The position numbers were made by a program, and so were the translations under genes. A stretch of DNA of 64,000 nt from Gemmatimonadaceae bacterium (lineage in GTDB: Bacteria > Gemmatimonadota > Gemmatimonadetes > Gemmatimonadales > Gemmatimonadaceae), in contig JAICWO010000003.1 in NCBI GenBank assembly GCA_025934775.1, positions 62,001 through 126,000 on the forward strand, in the 5' to 3' direction. Below the pieces are notes generated by a model. The model was not told the DNA's origin. It saw only the letters and a list, made by a program, of their open reading frames with translations, and did no database searches. This document shows, piece by piece, positions 1 to 64,000 of the stretch (positions within the stretch are counted from its first letter, which is position 1; every line of letters begins with the position of its first letter).

Positions 1-354
1 CCGATTCGCGTCGAGCTGAAGGCGCTCACCGAACAGGATTTCATCCGCATCATGACGGAGCCCGAGAACGCGCTCACCAAGCAGTACGCCGCGCTCGTCG
101 AGGCGGACGGCGCGTCGCTCACGTTCACCGAAGACGGAATCGCTGAGATCGCGCGGATCGCCGCGCTGGTCAACGAGCGCATGGAGAACATCGGTGCGCG
201 CCGGCTGCACACGGTGATGACGACGCTGCTCGAGGACGTGTTGTTCGATCTCCCCGACCGCGGCACCACGGCGATCAGGATCGACGCCGCCGCCGTCCGC
301 GACCGTCTCAAGGCGATCGTGGAGGACGAGGACCTGCGGAAGTACATTCTGTAA
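1..354 (+). CDS. hslU: HslU, C-terminal part (ATPase subunit of HslUV protease), 5' truncated by window edge
   Basis: The reading frame is open from base 1 to the TAA at 352-354 and encodes about 117 residues. The segment [20 protein letters not shown] followed by a C-terminus ending in KYIL is the sensor-2 region and tail of HslU (ClpY). In this family the C-terminal tail docks into the HslV peptidase ring and activates it, and the whole machine unfolds and degrades cytoplasmic proteins. The Walker motifs and the I domain lie upstream of the window. argF follows after 96 bp containing a long inverted repeat, so the two are probably separate transcription units. Identification is firm; only the last quarter or so of the protein is visible. 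Confidence 0.93.
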
Positions 355-359
355 GTGCT

Positions 360-430
360 GAGAGGGGAGAGTGGAGAGAAGAGAGTGGCGGCGCGCGTCG
401 CCCGCTCTCTCCTCTCCACTCTCGACTCTC
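360..430. repeat. AG/CT-rich inverted repeat between hslU and argF
   Basis: A purine-rich left arm (360-385, made of gagagg and gagagtgg words) is nearly complementary to a pyrimidine-rich right arm (405-430, ctctcctctccactctcg), with a GC-rich loop of about 19 nt between. It could fold as a long stem after hslU. There is no T-run, so it is not a classic intrinsic terminator. The right arm continues as CT-rich sequence almost to the argF start codon, where no Shine-Dalgarno sequence is visible. A very similar CT-rich leader precedes the isocitrate dehydrogenase gene at 40716. Confidence 0.6.
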
Positions 431-450
431 GACTCTCCAATCTCCATCAC

Positions 451-1359
451 ATGCCCACCAACTTCCTCGCCATCCCCGACTTCTCGCGCGACGAGCTGGA
501 ATCGCTCTTCGAGCTTGCGGAGCGCATGCGCGACGGCACGTACGACAAGAAGCCGCTCGCGGGCAAGTCGCTCGCGATGATTTTCATGAAAGCGTCGACG
601 CGCACCCGCGTCTCGTTCGAGGTCGGAACGTACCAGCTCGGCGGACATGCGCTCTTCCTCTCGCCGCGCGACGTGCAGCTCGGGCGCGGCGAGCCGATCG
701 CCGATACGGCGCGCGTGCTCTCGCGGTACGTGGATGGCATCATGATTCGCACGTTCGCGCATCACGACATCGAAGAGCTCGCGAAGTACTCCGACGTGCC
801 GGTGATCAACGGTCTCACCGACATGCTCCATCCCTGTCAGATCCTCGCCGATCTGCTCACGGTGCGCCAACATCTCGGCGACGTCACGAAGCAGAAGTAC
901 GCGTGGATCGGCGACGGGAACAACATGGCGAATTCGTGGATCAACGCCGCGTACCGCTTTGGCTTCGATCTCACCATCGCGTGCCCGCAGGGCTACGAGC
1001 CGGCGGATCACCTGCTCGAGCGCGCGCAGAAGGTCGCGAAGGTGCGGATCGTGCGCGATCCGATGGAAGCGGTGGCCGGCGCCACGGTGGTGAACACCGA
1101 CGTCTGGGCGTCGATGGGGCAGGAGCAGGAGCAGAAGGACCGCGAGCGCGCGTTCGCCGGCTACACCGTGAGTCCGGCCCTCATGAAGCGCGCGGACAAG
1201 GACGCGATCTTCCTCCATTGCCTGCCGGCGCATCGCGGCGAGGAAGTGCTCGATGAAGTGATCGAAGGGCCGCAGAGCAAAGTGTGGGACGAAGCCGAGA
1301 ATCGCTTGCACATCCAGAAGGCGATCATGGCCGTGCTGATCGGCGGTGAGACGCTGTGA
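451..1359 (+). CDS. argF: Ornithine carbamoyltransferase
   Basis: Transfers the carbamoyl group of carbamoyl phosphate to ornithine to give citrulline, in arginine biosynthesis in the cytoplasm. The 302-residue product has the family landmarks in order: the carbamoyl-phosphate loop KASTRTRVSFE (about residues 47-57), HPCQILADLLT, the WIGDGNNMANSW stretch, the D-x-W-x-SMGQE motif (NTDVWASMGQE) of the ornithine-binding loop, and HCLPAHRGEEV. Its length is normal for the family. The ATG at 451 gives the usual N-terminus (NFLAIPDFSRDEL). The longer in-frame extension back to 355 runs through the inverted repeat and is not credible. The stop overlaps the GTG start of the next gene by 4 nt (GTGA), so the two are probably translationally coupled. 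Confidence 0.95.
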   Translation: MPTNFLAIPDFSRDELESLFELAERMRDGTYDKKPLAGKSLAMIFMKASTRTRVSFEVGTYQLGGHALFLSPRDVQLGRGEPIADTARVLSRYVDGIMIRTFAHHDIEELAKYSDVPVINGLTDMLHPCQILADLLTVRQHLGDVTKQKYAWIGDGNNMANSWINAAYRFGFDLTIACPQGYEPADHLLERAQKVAKVRIVRDPMEAVAGATVVNTDVWASMGQEQEQKDRERAFAGYTVSPALMKRADKDAIFLHCLPAHRGEEVLDEVIEGPQSKVWDEAENRLHIQKAIMAVLIGGETL

Positions 1360-1823
1360 TTCCCAAAGTCGGCAAAAAGGCGCCCGACTTCACCGGGCTC
1401 ACCGATGCGAACACGCCGATCACGCTCTCCGAGCTGCGCGGCCACAACGTGGTGTTGTTCTTCTATCCGAAGGACGATACCCCCGGGTGAACCATCGAGG
1501 CGGTCTCGTTTCGAGACGCCTTCCCTCGGTTCGAGGGACTCGATGTGAAAGTCATCGGCGTGAGCCCGGACACCTGGCGCAAGCACCGCAACTTCAAGAA
1601 GAAGTACGAGCTTCCGATGACGCTGATCGCGGACACCGATCACGCGATCGCGGACGCGTACGGCGTATGGGTCGAGAAGGTGTTCTGGGGTCGCAAGTAC
1701 TGGGGCAACGCGCGTACCACGTTCGTGATTGACGGGCGCGGCAAGATCGTGCACGTGTTCACGGACGTCGATCCCAACGGACACGGGGGCGAAGTCGCGA
1801 AAGTCGTCGCCGCGATGAAATAG
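1356..1823 (+). CDS. Bcp/PrxQ-type peroxiredoxin with in-frame TGA at the peroxidatic position (probable selenocysteine)
   Basis: Thiol (here probably selenol) peroxidase of the Bcp family, reducing H2O2 and organic hydroperoxides. Starting at the GTG that overlaps the argF stop (GTGA, with GGTGAG 5 nt upstream), one frame runs 155 codons to TAG at 1821, interrupted only by TGA at 1488-1490 (codon 45). The context FYPKDDTPG-[TGA]-TIEAVSFRD is the Bcp active-site motif, in which that residue is always the peroxidatic Cys. Everything after it is intact: VIGVSPDTWRKHRNF, the DxxHAIADAYGVWVEK region, and the conserved Arg in NARTTFVIDGRG. The protein has no other Cys, so there is no resolving Cys. 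A hairpin of the kind bacteria use as SECIS starts 9 nt after the TGA. Alternatives are a TGC-to-TGA nonsense mutation or a sequencing error; a gene caller would report only a truncated piece from 1545. Confidence 0.8.
1493..1545 (+). promoter_or_regulatory. Putative bacterial SECIS element (three-way junction) just 3' of the in-frame TGA
   Basis: Hairpin A spans 1499-1520: GGC, one bulged G, GTCTCG, a TTT loop, CGAGAC, GCC. If the last loop-closing pair opens, the loop is GTTTC, starting with G, 17 nt after the UGA. Bacterial SECIS elements are known to place an apical loop with a G among its first bases about 16-37 nt after the UGA. Hairpin B (1523-1537) is CCCTC and GAGGG closing a GGTTC loop. 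An outer 7-bp stem, CATCGAG (1493-1499) with CTCGATG (1539-1545), would join both into a three-way junction. The pairings are read directly from the sequence; the SECIS function is inferred. Confidence 0.6.
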
Positions 1824-1855
1824 CGGCATGGAGGGTGCACGACTCGGCCGGCACT

Positions 1856-2416
1856 ATGGCTGATGCACCCGACAAAAATCGTGAGAGCGAAGTTCCGCTC
1901 GAGAAGAAGCTCGAGGATCTCTACAAGCTCATCGACGGCGTCGACGTGGCCTTGCTGACCACGCGGCGCCACGATGGGAGCCTGATCTCGCGCCCGATGC
2001 AGACGCAGCGGCGGACGACGGGCACCGATCTCTGGTTCATGACGAACATGGAGAGCGAGACCTTCGAGGAGCTCGCGCTCGATCCCCACGTGAGCGTCGC
2101 GTACTTCAAGCCGCTCACCGGCGAGTGGGTGAGCGTGAGTGGCCACGCGATTCTCGAACGCGATCGCGACCTGATCGACGCGCTCTATCGCAACGAGTGG
2201 ACGCGCTGGCTCCCCGATCAGGGCGACGGCAAACGGAACGGCGGCCCGCACGATCCACGCATCGCGCTCGTGCTGGTGGAGGCGGACAGCGTCGTGTACT
2301 CGAAGAACGACCACCGACTGCCTCTCCAGCTCTTCGCCGCGGTCAAGGCTCGCGTCACCGGCAAGTCGAACCTGCCCGAGGTGCGCGAGATCGGGCCGGA
2401 AGAGTTGCGGCAGTAG
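1856..2416 (+). CDS. Pyridoxamine 5'-phosphate oxidase-fold protein (general stress protein 26-like)
   Basis: A small flavin-binding split-barrel protein of the PPOX superfamily, closest in pattern to the general stress protein 26 group. No catalytic function can be assigned. The core is visible: KLYKLIDG-like helix (EDLYKLIDGVDVALLTTRRHDG), then SRPMQTQ, LWFMTNMESETFEEL, HVSVAYFKPLTGEWVSVSGHA and a C-terminal segment with W-x-P and ALVLVEADSVVYS. The product is 186 residues from ATG 1856. An in-frame GTG at 1835 has a GGAGG directly abutting it, too close for an ideal ribosome site, so the start is uncertain by 7 codons. It lies 32 bp after the peroxiredoxin and probably belongs to the same unit, which would make this a small stress-response group. 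A bidirectional terminator follows. Confidence 0.82.
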   Translation: MADAPDKNRESEVPLEKKLEDLYKLIDGVDVALLTTRRHDGSLISRPMQTQRRTTGTDLWFMTNMESETFEELALDPHVSVAYFKPLTGEWVSVSGHAILERDRDLIDALYRNEWTRWLPDQGDGKRNGGPHDPRIALVLVEADSVVYSKNDHRLPLQLFAAVKARVTGKSNLPEVREIGPEELRQ

Positions 2417-2463
2417 CCGCGCGGCTGGCCCGCAATCGAACCGCGGAGATCGCGGCGAAAATG

Positions 2464-2506
2464 GCAAACGGCACCGGAATGCATGCTGGATTCCGGTGCC
2501 GTTTGC
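2464..2506. terminator. Perfect 17-bp stem, bidirectional terminator between convergent genes
   Basis: The arm GCAAACGGCACCGGAAT (2464-2480) is exactly complementary to 2490-2506, with a 9-nt loop. It lies between the PPOX gene (+) and the metalloprotease (-), which are convergent. No long T-run follows on either strand, so it may be a stabilising or weak intrinsic terminator. Confidence 0.75.
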
Positions 2507-2552
2507 GCGTTCACACCTCTGCGTTCTCCGCGACCTCCGCGGTAAGACCTGG

Positions 2553-5156
2553 CTACTTCTTCGGTTCGAGAATCTCCCCGATCCGATGATCCGCCGCCTC
2601 GAGGTGGTCGCGCGTCTCCGCGTTGGCCGACTTCGCGATCGCCGAGCGGATGCTCGAGCGCAGCGAGATCAGACTGCCGCGGAGCTCGGACTTCGCATCC
2701 TCGGAGAGGGGCTCGGCACGGCCGCCGAACGCACCGCCACGGCCGCCGCCGCCCGGCGCGGCACTCGCCGCCGGAGGATTGAGCTTCTCGTCGATGACGT
2801 GCAGGTAATCATCCTGCAGCGCGCGGCGATACGCGTCGATCTTCGGCGCGCCGCTGTAGACCTCGGACCACAGACCGCGGTTGAGATCCGTGAGCATGTC
2901 GTTGAGCGTGTACGCGTCGCTCGGGCTCTTGGCCGTCGCCTCTTCGTCGAGCATCCGGTTGAGCCGCCCATCCTGCAGGAGCGACGTGAGCACGCGCTGC
3001 TGCGCGCCGTTGATCCGGGTGATCATCCCCGGCGCTTCGGTGCGCGCCTCGATGTCCGGCCGGATCAGGTACGTCGGCGTCTTGAACACACTGTCATTCA
3101 AGAACTTTACAGCACCCTTCTGCTCCGCGCGCGTCGTCGGCACGTACACGGGGCCGGTCTCGCTCCCCGACTTGTAGTGCACCGAGCCGCCGCCGACCAC
3201 CGTCACCACGTGCCCGGCCTCGGTCGCCCACTGGCCCACCACGCGATTGTAGAGGTTGAGCAGGAGCTCGTTGTCGTGCATCGGCTGCGTGCCCGTGCTC
3301 TGCACGTAGTTCATGACGCGGGCGATGTTCTTGAACCCGAGGCCCGTCGACTTGACCGGGTTGGCGTCGCCGACCGCCTCGTTCAGCGTGCCGTACTGGC
3401 CGAACGCGTTGTTCACCGAGAAGCGATACCACGGAATGCTGTCGCCCATCTCGGTCCACTTCTCGAGCGTCGGGATCTCGGCTTCCGTCGAGTTCGCGCC
3501 CGGAATCGGCTTGTAGCCCCACATGATCGTGTACTTGTCCCACGGACCGACGCGCGGAATCATGTACTGCAGCGGGATGTGATCCTCGGGCTGCGCCACG
3601 TAGTTCATGCGCGAGTAGTCCATGATGCTCGGGCTCGAGCCCATCTTCGCCACCCACGTCGGGCTGCGCACGCTGTCCGCCGGGTACGTCGAGCTGCCGA
3701 TCTGGTCGTGCTGCAGACCGATCGTGTGTCCGATCTCGTGCGCGACGCCGAACTCGAGGAGCCGGCCCATGAGCGAATCGGGGAACGGCATCATCCGCGC
3801 GCGCGGATCCACCTGCGCCGCCTGCGCGAAGTACCAGTACTGCATCAGCTCGATCAGGTTGTGGAAGATGCGCGACGAGCCGTTGAGGATCTCACCCGTG
3901 CGCGGATCGCTGACGTGCGGGCCGACCGAGTTCTCGACCGTCGACGGCAGCCAGCGCACCATCGTGTGCCGGATGTCTTCCGCCGACCAATCGGGATCGT
4001 TCTTCGGGACTTCGCCCGGAATGATGCCGTCCTTGAAGCCGGCGGCCTCGAATGCGGGCTGCCAGTCGAGGATCGCCTTCTTGATCCATGGCTTCCACTG
4101 ATCCGGCGTGCCCGGGTCGACGTAGTAGACGATCGGCTTCTTCGGGTAGCAGAGATTGCCGTCCATGCGATCCGAGCACTCGAGGCGCCAGCGCGTGATG
4201 TACTGCTTCGGCTCCGCGATCTGCTCGGGCGAGCTGAAATCGACCGTACGCACCGTGAAGAAGCCGATGCGCTCGTCCGCGCGGCGCGGCTGCATCGGAT
4301 GCTCCGGCAGGCGCACGATGCTCCAGTGGCCGACGACACTTTGCGCCGCCTCGGCGCCGCCGCGGCCGCCGCCGGCGGGAGCGCCGCCACGGCCGCCGCC
4401 TGCGGCTGCCGGCGTGCCGGTCTGCGTCGCCTCGACCTCGACGTTGTCGGGGAAGGGGACCGCGCTCTCGATGTACGACCGGCTCGGATCGATGCCGTTC
4501 GGGCCCGTCGTGCGGATCGCGGCGATCTCGGGGATGTTCGTCGTGAACAGCCGCGTCACGTCGATCACCGCGGCGCTGTCGGGGCCGTACGCCTCGACGT
4601 TGAACATCGCGATGATTGGACCGTTGTTCGAGTTCTCGACGTTCTGATAGATATCCTTCGTGGTGTCCGCCGTGATCGCGAACGACGGCGAGCGGAGGAT
4701 CACGTGGTTGCCGTTCCGCTCCCAGCGCAGCGTCCGTTCGCCGAACTCGTCGCCGGCGTATTCGCCGAAATCGCCGCCTGTGCGGTTCGGATTCTGTGCC
4801 GCGGCGCGGGCGTACCGGCCCACGATCAGCTCATCCTTGTTCAGCTCCCGGGCGGGAATCTCGAACAGGAGTCGATCGCCGACGCGGTGCACGATGAACA
4901 TGCCGCGGCGCGTCTTGGCCGCGCGCGTGACCACGCGATTGTAGGGTTGCGGCTCCGCGGTCGCCGCGCCTTGGGCGCCGCCGCGGCCGCCGCCGAATCC
5001 GCGGCCGCCAACCGCCGTGTCTTGCGTCGGCGTCTGGCTACCGCGGCCCGGGAAGATGGTCTGTGCTGGAGCAGGAGTGGGCGCCGGCTGCGGCGCGGGT
5101 TTGGAGCACGCCGCGAGCGCCGCCGCGGCGATGACCGGTGCTATGCGCTTCTTCAT
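2553..5156 (-). CDS. Exported zinc-dependent metalloprotease (HExxHxxGxxH), probable lipoprotein
   Basis: An 867-residue cell-envelope protease of the bacterial family carrying DUF5117/DUF5118-type regions before a zincin domain. The N-terminus is a lipoprotein signal ([17 protein letters not shown], lipobox LAAC). The metzincin signature [11 protein letters not shown] is complete at residues 473-483, with His473, His477 and His483 as zinc ligands and Glu474 as general base. A downstream [16 protein letters not shown] segment would supply the Met-turn. Three Gly/Arg-rich patches (near residues 50-62, about 260 and about 810) interrupt the fold. Substrate unknown; the family probably degrades extracellular or periplasmic peptides. 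It is followed on the same strand by nothing and preceded by the cholesterol oxidase, 91 bp upstream. The fully open antisense frame is a GC-bias artefact. Confidence 0.9.
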
Positions 5157-5247
5157 TATGGAGTTGGGAGGAGGAGGGATTCGTACTACAACGTTCTGAA
5201 GCTGTCTTCCGTTGCGGCCCGGCGCAATTGGGGACGCGCGGGCCTCC

Positions 5248-6957
5248 TCAAGCGTTCACGAACAACGTGTCGAGGAGCGAGTTGGTGAACAGACCGGCGG
5301 CGTCGTACTTCGCGAGGATCGCGACTTCGGCGTCCCAGTCGTCGCCGGCCGCACGGCCGGTGGTCATCCCTTCGCGAATCGATTGCAGGACCGTCGCATT
5401 CGTCCACGCCCCGGAGCTCGAGTACGCCCACCCCTTCGACCACTCGGGCAGCACCTTGGCGTACGTCCCGGAATAGTTCTGATAGATCCAGGTCTCCAGC
5501 GTCGTGTAGAAGTCGTCCGACGCGGGCGTCCCGGGCAGCGTCAATACGTCGAACCAGACGGCGACGTCCCAGCCGTTCGCCACGTCGTCGCTGCCTTGCG
5601 CCAGCGCGGAGATGATCGGACGTCCGGCATTCTTGGCCGCGACCTGATCAGGCGCGTCGAGCGCCGTCACGCGAATCTCGAGCGGGGCGTTCACCGGGTA
5701 CTGGTTCTTGCTCTGGTACGCGGTCAGCAGCTCGGTGAATTTATTTGTGAACTCGTAGACGGCGCGCTGCGCGTCGCCGCGCTTCATGTGGATCGCGTAG
5801 CCGTTGGCCGTCACGCGAAGCGTCGTGTCCTTCACGTAGAGCAGCGTGTTTTTCGACGGACCCCAGATGTCGCTCACGCCGGAGAGTCCGATCGCGAGCT
5901 GCGTGAAGCCGATCATGAACTCGCCGAGCTTGGGCGTCAGGTTGCCGGCGCCCTGCGCGATCAGCTTGATGAGCACCGTCACCCAGTCCGGCAGGTTGTC
6001 GGAGAATGCGTAGTTGTAGGGTGCGTTGACGACCGTGGATCCCGACGGCTGCTTTGGCGCGTTGGTCCACACCTTGAGCCATGAGGTGTTCGTGAACGGA
6101 TACCAGATCACCTCCACGCGTCCCGACGCGGAGAGGTAGGCGCCAAGGCTCTGCGCCGGCGGCGTCGCGCTGGGCTGCGCGAACAGCGTTGTGTTGGGAA
6201 TGTTCGTGAAACTCTGGCAGCGCAGGTTGTAGTTGTCCACGAGCTGCAGCGTCGCGTCGACGATCAGCGCGCGTCCCGCGTGCGTCAGCAGCGCCGTCAT
6301 GTCTGACTCGCCGCGCGTGAACGTGCGGACGGTGTACGCGTTCGGCGTCGACGACGACGGATCCGTCACGACCGCGGTGAGCGCGAGGATCTGGTTGCTG
6401 AGCGAGCCGTAGCTGATCGGCAGCTGGTCGCCTGGCACCGGGATCGCCGTGCCGTGCGCGTCGATCGCCAGGACGCCGCCCACGGTGAGATGCCCCGGCG
6501 CCGGCGTGTGCGCGAACGCGTAGCCCGGCGCCGCGCCCGAGCCGCCGGGCTGCAGCTCGAGGAAGGTGAGCAACTGGTCCATCGTGGCGCCGGTCTGCGC
6601 CTTCGCCTGCGCCGGCTGACCGTTCTCCGCCGGGAGGAACGTGATCTGGTTCATGTACTTCGTGAAATCCACGAGCAGGATCTTCGCGAACGCTTGCGTA
6701 TCCTCGGTCACGGTCAGTGGCGACCAGCCGTGCATGATCCCGCGAGCGCGCACCTGGTAGCCTGCCTGCGTCGCCCAGTTGCAGACGGCGACCACGTCGT
6801 CCGTGGTCTTGGGCGCGCACGTCCAGAGCAGCGGGACGTTGATCGTCCACGACCAGTTGAGATAGGGCTGGAGACTGACTTCGATGGTTGGCGGGAAATT
6901 CGCGGGGGCGAGCGTGTTCATGGCGTGAGGGTGTGCGGGGAGCGTGGAATGGGCCAT
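5248..6957 (-). CDS. Cholesterol oxidase, class II (VAO-type, covalent FAD)
   Basis: A flavoenzyme that oxidises and isomerises 3-beta-hydroxysterols to 3-keto-4-ene sterols with O2. The sequence follows the Brevibacterium class II enzyme along its length: [18 protein letters not shown], the [12 protein letters not shown] motif, [52 protein letters not shown] and the [13 protein letters not shown]-terminal region. His76 in RGIMHGW corresponds to the histidine that holds FAD covalently in that enzyme. The substrate-binding domain occupies roughly residues 230-560. No signal peptide is evident, so export is unclear. The start may be the first ATG or the one 12 codons later (MNTLAP). Sterol and hopanoid-like alcohols are both conceivable substrates; class assignment is firm, substrate is not. 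Confidence 0.88.
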
Positions 6958-7164
6958 GCGCGCCGGCGTCGGAGCGGCGAGGGAAGGCGGCGCGGACGTT
7001 TAGAGTTCCGATATTGCACGGTACTCGCGAGTCCGGCGAGCCAGCACAGTGTACGACGATCGGGCTTCCCAGTCCAGGCGGCCAACGTACCACCTCGGGT
7101 CCGCCGGGCCCCGGCCTGGCGGGCGCCCGCGCGGACCATCAAAAGCCGGCGTATATTCATCCCC

Positions 7165-8280
<1,116 letters not shown>

Positions 8281-8287
8281 GCGTGGC

Positions 8288-8806
8288 ATGCGCGTCGCCG
8301 TACTGACGATCTCGGACGCCGGCGCGCGCGGCGAGCGCGAGGACACCTCGGGTGACGCGGCCGAAGCGTGGATCCATGCGCGCGGCTATGACCTGGCCGA
8401 ACGCTGCATCGTGCCCGACGAATCGGGCGAGATTGCGTCAACGCTCGCGGCGTGGTGCGACCGTGGAGTCGCGGATCTCGTGCTCACCACCGGCGGCACC
8501 GGCCTGAGCGCGCGCGACGTGACGCCGGAAGCCACGCGTGCGGTGCTCGAGCGCGAAGCCCCCGGCATCGCCGAGCGCATCCGCGCGCTGTGCATGGCGG
8601 GCTTCCCGCGGGCGGCGCTCTCGCGCGGACTCGCCGGCACGCGTCATAAAACGCTCATTATAAATCTCCCAGGATCCACCGGCGGCGTGCGCGACGGGCT
8701 CGCGGCCATCGAGCCGATCGTCGAACACGCGGTGGCCGTGGTCCGCGGCGCGCCGCTCGACCACGGCCGGAGCGCCCCCGCCAAGCCGGAATCGCCCGCG
8801 CGATGA
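8288..8806 (+). CDS. mog: Molybdopterin adenylyltransferase (MogA/MoaB family)
   Basis: Adenylates molybdopterin before metal insertion by MoeA. Of 172 residues, the core matches the family: VAVLTISDAGARGEREDTSG at the N-terminus, VPDESGEIASTL, the pterin-binding LVLTTGGTGLSARDVTPEAT loop and a late INLPGSTGGVRDGL loop. The C-terminal dozen or so residues are Pro/Ala/Arg-rich and probably disordered. The stop overlaps the start of the sigma54 activator by 4 nt (ATGA). Its partners moeA and mobA are at 56-59 kb in this window, so molybdenum-cofactor genes are scattered. An AT-rich patch (8644-8668) sits at the conserved INLPGS segment. Confidence 0.92.
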   Translation: MRVAVLTISDAGARGEREDTSGDAAEAWIHARGYDLAERCIVPDESGEIASTLAAWCDRGVADLVLTTGGTGLSARDVTPEATRAVLEREAPGIAERIRALCMAGFPRAALSRGLAGTRHKTLIINLPGSTGGVRDGLAAIEPIVEHAVAVVRGAPLDHGRSAPAKPESPAR

Positions 8807-10356
8807 AAGTCCTGCTGACGCTCCAGGACGTCGAGCCGGCCGTGCGCATCAACGCCGCGCTCGAGGGCGAGGGCGTCGACACCGCGCTCGTCTCGCCGCT
8901 CGACGACATCCGCGCCGCGCTCAAGCGCGAGAAGCCCGACATCATCGTCTTCAGCGGCGAGCTGGCGGAGCCGTCGACCGTGGCGATCGTGAAGGCGCAG
9001 CTCTGGGAGGGCGCTGCGGCGGTCGGTCTCGCCGACAATCTCGACCCGGCGCACTTGGAGCGCCTTCGCCAGCTCGGCTACGTCGATCTCTTTCCGAAAC
9101 CAGTCAACGTCGAGGAGGTCCTCGGCGGCTTGCGCCGCATCCTCGAGCGGCGCCGCCTGCAGCGCCTCACCGGCTTGATCGGCGAGAGCGACCCGATGCG
9201 CGAGGTGATGGTGCAGGTCGAGCAGATGGCGCCCGTGTCGAGCACCGTGCTGATCGAAGGCGAGAGCGGCACGGGGAAGGAGCTCGTCGCCAGGGCGATC
9301 AGGCTGCTCAGCAACCGGCGCAACAAACCATTCATCGCGGTGAACGTCGGCGCGTTGCCGGAGACGCTGCTCGAGAGTGAGCTGTTCGGTCACGAAAAGG
9401 GCGCATTCACCGGCGCCGCCGAACGACGACTCGGGCGCTTCGAGCTGGCCGACGAGGGGACGTTGTTCCTCGACGAGATCGGCGAGATTCCGACCGCCAC
9501 GCAGGTGAAGCTCCTGCGTGTGCTCGAGGAGCGCGAGTTCATGCGCGTCGGCGGCACCCAGCCGATCAAGGTCGACGTGCGCGTGATCGCCGCGACGAAC
9601 CAGCCGTTGCGCGAGCTGGTCGAGGAAGGACGGTTCAGGTCGGATCTCTTCTATAGACTGAACGTTCTGCGCATCTACCTGCCGCCGCTCCGCGAGCGCC
9701 CCGACGATATCGCGATGCTCGTCCGCCGCTTCGTGCAGGATTTCTCCGAGCAGCACGACCGGCGCTTCCACGGCATCTCGGCCGACGCGATGCAACTGCT
9801 CAGAGAGTACGCGTGGCCGGGGAACGTGCGTGAGCTGCGCAATCTCGTCGAGAGCATGGTCGTGCTCGCGCCGAATCACGAGATCCAGCCGGGCGACCTG
9901 CCGCGACACATTCGCGAGGGTGGCGCCGCGCGTCTGCTCCCGGTGCACGTCGGCCCGATCCTGCGCGCGCAGGAGGGGACCGCGGGGCGGGAGCTCGAGT
10001 TCATCGTGCGGAGCCTCCTCGAGCTCAAGCTTCAGGTGGAGGAGCTTCGGCGCCGGCTCGACGACCAGCGCTCACCGATGCACGAACACTGGATCGGCGA
10101 CGTGCATCCCACGCCGCCGCTCCAGGCGCCTGCCGTGGGCGCGATCGAGCCGCGCGACCAGGCGCCGCCGCCGAACGTGCTCACGATCGCGCCCGGGACG
10201 AAGATGGCCGACATCGAGCGCTCGGCGATCGAGCTGGCGCTCAAGGAGACACGCGGGAACCGCCGTCGTGCGGCGGAGATGCTGGGCATCGGCGAGCGGA
10301 CGTTGTATCGCAAGATCAAGGAGTACCGCATGCCCGAGCACGTGTATTCGGATTAG
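8803..10356 (+). CDS. Sigma54-dependent transcriptional activator with degenerate receiver domain
   Basis: An NtrC-class regulator of 517 residues. Residues 1-115 resemble a receiver domain, but the phospho-acceptor Asp is missing: the strand reads [10 protein letters not shown] where an Asp should end the third strand. The AAA+ domain is complete, with Walker A GESGTGKE (153-160), the sigma54-contact loop GAFTGA (200-205), a LFLDEIGEI Walker B and a [10 protein letters not shown] sensor region. A Pro-rich linker with a predicted helix rich in Glu/Leu/Arg follows, then a Fis-type helix-turn-helix at the end ([20 protein letters not shown]). It probably acts constitutively or through protein contacts instead of phosphorylation. 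It is coupled to mog by an ATGA overlap; its target promoters are not apparent nearby. Confidence 0.9.
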
Positions 10357-10438
10357 CTTGATTCAATTCGGATCGCGCGCGATATTGGCCGCACTCGGCG
10401 GAGCCGGTCGATGCAGGCCGTGACGCAGAACCCCTGTC

Positions 10439-10459
10439 CTCGTCCAGACACCGGACGAG
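10439..10459. repeat. Short hairpin after the sigma54 activator
   Basis: CTCGTCC (10439-10445) pairs with GGACGAG (10453-10459) around a 7-nt loop. It lies between the activator and the next gene, with no T-run. It may attenuate read-through or simply stabilise the transcript end. Confidence 0.4.
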
Positions 10460-10488
10460 TAGTCATCGATCGACGCCGGAGCACGTAG

Positions 10489-11259
10489 TTGTCACTTCCC
10501 GCCAATTCCACGCCGCCCGGGGGCGAGTCGCTCATCGCCGGCAGCGTGCTGCCCATCCAGCGCGCCGAGGAGCTCCTGGCCACGTTGCCCGGAGTGATGT
10601 CGGCGCGCATCATCGCGGGACAGAACGGCGCCGTCGAGGAAATTCACATCCTCACGACGACGGACGTCACGCCCAAGCAGACGGTGCGCAACGTGGAGAG
10701 CGCGCTGATCGCGCACTTGGGGATGCGCGTGAGCCACAAGAAGATCTCGGTGGCGACCTCGGACGAGGGGCAGCGGCCGATGCGGCCGCTCCAGTTGCCG
10801 GTGAGCGGGCCCACCCTCGCCGCGACGCCGCCGGTACCGATGGCGGCGATCCCGAGCCACGCGCCGGGCTACACCAGGCGCCGGATCTACTTCGAGGATG
10901 TGGAAGTTCGCCGTTCGCGGAGCAAGGGCGTGGCGTGCCGCGTTACGCTCAGGAAGGGCGAACAGTCGTTTGTGGGCGAATCCGAAGGGCTCGAGAACGA
11001 GCGGCTTCGGATCGAGCTGGCCGCCCGCGCCGCCCTGGCCGCCATTCGGCAGGCCGAAGGGGAGGAGCGGGTGATTCTGGCGCTGGAGGGGTGCAAGCTG
11101 ATCGACGCGTTCGACCGCGAGTTCGTGTTCGTGGGCGTGACGACCCGTTCGGGACGCGACACCGCGTTGATGACCGGGAGCGCGGAGGTTCGCGAGAGTC
11201 CGGAGACGGCGAGCGTGTTGGCGGTGCTGGACGCGACGAACCGCTGGTTGGAGAAGTAG
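10489..11259 (+). CDS. Conserved-looking protein of unknown function, two putative domains
   Basis: I do not recognise this 256-residue protein. The N-terminal part (about 15-85) reads like a small alpha/beta domain: ERAEELLATLPGVMSARII-type helix and strand, then EEIHILTTTDVTPKQTVRNVESALIAHLG and HKKISVA. A Pro/Ala-rich linker (about 90-125) leads to a second alpha/beta segment (RRRIYFEDVEVRRSRSKGVACRVTLRKGEQSFVGE, then a helix rich in Arg/Ala/Glu). There are no membrane segments or signal peptide, so it is probably cytoplasmic. The start is TTG 10489, supported by GGAG with a 7-nt spacer; the first ATG would remove about 37 residues including conserved-looking sequence. It lies 132 bp after the sigma54 activator and may be co-regulated with it. 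Confidence 0.7.
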   Translation: MSLPANSTPPGGESLIAGSVLPIQRAEELLATLPGVMSARIIAGQNGAVEEIHILTTTDVTPKQTVRNVESALIAHLGMRVSHKKISVATSDEGQRPMRPLQLPVSGPTLAATPPVPMAAIPSHAPGYTRRRIYFEDVEVRRSRSKGVACRVTLRKGEQSFVGESEGLENERLRIELAARAALAAIRQAEGEERVILALEGCKLIDAFDREFVFVGVTTRSGRDTALMTGSAEVRESPETASVLAVLDATNRWLEK

Positions 11260-11739
11260 CGGCGACGGTGGGGGGAGGCGTGCGGCGATACGAAGTTGGT
11301 ATCACCGCACTTGAATAAAAGGTTACAGGGCGGGGCAGGCGAAGCCCGGCCCGATGCGGGTCGATATTTGCGTGAACGAGCCGAGGGGATGGACGCTGGA
11401 AGTTGGACCCGCGGCTCGGGCGGTAGCTGGAATGCAGTCCTCCAGCGGACGCGATGCAGCGATCCGTGGAGGTGGTCGAGAGATCGAACGACGAACGCCG
11501 TTCTCCCACCTTCCGAGCTTTCAAACTAGCAATTTAAAAAAAACGACCCCCTCCCTCGCTGAAGCGAAGACGAGCGGAGGACAATTCCGTCCAAGTAGTT
11601 GAGCGGAGCTCACTTTGGAGCACACGGGAACGTGTGACTGTGGTACCGAAGGGGGTGACGCATATGAAAAACATCCGGAGCCAGTTCTGGGGCGCGGTTG
11701 TGATCTGGGGCTGAGCGTGCGGCGGGGGTCGCCTTACTT
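11260..11739 (+). promoter_or_regulatory. 480-bp leader region upstream of the HD-GYP gene
   Basis: This stretch holds no long credible gene. It contains a GC-rich hairpin (gggcggggc with gcccggccc, about 11330-11354), an A-tract at about 11536-11543 (aatttaaaaaaaacg) that is unusual for this genome, a small hairpin CACACG-GGAA-CGTGTG (11621-11636), and a 16-codon ORF with a strong ribosome site (listed separately). Base composition falls here relative to the upstream genes. It reads like a promoter and structured 5' leader for the HD-GYP gene. I could not match it to a known riboswitch class. Confidence 0.45.
11664..11714 (+). CDS. Tiny ORF (16 aa) with strong Shine-Dalgarno, possible leader or signalling peptide
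   Basis: An ATG at 11664 is preceded by AAGGGGGTGA with suitable spacing, one of the best ribosome sites in the window, and opens a 16-codon frame, MKNIRSQFWGAVVIWG, ending in TGA. The peptide has a basic start and a hydrophobic, Trp-containing end. It ends 25 bp before the ATG of the membrane HD-GYP gene. It could be a translated leader that couples or attenuates expression of that gene, or a small peptide product. Nothing beyond the ribosome site and position supports translation, and I recognise no homologue. Confidence 0.4.
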   Translation: MKNIRSQFWGAVVIWG

Positions 11740-13095
11740 ATGAGAACGCGAGTCAAAATCTTCGCGGCGGCCGTCATTCTCACGGCGGTCGGGCTAACCG
11801 CCGTCGTGGTAGCCGTGTCTCCGCGAGGCTCAACGGCATATCTGAGCGACTCGCTCATATTGTGCGCGCTGGCAATCGCCGGTGAAATGCTGGCTTTTAC
11901 GTTGCCCAATCGCGCCATCGGCTCAGTGGGATTCATCCCCTACTTTGCGGCCGCAGTGCTCGTGCCGGCGTGGCCAAGCGTGTTCGCGGTTGCGGTCGTC
12001 AGAGCGGGCATCGAGATGGTCTCCGATCGGGAGACCATCAAGCGCCTATTCAACATTGCAACGCAGACCTTCATGGAGGCCGTTGCCATCCTGTGCTATT
12101 TGGCGCTAGGTGGCTCAAGCCTATTGCACGCACCAAACATCGCAAGTCTACCACATATTGCTCAGCAATACGGCTTGGCGGCGATGGGTGCGTTCACGCT
12201 GGCGTTCTTTATCAATAATTTCCTCGTCTTTGTGGTGATAGCACTGGCCTCTGGGCGATCTGTGAAATCGGTCGTGTTCGAGAGTAGCCGCGCGACGTTC
12301 GTTGTAGACTTGCTTACGAGCCCCTTGGTCTTCGTATTCGCATGGGTATATGCCGCGTTCAGTGCTCTCGCGGCCGCAGCACTGTGGGTCCCGATCCTGG
12401 GCTTGCGTCAGGTTCATCGCATCAATCTTGAGCTCGAACGCACGAACGAAGAGCTGCTCGAGTTGATGGTCAAGTCACTCGAGGCGCGAGATCCGTACAC
12501 CTCCGGGCACTCGAGGCGGGTTCACCACTACTCGACGATCATCGCTCGGGCGATTGGATTGAGTGATCGGCAGATCGAAGAAGTTGGTCATGCGGCATTA
12601 TTGCACGATGTCGGCAAGATCTACGAGAAATATGCGCCCGTGCTGTCCAAGCAGGACAAGCTCACTCCTGAGGAGTGGGCCATCATCAAAGATCACCCAG
12701 CTGATGGTGCCAACCTAGTAGCCACCATGTCGCGGCTACGTGGTGTTGTACCCGCGATACGACACCACCACGAGAACTGGGACGGAACCGGGTACCCAGA
12801 CGGCTTAGCTGGCGAGATGATTCCTCTCGCGTCTAGGATCATTCGCTTTGCTGACACGATCGACGCCATGACGACGGAGCGGCCGTATCGTCGCCCTCTG
12901 TCGGAGTCACAGGTTCGAGGCGAAGTGGTGCGCTGCCGCAGTACCCAGTTCGATCCAGCGATCGCTGACAAATTGCTGTCGAGCGCCATGTGGACGACGC
13001 TCTTCGCGCCGTCTGCGGGTGAACCCCGTACTCGAGAACTGGCAATCCTTCCAACGGACTCGCAGAAGGCGTTCGCGAGAAGTCGCGGGGCCTAA
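11740..13095 (+). CDS. Membrane-bound HD-GYP domain phosphodiesterase (cyclic di-GMP type)
   Basis: A 451-residue inner-membrane protein. Residues about 7-225 hold several hydrophobic segments (for example FAAAVILTAVGLTAVVVAV and GAFTLAFFINNFLVFVVIAL), resembling a membrane sensor module. A short coiled stretch (INLELERTNEELLELMVKSLE) leads to the HD-GYP domain. Its key residues are present: GHSRRVHHYS, His289-Asp290 in LLHDVGK, the HHHENWDG pair and GYP at 351-353. HD-GYP proteins hydrolyse cyclic di-GMP or related cyclic dinucleotides, linking an envelope signal to second-messenger level. Codon use is clearly less GC-rich than in neighbours (12121-12180 is 30 of 60 G+C). It is convergent with the BTAD regulator gene. 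Confidence 0.9.
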   Translation: MRTRVKIFAAAVILTAVGLTAVVVAVSPRGSTAYLSDSLILCALAIAGEMLAFTLPNRAIGSVGFIPYFAAAVLVPAWPSVFAVAVVRAGIEMVSDRETIKRLFNIATQTFMEAVAILCYLALGGSSLLHAPNIASLPHIAQQYGLAAMGAFTLAFFINNFLVFVVIALASGRSVKSVVFESSRATFVVDLLTSPLVFVFAWVYAAFSALAAAALWVPILGLRQVHRINLELERTNEELLELMVKSLEARDPYTSGHSRRVHHYSTIIARAIGLSDRQIEEVGHAALLHDVGKIYEKYAPVLSKQDKLTPEEWAIIKDHPADGANLVATMSRLRGVVPAIRHHHENWDGTGYPDGLAGEMIPLASRIIRFADTIDAMTTERPYRRPLSESQVRGEVVRCRSTQFDPAIADKLLSSAMWTTLFAPSAGEPRTRELAILPTDSQKAFARSRGA

Positions 13096-13118
13096 GTCAG
13101 GTCATTCCCAGGCCTAGT

Positions 13119-13160
13119 TCTCGGTCTCATTGATGCGCTCGAACTGGCGTTCGACCGAGA
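13119..13160. terminator. Possible hairpin between convergent HD-GYP and BTAD genes
   Basis: TCTCGGTC (about 13119-13126) pairs with GACCGAGA (13153-13160), with further weak pairing inside the loop. It sits in the 79-bp gap between two convergent stops. No T-run is present, so this is a tentative assignment. Confidence 0.4.
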
Positions 13161-13174
13161 GAGTTGCTGCGTAA

Positions 13175-16100
13175 TCACGCACGCCGAATCGCCGCGGCAC
13201 TTAGCTCGAGTTCGCGACAAATATCATCCGGGTCGGTCGGGACCAGCGATTTGAGGAGCGCTCGCTTTTCACTCGTGATTTCCAGGCCGACTTGCGCCGC
13301 GATGATCTGCAATCCGTGATTGAACGGAGTCTTTTTTCGCTCCGCGCGTATGATATGCTCGCGAAGGACTTCGACTCCGGCCTTCGCGTTTCCGCGCGCA
13401 CACAACGCGCGCCATGCCGTCTCGATCTCAAGATCTGCTTCAATACCACTTCCATTATCTCGGGTGGATCGGGAGATAAGCTCTTCAATTTCTTCGTTTG
13501 TAGGTACCGCTCCGCCGAGCGTTTGCAGCAGGATACCGAACGCGTCGTACCATCGCCGCAGCCGAGATAGAGGACGTTCAGGCAGCGTGGGCATAGAGTT
13601 GAAGCTTTGCGTCGCGAGCTCCAAGTCATTGTCTTGAGCCGCAATGTAGGCGCGCATCGATAGGAAGTCCCATCGGGCTTCGACACGTGGATGCTCGGCC
13701 CAAATTTTCGCGCCAACGGCGATCCACTTCCGCGCGACTTCGTAACGACGCGCGGAATAGAGCAATCCTCCCAATGCTCCCGTGAGACTTATCGCTGTGC
13801 CGACCATTTCGAACCGCATGGCGTTGCGAAATGCGGCCTGTAAGCTCTCGACGGCATCGTCGATTCGGCTTGCACGCCAAAGCACGATTGACGCGTTGAA
13901 CTGGCATCGCGTTCGAGCGAAAGGCTCGAGAGTATCGGCGAGGCTCAGCGCAGATTGTGCGGCAACGGTGGCAGCTTCGATGTCGCCGATCGCCGCGGAT
14001 GAGATCAGTTCGAAGCGGAATCGGAGCTCGTCATTCGGCGGCAATTGCGCTACAACGTCTTTCAGCGACGCACGAGCTCGTGCCAAAGCCTCGCGGCGAT
14101 CGTAGAGATCGGCGACAATTGAAATCATTGTCCCTGCGTCTACGCGATGCCGATTGTCTGCATCAGACTCAACGCATGCGAGGAGCCGCGGTTCGGAGCG
14201 CTCGACATCAAAACCTCCCAGCACGTAGCTTCGTAGCTCCGACAATTCGTAGTCATCATGCCGGATCTCGGGGGAGAGACTGCGGACTACCTCCGCCCAT
14301 GCCGCAGCTTTGGCGAGTTCACTCGTCGCCGTGTACGCCATAACGATTTCTCGGCCGGCTGTAATTCGTTCTGCATCATCCTCCGCGAGCTCGAAGATTC
14401 GTTCACGCACGACGGCTGCTTCGCGTGTGCGGCCGATCCGTCCAGCGTATTGAGCACATCTACTGAGTGCCGCGATCGACTCCTTGCGCGCACCTGCAGC
14501 AAGCCAATGTTCTGCACAAACCCAAAGAACAGACGCCGATGTATCCCGTCCGCTTCCCTCGAGCACCTCCGCGGCTCGCCGATGCAGCATGGAGAGGACC
14601 GGTGTTGAACAACCGGCAAGGACAACTTCATCAATCAGCGGGTGCACTGTCACAAAGGAATTATCCGCGGAGCGGAGAATGTCGTGCCTCTCCAATTCGG
14701 AAATATTCTCGAGGAGATCAATGTCCGAAAATTGGAGAGCGGCCCGCAGTAGTTCCGGCGTACAGTGAGGTGCGAGCACCACGCACATCCGGAGCACATT
14801 CAGAGCCCTGAGCGGTAGACGAGTGACGCGCTGCCGGAGCAGCTCACTGAGGGTCGGCGGCATCGTCAAGCGTTCGCCAGTCGTCCGGTAGTGCGCAATC
14901 AGATTGCTCAGGAACAGTGGATTGCCTGCCGCGGTTTGAAGCATCCATCGCCTGACCTCAGGCTCCGCTTCGGACGCTGATTGCTCCGCAAGCTGCTCAA
15001 GCGCATCATTGGGCAACGGCGGGAGCGCGAGATGTGCCAAGTTGTCCGAGTGCGCTGGCGCTCCGAGGACGTGCGCGGAGTCGCGCGAGGTCACGATTGC
15101 AAATAGGCGAAGCTCATTCGGCGCAGCGATAATGTCGAACAGCAGTTCTCGCGAGCCCGCATCCAACCAGTGGGCGTCTTCGACAACTAGGACCACTTGC
15201 TGCTCATCGCACACCGCCTCGAACAGATCCTGGACTGCGCGCGTGATGGCCAAAGAGGGCTCGCTGACCGCAATCTCAGCCGTATCACTGCGACCGGTGA
15301 GCAGTCGGAGGTGCTGAAGTGCCGATGCCGAGCAGCCAAGTGCGCCACGTAGGCCAAGCAGCCTGGGTACAATTTCGATGAATGCAGCAAGTGGTTGACG
15401 AACTCGGTTCTCTCGCGCGACGACTCTTTCGACGCGTGCGCCCGCGAGCGCCGCGATCTGTGCGAACTCCCGCGCGAGGCGTGATTTACCGATACCGGGC
15501 ACACCGGATATGATCGTTGCCCTCGCCGCTCCCGCTTTTGAGCGCTCAAACTCACCCGTGAGCAGTGACATCTCGCATGTACGACCAACAAATGGGAAGT
15601 CTGGTTCGGCCGCATACTGCTCCACCTCCTGCTCACTGATCCGCCGCCTCAAGATCTTCGCCGAGACCGTCAGATCCCCCGACTCCCGCCCAACCTCCTT
15701 CACGTACTCATCCAACAACCGCACCGCCGCCACCTTCGCCCCGCCAATCGCCAACATCTCCGCCAACCCGAGCGTCGCCTCCTCGTTCAACGGATCCAAC
15801 GCCAGGCACGCGCGCGCCGCCCGCTCCGCCTGCGCCCAGTCCCCGACGCGCTTCGCCCGCGTCAGCTCCTTGAGCAGCGCTTTACAGATCTCGAATGTCG
15901 CCCGGGCGCGGTACCCCGCGAGCCACTCCGCGTACGCTTCCGAGTGCTCCGGCGCGTACCCCGGCAGGAAGCCGCCCGCCGCGGCCGCGAGCTTCGCCGG
16001 ATCCGGTCGGTCGCCGGCCAGTAGCTCGGAGTAGTCGCTCGCCACCGCGTCGGAGGCCAGCGCCATTCCATGCTTATCGGAATCGATGCGCACGCCGAGT

Positions 16101-16387
16101 CGCCGGAATCCGTACAGGAGCTCGCGCAACGAGTGCCGCGCGTTGTCCTCGGTGCTGTCCGGAAAGATCAGCTCGCGCAGCACGTCGCGCGGCACCCGGC
16201 GACCGGGTTCCGCGGAGAGGTGCAGCAGCAATGCGAATTTGCGAACGGATGTCGGCGTCAGACGCGCGTTTCCCGCGTCGATCCGCGCCGTCCCTAACGT
16301 ATGGACGAAGAGCATGCCCACCGGCCCCCCACCGGTGATCATCATCTGCGCTGTGCCGTCGTCGGCGAACCATTCTCGGCGCTGCAC
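13175..16387 (-). CDS. BTAD/STAND ATPase/TPR transcriptional regulator
   Basis: A very large (1070 aa) signal-integrating regulator. In order it has an OmpR-like winged-helix DNA-binding domain (about 25-105), a bacterial transcriptional activation domain (about 110-245), a STAND-type ATPase beginning at FVGRTCEMSLL with Walker A GVPGIGKS and Walker B VVLVVEDAHWLD, and a long alpha-helical C-terminal half that looks like degenerate TPR repeats. Such proteins couple ligand or partner sensing by the repeats to ATP-driven activation. Composition changes sharply at about 15640, between the BTAD and ATPase parts: 15721-15780 is 44 of 60 G+C but 15361-15420 is 32 of 60. The start is uncertain; ATGs at codons 15-16 or the ATG before LFVHTLG are alternatives. 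Targets are unknown. Confidence 0.85.
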   Translation of the reverse strand: MQRREWFADDGTAQMMITGGGPVGMLFVHTLGTARIDAGNARLTPTSVRKFALLLHLSAEPGRRVPRDVLRELIFPDSTEDNARHSLRELLYGFRRLGVRIDSDKHGMALASDAVASDYSELLAGDRPDPAKLAAAAGGFLPGYAPEHSEAYAEWLAGYRARATFEICKALLKELTRAKRVGDWAQAERAARACLALDPLNEEATLGLAEMLAIGGAKVAAVRLLDEYVKEVGRESGDLTVSAKILRRRISEQEVEQYAAEPDFPFVGRTCEMSLLTGEFERSKAGAARATIISGVPGIGKSRLAREFAQIAALAGARVERVVARENRVRQPLAAFIEIVPRLLGLRGALGCSASALQHLRLLTGRSDTAEIAVSEPSLAITRAVQDLFEAVCDEQQVVLVVEDAHWLDAGSRELLFDIIAAPNELRLFAIVTSRDSAHVLGAPAHSDNLAHLALPPLPNDALEQLAEQSASEAEPEVRRWMLQTAAGNPLFLSNLIAHYRTTGERLTMPPTLSELLRQRVTRLPLRALNVLRMCVVLAPHCTPELLRAALQFSDIDLLENISELERHDILRSADNSFVTVHPLIDEVVLAGCSTPVLSMLHRRAAEVLEGSGRDTSASVLWVCAEHWLAAGARKESIAALSRCAQYAGRIGRTREAAVVRERIFELAEDDAERITAGREIVMAYTATSELAKAAAWAEVVRSLSPEIRHDDYELSELRSYVLGGFDVERSEPRLLACVESDADNRHRVDAGTMISIVADLYDRREALARARASLKDVVAQLPPNDELRFRFELISSAAIGDIEAATVAAQSALSLADTLEPFARTRCQFNASIVLWRASRIDDAVESLQAAFRNAMRFEMVGTAISLTGALGGLLYSARRYEVARKWIAVGAKIWAEHPRVEARWDFLSMRAYIAAQDNDLELATQSFNSMPTLPERPLSRLRRWYDAFGILLQTLGGAVPTNEEIEELISRSTRDNGSGIEADLEIETAWRALCARGNAKAGVEVLREHIIRAERKKTPFNHGLQIIAAQVGLEITSEKRALLKSLVPTDPDDICRELELSAAAIRRA

Positions 16388-16520
16388 GTCATGCCAGCGT
16401 CATCCATATGATGACGCCGATCGCGGAGGTTCGCCAGATTATGATGAGCGCGCTCTAATCATTCGGCGCGCTTGCCCGGATTCACGACGGCACGCGTTGC
16501 GCGGCGCGCCGGCGCCGGCG

Positions 16521-17525
16521 CTACGCCCGACCGCCCACGGTCACGAGCCGCTCGGCCGAGACGCCTTCCGCTTCCGCCTGGAAGTTCACGACCACGCGGT
16601 GGCTCAGCACCGGCACCGCCATCGCATTCACGTCCTCTAAATCCGGCACGGCGCGGCCGTCCATCGCCGCGCGCGCCTTGGCGCCGAGGATGAGGTACTG
16701 CGACGCGCGCGGACCCGCGCCCCAGCTCACGTACTTCTTCACCATCGCCGTCGCTTCCTCCGCGTCCGGACGCGTCGCGCGCGCCAGCTTCACCGCGTAG
16801 CTCACGATGCTCGGCGGCGCCGGCAGGCGGCGCACCAGCCGTTGCAGGTCGAGCAACTGCTCCGCGTTCAGCATCGGGCGGATCTCCACGCCGACGTCGC
16901 CCGTCGTCGTGGTCACGATCCGCTCTTCTTCCTCGCGCGACGGGTAGCCGACGATGAGCTGCATCATGAAACGGTCGAGCTGCGCCTCGGGCAGGGGATA
17001 CGTTCCCTCCTGCTCGATCGGGTTCTGCGTCGCGAGCACGAAGAAGGGCTCCGGCAGCCGGTGCGTCTGCCCGGCGGCGGTCACGGCATGCTCCTGCATC
17101 GCCTGGAGCAGCGCCGCCTGCGTCTTCGGCGGCGCGCGGTTGATCTCGTCCGCGAGCACCACGTTGGCGAAGATCGGACCTTTCGCAAACTTGAAAAAGC
17201 GCCGGCCCGTCGCGTGGTCCTCTTCCAGCAGCTCCGTGCCCGTGATGTCGCTCGGCATCAGGTCCGGCGTGAACTGCACGCGCGAGAACGTGAGATCGAG
17301 CGCCTGCGCCACGGTCTGCACGAGCAGCGTCTTGGCGAGTCCCGGCACGCCCACCAGCAGCACGTGGCCGCCGGCGAGCACCGCCGCCACGAGATCGTCA
17401 ACGATCTTGTGCTGACCCACGATCCGGCGCCCGATCTGCTCGACCAATGCCGATCGCGCGCGCGCGAGCTGGTCGAGCAGCTCGACGTCTCGGGAATCAT
17501 CGACCGGCTGCTGTCGCGTCGCCAC
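16521..17525 (-). CDS. MoxR-family AAA+ ATPase
   Basis: A 334-residue cytoplasmic chaperone-like ATPase. It has Walker A GVPGLAKT, FTPDLMPSDITGTELL, Walker B VLADEINRAPPKTQAALL, and the sensor segment LATQNPIEQEGTYPLPEAQLDRF, all diagnostic of MoxR. The C-terminal lid domain follows (VKKYVSWGAGPRASQYLILGAKARA). MoxR proteins assist maturation of metal- or complex-containing proteins and are usually followed by a DUF58 and VWA gene. Here the gene downstream on the same strand is the BTAD regulator, so it stands alone or its partners are elsewhere. The ATG chosen gives a normal N-terminus. It is 134 bp from the BsuPI lipoprotein, with a terminator between. Confidence 0.92.
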   Translation of the reverse strand: MATRQQPVDDSRDVELLDQLARARSALVEQIGRRIVGQHKIVDDLVAAVLAGGHVLLVGVPGLAKTLLVQTVAQALDLTFSRVQFTPDLMPSDITGTELLEEDHATGRRFFKFAKGPIFANVVLADEINRAPPKTQAALLQAMQEHAVTAAGQTHRLPEPFFVLATQNPIEQEGTYPLPEAQLDRFMMQLIVGYPSREEEERIVTTTTGDVGVEIRPMLNAEQLLDLQRLVRRLPAPPSIVSYAVKLARATRPDAEEATAMVKKYVSWGAGPRASQYLILGAKARAAMDGRAVPDLEDVNAMAVPVLSHRVVVNFQAEAEGVSAERLVTVGGRA

Positions 17526-17592
17526 TCGCTCTCTCCGTCTGCCGTGTGCGTGAGTCTCGGGAACCTAACCGCCGCCCGCGGCAAAACGAAAG

Positions 17593-17622
17593 AGCGGCCG
17601 GTCTCGACTGAGACCCGCCGCC
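17593..17622 (-). terminator. Intrinsic terminator after the BsuPI lipoprotein gene
   Basis: Read on the minus strand, GCGGCGGGTCTC, a short AGTC loop and GAGACCGGCCGC form a mostly paired stem. A T-rich tail (CTCTTTCGTTTT) follows. It lies 38 bp past the stop of the lipoprotein gene and before moxR. Confidence 0.7.
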
Positions 17623-17659
17623 CGACGATCACCCTGGTCGTCCCGCCAGCCGCTCGTGC

Positions 17660-18169
17660 TTACTTGACGATGAAGTCGACCTGGCGCTTGACGGGGTAGT
17701 TCGTGCTGTTGAGCACCGCGACCGCCGTGTACTTTCCGGGCTTCACGCCCGTGTCCCACGACTCGCTCACGCGCATCGCGTCGCCCGTGCCGAGCTGCTT
17801 GTTCTGCACGCCCTGCGTGAACATGCGGCCGTCCGCCCAGTGCCACACCGTGCGCCCCACCGAGTCGACGATCACGAAGTCGTACGCGCGCCCATTAGGA
17901 AAGTCTAATTCAACGTGTTTGCCGCCGACGTTCACCACGTCGAGCGCGAGCCGCACGGCCTTCGGCGCTACGACGACCGCGAAGCGCGAATCGATCTTCG
18001 CTTCGGTCGCGTGCTTGTCCGCGGCGTGTCGCTTGGGGGCGACGGCGGTGAAGGGATGGGTCGGGATGATCGAAGCGAGCGCGGCCGGCTCGTTCGAGCG
18101 AGGGCGCGGTCCGCACGCGAACGCGAGCGCACCGGCGCAGAGAATCGTGATGATCAGGCGGGTATTCAT
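17660..18169 (-). CDS. Lipoprotein with BsuPI (proteinase-inhibitor-like) domain
   Basis: A 169-residue exported lipoprotein. The signal is MNTRLIITILCAGALAFAC with lipobox AFAC. The mature part contains a BsuPI-type immunoglobulin-like fold: LALDVVNVGGKHVELDFPNG, AYDFVIVDSVGRTVWHWADG, MFTQGVQNKQL and a final VLNSTNYPVKRQVDF strand. The founding member, from Bacillus, inhibits the intracellular protease ISP; exported versions have no established target, so inhibition is only a family label here. The start is the ATG at 18169, because a longer frame upstream lacks a signal peptide. It is transcribed divergently from the atp genes across a 230-bp AT-richer gap. Confidence 0.82.
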   Translation of the reverse strand: MNTRLIITILCAGALAFACGPRPRSNEPAALASIIPTHPFTAVAPKRHAADKHATEAKIDSRFAVVVAPKAVRLALDVVNVGGKHVELDFPNGRAYDFVIVDSVGRTVWHWADGRMFTQGVQNKQLGTGDAMRVSESWDTGVKPGKYTAVAVLNSTNYPVKRQVDFIVK

Positions 18170-18361
18170 GGTCCCGATGGCGGCGGGTCGGGGTGCATGA
18201 CGGTGAACGCTCGGCCGCTCACAAATCATGCAAAGGCGAACTTATCAACCCCGAGACGAATAGTCAACGTGAAGGGTAACACCCAAAGTATCGGTCGTTG
18301 TGTGACTTAAACCACACGAGAAAATCTTCGGCGCTCGTTCGGTTTCAGCCCCGAAGTTCGC

Positions 18362-18390
18362 TTGCGAAAAATTTCACAAGCTCCTAGATT
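18362..18390 (+). promoter_or_regulatory. Predicted sigma70-type promoter for the atp operon
   Basis: TTGCGA (18362-18367) and TAGATT (18385-18390) are separated by exactly 17 bp, in a locally AT-rich stretch upstream of atpZ. Initiation about 7 nt after the -10 box would leave a leader of only a few nucleotides before the ATG at 18400, so atpZ may be translated from a nearly leaderless message. Confidence 0.55.
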
Positions 18391-18399
18391 CCGCGCCGC

Positions 18400-18690
18400 A
18401 TGACAGACGAGTTCAGGGGCGCCGGCTCACATCGGCCCGGCGGACCGGCCGGCCAAAAGGCCGCGCTCTCGGCCGGCGAATTTGCGGGCATCGGAATCGA
18501 GTTCGCCGCCACGATTCTCGTCTTTACGTTCGCGGGGGTTTGGCTCGACAATCGGCTCGGTTCCACCCCCTGGTTTGTGCTCGTGGGCGTGTTCGTGGGT
18601 GCGGCGGCGGGTTTCTACTCGATGTATCGACGGGTCACGGCGGCGCAGCGGCGCGACGAGGAGCGGCGAAAAGCCGAGCGGCAGCGATGA
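18400..18690 (+). CDS. atpZ: AtpZ-type small membrane protein of ATP synthase operon
   Basis: A 96-residue protein with two membrane helices (about 29-48, GIGIEFAATILVFTFAGVWL, and 54-73, TPWFVLVGVFVGAAAGFYSM), a Gly/Pro-rich N-terminus and a basic, charged C-terminal tail. This size, topology and first place in the operon match AtpZ, the small partner of AtpI that is encoded ahead of F0 genes; in this group these proteins assist c-ring assembly or Mg2+ supply, though the role is not settled. The stop overlaps the next start by 4 nt (ATGA). The promoter at 18362 lies directly upstream. Confidence 0.8.
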   Translation: MTDEFRGAGSHRPGGPAGQKAALSAGEFAGIGIEFAATILVFTFAGVWLDNRLGSTPWFVLVGVFVGAAAGFYSMYRRVTAAQRRDEERRKAERQR

Positions 18691-19040
18691 TGGGACCCGT
18701 GGCGCGGTACGTCTTGGGAGTGGCCGCGGTGGTGCTCATCGCGGCGTCGCTGCTCTCACTCGTCTTCCGCGGCCCTGGCGACATGGCGGCGGTGTGGGTG
18801 AGCGCGCTGGTGGCGTACGCGGTGCAGCTCGCGGCCTTCGGCATCGGGAACATGGTCGGCGGACGCACCAACCTCGTGGCGAAGATGGGGACCGGGGCGC
18901 TCGTGCGCTTCCTGGGCCTGGTGGTCTACGCCGTGCTGACGGCGATGGTGCTCCATATGCCCCTCGTGGCCGCGCTCATCAGCATCGTGACGTTCTTCTT
19001 TCTGACGACTCTAGTCGAACCTTTGTTGATCCGACTATGA
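18687..19040 (+). CDS. AtpI-like four-helix membrane protein
   Basis: A 117-residue hydrophobic protein predicted to span the membrane four times (helices near 5-25, 32-52, 68-90 and 92-114). It occupies the AtpI position between atpZ and atpB and overlaps both neighbours by 4 nt (ATGA at each end). AtpI proteins are thought to aid assembly of the c-ring. Sequence in this family is poorly conserved, so the name rests on position, size and topology. The ATG at 18687 is taken because of the overlap. Confidence 0.7.
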   Translation: MMGPVARYVLGVAAVVLIAASLLSLVFRGPGDMAAVWVSALVAYAVQLAAFGIGNMVGGRTNLVAKMGTGALVRFLGLVVYAVLTAMVLHMPLVAALISIVTFFFLTTLVEPLLIRL

Positions 19041-19984
19041 AAGTGCGTTCGTTCTTCCGTGCTCTGCTCGTGGCGGCCATCGTCGGCCTCCCCTCCGTCG
19101 TCCTCGCGCAGGATCCGGGCAAGCCCATCGAGACCCAGCTCGGACCGGCCGACATCATCATGCCGCACATCACGGACTCGAAGACGATCGAGTATCCGTG
19201 CTACAAGGGCGCCGGCGAATGGGCGTGCGAGGCAACGTTCCCGACCTGGAACGTGAAGATTGGCGGGAACACGTACGACCTGGGCCTCACGAAGCACATC
19301 TTCTTCATGATGCTCGCCGCGGTGCTCGTGGCGATCGTGTTGATCGGCGTGGCGCAGTCGCACGCGCGCTCGACGCGCGCGGTGGGGCGGCCGAAGGGCT
19401 TCGCCGCCGGCCTCGAGGCGGTGGTCCTCTACTTCCGCAACGAGATTTTTCTCCCGGCGCTCGGCGAACATGGCGGCGCGAAGTTCGTCCCGTTCTGCCT
19501 CACGCTCTTCTTCTTCATTCTCTTCTGCAATCTGTTCGGCCTCGTGCCCTACGGCTCGACGCCGACCGGCAACGTGGCCGTCACGGCGACGCTCGCTGGG
19601 ATCACGTTCGTCGTGATCGAGGTGACGGGGATGCGGACGCTCGGGGCAGGGTACCTGGGCACCATCTTCTACTGGCCGCACGACATGTCGGTCGGGGTGA
19701 AGCTGCCGCTGACGATCATCATGACGCCGGTCGAGATCGTCGGAAAGTTCACCAAGCCGTTCGCGCTCACGATCCGTCTTTTCGCCAACATGATCGCGGG
19801 GCACGTGATCATCCTGGCGCTGATCGGATTGATCTTCCTCTTCGGCTGGTTCGTGGCGCCGCTCGCCATCGCGATGGCGATCGGCATCATGATCCTCGAA
19901 ATCCTGGTCGCGGTCATCCAGGCGTTCATCTTCTCGCTGCTGGCGGCGGTGTTCATCGGGCAGATCCGCACCGCGCATCATTAG
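19037..19984 (+). CDS. atpB: ATP synthase F0 subunit a, with N-terminal signal-like extension
   Basis: The stator channel protein of F0 that carries protons to the c-ring. The 315-residue product has several membrane helices and the essential arginine (Arg247) in the motif TIRLFANMIAGH. The N-terminus is unusual: MKVRSFFRALLVAAIVGLPS followed by VVLAQD looks like a cleavable signal peptide, and a periplasmic stretch with two Cys (YPCYKGAGEWACEA) follows before the first family helix. The two cysteines could form a disulfide. Start ATG 19037 overlaps the preceding stop by 4 nt. Family assignment is certain; the processing is inferred. Confidence 0.95.
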   Translation: MKVRSFFRALLVAAIVGLPSVVLAQDPGKPIETQLGPADIIMPHITDSKTIEYPCYKGAGEWACEATFPTWNVKIGGNTYDLGLTKHIFFMMLAAVLVAIVLIGVAQSHARSTRAVGRPKGFAAGLEAVVLYFRNEIFLPALGEHGGAKFVPFCLTLFFFILFCNLFGLVPYGSTPTGNVAVTATLAGITFVVIEVTGMRTLGAGYLGTIFYWPHDMSVGVKLPLTIIMTPVEIVGKFTKPFALTIRLFANMIAGHVIILALIGLIFLFGWFVAPLAIAMAIGIMILEILVAVIQAFIFSLLAAVFIGQIRTAHH

Positions 19985-20433
<449 letters not shown>

Positions 20434-20489
20434 TCGTCGATCGGCCGGCGGCCCCGGGGCCGCCGGTCAGATCCCATCCACCATTCGCC

Positions 20490-21077
20490 ATGCACATGCG
20501 TTCGCTTTCACTCTCCGCCATGCTCCTCGCCGTGAGCGCCGCGCCCGCGATGGCGCAGGAAGCCGCGGGCGGCGGCGGTCTGATGAGCCTCCAGCTCAAC
20601 CTGATGTTCTGGACGCTCATCATCTTCGTCCTGCTGTATTTCATCCTCTCCAAGTGGGCGTTCGGCCCGATCACCGCGGCGGTCGAGAAGCGCGAGAAGG
20701 CGCTCGAGGACGCGCTCGAATCCGCCAAGCGCGACCGCGATGCGGCCGCGGCGCTGCTCGCCGAGCATCAGGCGCAGATCGCGGCGGCGCGCGACGAGGC
20801 GCAGAAGTACATCGCCGAGGGCCGCGCGGCGGGTGAAAAAGTTCGCACGGACATGCTCGCGCGTACGCGCACCGAACAGGACGAGATGCTCGAGCGAGCG
20901 CGGCGCGAGATCGAGAACGAGAAGGACCGTGCGATCGCGCAACTCCGCCGCGAAGCGGTGGACCTCGCGCTCGCCGGCGCGACCAAGGTCATCGAACAGA
21001 ACCTGCAGTCGGACAAGAATCGTCAGCTCGTCGAGAGCTATCTCTCGTCGCTCGGCACCCTCAACATCACTCAGTAA
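20490..21077 (+). CDS. atpF: ATP synthase F0 subunit b, with N-terminal signal-like extension
   Basis: The peripheral-stalk subunit joining F0 to delta and F1. After MHMRSLSLSAMLLAVSAAPA-MAQE, which reads as a signal peptide, a Gly-rich stretch leads to the single membrane helix (FWTLIIFVLLYFIL) and the SKWAFGPITAAVEKR start of the long charged coiled coil that fills the rest of the 195 residues. The C-terminus (DLALAGATKVIEQNLQSDKNRQL) is the typical delta-binding end. Start ATG 20490 is the first in the frame that keeps the signal; a second ATG two codons on is equally possible. The stop and the atpH start share one base (TAATG). Confidence 0.93.
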   Translation: MHMRSLSLSAMLLAVSAAPAMAQEAAGGGGLMSLQLNLMFWTLIIFVLLYFILSKWAFGPITAAVEKREKALEDALESAKRDRDAAAALLAEHQAQIAAARDEAQKYIAEGRAAGEKVRTDMLARTRTEQDEMLERARREIENEKDRAIAQLRREAVDLALAGATKVIEQNLQSDKNRQLVESYLSSLGTLNITQ

Positions 21078-21622
21078 TGCGCGAGCCAACGATCGCTCGG
21101 AACTACGCCGAGACGCTGCTCGAGCTGGCGAGGAAATCGGGTGACCTCGGCACCTGGGGAGAGCTGATCGACCAGGTCGCGGGGGCGATGGAATCCGATC
21201 GCCGGCTGCGCCGCTTCCTCGAGTCGCCGCGCGTGAGCGCGCAGCGCAAGAACGAGATTCTGTTCAAGGCGTTCGAGGGTCCACTCCCGCGAACGTTCGT
21301 GCGGTTCCTGCAGGCGCTGGTGACCCACCGCCGGCAGATGTTGATCCCCGTGATCGCGCGCGAATATCACGATCTCGTCGATCAGGTGGAGGGGCGCGTG
21401 CACGCGTCGGTGACGATCGCGCGCGAGGCCGATGGCGATGACCGCGAACTGGTCACGAGCCAGCTTTCGCGCGTCCTCGGGAAGAAGGTCGTGCCGCACT
21501 TCTACGTGAATCCGTCGATCATCGGCGGTGTCGTGGTGCGCGTGGGCGACACCGTGCTCGACGGATCGGTCCGGCGGCGACTGGCGACGCTTCGCTCCCG
21601 GATGCTCGGCGTCTCGCGCTGA
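21077..21622 (+). CDS. atpH: ATP synthase delta subunit
   Basis: Connects the b stalk to the top of the F1 alpha/beta ring. The 181-residue product has the usual layout: an N-terminal helical bundle starting REPTIARNYAETLLELA, the FLESPRVSAQRKNEIL segment, and the conserved C-terminal HFYVNPSIIGGVVVRVGDTVLDGSVRRRLATLR. The ATG shares one base with the atpF stop. A strong intrinsic terminator follows 24 bp downstream, so the alpha, gamma, beta and epsilon genes are not in this operon. Confidence 0.95.
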   Translation: MREPTIARNYAETLLELARKSGDLGTWGELIDQVAGAMESDRRLRRFLESPRVSAQRKNEILFKAFEGPLPRTFVRFLQALVTHRRQMLIPVIAREYHDLVDQVEGRVHASVTIAREADGDDRELVTSQLSRVLGKKVVPHFYVNPSIIGGVVVRVGDTVLDGSVRRRLATLRSRMLGVSR

Positions 21623-21646
21623 ACCGACTGGAGCACGCCGCGTTGG

Positions 21647-21681
21647 AAGAGCCGCCCCGACCCGGGCGGCTCTTTCTTTTT
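21647..21681 (+). terminator. Strong intrinsic terminator of the atp F0 operon
   Basis: The stem AGAGCCGCCC with GGGCGGCTCT closes a 6-nt loop and is followed by a T-rich run (TTTCTTTTT). It is the best rho-independent terminator in the window and ends transcription after atpH. Confidence 0.93.
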
Positions 21682-21790
21682 CCGACGTTTGTGTCACGGT
21701 GATCTGGCCAACGTCGGATCGCGGGATATCGTATACCTTGAACGGCTCGAACCCACCTCAGCCGAGCCCAGACTTTATCCGGAGTCCGCA

Positions 21791-24466
21791 ATGACTCGTG
21801 GTCACGCGCCAAGGCGCTTCGTGCTCCACACGCTGCTCGTCGTCGGCGGTCTCGCCGCAACGGCCTTCCCGCTCGCCGCGCAATCCGTCGTTCAACAAGG
21901 CGAGTGGAACGCGAAGGAGATCCTCGCCAAGGAGACGTACGTCAAACCGCCGGCGGTCGTCGAGCGGATCGTGACGGCGCCTCGGAACGCCGTCTCGTTC
22001 ACCAACCCGGCGCCAGACCGGCATCTCTTTCTCAAGACGGAGAGCGACGGGCTTCCGACGATCGATGCGTTCGGCAAGTTCCACTATCGCTTGGGCGGCG
22101 TGGAGATCGACCCCAAGGCGAATCGGGCGCGCGCGCTCACGACGCGCGGCAGCGTCGGCCTGACGCTGCTCGATCCGATGACGGGCAAGGAGCGCACGAT
22201 CGACACGCCGAAGGGCGCGCTCGTGAACGACGCGACGTGGTCGCCGGACAGCAAGAGCATCGCGTACGTCGCGAGCTTCGATGCGGCGACGTACATCTTC
22301 GTGGTCGATGTGGCGAGTGGCAAGTCGGTGCAGGTCACGAAGACGCCGCTGCTCGCGACGCGCGTGACGACGTATCGCTGGACGGCCGACGGCAAGAGCA
22401 TCGTCGCCGTGCTGCTCCCGGACAATCGCGGACCGGAGCCGAAGGCGCCAGCGGTCGAGACCGGGCCGCTCGTGCGGACCTCCGATGGACGCATTCTGGA
22501 GAATCGCAACTACGCGAGCCTGCTCCGCGATCAACACGACAAGGATCTGCTCGACTACTACACGCTCGGCCAGCTCGCTGTGATCGACGTGAAGACGCAC
22601 GCCGTGAAGAAGATCGGACAGCCGGCGCTGTTCACCGCGGTCGACGCCTCGCCGGACGCGCAGGATTTCCGCGTCACGCTGCAGACGAAGCCGTACTCGT
22701 ATCTCGTGCCGGTGTCGAACTTCGGTACGGTGGAGCAGCTCTGGGACTCGAACGGCAAGGTCGTGGCGGAGTTGGCGAAGCGCAACCTGCGCGAGGGGAC
22801 GAATCCGGCGGATTCGGCGAACGGCGGCGGCTTCGGCCGCGGCGGCGCCGCGTCGGATACTGGAAAGAGGAATCTCGAATGGAATCCGGCCGGCCCGGGG
22901 CTGATCTACCTCGAGGCCGACGCTTCGGCGCCGGCGAGCGGCGGCGCGGCGAACGGCCGGAGCGGCCGCGGTGGGCGGGGCGGGCGCGGGGCCGGCGCGG
23001 CGGCGCGGAAGGATCAGATCGTGAACTGGCTGCCGCCGTACGGCGCGACGGACAAGAAGGTGCTCTACGAAGCCGACGGCCGAGTGACGGCGGTGGAGCT
23101 CAGCGAAGACGGCAAGACGCTGTTCGTGGACGAGGGGAACGACCTCTACGCGGTGCGCCTCGCCGATCCGAGCAAGCGGTACGAGATCGCCAAGGGCGGC
23201 ACGATCGCGGCGGGCGGCCGCGGTGGCCGCGGCGGCGGCTTCGGCCGCGGCGGCGCGGTCTCGGATTCAGCGTTCTATAACAACCCGGGCAGCCTGCGCA
23301 CCAAGGAAGGTCCGAGCGGCGGCACGGTGGCCGTGGTCGGCAGCGACGGCAAGACCGTGTACCTCGAGGGGACCAAGTACTTCCAGGACTGGACGAAGGA
23401 CGCGCCGCACAACTTCGTGGACAAGGTGGACTTCGAGACGGGGCAGAAGACGCGCATCTTCGAGAGTCCGGCCGACGTCGACGCGACGGTGGTCGACGCG
23501 CTCGATGATGACTTCAGCAAGGCGATCGTGACGCGCCAGAGCCCGGCGATGGTGCCGAACTCGTTCCTCCTGGACACGAAGAGCGGCAAGCTCACGCAGC
23601 TCACGCACAACGCCGACTTCGCGCCCGAAGTGACGCACGCCATCCGGAAGCGGCTGCTCGCCGTGCGTCCGCGTGACGGGTACAAGTTCTACATCGACGT
23701 GACGCTGCCGCCGGACTACCGCGAAGGCACGCGGCTGCCGGGGATCATCTGGTTCTATCCGACGGAGTTCACGACGCAGGCGGAATACGACCAGCGCGTC
23801 AGAACGACGAACGTGGACGCGTTCCCGACGGTGAGCCCGCGGGCGCCGGAGATCTGGGTGACGCAGGGCTACGTCGTGATCCAGCCGCAGGACATCCCGA
23901 TCGTCGGCCCGCAGGGGCGGATGAACGATCACTACGTCGACGAGCTGCGCGAGGATCTCGATCTCACGCTCGAGACGGTGGAGAAGGCCGGCTATCTCGA
24001 CCGGGACCGCGTCGGGTTGTGGGGCCACAGCTACGGCGCGTTCAGCACGGTGAACGCGATGGTGCACACGCCGTACTTCAAGGCGGGCATCGCGGGCGAC
24101 GGCATGTACAACCGCACGCTGACGCCATTCGACTTCCAGAACGAGCGCCGCAACTTCTGGCAGGCGCAGGACACCTACCTCCAGATGTCGCCCTTCCTGT
24201 ACGCCGACCGGCTGACGGGCGCGCTCTTGATGTATCACTCATTAGAGGATCAGAACGTCGGGACCGACCCGATCAGCTCGATCCGCATGATGCAGGCGCT
24301 GCAGGGGCAGGGGAAGATCGCGGCGCTGTACATGTACCCGTACGAGGACCACGGCCCGGCGACGCGCGAGAGCGATCTCGATCAATGGGCGCGGTGGCTG
24401 GCGTGGTTCGATATCTACGTGAAGAACCCGCAGCCGAAGCAGACGACGGCGAACGTCGTTCCGTAG
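21791..24466 (+). CDS. Exported S9-family peptidase (prolyl oligopeptidase type) with Gly/Arg-rich inserts
   Basis: An 891-residue secreted serine peptidase. The N-terminus is a signal peptide (HTLLVVGGLAATAFPLAAQS). Residues about 40-630 form a beta-propeller-like region with repeated SPDSKSIAYVA and WTADGKSIV type strands. The C-terminal alpha/beta hydrolase carries the triad Ser747 (GLWGHSYGAFS), Asp820 (SLEDQNVG) and His854 (YEDHGP). Low-complexity GFGRGG and GRGGRGG patches interrupt the propeller at about 345, 400 and 475. The start ATG 21791 begins the signal peptide. It probably hydrolyses peptides in the periplasm or outside, with the M1 peptidase encoded downstream. A GTATACC element lies about 55 bp upstream. 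The glutamyl-endopeptidase subgroup is another possibility. Confidence 0.9.
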   Translation: MTRGHAPRRFVLHTLLVVGGLAATAFPLAAQSVVQQGEWNAKEILAKETYVKPPAVVERIVTAPRNAVSFTNPAPDRHLFLKTESDGLPTIDAFGKFHYRLGGVEIDPKANRARALTTRGSVGLTLLDPMTGKERTIDTPKGALVNDATWSPDSKSIAYVASFDAATYIFVVDVASGKSVQVTKTPLLATRVTTYRWTADGKSIVAVLLPDNRGPEPKAPAVETGPLVRTSDGRILENRNYASLLRDQHDKDLLDYYTLGQLAVIDVKTHAVKKIGQPALFTAVDASPDAQDFRVTLQTKPYSYLVPVSNFGTVEQLWDSNGKVVAELAKRNLREGTNPADSANGGGFGRGGAASDTGKRNLEWNPAGPGLIYLEADASAPASGGAANGRSGRGGRGGRGAGAAARKDQIVNWLPPYGATDKKVLYEADGRVTAVELSEDGKTLFVDEGNDLYAVRLADPSKRYEIAKGGTIAAGGRGGRGGGFGRGGAVSDSAFYNNPGSLRTKEGPSGGTVAVVGSDGKTVYLEGTKYFQDWTKDAPHNFVDKVDFETGQKTRIFESPADVDATVVDALDDDFSKAIVTRQSPAMVPNSFLLDTKSGKLTQLTHNADFAPEVTHAIRKRLLAVRPRDGYKFYIDVTLPPDYREGTRLPGIIWFYPTEFTTQAEYDQRVRTTNVDAFPTVSPRAPEIWVTQGYVVIQPQDIPIVGPQGRMNDHYVDELREDLDLTLETVEKAGYLDRDRVGLWGHSYGAFSTVNAMVHTPYFKAGIAGDGMYNRTLTPFDFQNERRNFWQAQDTYLQMSPFLYADRLTGALLMYHSLEDQNVGTDPISSIRMMQALQGQGKIAALYMYPYEDHGPATRESDLDQWARWLAWFDIYVKNPQPKQTTANVVP

Positions 24467-24510
24467 TGGCGCGGGGGAACCCTCGGGCGGGCGTCGGCGT
24501 GTTGGTGCGG

Positions 24511-24670
24511 GATCGCGACGTCGCCGGGTGAGACCAGTTTCGAGATTGCGAGATTCGAGATGCGAGATGCGAGTCAGATTGTCAGGCTGCCAAGGCCGAA
24601 ACAGTCTGACTCGCATCTCGTTTCTCGCGTCTGATTTCTCGAAACTGGTCTCGGGTTCGACGTCGAGATC
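24511..24670. repeat. Dispersed palindromic element, copy 1
   Basis: The core is bounded by GAGACCAGTTTCGAGA (24530-24545) and its exact reverse complement (24637-24652). Inside, cgagatgcgagtcaga (24563-24578) pairs perfectly with 24605-24620. Outside, GATCGCGACGTCG and CGACGTCGAGATC extend the palindrome. A second copy with the same ends lies at 28632-28789. It sits between the S9 gene and a convergent gene, codes for nothing I can see, and resembles a REP/REPIN or MITE-like sequence. Confidence 0.8.
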
Positions 24671-24684
24671 TCTGCGCGGAACCG

Positions 24685-25431
24685 CTACGGTCGCTGACTC
24701 CGCGGCGCGAAGTCCCACGCCATGCTGCCGCCGGCGTCGGGCGCTTGAATCTCGATGCGCCCAAAGTGCAGCACGACATTCTCCTCGAGCGAGCTCTGTC
24801 CCGCGATCTGGCCGGCGAGAATGTTCTGACGCTCGCGCGCGAGGTTGATGCGCTGCTGCAATTCGCCGGCGTGCTCCCGCGCGCGGAGCACGTCCTGCTT
24901 GGTCATCACCTTGCTCTTGCCGAGCTCCTCAGCCGTCGCGAGATCGCGCTGAGCCTGTTGGTAGTCGGCGTCGAGCTGCGCCAGGGATTCCTGGAGCGAG
25001 ATCCGCTGCTGCTCGAGTGACGCGCGCGCGTTGGACGACGTGAGGTGATCGGAGATGACGCTCACGTCGGAGAGCTGAATCGTCATCGACGGCGCGCCGG
25101 CGGAGTCGAGCACCTCGATCGTGCCGGCGAGCGCGTGCTGGCCGCTGGCGCTCAATCGAACGAGATCGCCGGTGAAGGGGCCCGCCTGTTTCACGATCTG
25201 AATCTCGGCGCTGGACTGCGCGATCTGGCCGTGCGGCGGCGAATTCTGCGTGACACCGAGATCGAACGAGCGAAGGTCGAACCGCGCCGCGGTGGTGGAA
25301 TCGATTTGGAGCGTGATCCGAGCGGGCGGAATCGCTTTGCGCGCTTGCCCGGAGGCCGGTATGGCGCCGGAAAGCACGGCGAGCGCAAATGCGGAACTGA
25401 ACGCCGGGAAGCGCGTAATGGACATCAGCAA
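24685..25431 (-). CDS. Exported protein with possible Hcp-like domain and C-terminal coiled coil
   Basis: A 248-residue protein with a signal peptide (FSSAFALAVLSGAIPASGQA). Residues about 35-125 contain strands arranged as in the Hcp tube-protein fold: ITLQID, FDLRSFDLGVTQNS, SSAEIQIVKQAGPFTGDLVR, GQHALAGTIEVLD and MTIQLSDVSVISDH. From about 135 to 205 a long coiled coil follows (EQQRISLQESLAQLDADYQQ and KQDVLRAREHAGELQQRIN). Hcp in type VI secretion is cytoplasmic and has no coiled-coil tail, so if the fold is right this is a repurposed, exported relative. No secretion genes are nearby. The Hcp link is my pattern match and needs a profile search; otherwise it is a hypothetical exported protein. 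Confidence 0.6.
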   Translation of the reverse strand: MLMSITRFPAFSSAFALAVLSGAIPASGQARKAIPPARITLQIDSTTAARFDLRSFDLGVTQNSPPHGQIAQSSAEIQIVKQAGPFTGDLVRLSASGQHALAGTIEVLDSAGAPSMTIQLSDVSVISDHLTSSNARASLEQQRISLQESLAQLDADYQQAQRDLATAEELGKSKVMTKQDVLRAREHAGELQQRINLARERQNILAGQIAGQSSLEENVVLHFGRIEIQAPDAGGSMAWDFAPRSQRP

Positions 25432-25490
25432 TCGTCACGTGGTGAGGGCCGTGATCTGAAAATAGCGCCGTTCCCTGATACAATTCGAAC

Positions 25491-28400
25491 ATGATCCCTT
25501 TCCTCGCGCTGTTCGGACTCCTGCAGCAGGGCACGTATCAAGGTTCCACCACGCCGCCGTCGGGCGACACGACCGGATACTGGCAGCAGCACGTCCACTA
25601 TCGGATCGTCGCCACGCTCGATGAATCCGAGACGAAGCTCCGCTCGCAGGGAACGCTGGTGTACACGAACAACTCGCCGGATACGCTCCGCGAGATGTAC
25701 TTCCAGCAGTACCTCAACGCATTCAGACCGGGCTCCAAGTGGAGCGCCTCCGACGAGCGCGAGAACCGCGTGCGCTTTCAGGATCTTCGCGATCCCGACT
25801 ACGGGTACGAGCGGTTCACGCAGGCGCCGATCGTCGACGGCGTGCCGGTGATCGTGGATTACCCCGGTGCGCCGGACAGCACGGTCGTGCACTTCCGGCT
25901 GCCGCAGCCGCTCGCGCCGCACGATTCGCTGACGATCCAACTCATGTGGGACGCGCGTCCGTCCACGGTGCCGCGGCGGCAAGGACGCCGTGGACGCACG
26001 TGGGACTTCGCGCAGTGGTACCCCAAAGTCGCCGTCTACGACCGGAACGGCTGGGAGCCGAACCCGTTTGTGCCGGCCGGCGAGTTGTACGGAGAGTTCG
26101 GCACGTACGACGTCACGATGATCGTGCGCGACGATCAGGTGATCGGCGCAACGGGCGTACCGATCAGCGGCGATCCCGGATGGGCGCGCGTCTCGCGCAC
26201 CGGGGCGCCGTACATCGACTCGCTCGCGTACGGCCACATCGCACCCGCTGTCGTCGATGCGCCGGCGGGCTACCGCGTGGTCCGCTTCTACGCGGAGAAC
26301 GTGCATCACTTCGCGTGGAGCGCGTCGCCCGACTATCGCTACGAGGGCGGACTCTACGTGCGCCACGTCGCGCGCACGCACTTCCCGACGTGGGACACCG
26401 TCGCGGTGAACGTGCTCTACAAACCGGGCGACGACACGACGTTCGGCGGCGGACGCGCGCTCGACCGCACGATCTCGGCGCTCCAGTGGCTCGAGTCGAT
26501 CTACGGGCCGTTCGCGTACCCGACGTTCACGACGCTGCACCGCATCGAGGGCGGCGGCACCGAGTTCCCGATGATGATCATGGTCGGCGGCGCGAGCCAG
26601 GGGCTCATCCTGCACGAGGCCGGGCACAACTACTCGTACGGGATTCTCGGCAACAACGAATGGCGCTCCGGCTGGATGGACGAGGGGCTCACCTCGTATC
26701 AGACCGCGTGGGCCGAGCACCTGACGCCGCAGGAGCAGATCGGCAGCGTTCCGGTCCCGCCGCGCCTGCCCGAGGGCTACCGCGTCAACGCGGTGACGAT
26801 CCCCCCCGCCGAGCAGACGCTCTACCTCGAGCAGCAGCAGCTCGAGCTCATGGGCCGCACGCAGCCGATCGGCACGAACTCCAAGGACTTCCGGGAGTTC
26901 GGAATCTATAATGAGATGATTTATAATCGCGCCGAGGTGATGTACGGCCAGTTGCGCGACGTGCTCGGCGACTCGACATTCCGCGCGTTCCTGCGCGACT
27001 ACTACGACCGGTGGGCGCTCAAGCACGTGGACGAAGGCGCGATGCGTGCGTCGGCAGAGCGGGTGTCGGGCAAGCCGCTGGCCTGGTTCTTCGGCGAGTG
27101 GATCCACGGCACCGGGCTGATGGACTACGGCCTCACGGATGCGCGCGTCGCTACCGACGGCTCGCGCTTCGAGACCACGGTGCACGTACGACGGAATGGC
27201 GAGCTGCAGCATCCCATGCCCGTTGGTGTGGAGACGGCGTCGGGATGGACGATCGGCCGCGCCGATCCGATGCTCGACGAGCAGGACGTGCGCGTCGTGA
27301 CCGCGGATCGACCGACGCTGGTGCAGCTCGACCCCTATCACGTCACCTGGGATTGGGATCGCCGGAACGACATCCAGAGCGGTTTCTTGCTGAGCGTGCG
27401 CGAGCCGCGCATCACCTTCAACTGGCCGTGGCTCGATCAGAGCGATCGGTCGCACACGATCGTCGCCCTCGCGCCGGCGGCGTGGTACAGCAATCCGCAG
27501 GGCGGCGTGATCGGCATTCGCGCCCGCACCAACTATCTCTCCACCGTCGACCTCCACGACGGTGGGATCGCGTTCGCGATGCGCAGTCCGCGCGACACGC
27601 TCGGACACCGCGCGAGCTTCCTCACGCGCCCGCAGATCTGGGCGCGCGCGGAGAACGTGTACATCCCGGGCATGGACCGTCCGCTGATGGGCTACGGCGG
27701 CGCGTTCAACTTCGTCGACGGACTCCTCAAGCTCGACGCATACAAGAAGTGGGATCTCTCGCCGTTCATCTTCACGCCTGGCCCGACGATCAACGCCAAG
27801 GCGTACGCCACGATTGCCGCGCCGAGCGACTCGCTGTTGGTCCCGGAGCAGTGGGCGGACGTCGACGTGGCGGAGATCGGCGGCAGCGGGTCGTACAAGT
27901 CCGTGGTGACGAGCGACGGCGAGTATGAGACTGCGCACGCCTCGCTCGCGGCTGGCTTCGCGAGCAGCAACGGCTCGACACCCGCGAATCCCGCGCGCGG
28001 ATATCTGCGCGCCGACGCATCACTCGGCGCGGTGCGCTCGATCGTCCGGACGACGTCGCAGCTTCACCTGCGTCTCTACGGCGGTGTGGCGCACAACGCG
28101 CCGCGGCAGCGCGCGATCTTCGCGTCGACGGAGGATCCGTTCGAGACGTTCAACAACGATCTGTTCCGCGCGCGCGGTGCGCTGCTCAAGCAGAGCGGAA
28201 TCAACTATCTGCCGCTGGGCGGCGCGGGGCTTCGCGGCTTCGCGATCGACGTTCCACTGAATGGCGTCGTCGCCGCGAACGGCGAGCTCCTTCAACGGCT
28301 CGCATCGGCACGAGGGCAGTGGGGGCGCGGGACGGTGTCGCTGAGCGTGTTCGGCGACGTCGCCGGCGCGTCGTCGCAGACGATCGCGCTGCCCGGATCG

Positions 28401-28583
28401 CTGCTCACGGACGCCGGTGCGGGGCTCGTGTTCGACGGGAAGCTGTACGACCGCCCGGTGTACGTGCGGCTCGACGCGCCGATCGTCGTGAACCACGCGA
28501 GCATCGCGGGCGGCGGCGGGCTCGGTGGGCACGGATCCGTGGCGCCGAGGTGGACGATCACGGTGGGGGATCTCTGGCGCTAA
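25491..28583 (+). CDS. Exported M1-family metallopeptidase
   Basis: A 1030-residue zinc aminopeptidase-like protein. It begins with a short signal-like segment (MIPFLALFGLLQQG). The N-terminal beta domain ends near TWDFAQWYPKVAVYD. The gluzincin motif is complete: His375-Glu376-x-x-His379 in LHEAGHNYSYG and the third ligand Glu398 in WMDEGLTSYQ, with the family's 18-residue spacing; GGTEFPMM precedes it in place of the classical GAMEN. The C-terminal half after about 560 is beta-rich and ends in alternating hydrophobic strands, possibly an accessory or outer-membrane-associated domain. The gene is divergent from the Hcp-like gene, with starts 59 bp apart. It probably works on peptides outside the inner membrane. 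A perfect hairpin overlaps its stop codon. Confidence 0.9.
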   Translation: MIPFLALFGLLQQGTYQGSTTPPSGDTTGYWQQHVHYRIVATLDESETKLRSQGTLVYTNNSPDTLREMYFQQYLNAFRPGSKWSASDERENRVRFQDLRDPDYGYERFTQAPIVDGVPVIVDYPGAPDSTVVHFRLPQPLAPHDSLTIQLMWDARPSTVPRRQGRRGRTWDFAQWYPKVAVYDRNGWEPNPFVPAGELYGEFGTYDVTMIVRDDQVIGATGVPISGDPGWARVSRTGAPYIDSLAYGHIAPAVVDAPAGYRVVRFYAENVHHFAWSASPDYRYEGGLYVRHVARTHFPTWDTVAVNVLYKPGDDTTFGGGRALDRTISALQWLESIYGPFAYPTFTTLHRIEGGGTEFPMMIMVGGASQGLILHEAGHNYSYGILGNNEWRSGWMDEGLTSYQTAWAEHLTPQEQIGSVPVPPRLPEGYRVNAVTIPPAEQTLYLEQQQLELMGRTQPIGTNSKDFREFGIYNEMIYNRAEVMYGQLRDVLGDSTFRAFLRDYYDRWALKHVDEGAMRASAERVSGKPLAWFFGEWIHGTGLMDYGLTDARVATDGSRFETTVHVRRNGELQHPMPVGVETASGWTIGRADPMLDEQDVRVVTADRPTLVQLDPYHVTWDWDRRNDIQSGFLLSVREPRITFNWPWLDQSDRSHTIVALAPAAWYSNPQGGVIGIRARTNYLSTVDLHDGGIAFAMRSPRDTLGHRASFLTRPQIWARAENVYIPGMDRPLMGYGGAFNFVDGLLKLDAYKKWDLSPFIFTPGPTINAKAYATIAAPSDSLLVPEQWADVDVAEIGGSGSYKSVVTSDGEYETAHASLAAGFASSNGSTPANPARGYLRADASLGAVRSIVRTTSQLHLRLYGGVAHNAPRQRAIFASTEDPFETFNNDLFRARGALLKQSGINYLPLGGAGLRGFAIDVPLNGVVAANGELLQRLASARGQWGRGTVSLSVFGDVAGASSQTIALPGSLLTDAGAGLVFDGKLYDRPVYVRLDAPIVVNHASIAGGGGLGGHGSVAPRWTITVGDLWR

Positions 28584-28599
28584 GCCGGCGCTTAGCGCC
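28576..28599. terminator. 10-bp perfect hairpin overlapping the M1 peptidase stop
   Basis: GGCGCTAAGC (28576-28585) pairs exactly with GCTTAGCGCC (28590-28599) around a CGGC loop. The stop codon TAA lies in the stem. No T-run follows, so termination is likely but not certain. Confidence 0.6.
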
Positions 28600-28631
28600 G
28601 CTCGGGCGGGCGTCGGTGCGCGGAATGCGGA

Positions 28632-28789
28632 GATCGCGACGTTGGGGGCGAGACCAGTTTCGAGATGGCGAGACGCGAGAAACGAGATGCGAGTCTGATT
28701 GTGCGGACGCGCGATTCACAATCCGACTCGGATCTCGCGCTCTCGCCTCTTGTTTCTCGAAACTGGTCTCGGGCGGCGACGTCGCGATC
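28632..28789. repeat. Dispersed palindromic element, copy 2
   Basis: Same ends as copy 1: GAGACCAGTTTCGAGA (28650-28665) and its reverse complement (28755-28770), extended outward by GATCGCGACG and CGTCGCGATC. The interior also shares the cgagatgcgagtc word with copy 1 but has diverged. Upstream of both copies the words cgggcgggcgtcgg and gatcgcgacg are shared. It separates the M1 gene from the convergent UbiB-like gene. Confidence 0.8.
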
Positions 28790-28811
28790 GCCGATCTGCG
28801 ATCGCCGCGCC

Positions 28812-30596
28812 CTACTCTCCCATCCTCTTCTCCCGATCCGACCACAGAATCGCCAACACCATCCACACCCCGATCACCCCCGCCAGCACGAACCCCGCCG
28901 TGCCGAGCGCTCGCCGGTACGGCAGCAGCATCGCGCTCGCGACGAGCAGGCCGGCCAGGACGAGTCCGGAGAAGACGCGATTCGCGACCTTCTGCAGCGC
29001 CTCCATCATCAGCGTGAACTGCGGGATGTTGATGCTCGTCTCGAACTCGTTCGCCGCCATGCGCGACGTGATCAGGTCGAGGCGGTGCGGCAGCGACATC
29101 ACGAGATCGTTCGCTTCGGTCGCGAGCTGGTAGAGACGGCGTGGATTGAGATCGCGCTTCGCGCGCTCGGCGACGATCTGGTTGCCGAACGAACGGATCG
29201 TCGGGATTGGCGTGTAGCTCGGATCGAGCGCCTTGGTCACCGCGTCGAGATTGAACAGCGCCTTGGCGAGCAGCGTGAGCTCGGCCGGTAGACGCATCCC
29301 GCGCTGATAGGAGATGTTGATGAGCCGGTAGAGCGCCTTCCCGGTATCGAGCTCGCCGACCGACAGGTTGTAGTTGCGCGCCATCAATTGTGCGATCTCG
29401 CGCACGAACGCTTCGCGATCGAAGCCGGGCAGCTCGGTGCCCACTTCGATCAGCGTGTTGGCCGCGTCGTCGCCGCGGTTGTCCGCGAGATCGAGCAGCA
29501 GTCGCACGACGTGCTCTCGCAGAGTCGCGGACAGGCGCGCGGTCATGCCGAAATCGATCAATGCGAGCTTGACGTCGATGTCATCCGGCTGCGGGGCCGC
29601 GTCGCGCTCGGCGGCGTTCTCGACGCGCGCGAGCGGCGTCGCGGCGGGACGCTGCACCGCGCGGCGATCGGTCGCTTTCACCTCGGACGGCGTCGGCGGA
29701 TTGCGGTCGTCGGGCATGACCACGAACACGTTGCCGGGGTGCGGGTCGGCGTGAAAATGGCCGTCGAGCGTGATCTGCTTCAGGTACGCGCGCGTGAGCG
29801 CGTCGGCGAGCGGGCGGAAATCGTGCTCGATGCGCGCGAGCGGCGACACCGCGTCGATGCGCGAACCGCGCACGCGTTCCGTCGTGAGCACGCGCTCGGT
29901 GGTGTACGCCTCGATCACTCTCGGCACGAGAATGCGCGGAAACTCGGCGAGCGTGAGGCGGAAGGCGGCGGCGTTGCGTGCTTCGACGCGATAATCCAAC
30001 TCGTCGGCGAGCGCGTGCTCGAGCTGCTCCACGATGCCGATCAGGTCGACGCGCGCACCGGCTGCGGTGTGCTCGGCGAGGAAATGCGCGAGCTGGCGAA
30101 AAAACTCGAGATCGTCGGCGAGCGAATTGCGAATGTTCGGGCGCTGCACCTTCACGACGACCGGCCGTCCGTCGCGCAGCTCCGCCGCGTGCACTTGCCC
30201 GAGACTCGCCGACCCCAGTGGCTCGGTATCGAACGCTCGGAAGAGTTTGCTCAATCGCGCGCCGAGCTCCTGCTCGATGATGCCTTCCACCTGATCGACA
30301 GGAATCGGCGGCACGTCATCCTGGAGCTTCTCGAGCTCCTCGATGTACGGCTCGGGCAGTAGATCCGGACGGGTCGACAGCACCTGGCCGAGCTTCACGA
30401 AGGCGGGGCCGAGCTCCACGAGGCGCTTGCGAAAGGCGACGGCGCGTTCGGGCGATGCGCTGAAGTCTTCGCCCTCTTCGGGCTCGTGCGCGATGACTTG
30501 CAGTCCCTGTTGCTTGGCGAAATCGGCGAGACCATAGCGGGTGAACAAGCCGATCATCGCGGCGAGTCGCGGCAGGTACTTGGGCTCGAGAATCAT
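28812..30596 (-). CDS. UbiB/ABC1-type atypical kinase
   Basis: A 594-residue member of the ABC1/ADCK/UbiB family, membrane-associated ATPases or kinases that support quinone synthesis. Motifs in order: the family-specific KxGQ (FVKLGQVLSTRPDLLP), the Ala-rich nucleotide loop (SASLGQVHAAEL), VVKVQRP with the catalytic lysine, the HFHADPHPGN catalytic loop and the IDFGMTARL metal-binding motif. Two C-terminal membrane helices (VFSGLVLAGLLVASAMLLPY and AGFVLAGVIGVWMVLAILW) anchor it. A Pro/Arg-rich insert of about 45 residues separates the last two motifs, which is unusual. The start ATG 30596 matches the family. No ubi or men genes are nearby. It is divergent from the ferredoxin gene. Confidence 0.9.
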   Translation of the reverse strand: MILEPKYLPRLAAMIGLFTRYGLADFAKQQGLQVIAHEPEEGEDFSASPERAVAFRKRLVELGPAFVKLGQVLSTRPDLLPEPYIEELEKLQDDVPPIPVDQVEGIIEQELGARLSKLFRAFDTEPLGSASLGQVHAAELRDGRPVVVKVQRPNIRNSLADDLEFFRQLAHFLAEHTAAGARVDLIGIVEQLEHALADELDYRVEARNAAAFRLTLAEFPRILVPRVIEAYTTERVLTTERVRGSRIDAVSPLARIEHDFRPLADALTRAYLKQITLDGHFHADPHPGNVFVVMPDDRNPPTPSEVKATDRRAVQRPAATPLARVENAAERDAAPQPDDIDVKLALIDFGMTARLSATLREHVVRLLLDLADNRGDDAANTLIEVGTELPGFDREAFVREIAQLMARNYNLSVGELDTGKALYRLINISYQRGMRLPAELTLLAKALFNLDAVTKALDPSYTPIPTIRSFGNQIVAERAKRDLNPRRLYQLATEANDLVMSLPHRLDLITSRMAANEFETSINIPQFTLMMEALQKVANRVFSGLVLAGLLVASAMLLPYRRALGTAGFVLAGVIGVWMVLAILWSDREKRMGE

Positions 30597-30677
30597 CGGC
30601 CGGGCAGGGTGCAGAGAACATGCCGGGCTTAGCCGATGCTCTACCAGTTCAGCCGTCGGAGTCGTTTAATTCCTCAG

Positions 30678-31241
30678 ATGCCCGACCCGTCGGTGAGCCG
30701 CCGTGATTTCTTCGCCCGAGGCCTGTTCCAGGTGATCGGGCGCGCCGCGGACGTGATGGGCTCACGCACCGGCGGCGCGGAGGTGATTCGCCCGCCGGGC
30801 GCGCTTCCAGAGGCCGCGTTTCTCGCCGCGTGCACGCGGTGCGGCGACTGCATGACGGCGTGCCCCGTGGGGGCGCTCTCGCCCCTCGGCGACGATCACG
30901 GTCTGATGACCGGAACGCCGCTCCTTCGCCCCGATGTGAATGCGTGCGCGATGTGCGCCGACATGCCGTGTGCGCGCGCCTGTCCCACCGGCGCCCTCGA
31001 AGCGCCGGACGATGGCTGGTCGCGCGTCCAGCTCGCGTCGATCGCGATCGACGAATCGCGCTGTATCGCGACGAGCCGCGCGCTCGAGTGCGGCGTCTGC
31101 GCGCGCGTCTGTCCCGGCGGGCCGAGCGCGCTCGCGATCGACGCGGTGGGTCATCCGCTGATCGGGCCGGCGTGCACGGGTTGTGGCACCTGCATTTCCG
31201 CCTGCGTCACTCTCCCCAGCGCCATTCACCTCACCCAATGA
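30678..31241 (+). CDS. Multi-cluster 4Fe-4S ferredoxin (NapF/MauM-like)
   Basis: A 187-residue iron-sulfur protein. After a short SRRDFFARG segment, which looks like a degenerate twin-arginine motif without a clear hydrophobic core, four cysteine clusters follow: CTRCGDCMTACP, CAMCADMPCARACP, a C-then-CGVCARVCP set and CTGCGTCISAC. This fits up to four [4Fe-4S] clusters, as in NapF- or MauM-type electron-transfer proteins. Its redox partner is not apparent. The ATG at 30678 is the first with the conserved N-terminus. The stop overlaps the cupin start (ATGA), so it is co-translated with genes for sugar-nucleotide metabolism, an odd pairing. Confidence 0.82.
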   Translation: MPDPSVSRRDFFARGLFQVIGRAADVMGSRTGGAEVIRPPGALPEAAFLAACTRCGDCMTACPVGALSPLGDDHGLMTGTPLLRPDVNACAMCADMPCARACPTGALEAPDDGWSRVQLASIAIDESRCIATSRALECGVCARVCPGGPSALAIDAVGHPLIGPACTGCGTCISACVTLPSAIHLTQ

Positions 31242-31621
31242 CGCCAGCCATGACCGGCCGCTCTGACATCACGCGCGTTCCCAAACCGTGGGGCCACGAG
31301 ACGATCTGGGCCCGCACGGACGACTACGTCGGCAAGATCCTGCACATCAAGGCCGGCGAGGCCCTCTCCGTGCAGTATCACAACGTGAAGGACGAAACCG
31401 TGTATCTGCTTTCGGGAAATCTCATCTACCGGATCTGGGAGCACGACACGCCGAGGAACGTGGATCTGAAGATCGGAGAAGCGTATCGCATCACGCCGGG
31501 CACGATCCATCAGATGGAGGCCGTGACCGACTGCGACATTCTCGAGGTCTCGACGCCGCAGCTCGACGACGTCGTTCGGCTGAAGGACCGGTACGGCCGA
31601 GAAGGGACGAACGCGCCATGA
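31238..31621 (+). CDS. Cupin-domain protein, mannose-6-phosphate isomerase-like
   Basis: A 127-residue single-domain cupin. The beta-barrel metal motif is visible in two parts: KILHIKAGEALSVQYHNVKDETVYLLSG and a later GTIHQMEAVTDCDILEVSTP. It resembles the short type II phosphomannose isomerase or sugar-binding cupins often encoded beside nucleotidyltransferases. Metal-binding His and Glu are present, but isomerase activity is not proven. It overlaps both neighbours by 4 nt (ATGA twice); a second in-frame ATG at 31250 is possible. Context suggests a role in supplying or sensing the sugar phosphate used by the next enzyme. Confidence 0.8.
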   Translation: MTPAMTGRSDITRVPKPWGHETIWARTDDYVGKILHIKAGEALSVQYHNVKDETVYLLSGNLIYRIWEHDTPRNVDLKIGEAYRITPGTIHQMEAVTDCDILEVSTPQLDDVVRLKDRYGREGTNAP

Positions 31622-32607
31622 AGGTCATCATTCCGCTCGCGGGCAAGGGGACGCGGCTGCGTCCGCACACGCACATCACGCCGAAGCCGATGCTCAAGAT
31701 CGCCGGCAAGCCGGTGATCGATTACGTGATGGAGGATCTCGAGCGCCTCGGCGACATCGAGCAGGTCATCTACATCACCGGGCATCTCAAGGAGAAGGTC
31801 GAGGCGTACGCGCGGGCGAAGTATCCGTTCGACGCCGTGTTCGTGGAGCAGAAGGTTCAGGACGGCACGGCGGGCGCGGTGGCGCTGGCGCGCGCCTACG
31901 TGGACCAGCCGGTGTTCATCATCTTCGTCGACACGATCTTCGACGCGGATTTGTCGGTGGTGAAGCACACCGACGCCGACGGGATCATCTGGGTGAAGAC
32001 GGTCGACGACTACCAGCGCTTCGGCGTGGTGGTCACGGACGCCGACGGCAACATGACGAAGATCGTCGAGAAGCCGTCGACACCGATCTCGAAGCGGGCG
32101 AATATTGGACTTTACTATATAAAGAACTGGAAATTGCTGTACGAAGGAATCGACTGGACGCTCTCGCAGCCCAAGAACAAGGGCGAGTTCTATCTCACGG
32201 ACGCGTTCCAGTACATGATCGACCGCGGGGCGAAGATTCGCGTCATCGACGTGGAAGGGTGGTACGACGCCGGGGAGCAGGGGACGCTGCTCGAGACGAA
32301 TCGGACGATGCTCGAGAAGGGGCGCGCGCGCCGGCCGGCCACGGTCGGCGTCAACGTGCAGGTGATCGATCCGGTCTACGTCGAGGACGGCGTCATGCTG
32401 ACGGACAGCACCATCGGCCCGAATGTGTCGATCGGCGCCGGGACGCGGGTCGAAGGATCGACGCTGCGCGACACGATCGTGGGCGCCGGCGCGTCGATCC
32501 GCGGCGCCGAACTTTCCAATTCTCTCATCGGCGACGCGGCGATCGTGGACGGCGCGCGCGGCCAGGTCAACGTGAGCGACCACTCGGTGGTGAAGGTCTC
32601 GACCTGA
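31618..32607 (+). CDS. Sugar-1-phosphate nucleotidyltransferase with C-terminal left-handed helix
   Basis: A 329-residue enzyme that forms a nucleotide sugar from NTP and a sugar-1-phosphate. The signature loop GKGTRLRPHTHITPKPMLKI (residues about 9-28) binds the NTP, QDGTAGAVALA follows, and GEFYLTDAF and WYDAGEQGTLLETN are the sugar-site segments of the RmlA/GalU-like group. The C-terminal 70 residues contain hexapeptide-like repeats (DSTIGPNVSIGAGTRVEGST). The exact sugar and base cannot be assigned from motifs alone; glucose with dTTP or UTP, and mannose with GTP, are the main options. Coupled to the cupin by a 4-nt overlap. Product may feed a glycoconjugate exported by other systems. Confidence 0.87.
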   Translation: MKVIIPLAGKGTRLRPHTHITPKPMLKIAGKPVIDYVMEDLERLGDIEQVIYITGHLKEKVEAYARAKYPFDAVFVEQKVQDGTAGAVALARAYVDQPVFIIFVDTIFDADLSVVKHTDADGIIWVKTVDDYQRFGVVVTDADGNMTKIVEKPSTPISKRANIGLYYIKNWKLLYEGIDWTLSQPKNKGEFYLTDAFQYMIDRGAKIRVIDVEGWYDAGEQGTLLETNRTMLEKGRARRPATVGVNVQVIDPVYVEDGVMLTDSTIGPNVSIGAGTRVEGSTLRDTIVGAGASIRGAELSNSLIGDAAIVDGARGQVNVSDHSVVKVST

Positions 32608-32611
32608 CCGC

Positions 32612-33343
32612 ATGATCGCCGTTCGCGAGCTGACGAAGCTCTACGGCGATTTCACCGCCGTTCGATCCCTCTCGTTCGACGTCGGCCCGGGCGAAGTCCT
32701 GGGCCTCGTCGGCCCGAACGGCGCCGGCAAGACCACCACGCTGCGCTGCCTCGCGGGGATCATCGCGCCGTCCGGCGGCACGGTGTCCATCGCCGGCCAC
32801 GAGATCCAGCGCGAGCCGCTCGCCGCCAAGCGCGCGCTGGCGTTCATCCCCGACGAGCCGCACCTCTTCGACTACCTGTCGGTCGAGGAGCACCTGCGGT
32901 TCATCGCGCGCCTGTACGGTGTGACGAACGTCGAGGAACGAATGCCGCCGCTCCTCGACGAGCTCGAGCTCGGCGAGAAGCGCCGCGCGCTGCCGGGCGA
33001 GCTCTCGCGCGGCATGCGGCAGAAGCTGGCCATCGCGTGCGGGTTGCTGCACGATCCGGCAGTATTGATCCTCGACGAGCCGCTCACCGGGCTCGATCCC
33101 GGCGGCATGCGCCGCATGCGCGCGACGATCGCCGCCCGCGCCGCCGCGGGAAGCGCGGTGATTCTGAGCTCGCATCTGCTGCACTTGGTCGAAGAGCTGT
33201 GCAGCAAGCTGCTCGTGCTGCGGCGCGGCCAGTGCGCCGCGTATGGCCCGCTCGAGGAGATCATCGGCGCGCACCCGGAGCTCGCGGGGCGCTCGCTCGA
33301 GGACATCTTCCTCGCGCTCACCGCCGACGCGCCCGCGGTGTGA
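32612..33343 (+). CDS. ABC transporter ATP-binding protein
   Basis: A 243-residue ATPase with Walker A GPNGAGKTTT, a Q-loop region, signature LSRGMRQKLAIACGLL (a variant of LSGGQ) and Walker B VLILDEPLTGLD. It belongs to the ABC-2 exporter type. It starts 4 bp after the nucleotidyltransferase stop, and its stop overlaps the GTG start of the permease by 4 nt (GTGA), so the two form a pair. Substrate unknown. Confidence 0.93.
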   Translation: MIAVRELTKLYGDFTAVRSLSFDVGPGEVLGLVGPNGAGKTTTLRCLAGIIAPSGGTVSIAGHEIQREPLAAKRALAFIPDEPHLFDYLSVEEHLRFIARLYGVTNVEERMPPLLDELELGEKRRALPGELSRGMRQKLAIACGLLHDPAVLILDEPLTGLDPGGMRRMRATIAARAAAGSAVILSSHLLHLVEELCSKLLVLRRGQCAAYGPLEEIIGAHPELAGRSLEDIFLALTADAPAV

Positions 33344-35037
33344 GCGCGTTCCTCTATCTCGTCGCGACGACGTGGCGCAATCGCGTCGTGGCGCGTGTGC
33401 GCCGCGCGCGCAGTCCGCGCTACGCCGCGGCGCTCGTCGTCGGCGCGCTGTACGTGTGGACGTTTCTGCTGCGGCCGACTCGCGGCGGCGGCGCGCTGTC
33501 CTTCCTCCTCGGCCAGCCGACCGAGATGCTCGTGACGGTGCTCGTGGTGCTCACGCTCATGGGCTCGTGGATCTTCGGCTCCGACACCACCGCGCTCGCG
33601 TTCTCACACGCGGAGCTCTCGATTCTCTTTCCCGCGCCGGTCTCTCGCCGCGCGCTGATCGGATACAAGCTGTTTCGCTCGCAGATCGCGGTCGTGATCA
33701 ACGCGCTCATCTGGGTCTTCGTGCTGCGGCGCGGCGGCACCGACGTCGCGTCGCCGCTGCGCGCGATCGCACTCTGGGTGCTCTTCTCGACCATGAGCCT
33801 GCACCGGCTTGGCTCGGCGCTCGTGCGTTCGTCGTGGCGCGAGCACGGCGTCGCCGGCAGGCGCCGCCACCGCTGGTCGATCCTCGTGTTCGCCGCGGTC
33901 GGCCTCGCGATCATCATCGCGATCGCGCAGGGATGGACCGAGCTGCGCTTCGCCGGCGGACCGGCGGAATTCTTTCGCACGCTCGGGCGTGTGCTCGCGC
34001 GACCGCCGGCACTGCTCGGTTTGTATCCGTTTCTGCTCGTGGTGCAGCCGACGTTCGCGCACAGCACGGCGCAGTGGGCGCTGCGCATCGGGCCGGCGTT
34101 GGCCGTGCTCGCGCTGCACGTGGTCTGGGTGCTGAACAGCGACACCGCATTCGAAGATGCGGCAATCGAGGCATCGGCGGAGCGTGCACGCCGCGTCGAA
34201 GCACGGTCGCGGCGGCGCGCGGGGACGACGGGCGGACCGCGGCCAGCGACGGGCACGATCGCGCTCGCCGCGACGGGACATCCCGCGCTCGCGATCTTCT
34301 GGAAGAACATGCTCTGCCTTCGGCGCACGGCGCAGTTGCGCGTGTTCGTCGGTCCGATCGCGATTGCGATCGCGATTGGCGCCGCCACGTCGACGGGCGC
34401 CGCGGAGCCGGGCGACATCTTCGCGGCGACCGCGGTGGCGCTCGCGGGCATGCTGCTCGTGTTCGGGGGCCGTCTGATCCGAAACGATCTGCGCCACGAC
34501 ATGCAGCATCTGCCATTGCTCAAGGTGCTCCCGATCAGCCCGACGCACGTCGTGATCGCGGAAGTCGCGTCGGCCGCGCTGCCGATGGCGCTGCTCCAGA
34601 TGGTGCTGGTTGCCGCGGCCTATTTGGCGACGCTCAACTCGGACCTCGTGCCGATGCCGCTCGCCGTTCGTCACGCGATCATTCTCGCGGCGCCGTTCGT
34701 GATTCTCGGCGTGAATGCGGCGCTCATCACCGTGCAGAACGCGACCGCCGTCCTGTTCCCCGGATGGATTCGCCTTGGCCCGCACGTGAGCACCGGCGTC
34801 GAAGCACTCGGGCAGAATGTGCTCGCGACCGCGGCGAACCTGATCGCGCTCGCGATCGCGCTGATCGTCCCGCTGCTCGTCGTCTATTTCACGATCGGTC
34901 CAATCACCGAGCCGAGCGCCACGTCACTCACGTTTGCCGCGCTTCTCGCATCGGCGGTGCTGGCGCTCGAGATCTACGCTGCGACGCGGATCGTCGGCCG
35001 CGCGTTCGCGAGCGCGGAGCCGCTCGAGATCGAATGA
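33340..35037 (+). CDS. ABC exporter permease, large ABC-2-like membrane protein
   Basis: A 565-residue integral membrane protein with about ten or more hydrophobic segments, read from GTG 33340 that overlaps the ATPase stop. The first half has AALVVGALYVWTFLL and MLVTVLVVLTLMGSWIF. A basic, disordered loop near 285-305 (ARRVEARSRRRAG) separates it from a second set of helices ending in ALEIYAATRIVGRAF. It matches the large, poorly characterised ABC exporter permeases seen beside a lone ATPase, not the drug-efflux type with clear motifs. With the preceding gene it makes a complete half or full transporter. Substrate cannot be stated. Confidence 0.82.
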   Translation: MSAFLYLVATTWRNRVVARVRRARSPRYAAALVVGALYVWTFLLRPTRGGGALSFLLGQPTEMLVTVLVVLTLMGSWIFGSDTTALAFSHAELSILFPAPVSRRALIGYKLFRSQIAVVINALIWVFVLRRGGTDVASPLRAIALWVLFSTMSLHRLGSALVRSSWREHGVAGRRRHRWSILVFAAVGLAIIIAIAQGWTELRFAGGPAEFFRTLGRVLARPPALLGLYPFLLVVQPTFAHSTAQWALRIGPALAVLALHVVWVLNSDTAFEDAAIEASAERARRVEARSRRRAGTTGGPRPATGTIALAATGHPALAIFWKNMLCLRRTAQLRVFVGPIAIAIAIGAATSTGAAEPGDIFAATAVALAGMLLVFGGRLIRNDLRHDMQHLPLLKVLPISPTHVVIAEVASAALPMALLQMVLVAAAYLATLNSDLVPMPLAVRHAIILAAPFVILGVNAALITVQNATAVLFPGWIRLGPHVSTGVEALGQNVLATAANLIALAIALIVPLLVVYFTIGPITEPSATSLTFAALLASAVLALEIYAATRIVGRAFASAEPLEIE

Positions 35038-35050
35038 GCGCGCGGTGCGC

Positions 35051-36265
35051 TCAGGCGAGTCCCGCCGCGGCGACGATGATCGTCAACGCGCGCGCGATGC
35101 CGAGCGTGCCATGCAGGTTGTCGAACCACTCGGCGTGGGTGTGCGCGTCGCCGCCGCGTCCGCCGGCGCCGATCGCGATCGCCGGGATCCCCTGACTGAT
35201 CGGGACGTTGGCATCGGTCGACGCGAGCGCGAGATCCGCCTCGCGGCCGATGAGGCGTGTGGCTTCGACGGCGGCGCGCACGAGCTCGTGGTCGACCGGC
35301 GTTTCGCCGCACGGACGCGAGCCGATGGAGCGCACCATCGCCGCGAGGGCGCGCGTTCCCATCGCACGCTTTGCATTCTCCTCATCGGCCGCGGACTGCG
35401 CGAGGCGATGGATCGCGCGCTCCGTTCCCTCGAGCTGCGACATCGACGTCGAGCGCAGATCCACCTCGAGCCACGCGGCGTCGGGAATCGAGTTGACCGA
35501 GAGTCCGCCGCCAATGCGGCCGACCGAGAGCGTGGTGCGAGGATTTGCGGGCAGCGGCAGCGACGCGAGCTGCGACGCGCAACGCGCGGCGGCGTGCACG
35601 GCGTTCGGCACGCCAAACGCGGCCCACGAGTGGCCGCCAGGCCCCGCGAACGAGATGCGGAATCGGCGTGAGCCGAGCGCGCGGTGGATGATGCGTTCGT
35701 CGCCGGCACCGTCCATTGCGATCATCGCGTGCGAATCGCGGCCGCGGCTGGAGAAGTAGTGCTTCGCGCCCCGCAGGTCGCCGACACCTTCTTCGCCCGT
35801 CGTCGCGACGAACTCGACGGGCCGCCGCGAGCGCAGCCGCGAGCCGTCGATCTCGCCGGCGATCGCCAGCATCGCGGCGAGTCCGCGGCCGTTGTCATTG
35901 ATGCCGGGGCCAACGAGGCGCTCGCCATCGCGCCGAACGGAGAGGTCGGTCTCGCGCGGAAAGACCGTATCGAGATGCGCGCAGATCACGACCGGCGCGA
36001 CGTCGTCGGTTCCGTCGCGGCGACCGATGACGTTTCCCGCCGCGTCGGTATGCACCTGCGCGAGTCCGACGTCCTCGAACCGGCGCGCGACCCAGCCGGC
36101 GCGCTCCTGCTCTTCGCCGGTCGGCGCGGCGATCTGCGCGACGGTGATCTGCGTGCGCAGAATGGCGTCGTCCCGCGCGGCGAGCCGCGCGCGCGCGGGA
36201 GCAAGCGTGCGGAAAACGTGCGCCGTGTCGATGGTCGGAGTCGCGCGGGTGGCCACTGCATTCAA
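35051..36265 (-). CDS. M20-family metallopeptidase
   Basis: A 404-residue dinuclear zinc hydrolase. The first ligand motif is VVICAHLDTVFP, followed by GPGINDNGRGLAAM with the bridging Asp, and the catalytic TTGEEGVGDLRG. A dimerisation domain is inserted (GPGGHSWAAFGVPNAVHAAA), and the last ligands lie in the C-terminal region around DAHTHAEWFDNL. It resembles PepT/PepV-like peptidases acting on small peptides or acylated amino acids; no signal peptide, so cytoplasmic. Its stop is 14 bp from the convergent permease stop. The start is the ATG that overlaps no other gene, 46 bp from the divergent MFS gene. Confidence 0.9.
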   Translation of the reverse strand: MNAVATRATPTIDTAHVFRTLAPARARLAARDDAILRTQITVAQIAAPTGEEQERAGWVARRFEDVGLAQVHTDAAGNVIGRRDGTDDVAPVVICAHLDTVFPRETDLSVRRDGERLVGPGINDNGRGLAAMLAIAGEIDGSRLRSRRPVEFVATTGEEGVGDLRGAKHYFSSRGRDSHAMIAMDGAGDERIIHRALGSRRFRISFAGPGGHSWAAFGVPNAVHAAARCASQLASLPLPANPRTTLSVGRIGGGLSVNSIPDAAWLEVDLRSTSMSQLEGTERAIHRLAQSAADEENAKRAMGTRALAAMVRSIGSRPCGETPVDHELVRAAVEATRLIGREADLALASTDANVPISQGIPAIAIGAGGRGGDAHTHAEWFDNLHGTLGIARALTIIVAAAGLA

Positions 36266-36310
36266 TAGCTAAGAGCGGAGCGCGGCCCGCAAGTGGTAAA
36301 TTCGTCAGCC

Positions 36311-37510
36311 ATGACCGATCGAGACCCCGACACCCCGCCCCCCGCGGATCGCACGTCGCTCGGCAGGAATGTTTACGCGCTCGCCAGCGTGAGCTTCTTC
36401 AACGACGTCTCGAGCGAGATCATCTATCCGCTCCTGCCGGTGTTCCTCTCGAGCGTGCTCGGAGCGAGCGCCGGGTTCATCGGCGCGATCGAAGGCGCCG
36501 CCGAGTCGACCGCGGCGCTGCTCAAGCTCGCGAGCGGCTGGTGGTCGGATCGCCTCCGCCGCCGCAAGCCGCTCGTCGTCACGGGCTACCTGATCGCGTC
36601 CGCCGTTCGGCCGCTCGTCGCGATGGCGCAGACCGCGACGCAGGTGTTGTTGATCCGAGTGTCGGATCGCGTGGGGAAGGGGATTCGCAATTCACCGCGC
36701 GACGCGCTGATCGCGGATTCGATCGACCCGAGCGTCCGCGGTCGTGCGTTCGGATTGCGGAGCGCCGCGGACAACGCCGGTGCGCTGCTCGGACCGCTGA
36801 TCGCGTTCGCGGTGCTGGCGCTCTGGCATCTCTCGCTCCGCGCCGTGTTCTGGCTCGCGAGCATTCCTGGCGCGATCGGCGTGCTGGTCGCCGCGTTCGG
36901 CGTTCGCGAAACCGAGCGACACGACTTCAAGGGAAAGAAAGCCGAGCTTCACGCGGGCATGGGCGCCCGCTTCTGGACCTTTCTCGTCGTGATCTTCGTC
37001 TTCACGCTCGGCAACTCGACCGATGCGTTTCTGCTGCTGCGCGCAAAGCAGCTCGGCGTTCCCGTGGCGCTCGCGCCGATCCTGTGGGCGCTGCTCAACG
37101 GCGTGAAGAGCGTGTTCAACGTTCCCGGCGGCGCACTCTCGGATCGCATCGGCCGCCGGCCGGTGCTCGTCGCCGGATGGCTCGTGTACGCGATCGTGTA
37201 CTTCCTGTTCGCGCGCGCGACGCAGCCGTGGCACGCCTGGGCGCTGTTCGCCGCCTACGGATTGTACTTCGGCCTCGCCGAAGGCGGCGAGCTGGCGCTG
37301 GTGGCCGACGTCGTGCCCGCCGCGCGGCGAGGGGCCGCGTACGGCTGGTACTACCTCGCGGTCGGGATTGGCGCGCTGCCGGCGTCGATCGCGTTCGGGA
37401 TTCTGTGGGATCGATTCGGCTCGCCGTTCGCGTTCAGCATCGGGGCGCTGATGGCGCTCGTGGCGGCGGTGGGGATGATGTTCGTGCCAGGCGCGGGCAG
37501 GCGCGAGTAA
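36311..37510 (+). CDS. Major facilitator superfamily transporter
   Basis: A 399-residue, 12-helix MFS protein. It has the cytoplasmic loop motif GWWSDRLRRRKPLV between helices 2 and 3 and its relative GALSDRIGRRPVLV between helices 8 and 9, and a RVGKGIRNSPRDALIADS segment typical of a subgroup of uncharacterised MFS exporters. Substrate cannot be given. The ATG at 36311 is chosen because a Pro-rich cytoplasmic N-terminus then leads straight to helix 1. Upstream it is divergent from the M20 peptidase; downstream a hairpin separates it from the convergent ybdD-cstA pair. Confidence 0.88.
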   Translation: MTDRDPDTPPPADRTSLGRNVYALASVSFFNDVSSEIIYPLLPVFLSSVLGASAGFIGAIEGAAESTAALLKLASGWWSDRLRRRKPLVVTGYLIASAVRPLVAMAQTATQVLLIRVSDRVGKGIRNSPRDALIADSIDPSVRGRAFGLRSAADNAGALLGPLIAFAVLALWHLSLRAVFWLASIPGAIGVLVAAFGVRETERHDFKGKKAELHAGMGARFWTFLVVIFVFTLGNSTDAFLLLRAKQLGVPVALAPILWALLNGVKSVFNVPGGALSDRIGRRPVLVAGWLVYAIVYFLFARATQPWHAWALFAAYGLYFGLAEGGELALVADVVPAARRGAAYGWYYLAVGIGALPASIAFGILWDRFGSPFAFSIGALMALVAAVGMMFVPGAGRRE

Positions 37511-37513
37511 GGG

Positions 37514-37571
37514 ATCTCACATCCCGCTTCTCGTAACTCGATTCGAGTCTCGAGAACCGGGAATCGAGATG
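37514..37571. terminator. Long hairpin between convergent MFS and YbdD/CstA genes
   Basis: The left arm (37514-37533, atctcacatcccgcttctcg) and right arm (about 37551-37570) pair except for a few mismatches, and the loop contains an inner ACTCGA/TTCGAGT stem. Its tctcg-rich wording is like that of the dispersed palindromic elements, but the conserved ends are absent. It probably terminates both transcripts. Confidence 0.65.
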
Positions 37572-37582
37572 CCGTAGTCAGG

Positions 37583-37771
37583 TCAGCAGCACCGGCTCCC
37601 CGGCTTATTGTACCTCTCCGCCAACCGCTGCCGCATGAACTCGTCGCGCGGGATCGGCGGCACGCCCGGATGATGCAGGCGCATGTGAGCGGCGTACCGG
37701 TCGTAGTCCGGGACGCCGATCACGCGCCGCACCACGGCGGCGGCGGCTCGCAGCAGCTCCGTCGCGGACAT
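37583..37771 (-). CDS. YbdD/YjiX-family small protein, CstA partner
   Basis: A 62-residue protein with the family pattern IGVPDYDRYAAHMRLHHPG and the characteristic ending SRCC. Members are encoded next to CstA or YjiY transporters and are thought to be needed for their pyruvate uptake. The ATG at 37771 shares its A with the last base of the cstA TGA (TGATG). A longer upstream extension is Arg/Gly-rich and lies inside cstA, so it is rejected. Confidence 0.9.
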   Translation of the reverse strand: MSATELLRAAAAVVRRVIGVPDYDRYAAHMRLHHPGVPPIPRDEFMRQRLAERYNKPGSRCC

Positions 37772-39843
37772 CAGTCCCCCGCCACCGCGACGACGTCGAA
37801 CGGCACTTCGGACGACACCATCGGCTTGTGTCCGCGCACCACGGACATCCACTCGCGCATGCTGTCGCCGAGAATCACGACGACCGAGATCATGAAGAAC
37901 GCGGCGACGCCGGCGTCGAGATAGTCGTTGTACACCATGCGACGCGCGTCGGCGACGGACTTGATCGCCGCGGGCAGTGCGCCGGTCGCGATCGCGCCCT
38001 GAATCCCGTGCGCGTGCGACAGGAACCCGAGCCTGGGATCGGGCGAGAACAGCTTGTCCCAGCCGGCGGCCATCGTGACGATCGTCAGCCAGGCGAGCGG
38101 CGTGATCGTCACCCAGGCATAGCGCGCCTTGCCCATCTTGATGATCACCGTCGTGCCGACGCAGAGCGCGACCGCGGCGAGCAGTTGATTAGAGATCCCG
38201 AATAACGGCCAGAGCGAATTGATGCCGCCGAGGGGATCGAGCACGCCCTGGTACAGGAAGTAGCCCCACATCGCCACGATCAGCGCGCTCGAGATCACGA
38301 CCGCGGGATACGAGACGCGCCCGATCGGCTCCCAGACGTGGCGGCCGAGGTCCTGGAGCATGAACCGGCCCACCCGCGTGCCGGCGTCCAGCGTCGTGAG
38401 GATGAACAGCGCCTCGAACATAATCGCAAAATGATACCAAATCGCCATCGCCGTGCCGCCGCCGAGCGCGCTCGCGAACACCGTCGCCATGCCCACGGCG
38501 AGGCTCGGCGCGCCGCCGACGCGCGACAGCAGCGTGTGCTCGCCCACGAGCGACGCGAGCCGCTGCATCTCCGACGGATCGAGCGTGAAGCCCCAGTGGC
38601 GAACGGCTTCCGCCGCACTCGCCGCCGTGGTGCCGATCGCGCTCGCCGGCGCGTTGATCGCGAAATAGACACCCGGTGTCAGCGCGCACGCCGCGATCAG
38701 CGCCATCACGGCGACGAACGATTCCATGATCATCCCGCCGTAGCCGATCATGCGCGCGTCGGTCTCGCGCTCGAGCAGCTTGGGTGTGGTCCCCGACGAG
38801 ATCAGCGCGTGGAAGCCCGACACCGCACCGCACGCGATGGTGATGAACGCGAACGGGAAGACCTTGCCCGCGAACACCGGCCCGGTGCCGTCGGTGAACT
38901 GCGTGAGCGCCGGCATCTGGAGCGGCGGGAGCGCGATCAGGATGCCGATCGCCAGCGCGATCACGACGCCGAGTTTCACGAACGCTGATAAGTAGTCGCG
39001 CGGCGCGAGCAGGAGCCAGACCGGCATCACCGAGGCGGCGAAGCTGTAGCCCATCACGATGATCGCGAGCGTCGTCCCGCCGAGCGTGAACGACGTCGCC
39101 AGCGATGCGCTCTCCGAGACCGCGCGCCCCGCGTACAGTGCCACGACGAGGAGCACGAGGCCCATCAGGCTCGCCTCGAGAACGCGGCCCGGGCGAATCC
39201 AGCGCAGATACACGCCCATCAGCATCGCGATCGGAATCGTGAGCCCGATCGTCACCGTGCCCCACGGGCTCGACTTGAGCGCGTTCACCACGACCAGCGC
39301 AAGGACCGCGAGCAGCACGATCATGATGCCGAGCACCGCGACGAGCGCGGTCATGCCCGCCACCGGTCCGATCTCCTCGCGGGCCATCTGGCCCAGCGAT
39401 TTCCCGTTGCGCCTGGTCGACGCGGCGAGAATCACGAAATCCTGAACGGCTCCGCCGAGCGCGACGCCGACGACGATCCAGATCACGCCCGGGAGAAAGC
39501 CGAACTGCGCGGCGAGCGTCGGGCCGACGAGCGGACCGGGGCCCGCGATCGCGGCGAAGTGGTGCCCGAAGACGATCCACTTGTTCGTCGGGACGAAGTC
39601 GCGTCCGTCGTCGAGTCGAACGGCGGGCGTCGGACGTTTGGCATCGAGCGCGAAGATCTTCGACGCGATCAGCTTGCTGTAGAAGCGATAGGCGATCGCG
39701 TAGCTGCACACGGCGGCGACGAGCAGCCACGCGGCGCTCACCGTTTCACCGCGCGACCACGCGAGCCGCGCGAACGCGCCTGCCCCCAGGATTGCGATGA
39801 CCGCGAAGAATCCCGCGCGGATCAGCTTCGACATGAGTGCCAC
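37771..39843 (-). CDS. cstA: CstA-family carbon starvation transporter
   Basis: A 690-residue membrane protein with about 16-18 helices. It starts with a hydrophobic helix and then carries the family's conserved block VPTNKWIVFGHHFAAIAGPG and PLVGPTLAAQFG, followed by GGAVQDFVILAASTRRNGKS. Near the middle are FHALISSGTTPKLLERE and FEALFILTTLDAGTR; GISNQLLAAVAL is near the end. CstA proteins take up pyruvate (and were first linked to peptides) during carbon limitation. The coupled small YbdD partner supports this. The gene is divergent from a lipoprotein gene across 109 bp. Regulation is not visible in the upstream sequence. Confidence 0.95.
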   Translation of the reverse strand: MALMSKLIRAGFFAVIAILGAGAFARLAWSRGETVSAAWLLVAAVCSYAIAYRFYSKLIASKIFALDAKRPTPAVRLDDGRDFVPTNKWIVFGHHFAAIAGPGPLVGPTLAAQFGFLPGVIWIVVGVALGGAVQDFVILAASTRRNGKSLGQMAREEIGPVAGMTALVAVLGIMIVLLAVLALVVVNALKSSPWGTVTIGLTIPIAMLMGVYLRWIRPGRVLEASLMGLVLLVVALYAGRAVSESASLATSFTLGGTTLAIIVMGYSFAASVMPVWLLLAPRDYLSAFVKLGVVIALAIGILIALPPLQMPALTQFTDGTGPVFAGKVFPFAFITIACGAVSGFHALISSGTTPKLLERETDARMIGYGGMIMESFVAVMALIAACALTPGVYFAINAPASAIGTTAASAAEAVRHWGFTLDPSEMQRLASLVGEHTLLSRVGGAPSLAVGMATVFASALGGGTAMAIWYHFAIMFEALFILTTLDAGTRVGRFMLQDLGRHVWEPIGRVSYPAVVISSALIVAMWGYFLYQGVLDPLGGINSLWPLFGISNQLLAAVALCVGTTVIIKMGKARYAWVTITPLAWLTIVTMAAGWDKLFSPDPRLGFLSHAHGIQGAIATGALPAAIKSVADARRMVYNDYLDAGVAAFFMISVVVILGDSMREWMSVVRGHKPMVSSEVPFDVVAVAGD

Positions 39844-39952
39844 GCTCCCATGGAGTGGGATGGAGTCGGACGCGCCAAATTGCCGAGCGGCGAGGGGCCG
39901 GTCAACCTCTGATTCGCTCCCGGTGATCCTCGGCCGCGATTAGCTTACCGCC

Positions 39953-40630
39953 ATGCCGCACGGTCTCCCGCGTCCTCGAGTCGCGCACGCACTGGCGCTT
40001 GCCCTCGTGGCGGCGTGCGCGTCCGGCGCACCCGCGGTGAACCCCGCGGTGAAGCCGCCGGTCGCCGAGCCCTCCGAGCACGCGCTCTCCGGTTTGGCCC
40101 GGGTGCACGTCGCGGTGTTGCCCGCGTACGCGGTGCACATCGCGCCCGGCCTTTCCTGGGCGTCGTCGATCTCCTCGCCGGAAGCCGTGCGCCAGACGCT
40201 CGATGCCGACATCGCATCGGCGTTCGACGACCGCGGGTTGCGGCATCAGTGGATCTTTCCGCCCGAGCTCGAGGCGAGCTACCGGCGAAACGCGGCGTAT
40301 GCGTCGGATCCGCGCGACCTCGCGGAAGAGCCGCTCCGCTCGCCGTCGCTCTCGGTCGATGCGCGCATCCCGGAGCCGCTCGCGTCGCAGCTTCGAACAT
40401 TGGTCGCTCTGCACGACGACGTTCGGCTGGTGCTCGCGCCCGTCGAGCTCCGGTTCGAGCCGGTCAGCGCGACCGCGGGCCGCGCGGTCCTGCGCCTCGT
40501 TCTCGTCGATGCGCGGATGTCGAACGTGCGCTGGATGGGCGAGATCAACAGCGACACGGCGACGACGTACGGCCCGGTGATCACGGCGAGCATCGGCGCC
40601 AAGCTCGCCGCCGTCGTCGCCGCGCCATGA
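39953..40630 (+). CDS. Hypothetical lipoprotein
   Basis: A 225-residue exported protein I do not recognise. The signal ends in a lipobox (LALALVAACAS), followed by a Pro/Ala linker. The mature part has alternating helix and strand signals: RVHVAVLPAYAVHIAPG, DADIASAFDDRGLRHQWIFPPE, a helix of SQLRTLVALH, then strands VRLVLAPVELRFEP and AVLRLVLVDARMSNVRWMG. The last strand-turn pattern (LVDARMSNVRWMGEINSD) looks like the beta-meander of proteins that measure or secrete through the envelope, but no family can be named. It is followed 85 bp later by icd, behind a CT-rich leader. Confidence 0.75.
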   Translation: MPHGLPRPRVAHALALALVAACASGAPAVNPAVKPPVAEPSEHALSGLARVHVAVLPAYAVHIAPGLSWASSISSPEAVRQTLDADIASAFDDRGLRHQWIFPPELEASYRRNAAYASDPRDLAEEPLRSPSLSVDARIPEPLASQLRTLVALHDDVRLVLAPVELRFEPVSATAGRAVLRLVLVDARMSNVRWMGEINSDTATTYGPVITASIGAKLAAVVAAP

Positions 40631-40671
40631 TCCACTCGCGCGACTGGCGAGGATCACGCGGCGCCGTTCGC

Positions 40672-40714
40672 CCTTGCCACTCTCCACTCTCTACTCTTCA
40701 CTCTCCGCGGGTTC
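40672..40714 (+). promoter_or_regulatory. CT-rich leader upstream of isocitrate dehydrogenase
   Basis: The sequence just before the start is built from cactctcc-type heptads (ccactctccactctctactc and variants) and has no Shine-Dalgarno sequence. The same wording precedes argF at 405-435. Its conservation upstream of two unrelated metabolic genes suggests a shared regulatory or repeat origin. Confidence 0.45.
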
Positions 40715-40715
40715 G

Positions 40716-41729
40716 ATGTCCACGCACGTCACACTGATCCCCGGCGACGGCATCGGTCCGTCGATCACCAACGCGACCGTCCGTATTCTCCAGGCCGCCG
40801 GCGCCGATCTCGAATTCGATTCCCAGGTCGCGGGCATGGCCGGGGTCGCGCGCTTCGGGGATCCGATTCCCGACGCCACGCTCGACTCCATCAAGCGCAC
40901 GCGGCTCGCGCTCAAGGGTCCGCTCGAGACGCCAGTCGGCGAAGGCTATCGCTCGATCAACGTTGCGCTGCGCAAGACGTTCGATCTCTACGCCAACGTC
41001 CGTCCCGCCCACTCGATCGTGCCCGGCGGCCGCTACACGGATCTCGACATCGTCCTGATTCGCGAGAACACGGAGGGCCTCTACGTCGGGGTCGAGCACT
41101 ACGTGCGCGTCGGCGACGACCCCCGCGCCGCCGCCGAGTCGATCGCGATCGTCACGCGGCAGGGCTCGGAACGGATCGTGCGCTACGCCTTCGAGTACGC
41201 GGTGAAGCACAACCGCCAGAAGGTGACCGTCGTTCACAAGGCCAATATTCTGAAATTCTCACAGGGGTTGTTCCTCGATACCGCGCGCATGGTGGCGCGC
41301 GACTACGAGGGCAAGATCCAGCTCGAGGAGCGCATCGTCGACGCGATGGCGATGAACCTCGTGCTCCATCCCGAACGCTTCGACGTGATCGTGACGACGA
41401 ACCTCTTCGGCGACATTCTCTCCGACGAGATCTCGGGCCTGGTCGGAGGACTCGGGCTCGCACCCGGCGCGAACATCGGCGTGAACGGCGCGATCTTCGA
41501 GGCGGTGCACGGCACCGCGCCCGACATCGCCGGCAAGGGCGTGGCGAACCCGGGCGCGCTCGTCCTCGCGGCGTGCATGCTGCTCGAGCACATCGGGGAC
41601 GACGACCGCGCGCAGCGCATCCGGCACGCGCTCGAGACCACGATCCGCGACGGCAAGACCGTCACGCGCGACCTGGACGGCACGGCCTCGACGGACGAGT
41701 TCACCGACGCCGTGATCGCGAAACTGTGA
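40716..41729 (+). CDS. NAD-type isocitrate dehydrogenase
   Basis: Oxidatively decarboxylates isocitrate to 2-oxoglutarate in the TCA cycle. The 337-residue product belongs to the IDH/isopropylmalate dehydrogenase superfamily: GDGIGPSITNAT near the start, LKGPLETPVGEGYRSINVAL with the substrate-binding Ser-Ile-Asn-Val, LRKTFDLYANVRPAHS, VLIRENTEGLYVGVEHY, KANILKFSQGLFL and the metal site DAMAMNLVLHP followed by TTNLFGDILSDEISGLVGGLG. The Thr/Ser pattern of the substrate loop favours isocitrate over isopropylmalate, and the length and loop suggest NAD use. ATG 40716 starts the conserved STHVTLIPGDG. The stop overlaps the next GTG start (GTGA). Confidence 0.88.
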   Translation: MSTHVTLIPGDGIGPSITNATVRILQAAGADLEFDSQVAGMAGVARFGDPIPDATLDSIKRTRLALKGPLETPVGEGYRSINVALRKTFDLYANVRPAHSIVPGGRYTDLDIVLIRENTEGLYVGVEHYVRVGDDPRAAAESIAIVTRQGSERIVRYAFEYAVKHNRQKVTVVHKANILKFSQGLFLDTARMVARDYEGKIQLEERIVDAMAMNLVLHPERFDVIVTTNLFGDILSDEISGLVGGLGLAPGANIGVNGAIFEAVHGTAPDIAGKGVANPGALVLAACMLLEHIGDDDRAQRIRHALETTIRDGKTVTRDLDGTASTDEFTDAVIAKL

Positions 41730-42553
41730 GCGTCACGACCCTCTTCCACTGCTCCGATCTTCACTTCGGCCACCCCGCGGTGCCGGAGCAGTACGAGGCC
41801 ATCGAGACGCTGATCCAGGAGCGGAAATACGACGTCGTCGCGATCTCGGGCGACGTCTCGCAGCGGGCGCGCGCCGGCGAGTTCCAGCGCGCGCGCGAGT
41901 TCATCAAGAAGGCCGAGCGCGTGAGCCACACGATCGTCGTGCCGGGCAATCATGACGTCGCGTGGTGGCTCGCGCCGCTCGGACTCGGCGACGCGAACAA
42001 GATCTTCGCCAAGTACCGCAAGTACATCAGCCGCGATCTCGAGCCGGTGCTTCGCGTCGCCGGCGCCACGTTCGTCGGCCTCAACACGTCGCAGGGCGTC
42101 ACGCGGCACACGCTCACATGGAACGTGCGCGACATATCGATCATCGGCCAGCTCACGCGCGCGCAGCTCGAGCGCGCGCGCGCCGAGTTCGAGCACTCGC
42201 GCGCCGCCGACGCCCGCGTCGTGGTGATGCATCACAATCCCGTGAAGGGCGAGCTCTCGCAGCGCCACGGCCTCAAGCACACGCAGCGCATCCTCGGCGC
42301 GTTCGCCGAGATGCATGTTGACCTGGTGCTGTGCGGACACGATCATCAGGAGGCCGTCCACTTCATCGAGCACACGAAGCGGGGCACGGTGATCTCGACG
42401 TCGGGGACGATCAGCAACCGCTCGCGCGGCGGACGGCCGTCGTCGGTCAACAGCATTCGCATCACGGAGCAGGACATCGAGGTGTCGACGCTCGTCTGGT
42501 CGAACGATCAACGCGATTTCGTCGCGGGCCCAGTGAAGTGTTTCGCTCGCTGA
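41726..42553 (+). CDS. Metallophosphoesterase (calcineurin-like)
   Basis: A 275-residue dimetal phosphoesterase from the GTG that overlaps the icd stop. All ligand motifs are present: CSDLHFG with Asp11 and His13, SGDVSQRA with Asp43, GNHD with Asn74-His75-Asp76, VVMHHNP with His168/169 and GHDHQEA with His204-Asp-His206. Members cleave phosphodiesters or monoesters such as cyclic nucleotides or phospholipid intermediates; the substrate is not predictable here. Cytoplasmic. Its 3' end overlaps the SprT-like gene by 16 nt, so the two are co-translated. Confidence 0.9.
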   Translation: MSVTTLFHCSDLHFGHPAVPEQYEAIETLIQERKYDVVAISGDVSQRARAGEFQRAREFIKKAERVSHTIVVPGNHDVAWWLAPLGLGDANKIFAKYRKYISRDLEPVLRVAGATFVGLNTSQGVTRHTLTWNVRDISIIGQLTRAQLERARAEFEHSRAADARVVVMHHNPVKGELSQRHGLKHTQRILGAFAEMHVDLVLCGHDHQEAVHFIEHTKRGTVISTSGTISNRSRGGRPSSVNSIRITEQDIEVSTLVWSNDQRDFVAGPVKCFAR

Positions 42554-43251
42554 CCTCGCTGCTGCGCCGGCGATTCGACGCGGCGCAGCTCACGTTGGAG
42601 TTCGACGCCCCCCGTGCGCCGCGGGATGCCCGCGAGCTGCTCGATCGGCTGCGCGCGCTCGGGCTCACGCGAATCAGCAATTGCGAGCTGACGCGCAACC
42701 GCAACGTGATGGTGAGCTTCCGCGGACCGGAGCTGCGCGTGCACGAGGGCTACCTCGCCGCGCCGAGCGACGTGCATCGCGCGATCGTCACGTTCATACA
42801 GGGTCGCACGGGCGGCGAACGCGCGCACGCCCGGCGGCGCATCGTTTCATACACCGTGCACAGCGCCGCGTCCGACGGACCGGCGCGCCGCGAACGCACC
42901 CGCGCCGAGGACGAGCCATTCGCCGCGAAGCTCACGGAGTGGCACGCGCGCTACAACGCCGAATACTTCGGCGCGTCGCTCAAGCCGGTTCCCGTTCGCG
43001 TGTCGCGCCGGATGAAGAGTCGGCTCGGCCACTACACCGCGGCGACGAAGGACAATTCTGCCGAGATCGCGATCAGTTGGCGTCATCTGCGGCGGCATGG
43101 GTGGACCGAGGTGCTGCACACGCTGCTGCACGAAATGGTGCACCAGTGGCAGGACGAGTCCGGGCTGACGATCGATCACGGGGCGCGCTTTCGCGCCAAG
43201 GCGCGCGAGGTGGGGATCGAGGCCGCGGCGAAGCGGGCCGTGCGGCACTGA
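42538..43251 (+). CDS. SprT-like zinc metalloprotease domain protein
   Basis: A 237-residue protein with an SprT-like domain in its C-terminal half. The zinc motif is HEMVHQW at residues 198-204 (His198, Glu199, His202), preceded by RYNAEYFGASLKPVPVRVS and SRRMKSRLGHYTA, the usual entry to this fold. The N-terminal 110 residues are basic and unassigned. SprT-family proteins act in proteolysis of DNA-bound proteins in eukaryotes; bacterial roles are unclear. The start is GTG 42538, 16 nt inside the phosphoesterase gene, because it gives a full N-terminal domain; no ATG fits. Confidence 0.8.
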   Translation: MFRSLTSLLRRRFDAAQLTLEFDAPRAPRDARELLDRLRALGLTRISNCELTRNRNVMVSFRGPELRVHEGYLAAPSDVHRAIVTFIQGRTGGERAHARRRIVSYTVHSAASDGPARRERTRAEDEPFAAKLTEWHARYNAEYFGASLKPVPVRVSRRMKSRLGHYTAATKDNSAEIAISWRHLRRHGWTEVLHTLLHEMVHQWQDESGLTIDHGARFRAKAREVGIEAAAKRAVRH

Positions 43252-43304
43252 GGCGCGACGCCGTCGCGTTTGGCCCGGACTAGCGGCCGCGATAGCTTCC
43301 ACGC

Positions 43305-44477
43305 ATGCTCGACTTCTACAACATCGACAGCCTGCTCTCCGAAGAGGAGTGCGCGATCCGCGACAGCGTGCGCCAATTCGTCGACGAGCGCGTCTTGCCC
43401 ATCATCGGCAAGTGCTTCGTCGACGGCCGGTTCCCGAAGGAGATCATCCCAGAGATGGCGGAGCTCGGCGTCTTCGGCGCGAACCTCCCCGAGGAATACG
43501 GCTGCGCGGGGCTGAGCAACGTCGCGTACGGCCTGATCAACCAGGAGCTCGAGCGCGGCGACTCCGGCGTTCGCTCGTTCGCGAGCGTTCAGAGCTCGCT
43601 CGCCATGTACCCGATCTACGCCTTCGGCAGCGATGAGCAAAAGCAGAAGTATCTGCCGCGCATGGCGAAGGCCGAGGTCATCGGGTGCTTCGGATTGACG
43701 GAACCGGACTACGGATCGAATCCGTCCGGTATGATCACGATGGCGCGCGAGCACAAGGACGGCACCTGGATCCTGAACGGCGGGAAGATGTGGATCACGA
43801 ACGGATCCACCGCGCACATCGCCGTCGTGTGGGCGAAGACGAACGGCGACACGAGCGATAAGTCGATCCGCGGCTTCATCGTCCCGACCGACAGCACGGG
43901 ATTCCAGGCGAAGGACCAGAAGGGCAAATTGTCGCTCCGCGCGAGCGACACGAGCGAACTGGTATTTCAGGATGTTGAACTCCCCGCTGACGCGATCCTT
44001 CCGCGCTCCGGCGGCCTCAAGAGCCCGCTGATGTGCCTGACGCAGGCGCGCTACGGCATCTCCTGGGGCGCGATCGGAGCCGCGATGGCCTGCTTCGAGG
44101 AAGCGCTCGAGTACGCGAAGAACCGCATCATGTTCGACCGGCCGATCGCGGGCTTCCAGATCCAGCAAGAGCGGCTCGCCGACATGCTGACCGAGATCGT
44201 GAAGGCGCAGCTCGTGTCATTGCACCTGGGCCGGCTCAAGGACGCGGGCACGTTCACACCGCAGCAAGTCTCGCTCGCCAAACGGAACAACGTGAGCATG
44301 GCCACCGACGTGGCGCGCGAAGCGCGCCGGCTGCTCGGCGCGAACGGGATTCTCGCCGAGTACGCGTCGATGCGCCACATGGAGAATCTCGAGAGCGTCT
44401 ACACGTACGAAGGGACTCATGACGTCCACTCGCTCGTGCTCGGGCAGGCGATCACGGGGCTCAGCGCCTTCAAATAA
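43305..44477 (+). CDS. gcdH: Acyl-CoA dehydrogenase, glutaryl-CoA dehydrogenase-like
   Basis: A 390-residue flavoenzyme that oxidises an acyl-CoA and hands electrons to ETF. The pattern is the glutaryl-CoA type: EERDSGVRSF-like ELERGDSGVRSFASVQSSL, FGLTEPDYGSNPSGM, GGKMWITNGSTAHIAVVWA, and the C-terminal TYEGTHDVHSLVLGQAITGLSAF. The catalytic base is Glu369 in TYEGTHD. Glutaryl-CoA dehydrogenases also decarboxylate the product to crotonyl-CoA in lysine and tryptophan breakdown; a broader acyl-CoA substrate cannot be excluded. The matching etfB-etfA-etfD genes lie 4.4 kb downstream. A repeat array begins 17 bp after its stop. Confidence 0.88.
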   Translation: MLDFYNIDSLLSEEECAIRDSVRQFVDERVLPIIGKCFVDGRFPKEIIPEMAELGVFGANLPEEYGCAGLSNVAYGLINQELERGDSGVRSFASVQSSLAMYPIYAFGSDEQKQKYLPRMAKAEVIGCFGLTEPDYGSNPSGMITMAREHKDGTWILNGGKMWITNGSTAHIAVVWAKTNGDTSDKSIRGFIVPTDSTGFQAKDQKGKLSLRASDTSELVFQDVELPADAILPRSGGLKSPLMCLTQARYGISWGAIGAAMACFEEALEYAKNRIMFDRPIAGFQIQQERLADMLTEIVKAQLVSLHLGRLKDAGTFTPQQVSLAKRNNVSMATDVAREARRLLGANGILAEYASMRHMENLESVYTYEGTHDVHSLVLGQAITGLSAFK

Positions 44478-44493
44478 CGCGCATTTGGCGACG

Positions 44494-45096
44494 AACGCCG
44501 CAAACAACTAACGCCGCAAACAACTAACGCCGCTAACAACTAACGCCGCTAACGCCGCTAACAACGAACCGCGCAAACAACCAACGGCGCTGACCTCCAA
44601 ACGGCGCTGCCTTCCAAACGGCGCTGACTTCCAAACAGCGCCAACTTCCGAACGGCGCGGCGCTTCCAAACGGCGCGGCACGAACGGCTGCGCCGTTCGG
44701 CAGAGACATTACGGCGCAAGGGACACACGGCGGGCGACGGCGCAGCGGCGAGCGGCGCCGAACGGCGCAACGGCGAGCGGCGCCGAACGGCGCAACGGCG
44801 AGCGGCGCCGAACGGCGCAACGGCGAGCGGCGCCGAACGGCGCAACGGCGAGCGGCGCGTAACCTCGCCACGGCACACGGCGAGTGACGGGGCAAGCTGC
44901 CGCGGGTCGCGCGCGCAGCGTCGCGCCCGCCCCGCGGTTTGCCGTTGCGCGGTTGGTTGTTTGCGCCGTTATGGGTCTGCCGCAGGCTGCGCCGTTTGGA
45001 GGTCAGCGCTGTTCGGAAGGCAGCGCCGTCTGGAAGTCAGCGCCGTTCGGAAGTTGGCGCAGTTTGGAGGTCAGCGCCGTTCGTTGTTTGCGCCGC
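44494..45096. repeat. Compound noncoding repeat array of 16-, 17- and 25-bp units
   Basis: Between gcdH and the ADOP gene, about 600 bp consist almost wholly of short repeats. First come 16-bp units near aacgccgcaaacaact (44494-44582, about five copies). Then 17-bp units of the type cggcgctgacttccaaa run in one orientation (44585-44652, four copies plus decayed ones to about 44680). The 25-bp tandem block follows (separate entry). Finally 17-bp units in the opposite orientation, ttcggaagtcagcgccg type, occupy 44995-45079 with a decayed sixth to 45096. The 17-bp phase rules out a repetitive protein. No gene or promoter with support lies inside. I know no named family for it. Confidence 0.85.
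44746..44858. repeat. 25-bp tandem repeat, four full copies plus part of a fifth
   Basis: Units begin at 44746, 44771, 44796 and 44821, each exactly 25 bp starting cggcgagcggcg and ending aacggcgcaa; a truncated fifth occupies 44846-44858. The copies are identical, which points to recent expansion by slippage or recombination. Each unit has a ggcgcc self-complementary core. Confidence 0.95.
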
Positions 45097-45117
45097 CAGC
45101 TGTTCGGAATTTGTCGT

Positions 45118-45138
45118 ATACCTTGTTCACTTAGGTAT
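45118..45138 (+). promoter_or_regulatory. Possible PadR-type operator at the ADOP promoter
   Basis: ATACC (45118-45122) and GGTAT (45134-45138) form an inverted repeat with an 11-bp spacer, 40 bp before the permease start. The first arm is also part of GTATACC, which may be a -10 box; a related GTATACCTTG lies before the S9 gene at 21731. A PadR repressor encoded just downstream makes an operator plausible. Confidence 0.4.
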
Positions 45139-45177
45139 TCGCGCGCATATTGCCCCCCGTCTCCACGAGGCGGGCGA

Positions 45178-47841
45178 ATGAAGCGGCTGTTCCGACTCAG
45201 CCTGGGTGAACGCGGCGTCCGCCGCGATGTGGCGAGCGAAATCCAGTTCCATATCGAGATGCGCACGCGCGAGCTGATCGAGGCCGGCGTCGATCCCAGC
45301 GCCGCCCGCGAGCAAGCTATCGCCACCTTCGGCGATGTCGGCGCCATCGAGGCCGAGTGCCGGAGCGAAACGCGACAGCGCGTGCGCACGGCGACCTGGC
45401 GCGAGGTCGGCGACTCCATCGTGCAAGACGTCCGCTACGCCGCTCGGACGCTCGCCCGAACGCCCGGCTTCACGATCACCGTGCTCGTCACCCTCGCGCT
45501 CGGGATCGGCGCGAACAGCGCGGTCTTCAGCATGGTGAACGGACTGCTGCTCAAGCACCCGCCGTACGCGAACTCGGATCGCATGGTCGTGCTGCAGCGG
45601 CCCGTCGCATCGCTGAGCGTTGCTGATGTCGGTTTCGCCGCGCCCGAAGTCGCGGACTTCCGCTCGCAGACACCGTCGCTCGACGGCGTCGCTGAATACC
45701 ACTCGATGTCGTTCGACCTCCTCGGCCATGGCGAGCCTCGGCGCGTGCAGACCGGCGTCGTATCGTCGGGGTTCTTCGATCTGCTGGGCGTGAAGCCGCT
45801 CCTCGGACGCACCTTCGCGCGCGGGGAGGATCAAACGGGCGCCGTGCCGGTGCTCGTGCTCAGCTACGCGTTCTGGGTCAACCAGCTCGGCGCGGACTCG
45901 TCGATCATCGGGAAGACGTTCACGATGAACGACCGGCAGCACACCGTGATCGGCGTCCTGCCGCCGCTCCCGAACTACCCGGACCAGAACGACGTCTGGA
46001 TGCCGATCTCGTCCTGTCCGTTCCGCTCATCGGCGCGCATGACCACGATGCGGTCCATGCGGATGCTCAGTCTCTTCGCGCGCACCAAGCCGGGCGCGAC
46101 GATCACCGATGTGCGAAGCGATCTCGCGACCGTGGGTGCGCGCTTGCACGCGCAGTTCCGCGACGACTACAAGGGCATCCCCGACGAGAAGGTCAGCGCC
46201 ACTCCGATCACGAGCGCGATGAGCGAAGGGGCCGCACCGTCCGTGTTGCTGCTCTTCGGCATCGCGGGGCTCGTCCTGCTCATCGCGTGCGCCAACGTCG
46301 CGCACCTCACGATGGCGCGGCATCTCCGGCGCCAGCGCGAGATGGCGATTCGCTCCGCGCTCGGCGCCGGTCGGCGGCGGGTGTTGCGGCAACTGCTCAC
46401 CGAGAGCGTGCTCCTCTCGCTGGCCGGCGGTCTTCTCGGGCTCGCGCTCGCGGGACCGGGCATCAGCGCCATTGCCCACATCGTCGCGCGGCTCACGGCG
46501 CGCGGCAACGAGATCGCGCTCGACTGGCGCGTGGTGGGCTTCACGCTCGCGCTGTCGGTCGCGACCGGCGTCTTCTTCGGCGTGCTGCCGGCGCTCACCG
46601 ATGGCCGAGATCTCGTCACGCGCCTTCGCGACGGCGGCGCGACGACCGCCGGCGGCGGCAAGCTGCGCGCGCGATCCGCGCTCGTGATTGGCGAGGTGGC
46701 GCTCGCGTCGGTCGTGCTGGTCGGCGCGGGGCTCATGATTCGCAGCTTCGCGCACCTGCTCCGCGTCGACACGGGCTACGATCCGCAGAACGTGGTCACG
46801 GCGCACGTCGATCTGAACTGGACGAAGTACAACAACGGACAAGTCGTCCGCAATTTCGCGAACGCATTCATCGATCGTCTGCACGCCAGCTCCGGCGTCA
46901 CCGCAGTAGCGGTGGCCAACGAGTTTCCCGCGAGCAGCAGCTCGCCGCAGAATCAGCTCCTGTTCAGCATCCGCGGCCGCCCGGCGCCCGACAGCGCGCG
47001 CATGCCGCACGCGGAGCTGAACTACGTCTCGCCCGAGTACTTCCGCACGATCGGCGTGCCCGTGCTCTCCGGGCGCAGCTTCACCGCGGATGACCGGGAC
47101 ACCGCGAGCGTGGTCGTCGTGGTCAGCCGCTCGCTCGCCGAACGCTATTTCCCCGGCGCGAACGCCGTGGGCAAGCAGATCACCACCGCCAGCCAGGGGA
47201 CGACGTTGACGATCGTCGGCGTCGTCGGCGACGTGCGCGAGTTCGGGCCGGCCGCCGACGTACCGGAGCAGATCTACGAGCCGTTCAACGCCCTCTCGGT
47301 GCGCGACATTCGCGTCCTCGTCCGGAGCCGCGGCAGCGCCGGTGCGATGATGAACCGCATCCGCGACGTGGTGCACGAGCTCGACGCCGAGCAGCCGGTG
47401 ATCGAGGTGCGCACGCTGGCGCAGGCGCGCGACGAGGTGATCGCCGCGCCGCGGCTGATCACGCTGCTCCTCGGTCTGTTCGGCGCGGTGGCGCTGATCA
47501 TCGCCGCCGCGGGCCTCGGCGGCGTGATGGCGTACTCGGTCGGCCAGCGGCTGCAGGAGTTCGGCATTCGCGTGGCGCTCGGCGCGGATCGATCGAGCAT
47601 CCTGCGGCTCGTCGTGGGGCAGGGCGTGCGGCTCGTCGTCGCCGGACTGCTCATCGGCGCCTTCGCCGCGCGTGGGGTCGATCAACTCATGTCCAAGGTG
47701 CTGGTCGGCGCGGAGGGCGGCGAAGCGCTCACCTACGCCGCCGTGGCGCTGGTGTTCGTGGCCGTCGCGGTGGTGGCGTGCCTCGCGCCCGCCCGGCGCG
47801 CCACGGCGGTCGACCCGGTGACCGCGTTCAAGGCATCATAA
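45178..47841 (+). CDS. ADOP-family ABC transporter permease
   Basis: An 887-residue permease of the 'acidobacterial duplicated orphan permease' type: no ATPase is encoded beside it. An N-terminal helical prefix (GVRRDVASEIQFHIEMRTRE, DPSAAREQAIATFGD) precedes two MacB-like periplasmic domains and two FtsX-like membrane units. The first unit starts at FTITVLVTLALGIGANSAVF, and helices near LLLFGIAGLVLLIACANVAH and LLGLFGAVALIIAAAGLGGV mark the others. Such proteins probably act in envelope-linked mechanotransmission or export, like MacB. Start ATG 45178 is the first in a frame that gives the prefix domain; the frame upstream runs through the repeat array. It is followed by a PadR gene 21 bp downstream, the standard pairing. 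Confidence 0.93.
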   Translation: MKRLFRLSLGERGVRRDVASEIQFHIEMRTRELIEAGVDPSAAREQAIATFGDVGAIEAECRSETRQRVRTATWREVGDSIVQDVRYAARTLARTPGFTITVLVTLALGIGANSAVFSMVNGLLLKHPPYANSDRMVVLQRPVASLSVADVGFAAPEVADFRSQTPSLDGVAEYHSMSFDLLGHGEPRRVQTGVVSSGFFDLLGVKPLLGRTFARGEDQTGAVPVLVLSYAFWVNQLGADSSIIGKTFTMNDRQHTVIGVLPPLPNYPDQNDVWMPISSCPFRSSARMTTMRSMRMLSLFARTKPGATITDVRSDLATVGARLHAQFRDDYKGIPDEKVSATPITSAMSEGAAPSVLLLFGIAGLVLLIACANVAHLTMARHLRRQREMAIRSALGAGRRRVLRQLLTESVLLSLAGGLLGLALAGPGISAIAHIVARLTARGNEIALDWRVVGFTLALSVATGVFFGVLPALTDGRDLVTRLRDGGATTAGGGKLRARSALVIGEVALASVVLVGAGLMIRSFAHLLRVDTGYDPQNVVTAHVDLNWTKYNNGQVVRNFANAFIDRLHASSGVTAVAVANEFPASSSSPQNQLLFSIRGRPAPDSARMPHAELNYVSPEYFRTIGVPVLSGRSFTADDRDTASVVVVVSRSLAERYFPGANAVGKQITTASQGTTLTIVGVVGDVREFGPAADVPEQIYEPFNALSVRDIRVLVRSRGSAGAMMNRIRDVVHELDAEQPVIEVRTLAQARDEVIAAPRLITLLLGLFGAVALIIAAAGLGGVMAYSVGQRLQEFGIRVALGADRSSILRLVVGQGVRLVVAGLLIGAFAARGVDQLMSKVLVGAEGGEALTYAAVALVFVAVAVVACLAPARRATAVDPVTAFKAS

Positions 47842-47862
47842 TACACAAATACCACTACTCAT

Positions 47863-48195
47863 ATGGCTGGCAGCGATCTCTTCGTCGGCACGCTCGACGT
47901 GCTGATCCTCAAGGCGGTGAGCTGGGGTCCGATCCACGGCTACGGCATCGGGCGCTGGATTCGCCAGACCACCCGCGACGCGCTGCAGGTGCAGGAAGGT
48001 GCGCTCTATCCGGCGCTCCACCGCCTCGAGCGCAAAGGACTGCTCGAGGAGGAGTGGGGCGTGAGCGAGACGGGACGGGAAGCGAAGTACTACAGGCTCA
48101 CAACGGCGGGCCGGGGCGAGCTGCGGGCGGCGGTCACGCGCTGGCGCGACTACGCCCACGCCGTCACGCTCGCCTTGGACACCACGGGGCGTTGA
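47863..48195 (+). CDS. PadR-family transcriptional regulator
   Basis: A 110-residue winged-helix repressor. The PadR core is clear: GTLDVLILKAVSWGPIHGYGI, VQEGALYPALHRLERKGLL with the recognition helix, and the wing EEEWGVSETGREAKYYRLTTAGR. The short C-terminal helix is the dimerisation region of the small subclass. It follows the ADOP permease, and very probably controls it: inverted repeats with GTAT/ATAC half-sites lie before the ADOP gene (45118) and before the next gene (48333). The spacer before it also contains a taatacac half-site. The ligand is unknown. Confidence 0.92.
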   Translation: MAGSDLFVGTLDVLILKAVSWGPIHGYGIGRWIRQTTRDALQVQEGALYPALHRLERKGLLEEEWGVSETGREAKYYRLTTAGRGELRAAVTRWRDYAHAVTLALDTTGR

Positions 48196-48332
48196 GGATC
48201 TGGTCATGCGCATCTCGTATTGACCGCGGTGATCGCGGGTCCCCTGGCCGCCGCGCCGCGCGTCTCGCGGCGCAGTCCGCGGGCATGATCGTCTCCACAA
48301 ACTTGGCTCTTGACCGCAGCGGCTGATCGTAA

Positions 48333-48358
48333 CACTGTATTGTATCACCAATACAGTG
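48333..48358 (+). promoter_or_regulatory. 26-bp perfect palindrome, candidate PadR operator
   Basis: CACTGTATTG (48333-48342) is exactly complementary to CAATACAGTG (48349-48358), with a TATCAC spacer. TGTAT/ATACA half-sites are typical of PadR-family operators. The palindrome ends 4 bp before the ATG of the pilin-like gene and would block its ribosome site or its promoter's start region. Confidence 0.7.
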
Positions 48359-48362
48359 AGAG

Positions 48363-48791
48363 ATGGCCATGCTCATGCGTCACACGCTGCTTTCAACGCT
48401 GCTCGTCGCCTGCGTCGCCTGCGTCGCCGCGACCGCGCACGCCCAAACGGATTCAACAGGCGCGGATCAGGCGATGCGCACGCGCCTCAAGAGTGATCTC
48501 AGAAATCTCGTCGTCGCGCAGGAGGCCTACTACGCCGACCACAGCTCGTACGCGGACGAGATCGCGCAATTGCACTTCCGCGCCTCTGCCGGTTCCAACG
48601 TGCAGCTCGTCGTCACCCAGAACAACGCGTGGGGAGCCGTCGCGACGGATGCGGCGACGCCAGGCAAATCGTGCGTGATCTGGATCAATCTCGCCGAGAA
48701 GTACCGGCCCGCAACGGTGCGGGACAAGTACACTGGGACAGAGGGCCAGCCGATGTGCGACGGCGATCCCGCGCCAGTCCCCAAGGGCTGA
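48363..48791 (+). CDS. Small secreted protein with type IV pilin-like C-terminal domain
   Basis: A 142-residue protein with an ordinary signal peptide (HTLLSTLLVACVACVAATAHA) instead of a prepilin leader. The rest resembles the globular part of type IV pilins and minor pseudopilins: a helix MRTRLKSDLRNLVVAQEAYYADHSSY, then AQLHFRASAGSNVQLVVTQ, WGAVATDA and a strand CVIWINL with two Cys (one in CVIWI, the other in PMCDG) that could form the pilin disulfide. It would be a soluble, exported relative. A strong palindrome sits right at its start, so it is probably regulated by the adjacent PadR. A second ATG three codons on is possible. Function unknown. Confidence 0.72.
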   Translation: MAMLMRHTLLSTLLVACVACVAATAHAQTDSTGADQAMRTRLKSDLRNLVVAQEAYYADHSSYADEIAQLHFRASAGSNVQLVVTQNNAWGAVATDAATPGKSCVIWINLAEKYRPATVRDKYTGTEGQPMCDGDPAPVPKG

Positions 48792-48809
48792 CGCGACCGA
48801 CTGACAAAG

Positions 48810-48857
48810 GGACCTCCCTCGGCTAACTTGCGCCTGAATTTCAACCGAGCGAGGTCC
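48810..48857 (+). promoter_or_regulatory. Inverted repeat covering the etfB ribosome-binding site
   Basis: GGACCTCCCTCGG (48810-48822) and CCGAGCGAGGTCC (48845-48857) pair with one mismatch around a 22-nt AT-richer loop. The right arm contains GAGG, the likely Shine-Dalgarno sequence 6 nt before the GTG at 48862. The RNA could hide the ribosome site, or the DNA palindrome could be an operator. Confidence 0.55.
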
Positions 48858-48861
48858 GACG

Positions 48862-49614
48862 GTGAAAATCGCCGTCTGTATCAAGCGAACTCCCGATTCG
48901 GAGTCGCGCTTCAAGATCGCCGCGTCCTCGGCTGCAATCGACGAGGCCGGCCTCAAGTTCGATATCGACGACTTCGCCAGCTATGCGGTGGAAGTCGCAT
49001 TGCAGCTCAATGAAAAGCAGGGGCCCGGAGAGACGGTCGTCTACGCCGTGGGTCCGGACGTCGTGCAGGAAACGCTGCGCAAGGCGATGAGCATGGGCGC
49101 TGATCGCGCGGTGCAGCTCAAGACCGATGCGGTGCCGTACGACGGTCTCGCGGTCGCAAAGGCGCTTGCCGCGGAGCTCGAGAGCGGCGGCTACGACCTC
49201 GTGCTGTTCGGAAAGCACGCATTCGATACGTCGGCCGGCATCGTCGGCACGGCGACCGCGGAGCTGCTCGGCGTTCCCTGCGTCACGGCCGCGTCCAAGC
49301 TCGACATCGCCGGCGGCAAGGGCACCGCACGCCGCGAGCTCGAGGGAGCGGCGGAGATCGTCGAGTTCCCGCTGCCGGCCGTCGTCACGATCGATGAAGG
49401 AATTGCGCGTCCGCGCTATCCATCGCTCAAAGGCATCATGGCGGCGAAGAAGAAGCCGCTCGAGACGAAGCCCGCGCAGCTCGGTCCGGTGCGCGTCACC
49501 GTCAAATCCATGGAGCTGCCGGCGGAACGCGCGCCCGGCCGGATCATCGGCGAGGGCGCGGCGGCCGTGCCGGAGCTCGTCCGGCTCCTGCAGACCGAAG
49601 CGAAGGTGTTATAA
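48862..49614 (+). CDS. etfB: Electron transfer flavoprotein beta subunit
   Basis: The small ETF subunit, which binds AMP and one side of the FAD. The 250-residue product has KIAVCIKRTPDSE at the start, DFASYAVEVALQLNE, the DLVLFGKHAFDTSAGIVG segment that receives acyl-CoA dehydrogenase, and VTIDEGIARPRYPSLKGIMAAKKK near the end. The GTG at 48862 has GAGG upstream. etfA follows after 3 bp. The set very probably takes electrons from the glutaryl-CoA dehydrogenase encoded upstream. Confidence 0.95.
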   Translation: MKIAVCIKRTPDSESRFKIAASSAAIDEAGLKFDIDDFASYAVEVALQLNEKQGPGETVVYAVGPDVVQETLRKAMSMGADRAVQLKTDAVPYDGLAVAKALAAELESGGYDLVLFGKHAFDTSAGIVGTATAELLGVPCVTAASKLDIAGGKGTARRELEGAAEIVEFPLPAVVTIDEGIARPRYPSLKGIMAAKKKPLETKPAQLGPVRVTVKSMELPAERAPGRIIGEGAAAVPELVRLLQTEAKVL

Positions 49615-49617
49615 CAT

Positions 49618-50606
<989 letters not shown>

Positions 50607-50607
<1 letters not shown>

Positions 50608-52676
50608 TGGCGGCATCGAACGTGGTGTTCGCGTTCGTGCTCACGCTGGGCGCGGGCTTCTTCGCGCTCAACGTGCAGCGGCTCGTGCGGTACATGCGCC
50701 TGGGGTACGCCGAGAACCGAATCGATCACCCGTTGGTGCGACTGAAGAACGTGCTCACGATTGGGATCGGCCAGCGGAAGATCTTCCGCGATCCGATCCC
50801 CGGCGCGATGCACGCGACGATCTTCTGGGGATTTCTCGTCCTGACGGCGGGGACGGTCGAGATACTCATCCAGGGCGTCTTTAGCGGATTCTCATACGCC
50901 CGCATCCTGCCGCATCCGCTGTACGCATTGTATGCGGCGTCGCAGGACGCGTTCGCGCTGTTCGTGCTCGCCGCGATCGCGTTCGCGTACTACCGGCGGC
51001 TCGTGCTGCATCCGCGGCGGCTCGACGGCGACAATCTCGAGCACGCGGACGCGTACATCATTCTCGGATTGATTGGCGGCTTGATGGTCACGCTGCTCCT
51101 GGCCAACGCCTGCCAATTTCTGGTCGATCCGGCGTCGATCGGTCCGGAGAAGTTCGTGTCGCGCGGCATCGCGGCGGCGATCGCGCCAATCGACGCCTAT
51201 CCGAGCACGCCGGCCACCGTGTTCTGGTGGCTGCACGTGCTGATCGTGCTCACGTTCCTCAACTACCTGCCCTACTCCAAGCATCTCCACGTCGTCACGT
51301 CGCTCATCAACGTGTTCTTCTCGAACACGAGCGGACCGCCGCAGAAGGGCGTGATGCGGTTCATGGATCTCGAGGCCGATGTGGAGCAGTTCGGCGCCTC
51401 GGACGTGGAGCACCTGTCGTGGAAGAACCTGCTCGACGGCTACTCGTGTACCGAGTGCGGCCGCTGCACCGCCGCGTGCCCGGCGAATCTCACGGGCAAG
51501 CTGCTGAGCCCCCGCAAGATCGTGATCAACACGCGCCAGCGGTTGATGGAGAAGGGGCCCGTGGTGACCGGCGACCGCATGGAGTTCCTGCATCCCGCGC
51601 TGCTGCACGGGGAGGGCGGCGATGCCGGCGCTCAGACGCCCGCGCAGGTGATGGAGCATCGGCTCCTCGACACCTACATCAGCGAAGAAGAGCTGTGGCA
51701 GTGCACGAGCTGCCGCGCGTGCGTGCAGGAGTGCCCGGTCTCGATCGATCAGCTCGACATCATCAACCAGATGCGGCGGTACCTGGTGTTGAGCGAGTCG
51801 CGGTTTCCCGAGGAGATCCAGCCGGCGTTCGAGTCGCTCGAGCGGAACGGCTCGCCCTGGGCCTTCAGCCCGGCGGACCGCGCGAAGTGGTCGGAGGGCA
51901 TGGAGATTCCGACGATGGCCGAGCTCATGGAGCGCGGCGAACGGCCGGACGTGCTGTTCTGGGTCGGCTGCATGGGATCGTTCGACGATCGGGCGAAGAA
52001 GATCACGGTCGCTTTTGCGAGAATACTCAAAGCGTGCGGGATCAACTTCGCCATCCTCGGCCAGGAGGAGCATTGCCATGGCGACCCGGCGCGCCGCATG
52101 GGCAACGAGTATCTGTACCAGATGCTCGCGAAGGACACCGTCGAGACGCTGAATCGCTACGACGTGACCACGATCGTGACGAGCTGTCCGCACTGCTTCC
52201 ATCAGCTCGGCAACGAGTTTCCGCAGTTTGGCGGGAACTATGAAGTCGTCCATCATTCGACGTACATCGAACGATTGCTGCAGGAGAATCGCGTTCCCTT
52301 GCAGAGCGCGGAAGGGAAGCGGCTCACGGTGGCGTACCACGACTCCTGCTATCTCGGCCGCTACAACGACATCTACGACGCGCCGCGCGAGACGCTCCGG
52401 CGCGCGCTGCCCGTGGTGACGCTCGTCGAGCCGCCGCGGTCGCGCGACCGCGGCTTGTGCTGCGGCGCCGGCGGCGGCCGCATGTTCATGGAGGAGCGGG
52501 TCGGCAAGCGCATCAACGTGGAGCGCACGGAAGAGCTGCTCGCAACGGGCGCCGACACGATCGCGGTCGCCTGCCCGTTCTGCATGACGATGATCAACGA
52601 CGGGGTGAAGGCGAAGGAGGCGGACGTCGCGGTGCTCGATATCGCGGAGGTGGTCGCGGGGCAGCTGCAGAGCTGA
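50607..52676 (+). CDS. etfD: EtfD-like membrane Fe-S oxidoreductase (ETF to quinone)
   Basis: A 689-residue protein that links ETF to the quinone pool, as known for mycobacterial EtfD. Residues 1-250 form about six membrane helices like a NarI/HdrE-type cytochrome b (with His in [10 protein letters not shown] and [11 protein letters not shown]). Two [4Fe-4S] motifs follow, [12 protein letters not shown] and [12 protein letters not shown]. The C-terminal half has two CCG domains ([14 protein letters not shown] with a preceding CHGDP, and [13 protein letters not shown] with ACPFCMTMI) of the heterodisulfide-reductase type. The exact ligands of the noncubane or second-type clusters are inferred from the family. 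It ends the etf operon at a strong terminator. Confidence 0.92.
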
Positions 52677-52696
52677 GTCGCGACACCAGTCGAAAC

Positions 52697-52738
52697 GCGA
52701 ACGGGGCCCGCGATCATCGCCGGCCCCGTTCGCATTTT
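52697..52738. terminator. Intrinsic terminator after etfD
   Basis: GCGAACGGGGCC (52697-52708) pairs exactly with 52722-52733 around a 13-nt loop and is followed by ATTTT. On the other strand the hairpin can also end the convergent Big2 gene's transcript. Confidence 0.9.
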
Positions 52739-52750
52739 AAAGATCGCTCG

Positions 52751-55258
52751 TTATGGTTTTGCGATCACGTACGGTTTGCCGTCGCCGCTCGTGGCCAGCA
52801 CCTGGAAGCTGGCGGGGAAGGCCGTGAACATCTCGTGAATCGATTCACCCCAGTTCGAGAGCGACGCGGCGGTCACGCCGGCCATGATTGGATGGGTCGG
52901 GTCGGCGATCAGGACCTGGTCCGACGAGAAGTCCTGGCCGACCACGGAGAACGTGCCGAGAGAGCTCAGGAACGACACTGGCGTGTTCGCCGGCGCGCTG
53001 AAGTAGTAGCAGCTCAGGCTCGCGAAGAGCGCGGTGCCGCTCGACTGCGACACCCACTTCAACGCGTTCTGGACCATCTGCATGCCGCCGTCCTGCTGGT
53101 GGAACACGTAGTCGGTTCCAATCAGCACCACGCGCCCGGTGACGAGCGGCAGCCAGACGCTCGCATTGGCGAACGCGGCTCCGAGCACGCCGATCGGATC
53201 GCTCGAGCAGTCGTTGTCGCCGAAGACGATCGCACTGTACTTGGCGAAATCGGAACGCGACATCGATGCCCACGTCGGGGCGTCGACCACCGTGACATCG
53301 AGGCCGGCCTTCTGCGCGAGCGTCAGCTCGTTTTCCGCGCCGGAGAAGGTGTTGAACGACGCGCGGATCCGGCTCGATGCTCTGATCCCGCTCGGTCTCG
53401 CGTTCGGCTGTGGGACCGTCCGGCCAGCACTGACTCCGGCCGGTGCTGCCCCCCCTCGCGGTGTGCGACTGAACGTGCCGAAGCTGAAGTTGTCCATCGA
53501 CGGACCGTAGATCAGGATCTTGCCGCTCTTCACGGTGTCGGTAGAGACCACTGTGATCGTCGTCGTGCCTGTCAACGAGCCCGCGGACGCGGTGATCTTA
53601 CCCAGCCCGCCCGAGAGCCCGACGATGCGGCCGTCGGCGCCAATCGAGATGATGCTCGGCGTCGTCGTCGACCACGCCGGTGTCACGTCGGAGAGCGCGT
53701 TGCCGGTCGCATCGGCGAAGCTCGCATGAGCATTCGTGGAACTGCCGACCTTGATGCTCGACGTGTCGAGGCTGATCGAGATCGACCGCGGCACCGGGAT
53801 CACGTTGAACGTCGCCGACACCGACTTTGAGCCAATCGACGCGGTGATCGTCGCCGTGCCGCCGTGGACGGCGGTCGCGACACCGTTCGCGTCGACCTTG
53901 GCGATGGTCACGTCGGAGCTGGACCAGGTGAACGGAATCGCCATTGCATTGCCGAGCGCGTCGGTGGCGGCCGCCGAGAACGCGCGCGAGTCGCCGATCG
54001 AGTTCACGCCGGCGGTCTTGGGGCTGATCGAGATCGTCGCCGCCACCTGCTGCACCGTGACGCTCGCGGTCGCGCTGAAGCTCTCAGCGGTGGCCGTGAT
54101 GGTCGCCGAGCCGTTGGCGTTCGCCGTCACCGTACCGTTCGCGTCGACCGACGCGACAGCGCTGTTGCTGCTCGAGTACGTGAGGGCGATCCCGGCGACG
54201 GACGCGCCGGTGCGCGGAACGATGGTCGCGGTGACGCTCTGCGTCTCGTGCAGCGACGACATGGTGAGCGTCGCCGGTGTGATCTGCACGTGATCGATCG
54301 GCGAGACGACGGTCACCGTCGCCGTTCCGGTCTTGCCTTCCGCCGACGCGGTGAGCGTCGCGGTGCCGATCTTGAGTGCTCTCACCACACCGTTGCTCGC
54401 GATCGTCGCGACGGTCGGATCGGACGAGCTCCACGTGGCGCTTCGGTCGTCGATCAAGTTGCCGCTCGCGTCGCGGAGCTCCGCGGCGACGGCGCCGGAG
54501 TCGCCGCGCACGAGCTGCAGCGCCGCCGGTGCGACGTTCACTTTCGCGACTGGCGCGTGCACCGTGACTTTTGCCGAGTCGGCGAGGCCGGTGATCATGC
54601 GCGCAACGACCCACGTAGCGCCCTGCGCGCCGCCGGCGGTCACGACGCCGTTGTCGTCGACCGTGGCGATAGCGGAATTGGACGTGGTCCAGGCGACGTG
54701 ATTGGGCGCCGTGGTCTGGCCGCTGCTGTTCGTGCCGGAAACGGTGAACGCGGCCGTCGCGCCGGAATTGATCGTGGCGCTGTTCGGCGTGACGCTGATG
54801 CTCTTGAGGGTCGCGTCGGGCCCCGCGGGCACGAGCACCGGCGCGGCGATGCCCGGATTGTCGCCTGGCTTGAGCGTGATCGTCTGCGAGCCCTTGAATG
54901 CGATCACACCTTTGGTGTCGTATTCGGTGAGCTCGAGCGTGTAATTCGCGGTGCTGCCTGAGAACGCGACGTCAAAGGTGAGAACGGCGCTGTCGCCTTG
55001 AAAGTCCGCTTCGACGGCGATGCTGTCGCCGCCCGTGCCGATCAGGACACCGCGCACCTTGGACAGCACGATGATCGGCGCACCGTCGGGCAGCTTTGCG
55101 TAGCGGGGCGCGACGGAGAGGCGTGCGTGCCCCGGCGCGATGCGCGGGGCCACCGGCGTGTGATCGCCGCACGCAGCGGCGATACCGAGCGCCGCGATGA
55201 CACTGAGACGCCGCAACGAGTGCCGTGCAGCTAGGGATTGACGTGCCAGCGATCCCAC
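52751..55258 (-). CDS. Large lipoprotein with five Big2-type Ig-like domains
   Basis: An 835-residue envelope protein. A basic N-terminus with a lipobox (ALGIAAAC) is followed by a 120-residue beta domain, then five tandem Big2-like repeats of about 85 residues each. They begin near ISVTPNSATINSG, VNVAPAALQLVRG, VQITPATLTMSS, ISISPKTAGVNS and ISISLDTSSIKVG, each with a WSSSDP/YSSSNS-type strand and a 'VDANGVV' turn. The last 200 residues form a different alpha/beta domain (GKILIYGPSMDN, AGLDVTVVDAPTWASM, YSAIVFGDNDCSSDP, GRVVLIGTDYVFH), resembling a flavodoxin or type 1 glutamine-amidotransferase-like fold. It is probably an adhesion or surface protein. The start is GTG 55258; no upstream signal alternative. 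Confidence 0.85.
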   Translation of the reverse strand: MGSLARQSLAARHSLRRLSVIAALGIAAACGDHTPVAPRIAPGHARLSVAPRYAKLPDGAPIIVLSKVRGVLIGTGGDSIAVEADFQGDSAVLTFDVAFSGSTANYTLELTEYDTKGVIAFKGSQTITLKPGDNPGIAAPVLVPAGPDATLKSISVTPNSATINSGATAAFTVSGTNSSGQTTAPNHVAWTTSNSAIATVDDNGVVTAGGAQGATWVVARMITGLADSAKVTVHAPVAKVNVAPAALQLVRGDSGAVAAELRDASGNLIDDRSATWSSSDPTVATIASNGVVRALKIGTATLTASAEGKTGTATVTVVSPIDHVQITPATLTMSSLHETQSVTATIVPRTGASVAGIALTYSSSNSAVASVDANGTVTANANGSATITATAESFSATASVTVQQVAATISISPKTAGVNSIGDSRAFSAAATDALGNAMAIPFTWSSSDVTIAKVDANGVATAVHGGTATITASIGSKSVSATFNVIPVPRSISISLDTSSIKVGSSTNAHASFADATGNALSDVTPAWSTTTPSIISIGADGRIVGLSGGLGKITASAGSLTGTTTITVVSTDTVKSGKILIYGPSMDNFSFGTFSRTPRGGAAPAGVSAGRTVPQPNARPSGIRASSRIRASFNTFSGAENELTLAQKAGLDVTVVDAPTWASMSRSDFAKYSAIVFGDNDCSSDPIGVLGAAFANASVWLPLVTGRVVLIGTDYVFHQQDGGMQMVQNALKWVSQSSGTALFASLSCYYFSAPANTPVSFLSSLGTFSVVGQDFSSDQVLIADPTHPIMAGVTAASLSNWGESIHEMFTAFPASFQVLATSGDGKPYVIAKP

Positions 55259-55403
55259 CGCGACCTCCGCCTCGACTGGGTCAGGACATCCGCATTGGCC
55301 CCACGGCGCAAGCCTCAGCGGCTAGCCGTTGGGAGTCGGAATACCCTAGCGAACACCGCGGTCGCTGGCAATGGCAAACCCGGCAGGAAATCCGTGCGGG
55401 TGG

Positions 55404-56096
55404 TCACAGGTCCGGTGCCCATCGGATTTCCAGGACGCTAATCGTTTGTCGGACTTTGTCTTCCGTAAACGGGTGGTCCGTTTGTGCGTGCAGCGTCAGC
55501 CCGAGCGCCGGTAGACTCTCGAAGAATTCGTCGCGCGCCACGCGTCCCGGATCGGCCACGAGCGCCCGACCAGCGGGTCGCAGCGTGGACGCGATGATTC
55601 GTGCGACCAGCGCGCCGTACGGCCGCTCGTACAGCACGTCCGACGCGAACACCAGGTCAAAGCGATCGAGCTTGGCCGGGGGATGGCGCCAATCGAGCAG
55701 GAGCCCGTCACGAAGCGGTCGTCCGTTGCGCGCGGCGTTCACCCGCGAGAAGCGAAGCGCGTCGTCGTAGTAGTCCGACGCGACGACGTCGAAGCCGGCG
55801 CGCGCGGCGCAACACGACACCAATCCCGCTCCGCAGCCCAACTCCAGCGCGGACTGCCCGCGGCCGCCGAGTCCGCCCACGATCCCGGCAAGCACGCGCG
55901 ACGACGGCCACAACTCCGCCCAGTACGGAAGTCGCTCGTCGCGCTCGAATTCGCGTTCGTCGATCAAATCTTCCGCGCTCGCGGGATGCAGAATCGACAG
56001 TGCATGGCGGCCGACGCGCACTGTCGTGTCGACGACGCGAAACCGCCGGCGAAGCGACTCCTCGAGCTTCGCGACGTCGCTGAAATCGCGCTTCAC
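55404..56096 (-). CDS. Class I SAM-dependent methyltransferase (MTF16/lysine-methyltransferase-like)
   Basis: A 230-residue methyltransferase. SAM-binding motif I is ALELGCGAGLVSCCAARAGF, the acidic motif II is VVASDYYDDALRF, and motif IV reads FDLVFASDVLYERPYGALV, whose DVLYE ending is characteristic of the METTL21/EEF1A-lysine methyltransferase group. Bacterial members may methylate proteins such as ribosomal proteins; the target here is unknown. GTG 56096 overlaps the moeA stop by 4 nt (GTGA) and is taken as the start; the Arg-rich extension upstream lies inside moeA. It is the last gene of the fdhE-mobA-dacB-moeA operon. Confidence 0.85.
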   Translation of the reverse strand: MKRDFSDVAKLEESLRRRFRVVDTTVRVGRHALSILHPASAEDLIDEREFERDERLPYWAELWPSSRVLAGIVGGLGGRGQSALELGCGAGLVSCCAARAGFDVVASDYYDDALRFSRVNAARNGRPLRDGLLLDWRHPPAKLDRFDLVFASDVLYERPYGALVARIIASTLRPAGRALVADPGRVARDEFFESLPALGLTLHAQTDHPFTEDKVRQTISVLEIRWAPDL

Positions 56097-57346
56097 AGCG
56101 CGAATTCGCTCGCCAGCAGGGCGTCGTCGCCGAGGAGGAGTGCGGAAAGGGCTTCGCCCGCGGGCACGAGCGGCCGCTCTGGTGGAATCACGAGCAGTGC
56201 GTTCGCGGCGGCCATCGACGTGAGCAGGCCCGAGCCCTGCGGACCGGTTGGCCGCGCCCACGGACCGTCGTCGCGCCACTCGATGACGCCGCGCAGAAAA
56301 TGGGTGAGCGGCGCGGCAATGCTGAGATCCTCACGAGCGCGGACTCGAATCGGCTGCCGAAAGATTCGTCGCTCGCCGCGCAACTTTCTGATCACCGGTC
56401 GGCCGAACAGCTCGAACGTCACCATCGCCGAAACCGGATTGCCCGGCAGGCCGAGCCACGCCATCTCGCCCAGCATGCCGAATCCGATCGGCGCGCCGGG
56501 TCGCATGCGAACGCGCCAGAGCTGCATGTCGGCGCCGAGCGCGCGCAGCACGTCTTTCGTAAAGTCGAATGCTCCCACCGACACGCCGCCTGATGTGATC
56601 AGGAGATCCGCCCAGGCCAATGCGCCGCGAACCATGTGTTCGTACGCTGCGGGATCGTCGGGAGCGATGCCCAGATACCTGACGTCTGCGCCCGCGGCGG
56701 TGGCGCTCGCGCGCAAGGTGTAGCTGTTCGATGAGACGATGCGTTCGCCGCGCCGCACTTCGTCGAAGCGGTCCACGTCCACGAGTTCGTCGCCGGAAAC
56801 GAGAACGGCGATTCGCGGCAGCCGATGGACGAGCGGCCGCGCGCAGCCGACCGACGCCAGCACTCCGAGTTGCGCGGGGCCAATGACGGTGCCGGCGGCG
56901 GCGGCGAGCGAGCCGACGGCGAGATCCTCGCCGCGCGGCCGAACGTTGCGTCCCGCATCGCGCGCGTCGCGGATCTCGACTTTGCTTTCGCCGCCATCGG
57001 TATCCTCGACGCGAATCACCGAATCGGCGCCGTCGGGGATTGGCGCGCCGGTCATGATCCGGATCGCCGTGCCGGGTCGAACCGGCTGTGTCGCGCGCCG
57101 GCCGGCGGCGACCGTCTCGAGCACGGCGAGGACGACCGGCGATTCCGGCCCGGCGCGTGCGACGTCCGCGGCGCGCACGGCGTAGCCGTCCATCGACGAG
57201 TTGTCCCACGGCGGATGCTCGATCGGCGAATGGACGTCTTGGGCGAGGACGCGGTGCAGCGCGTCGCCGAGCGCGATCTGCTCGGCCGGGAGCGCGCGGA
57301 TCGGCGCCAGGATCTTAGCGCTGGCTTCCTCGACGCTGAACGCCAT
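56093..57346 (-). CDS. moeA: Molybdopterin molybdenumtransferase
   Basis: Inserts molybdate into adenylated molybdopterin. The 417-residue product has the MoeA layout: FSVEEASAKILAPIRA at the start, PWDNSSMDGYAVRAADV, GTAIRIMTGAPIPDGADSVIR, the MPT-binding LLITSGGVSVGAFDFTKDVL and the late LPGNPVSAMVTFELF. The start is ATG 57346, 2 bp from the dacB stop. The partner enzymes mobA (same operon) and mog (8288) are present. Loss of N-terminal residues is not seen. Confidence 0.95.
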   Translation of the reverse strand: MAFSVEEASAKILAPIRALPAEQIALGDALHRVLAQDVHSPIEHPPWDNSSMDGYAVRAADVARAGPESPVVLAVLETVAAGRRATQPVRPGTAIRIMTGAPIPDGADSVIRVEDTDGGESKVEIRDARDAGRNVRPRGEDLAVGSLAAAAGTVIGPAQLGVLASVGCARPLVHRLPRIAVLVSGDELVDVDRFDEVRRGERIVSSNSYTLRASATAAGADVRYLGIAPDDPAAYEHMVRGALAWADLLITSGGVSVGAFDFTKDVLRALGADMQLWRVRMRPGAPIGFGMLGEMAWLGLPGNPVSAMVTFELFGRPVIRKLRGERRIFRQPIRVRAREDLSIAAPLTHFLRGVIEWRDDGPWARPTGPQGSGLLTSMAAANALLVIPPERPLVPAGEALSALLLGDDALLASEFAL

Positions 57347-57348
57347 CG

Positions 57349-58857
57349 CTAATGGAGCCGCATCGAGGCGAGTCGCTCGGCGATCACGTCCTGCACGTGC
57401 TCCACGTCGCGGATGTTGGCGGTCCAGTTGTTCGCGAGCAGGCTGAAGATGAGCATGTGATGATCGGCCGTCGTCACGTAGCCGGAGAGCGATCGCGCCT
57501 GCGCGACCGTGCCGGTCTTTGCGTGCACGTTGCCTTCGGCGGGCGTGCCCTTCATGCGGCTGCGAATCGTCCCGTCCACGCCGGCGATCGGCAGCGCGTC
57601 GTAGTAGACCTGGAAGGCGGGCGATTTGCGCACGGCGTCGAGAATGCGCACGACCGTCCGCGGCGAGATGTAGTCGTAGCGCGAGAGCCCGCTGCCGTCG
57701 CGCACGACGGCCTCGGTCGGCACCGGCACCCCCCACTGCGCGATCTGGCGCTCGACGACGGCGCGCGCCGAGTCCGTGCGTCCCGAGCCTGTCGCCTGAA
57801 GGGCGAGCGTGCGGAACACCATCTCGGCGATCTGGTTCTGCGAGGGCTTGAGCAGCGCTTTAAAGATCTCTGATAAGGGCGGCGACGTGAGCGTCGCGAC
57901 CGTGTCGAGGCGCGCCAGGGTGTCGGCCGCGCCTTCGTCGACAGTGATGCCGCGGTCCCGGAGCGCCTGGCGAACGGCCGCGCAGTACGCCACGTCGGGA
58001 TCGTGATGCGTCACCTCGATCACGGCCGAGTCGCCGGCGACGATCGCGCCGGTGAGCACGATGTCCCACGTGGCGCTGTCTTTCACCGCCGCGAGGGTGT
58101 TCGTGACCGGCCGCCCGCTGCGCCCGGTGAGCGACGCCGCGGTCGTCGCGGTGATGCTGACGTGCGGGTAGCCGGCGGCGGGTTTGACGTCGACGCGCAC
58201 GGGATCGCCCGCGTGCGCGCCCGCGTGGACGTGCAGCTCGCTGAAGCCTTCGTTGAACAGCAGCTCGTCGATCGGCGCGGAATATGAATCCTCGAAATCG
58301 TCGTAGGTCCAGCCGTAGCCGAACACTTCGCCGGGAAAGGCGTCGCCGCCGGGCACGACGCGGCCGGTGATGTGCCGCACGCCCTTGGCCGCGATGCTGT
58401 CGGCGATCGCGCGCAGCGGAATCATGGCGTCGCCGAGCATGTGATCGCTGACCGAGGGATCGCCGCGGCCGATGACGACGAGATCGCCGCGCAGGGTTCC
58501 GTCGGCGATCGGCCCGCGCGCGGCGAAGCCCGTGTGATACCGGAAGTCCGGCCCGAGCTGCACGAGCGCCGTGCTCGTCGTGAGAATCTTCATGTTGGAC
58601 GCCGGCATGAACAGCTTGCCGGCGTTGCGCGCGTAGAGCGTGTCGTGCGCGTCGGGGTCGACGATCAGTATTCCCCAATGAGCATTCGAGAATTCCGGTG
58701 CTTCGGCCATCGAGTCGATGAGCGCCCGGAGCGACGCGCGCGCGTCAGCGGCGGAGCGGCTGGTCGCGCCAGGCGCGGGGCGGAGCGGGGTGGCGGCGGG
58801 GGGACGACAGGCGGCGAGGCCGGCGGCGAGCAGCGAGAGACACGCAAAGCGACGCAT
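57349..58857 (-). CDS. dacB: D-alanyl-D-alanine carboxypeptidase/endopeptidase, PBP4 (class C PBP) lipoprotein
   Basis: A 502-residue low-molecular-mass penicillin-binding protein. Lipobox LAAC after a short signal (MRRFACLSLLAAGLAAC). The active-site Ser87-x-x-Lys90 lies in ASNMKILTTSTALVQLG. The second motif is the SxN-type stretch DGSGLSRYDYIS and the third is the KTGT box in HAKTGTVAQARSLSGYV. Between the first two, an insert of about 230 residues is the usual PBP4 accessory domain. It trims peptidoglycan peptides in the periplasm. Its position in a molybdenum-cofactor operon is unexplained. ATG 58857 begins the signal; the stop is 2 bp before moeA. Confidence 0.93.
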   Translation of the reverse strand: MRRFACLSLLAAGLAACRPPAATPLRPAPGATSRSAADARASLRALIDSMAEAPEFSNAHWGILIVDPDAHDTLYARNAGKLFMPASNMKILTTSTALVQLGPDFRYHTGFAARGPIADGTLRGDLVVIGRGDPSVSDHMLGDAMIPLRAIADSIAAKGVRHITGRVVPGGDAFPGEVFGYGWTYDDFEDSYSAPIDELLFNEGFSELHVHAGAHAGDPVRVDVKPAAGYPHVSITATTAASLTGRSGRPVTNTLAAVKDSATWDIVLTGAIVAGDSAVIEVTHHDPDVAYCAAVRQALRDRGITVDEGAADTLARLDTVATLTSPPLSEIFKALLKPSQNQIAEMVFRTLALQATGSGRTDSARAVVERQIAQWGVPVPTEAVVRDGSGLSRYDYISPRTVVRILDAVRKSPAFQVYYDALPIAGVDGTIRSRMKGTPAEGNVHAKTGTVAQARSLSGYVTTADHHMLIFSLLANNWTANIRDVEHVQDVIAERLASMRLH

Positions 58858-58898
58858 TCGATCTCCGTGATGGTCGCGGAGAAGAATACTGCAATCCG

Positions 58899-59489
58899 CT
58901 AGCGCGCGGCGAGCCGCTCCGCGGCGGCGAGATCCGCCGGCGAGTTGACGTTGAAGAAGAGCCGCGCCGGGTCGCCAATGCGCTCGACTTCGGTCCGCGG
59001 AATGCGCGCGACGCCGCTCAGCCGATCGATGAATCGCGACAACGTCAGCTCTCCGGCGTCGATCGCCGCGTCGGCATCGCCCAGCGCCCCGCGGGGATAC
59101 GCGGCGCACATCGGCTCCGGGCCACGCGGACCCTCGGGGACCGCGGCGAGCCCGGAGTCCAGCGCGCGATCGCGGATGAGCAGGAGCAGCGGCGGTGTGA
59201 CGAACGGCATGTCCCACGCGACGACGAGCACGAAGTCCGTCGCGTGCGCGATCGCCGTGTGCACGCCGACGAGACCTCCACGCTCGGCGCGCCGGTCACG
59301 CATGACAGGTGTGCCGGGCAGCCAACCGCCGGCATCCGGATCGTTGCTCACGAGAACCACGCTCGAAACGACCGGGCGAAGTGCCGCCGCGACGCGATCG
59401 ATGATCCGGCGGCCGCCCACCTCGAGCAGTCCTTTTGGTTCGCCGCCGTACCGGGTGCTCGCTCCGCCCGCGACGATCGCGCCGATCAG
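58899..59489 (-). CDS. mobA: Molybdenum cofactor guanylyltransferase, CTG start
   Basis: Adds GMP to Mo-molybdopterin to make MGD (and then bis-MGD). The Rossmann-like GTP loop is AGGASTRYGGEPKGLL at residues 7-22, VGGRRIIDRVAAAL follows, then VLVVAWDMPFVTPPLL with the metal-binding Asp, and the C-terminal FFNVNSPADLAAAE. To include the GTP loop, the only possible start in frame is CTG 59489, because a TGA at 59546 closes the frame and no ATG, GTG or TTG lies between. That CTG overlaps the fdhE stop as CTGA, the same 4-nt coupling used elsewhere in this window. The first GTG (59420) would delete the active-site loop. A total of 196 residues is normal for the family. Confidence 0.85.
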   Translation of the reverse strand: MIGAIVAGGASTRYGGEPKGLLEVGGRRIIDRVAAALRPVVSSVVLVSNDPDAGGWLPGTPVMRDRRAERGGLVGVHTAIAHATDFVLVVAWDMPFVTPPLLLLIRDRALDSGLAAVPEGPRGPEPMCAAYPRGALGDADAAIDAGELTLSRFIDRLSGVARIPRTEVERIGDPARLFFNVNSPADLAAAERLAAR

Positions 59490-60250
59490 GCGCGGAGCCC
59501 TCGCTGCTGCGCCGCTTCGTCCAGGCCGAGCGTGAGCATTCGCTCAACGAGCAGCGGCTGCGGCGGCGCACCGCGCCGCTCCTTGATGTAGCGCCCGCAC
59601 GCGTTGCAGATGGCCACCTGATAGCCGAGATGCGGCGACGCGATGCGCACGACGTCCGGCGCGAGATCCGCACCGCAGCCGATGCAGCCGGCCAGGTCGG
59701 TCCGCCACGTGGAGTCGCACCGCCAGCAGACGAGCGATCGACGCGTATCGGTGATGACGGCGAGATCGGGCGATGCGCCGCAGCACGGGCATTGCGGCCG
59801 CTTCCACGACGAGAATGAGAAGCCGTCGGCGAGCGCCGTCGCCGCGTGGGAGAGCACCGCGTTGCCGATCACCGCCGCGACCGAGCGCGCGAGCCGCATG
59901 GTGGTGTCGCGGGGCAGCGATTCGCCGTTGCACCAGGCGAGCGCCAGCCGCGCCGGATCGAGCGACCGTTCGCGCAGCGCGGTGAGCTGGGGCGTGGTCG
60001 CGAGTCCCGAGTGCTCGAATGACGCCGCGGTGCGGTAGAACGACTTGGTCAGGTCGCCGGTCGTCGAGAGCACGTCGGCCGCGTCGAAGGCGGGGCGGCC
60101 CGCGCGCACGCGCGTCCGTCCCCTCGGCACGTCGAGCGAAACCTTCGTCCGCACGCGAATCGACTCGTGCACGCGCACGAGCGGCTGCAGCTGTTCGGCG
60201 AGATTGCGGCTCGCCGCGGTCGACCGGCGCGTGATCACCTGCGATGCCAA
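59486..60250 (-). CDS. fdhE: Formate dehydrogenase accessory protein FdhE
   Basis: A 254-residue protein needed for assembly of a formate dehydrogenase. It has the family's zinc/iron cysteine pairs: CPCCG (154-157), CWRC (175-178), CIGC (189-192) and CNAC (215-218). The N-terminal half is alpha-helical. FdhE binds iron and helps mature the periplasmic selenomolybdo-enzyme; its presence implies a formate dehydrogenase elsewhere. The TTG start (60250) has GGGGGA 9 nt upstream; a GTG four codons on is possible. It begins the fdhE-mobA-dacB-moeA-methyltransferase operon. Confidence 0.88.
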   Translation of the reverse strand: MASQVITRRSTAASRNLAEQLQPLVRVHESIRVRTKVSLDVPRGRTRVRAGRPAFDAADVLSTTGDLTKSFYRTAASFEHSGLATTPQLTALRERSLDPARLALAWCNGESLPRDTTMRLARSVAAVIGNAVLSHAATALADGFSFSSWKRPQCPCCGASPDLAVITDTRRSLVCWRCDSTWRTDLAGCIGCGADLAPDVVRIASPHLGYQVAICNACGRYIKERRGAPPQPLLVERMLTLGLDEAAQQRGLRA

Positions 60251-60351
60251 GGCGTGCGTTCCCCCAGGGTTGTGTCGCGGGCACGTCGCCCGGCCGTCTA
60301 GCAGAGGAAGAACGAGCCCTCGCCAACGTCACGACCAGCCTGAGCTGGAGC

Positions 60352-60771
60352 TCAGTCGGGCCGCCAGGTGGCACTCAGCGTGGCGTCTTCGGCCACTGTG
60401 ACCTCGATCACACGCGCGCTGGCTCCGAGTTTCGCCTGCACCCGCTCGAAGATGAAGCGCGCGAGCTCCTCGCCCGTGGGGATGAGCTTTCCCTCGGCGA
60501 ACTCCGGTACGTCGAGGTTGATGTTCGCGTGATCGAACCGATCGTGGACTTCGGACGCGAGCACGCGATCGAGGATCGCGAGATTCACGACCATCCCGGT
60601 CTCGGGATCGATCGGCGCCGTGACGGTGACGTCGCACGTATAGCTGTGGCCATGGTATCGCTCGCGTGCGCAGCGCCCAAAGACTTCGGCGTTTCGCTCG
60701 TCCGACCAGTCGGGGCGGCGATATCGGTGCGCCGCGGCGAACGACACGCGGCGCGTGAGAGAGGCGGGCAT
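60352..60771 (-). CDS. queD: 6-carboxy-5,6,7,8-tetrahydropterin synthase (QueD/PTPS family)
   Basis: A 139-residue zinc enzyme of the QueD/6-pyruvoyltetrahydropterin synthase family, the first committed pterin step toward queuosine. Zinc ligands are His15 (AAAHRY), His40 and His42 (YHGHSY), with the nearby Cys34 (FGRCARERYHGH) as catalytic residue. DRFDHANINLDVPEF and FIFERVQAKL complete the fold. The ATG at 60771 begins the conserved N-terminus. It stands alone between fdhE and the BON gene. Other queuosine genes are not in this window; a related pterin role is also possible. Confidence 0.88.
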   Translation of the reverse strand: MPASLTRRVSFAAAHRYRRPDWSDERNAEVFGRCARERYHGHSYTCDVTVTAPIDPETGMVVNLAILDRVLASEVHDRFDHANINLDVPEFAEGKLIPTGEELARFIFERVQAKLGASARVIEVTVAEDATLSATWRPD

Positions 60772-60908
60772 GTGTAGGGCTGGCGAATAGCGACGGGAGA
60801 TAGCGGGACTGGACCGGTGGCTCGCGCGCGCTCGATCGAGCGCCACGCGAGCTCGAATGTGTCCTCGAAGTCTACTCGCCCCCCCTCGAGCTGGCTCCTA
60901 CCACCGGC

Positions 60909-61412
60909 TCAATGATCCTCGCCGAACTCGTCGCGCTGGGTGAAGCCTTCCTGGGTCGGGCTCTCGGGAGGAATCCACGACGTACCGTCCTGAATCGCTT
61001 CGCCGACGTCGGTCGTTCCGAACAGCTCGGCGTCGAGATTCTCCTGCGTCGTGTCGGTGGTCGGCTCGATCGGTCGCGGGCGATCGCCCAGGAGCAGTCC
61101 CTCGCGCTGGTCCTCGTCGGCGAGATGCTCGTCGATCTCCTCGGGGCTCAGCGCGCGTCGCGCCGGGTCGACGAAGATGTTGTTCTGGCAGCGCTGCGCG
61201 CCCACCAAGTCCGTCACCACGTGCTCGGCGATCAGCCGCTCGCCGTCGGTCCCGACGCGCCCTTCGAGGGTGACGAGGCCCTCCCGCACCGCGACGGTGA
61301 TCTCGTCGATATCGAGGGCGTTGTGTGCCGCGAGGTGGTCGCGAACGAGCCCTCGCAGCTCGTCGTCGCTCAGATCATCCAGGTCGTGCAGGTCTTCGAA
61401 ATCGCGCGCCAT
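60909..61412 (-). CDS. BON-domain protein
   Basis: A 167-residue acidic protein. A BON domain covers about residues 15-85 (DDELRGLVRDHLAAHNALD, ITVAVREGLVTLEGRVGT, AEHVVTDLVGAQRCQNNIFVD). BON domains typically bind membranes or phospholipids and stabilise envelope. The rest (90-167) is Glu/Asp-rich and seems disordered. No signal peptide is visible, so it would be cytoplasmic, unlike OsmY. The ATG at 61412 is chosen because the longer frame upstream is unrelated in composition. It is 38 bp after the outer-membrane protein gene and may be in the same unit. Confidence 0.82.
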   Translation of the reverse strand: MARDFEDLHDLDDLSDDELRGLVRDHLAAHNALDIDEITVAVREGLVTLEGRVGTDGERLIAEHVVTDLVGAQRCQNNIFVDPARRALSPEEIDEHLADEDQREGLLLGDRPRPIEPTTDTTQENLDAELFGTTDVGEAIQDGTSWIPPESPTQEGFTQRDEFGEDH

Positions 61413-61450
61413 GAGTTCACCTGCCTCAGTGAGCCCCGGCCCTCGATTCG

Positions 61451-62143
61451 TCAGAAGAAGTACGAGACGCCGAGGGTGAACGCCGGGTTGTTGGTCCAGA
61501 ACGACTTGGACTGAGTCTGCGGAATTACCGGCTGCCCGCCGGCCGGTGCGACATAGAACGCTTCCGGATAGCCGATCGTGTACAAGCGATTGGTGATGTC
61601 GCCGCGCAACTGCAAATGGCCGCCCGGCACCCACCGAATTCCACCGCCCCAGTTGAGTGCAAAGCGGGTGCCGAACCTGAATCCGCCGGTGTCCGGCTGC
61701 GTGCGCAAATCCGAGATCAGTCCCGCGCCGCCGGCGACTTCGGGCACGATGTGATGCCAACTCTTCCCGCCGGTGAGACTCAGCCCCAGGCCAATGTTGC
61801 CCGCGTAGAGCGGCCGATCGACCGTGCCGACACGCTGGGCCGCGCCAACCTTGAACGGGTTGATGAGCTCCCGCTGCGAGGAGATGCGCGCGAATTCGGC
61901 GATCAGGTGCGCCGGACCGCCAGCGCGCCACTCGTAGTGCAGTCCGAGGAGCGCGCCGCTCTGTGGCGCGGCATCGACCGGATCGCGGTGTGCGTGATAC
62001 TGCCCGAAGAGGAGCGTGAGCTCCTGCGTGTGCTCCAGGTCCACGTAGGGACTGTGCGCGGGCGGGTAGCCCACCTGCGCTCCCGCCGGCGCCGCGCCCG
62101 CGAGGGCGAGGGCGATCAGTGCGGGCGTGACGAAGTGCCTCAC
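61451..62143 (-). CDS. Outer-membrane beta-barrel-like protein
   Basis: A 230-residue exported protein with a signal peptide (VRHFVTPALIALALAGAAP). The mature part has alternating hydrophobic strands with aromatic ends: ELTLLFGQYHAHRD, ALLGLHYEWRAG, LIAEFARISS, AGNIGLGLSLTGGKSWHHIVPEVAGG, FRFGTRFALNWGGGIRWVPG and a terminal FTLGVSYFF with the closing Phe typical of barrel proteins. It resembles the 8-strand outer-membrane barrels used for export or as pathogenicity-type porins; no function can be given. GTG 62143 overlaps the gpmI stop by 4 nt (GTGA). Confidence 0.75.
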   Translation of the reverse strand: MRHFVTPALIALALAGAAPAGAQVGYPPAHSPYVDLEHTQELTLLFGQYHAHRDPVDAAPQSGALLGLHYEWRAGGPAHLIAEFARISSQRELINPFKVGAAQRVGTVDRPLYAGNIGLGLSLTGGKSWHHIVPEVAGGAGLISDLRTQPDTGGFRFGTRFALNWGGGIRWVPGGHLQLRGDITNRLYTIGYPEAFYVAPAGGQPVIPQTQSKSFWTNNPAFTLGVSYFF

Positions 62144-63687
62144 GCGCGTTCTCCTGTGTGTCTCAGGTCTACACCCGTCATCTCGGCGGGCTGCTCGAGT
62201 CCGAGCATCGTCAACAGCGTGGGGCCGACGTCGCACAGCGCGCCGCCGGATCGAAGCGCGCGTCTGCCGTCCGGATCCACGACGACGAGCGGCACGGGGT
62301 TGGTGGTGTGCGCGGTGTGCGGGCCACCCGTCTCGGGATCGATCATCATCTCGCAGTTGCCATGATCGGCTGTGATCAGCAGCCGCGCGCCGGCGCGATC
62401 CGCTGACTTCATCACGCGCGCGAGACACTGGTCCACCGTCTCCACCGCGGTGATCACCGCGGGCATCGATCCGGTGTGGCCGACCATGTCTGCATTCGCA
62501 TAGTTGCAGAGAATGAACTCGTGCTCCCGCTTCTCGATCGCGTCACAGAGCACGTCGGTGATTCCGGGTGCGCTCATCTCGGGCGCGAGATCGTACGTGG
62601 CGACCTTCTGGCTCGGCACGAGCAAGCGGTCCTCGCACGGGAATGGCGTCTCCACACCGCCATTGAAGAAATACGTCACGTGCGCGTACTTCTCGGTCTC
62701 GGCGGTCCGAAGCTGGTGCATGCCAGCATTGGACACCACTTCGCCCACGATGTTCGCCATGGACTGCGGCGGGAACGCCACCGGCACGTCGAAGGTGCGG
62801 TCGTACGTGGTCATCGTGACCACGGTGAGCTTGGGCGGCTTCCCGCGATCGAAGCCGTCGAAGTCCGGCTGCGTGAGCGCGCGGACGATCTGGCGCATCC
62901 GGTCCGCGCGGAAGTTGAAGCAGATCACCGCGTCGCCGTCGCGTATCGGCGCGACCGGCTCGCCGTCGTTCACGATGACCGTTGGCGTGATGAATTCATC
63001 GGTCTCGCCACGGTTGTACGCGGCCTGAATCACCTCGAGCGGATGGGTGCCTTCCGGCCCGACGCCTTGTACCGCGGCGCGATACCACTTCTCGGTGCGA
63101 TCCCACCGCTTGTCGCGGTCCATCCCGAAGTACCGCCCGCCGAGACTTCCGACGACGGCGCGCCCCTTCGCGCGCTCGAGCAGCTCGCGCATGTAGCCGA
63201 GTCCGGAGCGCGGCATCGTGTCGCGGCCGTCGGTCATCACGTGGATTGCGAGCTTCGGAACGCCGCGCTCGGCGCAGAGATCGATCAACGCGAACAGGTG
63301 CTTGTCGATCGCATGCACCCCGCCGTTGCCGAGGAGTCCGATCAGGTGCACCGTGCCATCGCTCGCGAGCGCAGCCTGGCACGCGTGCTCGAATACCGGA
63401 TTCTCGAAGAACGATCGATCGTCGATCGCTTCGCTGATGCGCACGAGATCCTGCATCACCACGCGACCGGCGCCGAGGTTCAGGTGTCCGACCTCGCTAT
63501 TGCCCATCTGTCCTTCCGGAAGCCCTACCGCGAGACCCGACGCCTGCAGCAGCGTGCGAGGATAGCCGCCCCACAACGCGTCCCATGTCGGTGTTTGCGC
63601 GAGCGCGATTGCGTTTCCCTCGCGCTCCGGCCGATACCCCCAGCCGTCGAGCACTACGAGCACAACAGGACGCTTGGTCACGTGCAA
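62140..63687 (-). CDS. gpmI: 2,3-bisphosphoglycerate-independent phosphoglycerate mutase
   Basis: Interconverts 3- and 2-phosphoglycerate in glycolysis with two Mn2+. The 515-residue product has the phosphatase-type motifs in order: VVLVVLDGWG with Asp14, GQMGNSEVGHLNLGAGR with the phospho-acceptor Ser64, HVMTDGRDTMPRSG, CFNFRADRMRQI, then NYANADMVGHTGSM and TADHGNCEMM as C-terminal metal sites. Length and motifs are normal. The ATG at 63687 starts HVTKRPVVLVVLDG. It precedes the outer-membrane protein gene, to which it is coupled. Confidence 0.97.
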   Translation of the reverse strand: MHVTKRPVVLVVLDGWGYRPEREGNAIALAQTPTWDALWGGYPRTLLQASGLAVGLPEGQMGNSEVGHLNLGAGRVVMQDLVRISEAIDDRSFFENPVFEHACQAALASDGTVHLIGLLGNGGVHAIDKHLFALIDLCAERGVPKLAIHVMTDGRDTMPRSGLGYMRELLERAKGRAVVGSLGGRYFGMDRDKRWDRTEKWYRAAVQGVGPEGTHPLEVIQAAYNRGETDEFITPTVIVNDGEPVAPIRDGDAVICFNFRADRMRQIVRALTQPDFDGFDRGKPPKLTVVTMTTYDRTFDVPVAFPPQSMANIVGEVVSNAGMHQLRTAETEKYAHVTYFFNGGVETPFPCEDRLLVPSQKVATYDLAPEMSAPGITDVLCDAIEKREHEFILCNYANADMVGHTGSMPAVITAVETVDQCLARVMKSADRAGARLLITADHGNCEMMIDPETGGPHTAHTTNPVPLVVVDPDGRRALRSGGALCDVGPTLLTMLGLEQPAEMTGVDLRHTGERA

Positions 63688-63875
63688 ATCTGGATTGATG
63701 ACGGATTGTGATGAGCGGGGCGAAATCTACATGGCTGATGCGGCGTGCGAGAACCGGACTCAGCGCGCGTGATGGAAATTTCGCGTGGCGAATTCGGTTC
63801 CCGATTCGTCTACCCAGCACTATCATCAGGCACATCCGTGCTCCACTCGGAGCCGGCCTCCCAGTCAGTTCTCGA

Positions 63876-64000
63876 ATGCGGTCTTTCCTCCACCGTCTCC
63901 GCGCAGCCACGCGCAACGACGCGGCGCGGCTCGGCACCCTCGGACTGTTCGGCATCGCCGCGCTCGGCGCCATCCAGTTCGCGCCGAGAATGCGAACGGC
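63876..64000 (+). CDS. Partial protein with N-terminal membrane helix, cut by window edge
   Basis: An ATG at 63876 opens a frame to the window end (41 codons). It encodes MRSFLHRLRAATRNDAARLG followed by TLGLFGIAALGAIQFAP, a basic start and one likely membrane helix. The gene is divergent from gpmI. Too little is visible to name it, and no ribosome site stands out. Confidence 0.4.
   Translation, partial: MRSFLHRLRAATRNDAARLGTLGLFGIAALGAIQFAPRMRT

Follow-up and report, generated by a model that had tools for sequence, protein, structure and literature searches.

A large gene-less repeat palindrome in a Gemmatimonadaceae genome, probably an IVP-less member of a dispersed family of IVS-like elements

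The DNA analyzed here (the window, a stretch of 64,000 nucleotides from a Gemmatimonadaceae bacterium) contains an array of short repeat units between a gcdH-like gene and an ADOP-type permease gene. This locus raises the question of what kind of element such an array represents and whether it is tied to its two neighbors. Tandem and inverted repeat searches revealed that the predicted array of 16-, 17-, and 25-bp units is real and correctly located (Table 1), and the related acggcgc cores of the units were confirmed. The 16-bp unit is repeated 3.8 times at 44494 to 44553 (97% match), the 17-bp unit 5.5 times in the left block, and the 25-bp unit 4.9 times (98%). Units of 17 bp in the opposite orientation were detected at 44984 to 45083, as had been predicted, and the two 17-bp blocks mirror each other as inverted arms of 110 nt (44560 to 44669 and 44995 to 45104) that are 80% complementary; a core of 59 nt is 90% complementary. 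The whole array forms a single mirrored structure, A-B-C-D-centre-D'-C'-B'-A'. Folded as RNA, it reached -394.5 kcal/mol, compared to a mean of -312.7 (standard deviation, 6.5) for 20 dinucleotide-preserving shuffles (z = -12.6). The suggestion of a large cruciform is compatible with this structure, which could form one giant hairpin or cruciform; a binding array, the other role suggested, is possible. The array is intergenic, lying between two protein genes, and is noncoding, as predicted. It also differs from a CRISPR, as had been stated, since its units run head to tail with no unique spacers between them. A search of Rfam with positions 43900 to 45700 gave no match, and neither did a search of plasmid DNA with the array.

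Table 1. Positions of the repeat blocks, neighboring genes, and second palindrome in the window
Feature	Positions	Strand	Evidence
Whole gene-less palindromic element, A-B-C-D-centre-D'-C'-B'-A'	44494..45096	.	repeats, relatives, RNA fold (z -12.6)
Outer left block A, 16-bp units AACGCCGCAAACAACT and variants	44494..44582	+	TRF
Left block B, 17-bp units AACGGCGCTGACTTCCA; unit also in arms of the IVP-bearing C7 copy	44583..44676	+	
Left block C with small internal hairpin GAACGGCTGCGCCGTTC; common to C7 and C24 copies	44677..44736	+	
Block D, 25-bp units, about 4.9 copies	44737..44858	+	TRF
Centre (loop), no gene here; site of the IVP gene in the C7 relative	44859..44946	.	
Right block C'	44947..44988	-	
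Right block B', 17-bp units reversed	44989..45083	-	
Remnant of outer right block A'	45074..45096	-	inverted repeat, repeat family analysis
Left neighbor, acyl-CoA dehydrogenase gene (gcdH-like), outside element	43305..44477	+	
Right neighbor, MacB_PCD/FtsX permease gene (ADOP type), outside element	45178..47841	+	
Second palindrome family, gene-less copy, ends GATCGCGACGTCG ... CGACGTCGCGATC	24510..24670	.	

The array ends about 80 bp upstream of the ATG at 45178, which is the likely start of the permease (887 amino acids). Upstream of this ATG, the permease reading frame stays open into the array, with a GTG at 44884 (985 amino acids), so that automatic annotation could place the gene start within the repeat. 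The proximity of the array to the ATG would suit a role as a local set of binding sites for regulation of the ADOP permease gene. This explanation is very improbable because relatives of the array adjoin gene pairs unrelated to gcdH/ADOP and because the sister genome G003, which belongs to the same genus, retains the gcdH-ADOP pair but has no array in the roughly 165 bp that separate the two genes. The same two observations leave a special role at the permease promoter unsupported and show that the array is neither unique nor tied to gcdH/ADOP. In the other relatives examined, a different gene follows gcdH and the array is absent. Judged from these sequences, the array-free junction in G003 is consistent with an insertion in the lineage of the window, the alternative being a loss in G003.

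The search for the repeat units elsewhere in the genome and in relatives, which had been proposed as a check, revealed similar palindromes at six more places in the genome (C12, three in C20, C24, and C7), as well as gene-less palindromes of the 17-bp type in G005 and G024, where they occur alongside gene-bearing relatives. The number of units differs among the copies. The best match to the left arm of the window array is an arm of the C12 copy (score, 172), and the right arm is best matched by one in a C20 copy (183). Aligned with each other, the two arms of the window array score only 76, compared to 184 for the two arms of the C7 copy. These scores are consistent with the copying of whole elements followed by drift. 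Strong gene-less arrays of the window type were confined to G000, G005, and G024, all of which have IVP proteins of the matching clade; G001 has a matching-clade IVP protein, yet few array matches. Repeats are hard to assemble, and the genome is a draft of 47 contigs, but related palindromes are embedded in several long contigs and recur in other genomes, which reduces an assembly artefact to a negligible probability.

Analysis of the C7 copy revealed what the copy in the window lacks. The centre of the window copy contains no ORF. In the C7 copy, near-identical arms flank an intact ORF that matches PF05635 (23S_rRNA_IVP) with 61.8 bits (cutoff, 33.8) and also TIGR02436 (four helix bundle protein). 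Its nearest structurally solved relative is XCC0516 (Protein Data Bank entry: 2GSC; E value, 1.6e-4), whose four-helix bundles are reported to assemble into a homopentamer (PMC4990558). The link to IVP was out of reach from the window alone because it is visible only in this relative elsewhere in the genome. The genome contains seven PF05635 genes, and most of the others are also flanked by inverted arrays, with units such as CGTGGAC, GAGAGTG, and GAGACGC.

Two smaller repeats were observed in the window. Positions 360 to 430 contain an inverted hairpin of GAGAGTG-type heptamers (arms at 360 to 388 and 402 to 430, 86% complementary), whose unit resembles the one repeated in the arms of an IVP element (C12:122018); this hairpin is probably another gene-less relative. 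A short CCACTCT tandem array with no inverted partner nearby is located at 40677 to 40706, directly before a gene start.

A second palindrome family, of about 165 bp with common ends (Table 1), is represented by at least ten copies in the genome, and ten full gene-less copies were aligned. It includes one gene-bearing member (C47:322761-323337), which is one of the PF05635 loci of the genome. Together with the family of the C7 copy, there are therefore two families, each with members that carry the gene and members that do not. Base-pair covariation in the second family is low (two-sided change in 3 of 54 pairs), and much of the sequence itself is conserved. Inspection of its copies by eye revealed no obvious target-site duplication, and an exact point of insertion was not seen; the array between gcdH and ADOP has no clear-cut ends. 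By an ORF heuristic, eight of the ten copies appear to lie between convergent genes, a placement that fits either a terminator role or survival where no gene is harmed.

The main rival explanation follows from this placement. It holds that the hairpin is maintained as a two-way terminator or as an RNA structure at gene 3' ends that acts against read-through and decay, that the IVP protein binds this RNA, and that mobility is incidental. Besides the convergent placement, the start of elements within tens of bases of stop codons and the very stable fold speak for such a role. The window, C12, C20a, and C7 copies, however, are located between tandem genes and the C20c copy between divergent genes, insertions would also be least harmful at 3' positions, and neither the gene in the loop nor the tracking of this gene by the arm class (see below) is explained. 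A terminator or 3'-end function as the basis of these elements is accordingly rather unlikely, with some chance of being correct.

The association of IVP genes with mirrored repeats was found to be general. Inverted arms scoring at least 17.5 were found at 27 of 30 PF05635 loci of Gemmatimonadota; among about 500 random window placements, which served as the control for this threshold, the mean score was 11.5, the 99th percentile 17.4, and the maximum 19.5. One scan of GTDB genomes then yielded 80 loci from many phyla, which are the best hits of one query and not a random sample; the query was a closer IVP alignment, the first alignment having been too divergent. Inverted tandem arms above the 99th percentile of the controls were present at 56 of 73 IVP loci, compared to 5 of 438 matched in-locus placements, and 17 of the 73 loci fell below the control threshold. 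The in-locus placements were adopted because a control with mispaired flanks was inflated by loci that share a gene pair (L075/L019 and L092/L096). Of these 56 loci, 49 had a best arm period of 7 and the remaining 7 a period of 8; G outnumbered C in the 5' arm at all 56. Clear arms were also detected at five of seven cyanobacterial plasmid IVP genes examined. AGGGAGT units flank both sides of a cyanobacterial-plasmid IVP gene between two ribonucleotide-reductase genes; the heptamer-armed IVP gene on plasmid pNe_5 of Nostoc edaphicum (L251) was observed in such a position.

The class of arm follows the ancestry of the protein. When 65 Gemmatimonadota proteins were placed on a tree, the two classes of arm (7- to 9-bp units, or units of 13 bp and more; set partly by eye, with 15 rows of unclear arms excluded) required 4 changes, compared to a mean of 11.6 in shuffles, and none of 500 shuffles was as low. 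Ten proteins with long arms, including that of C7 and its relatives in G001, G005, and G024, form one branch with a support of 96; within it, the proteins nearest that of C7 have GCGC-based units of 16 to 17 bp. One gene pair is occupied in G000, G003, and G015, with units that differ between the species and match between the arms within each. Either the two arms may have changed jointly or different elements may have inserted repeatedly.

The IVP genes of L019, L075, and L089 were observed at one gene pair and those of L092 and L096 at another. At each pair, the genes come from different species or genera and share one orientation. The heptamers differ among these loci and still match between the two arms of each. 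Inversion of the loop, which high cross-scores had suggested, was considered and dropped, the orientations at the same gene pair being identical.

Tandem repeats are prone to slippage. A satellite grown in this way, with units expanded by replication slippage, arms matched by template switching, and the IVP gene as a passenger with nothing bound to the repeats, would suit the varying unit numbers of the copies and the gene pair at which units differ between species and agree between arms. It gives no account of the same gene family in the loop across phyla, of an arm class that tracks protein ancestry, or of the G-rich 5' arms at 56 of 56 loci, and it is improbable as an explanation of these elements.

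The window array is probably an IVP-less, nonautonomous, MITE-like copy of a dispersed IVS-like palindromic element whose IVP protein recognizes the repeat. Complete members consist of two mirror-image tandem-repeat arms around an S23/IVP four-helix-bundle gene (PF05635, TIGR02436). The IVP protein, whose solved relative 2GSC is a five-membered ring, would bind its own element at the repeats, either in the form of DNA or as the hairpin strand, and this binding would be needed to copy or maintain the element. Copies that lack the gene, including that in the window, would be served in trans. The palindrome, its dispersal, the array-free sister junction, the members with and without the gene, the generality of the arms, and the association of arm class and protein were observed directly and support this reading. 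From them we infer the binding by IVP, the service in trans, and a spread driven by the protein rather than by the host.

The enzymes of better-known small elements were also searched for. A search of the genome, which is 99% complete, with PF01797 for the Y1 transposase (RAYT) gave no match, the same search being positive in 5 of 14 control genomes, and a search of the genome for reverse transcriptase (PF00078) gave no match. The known routes for such small elements are thus not in evidence. The short palindromes scattered between genes would suit a REP/BIME-like element mobilized by RAYT; given the result for PF01797, this explanation has very little to recommend it.

A broader reading extends the preferred one to a class of small elements found throughout the bacteria, each with an S23/IVP ring protein that would read the tandem units of its own palindrome and thereby spread both the copies that encode it and those that lack the gene. 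This extension is tentative, and we hold it for possible and not for likely. By analogy with TRAP and RNA, the repeat strand would perhaps be wound around the five-fold ring, the units read having a period of 7 to 8, or about twice this in the clade of the window. If such a class exists, its satellites or remains would include the heptamer repeats that occur between genes in Xanthomonas and cyanobacteria. Apart from this extension, the results give the S23/IVP family, which is widespread and of unknown function (PMC4990558) and has long been an orphan, a constant companion and likely binding partner in mirrored short tandem repeats, and each IVP protein is predicted to bind its own unit. A statement linking IVP to mirrored repeats was not found in the open-license literature searched and may exist elsewhere. 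These results indicate that the array first described is real, that its local reading was too narrow, and that the wider pattern is the point of interest.

Comparison with known systems revealed partial likeness to several of them. REP/BIME elements with RAYT are likewise intergenic palindromes near gene 3' ends, but the palindromes described here are much larger and have tandem arms, and the genome lacks RAYT. Integron attC sites were considered and set aside for lack of gene cassettes. The Avd proteins of diversity-generating retroelements belong to a homologous four-helix-bundle family, a homology noted previously (PMC10053308), and a relative matched NF033474 weakly, whereas the genome lacks the reverse transcriptase of such retroelements. 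IVP is listed among cas-locus genes (PMC3936711), and the heptamer-armed IVP gene between cas6 and cas4 on plasmid pANA02 of Anabaena sp. 90 (L249) suggests that such cases are insertions. Repeats of 90 and 150 bp, at about 11 copies per 100 kb, have been reported for the Gemmatirosa genome (PMC11237797).

Published heptamer arrays have GGGAATC as the unit in Xanthomonas and GGGGA(C/T)T in Nostoc, and inverted pairs number 70 and 75 in two genomes of Xanthomonas (PMC4692102). These repeats and the cyanobacterial STRR resemble the IVP arms in being G-rich tandem units of 7 bp, often in inverted pairs, and the arms of cyanobacterial plasmid IVP genes are of the heptamer-repeat type. They were described without an IVP gene, the terms S23 and helix bundle being absent from the heptamer-array paper (PMC4692102). 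Units of 7 bp are found in most other IVP arms, whereas those of the window array have 16, 17, and 25 bp. Separate descriptions of puzzling heptamer repeats may be joined by the IVP link. MITEs are likewise short gene-less palindromes dispersed beside a gene-bearing relative, and dispersed gene-less copies with inverted ends were found here; in contrast to the parent of a MITE, the gene-bearing relative encodes IVP (PF05635) and no transposase. No obvious target duplication was seen.

The best-known setting of S23/IVP is the intervening sequence (IVS) present in some 23S rRNA genes, which carries an S23p ORF in Leptospira, Coxiella, and Brucella. Such an IVS resembles the complete members described here in having an inverted-repeat hairpin with an S23/IVP ORF in the loop, an arrangement present in the C7 relative and absent from the window copy. 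In Coxiella, the stem of the IVS measures 28 bp, and two or three GACAGAT heptamers precede the S23p ORF (PMC4990558). Unlike an IVS, the elements lie between protein genes, have long tandem-array arms, and occur in many copies, most of them gene-less. In its working, the element is most like the 23S rRNA IVS, but by location it is no IVS.
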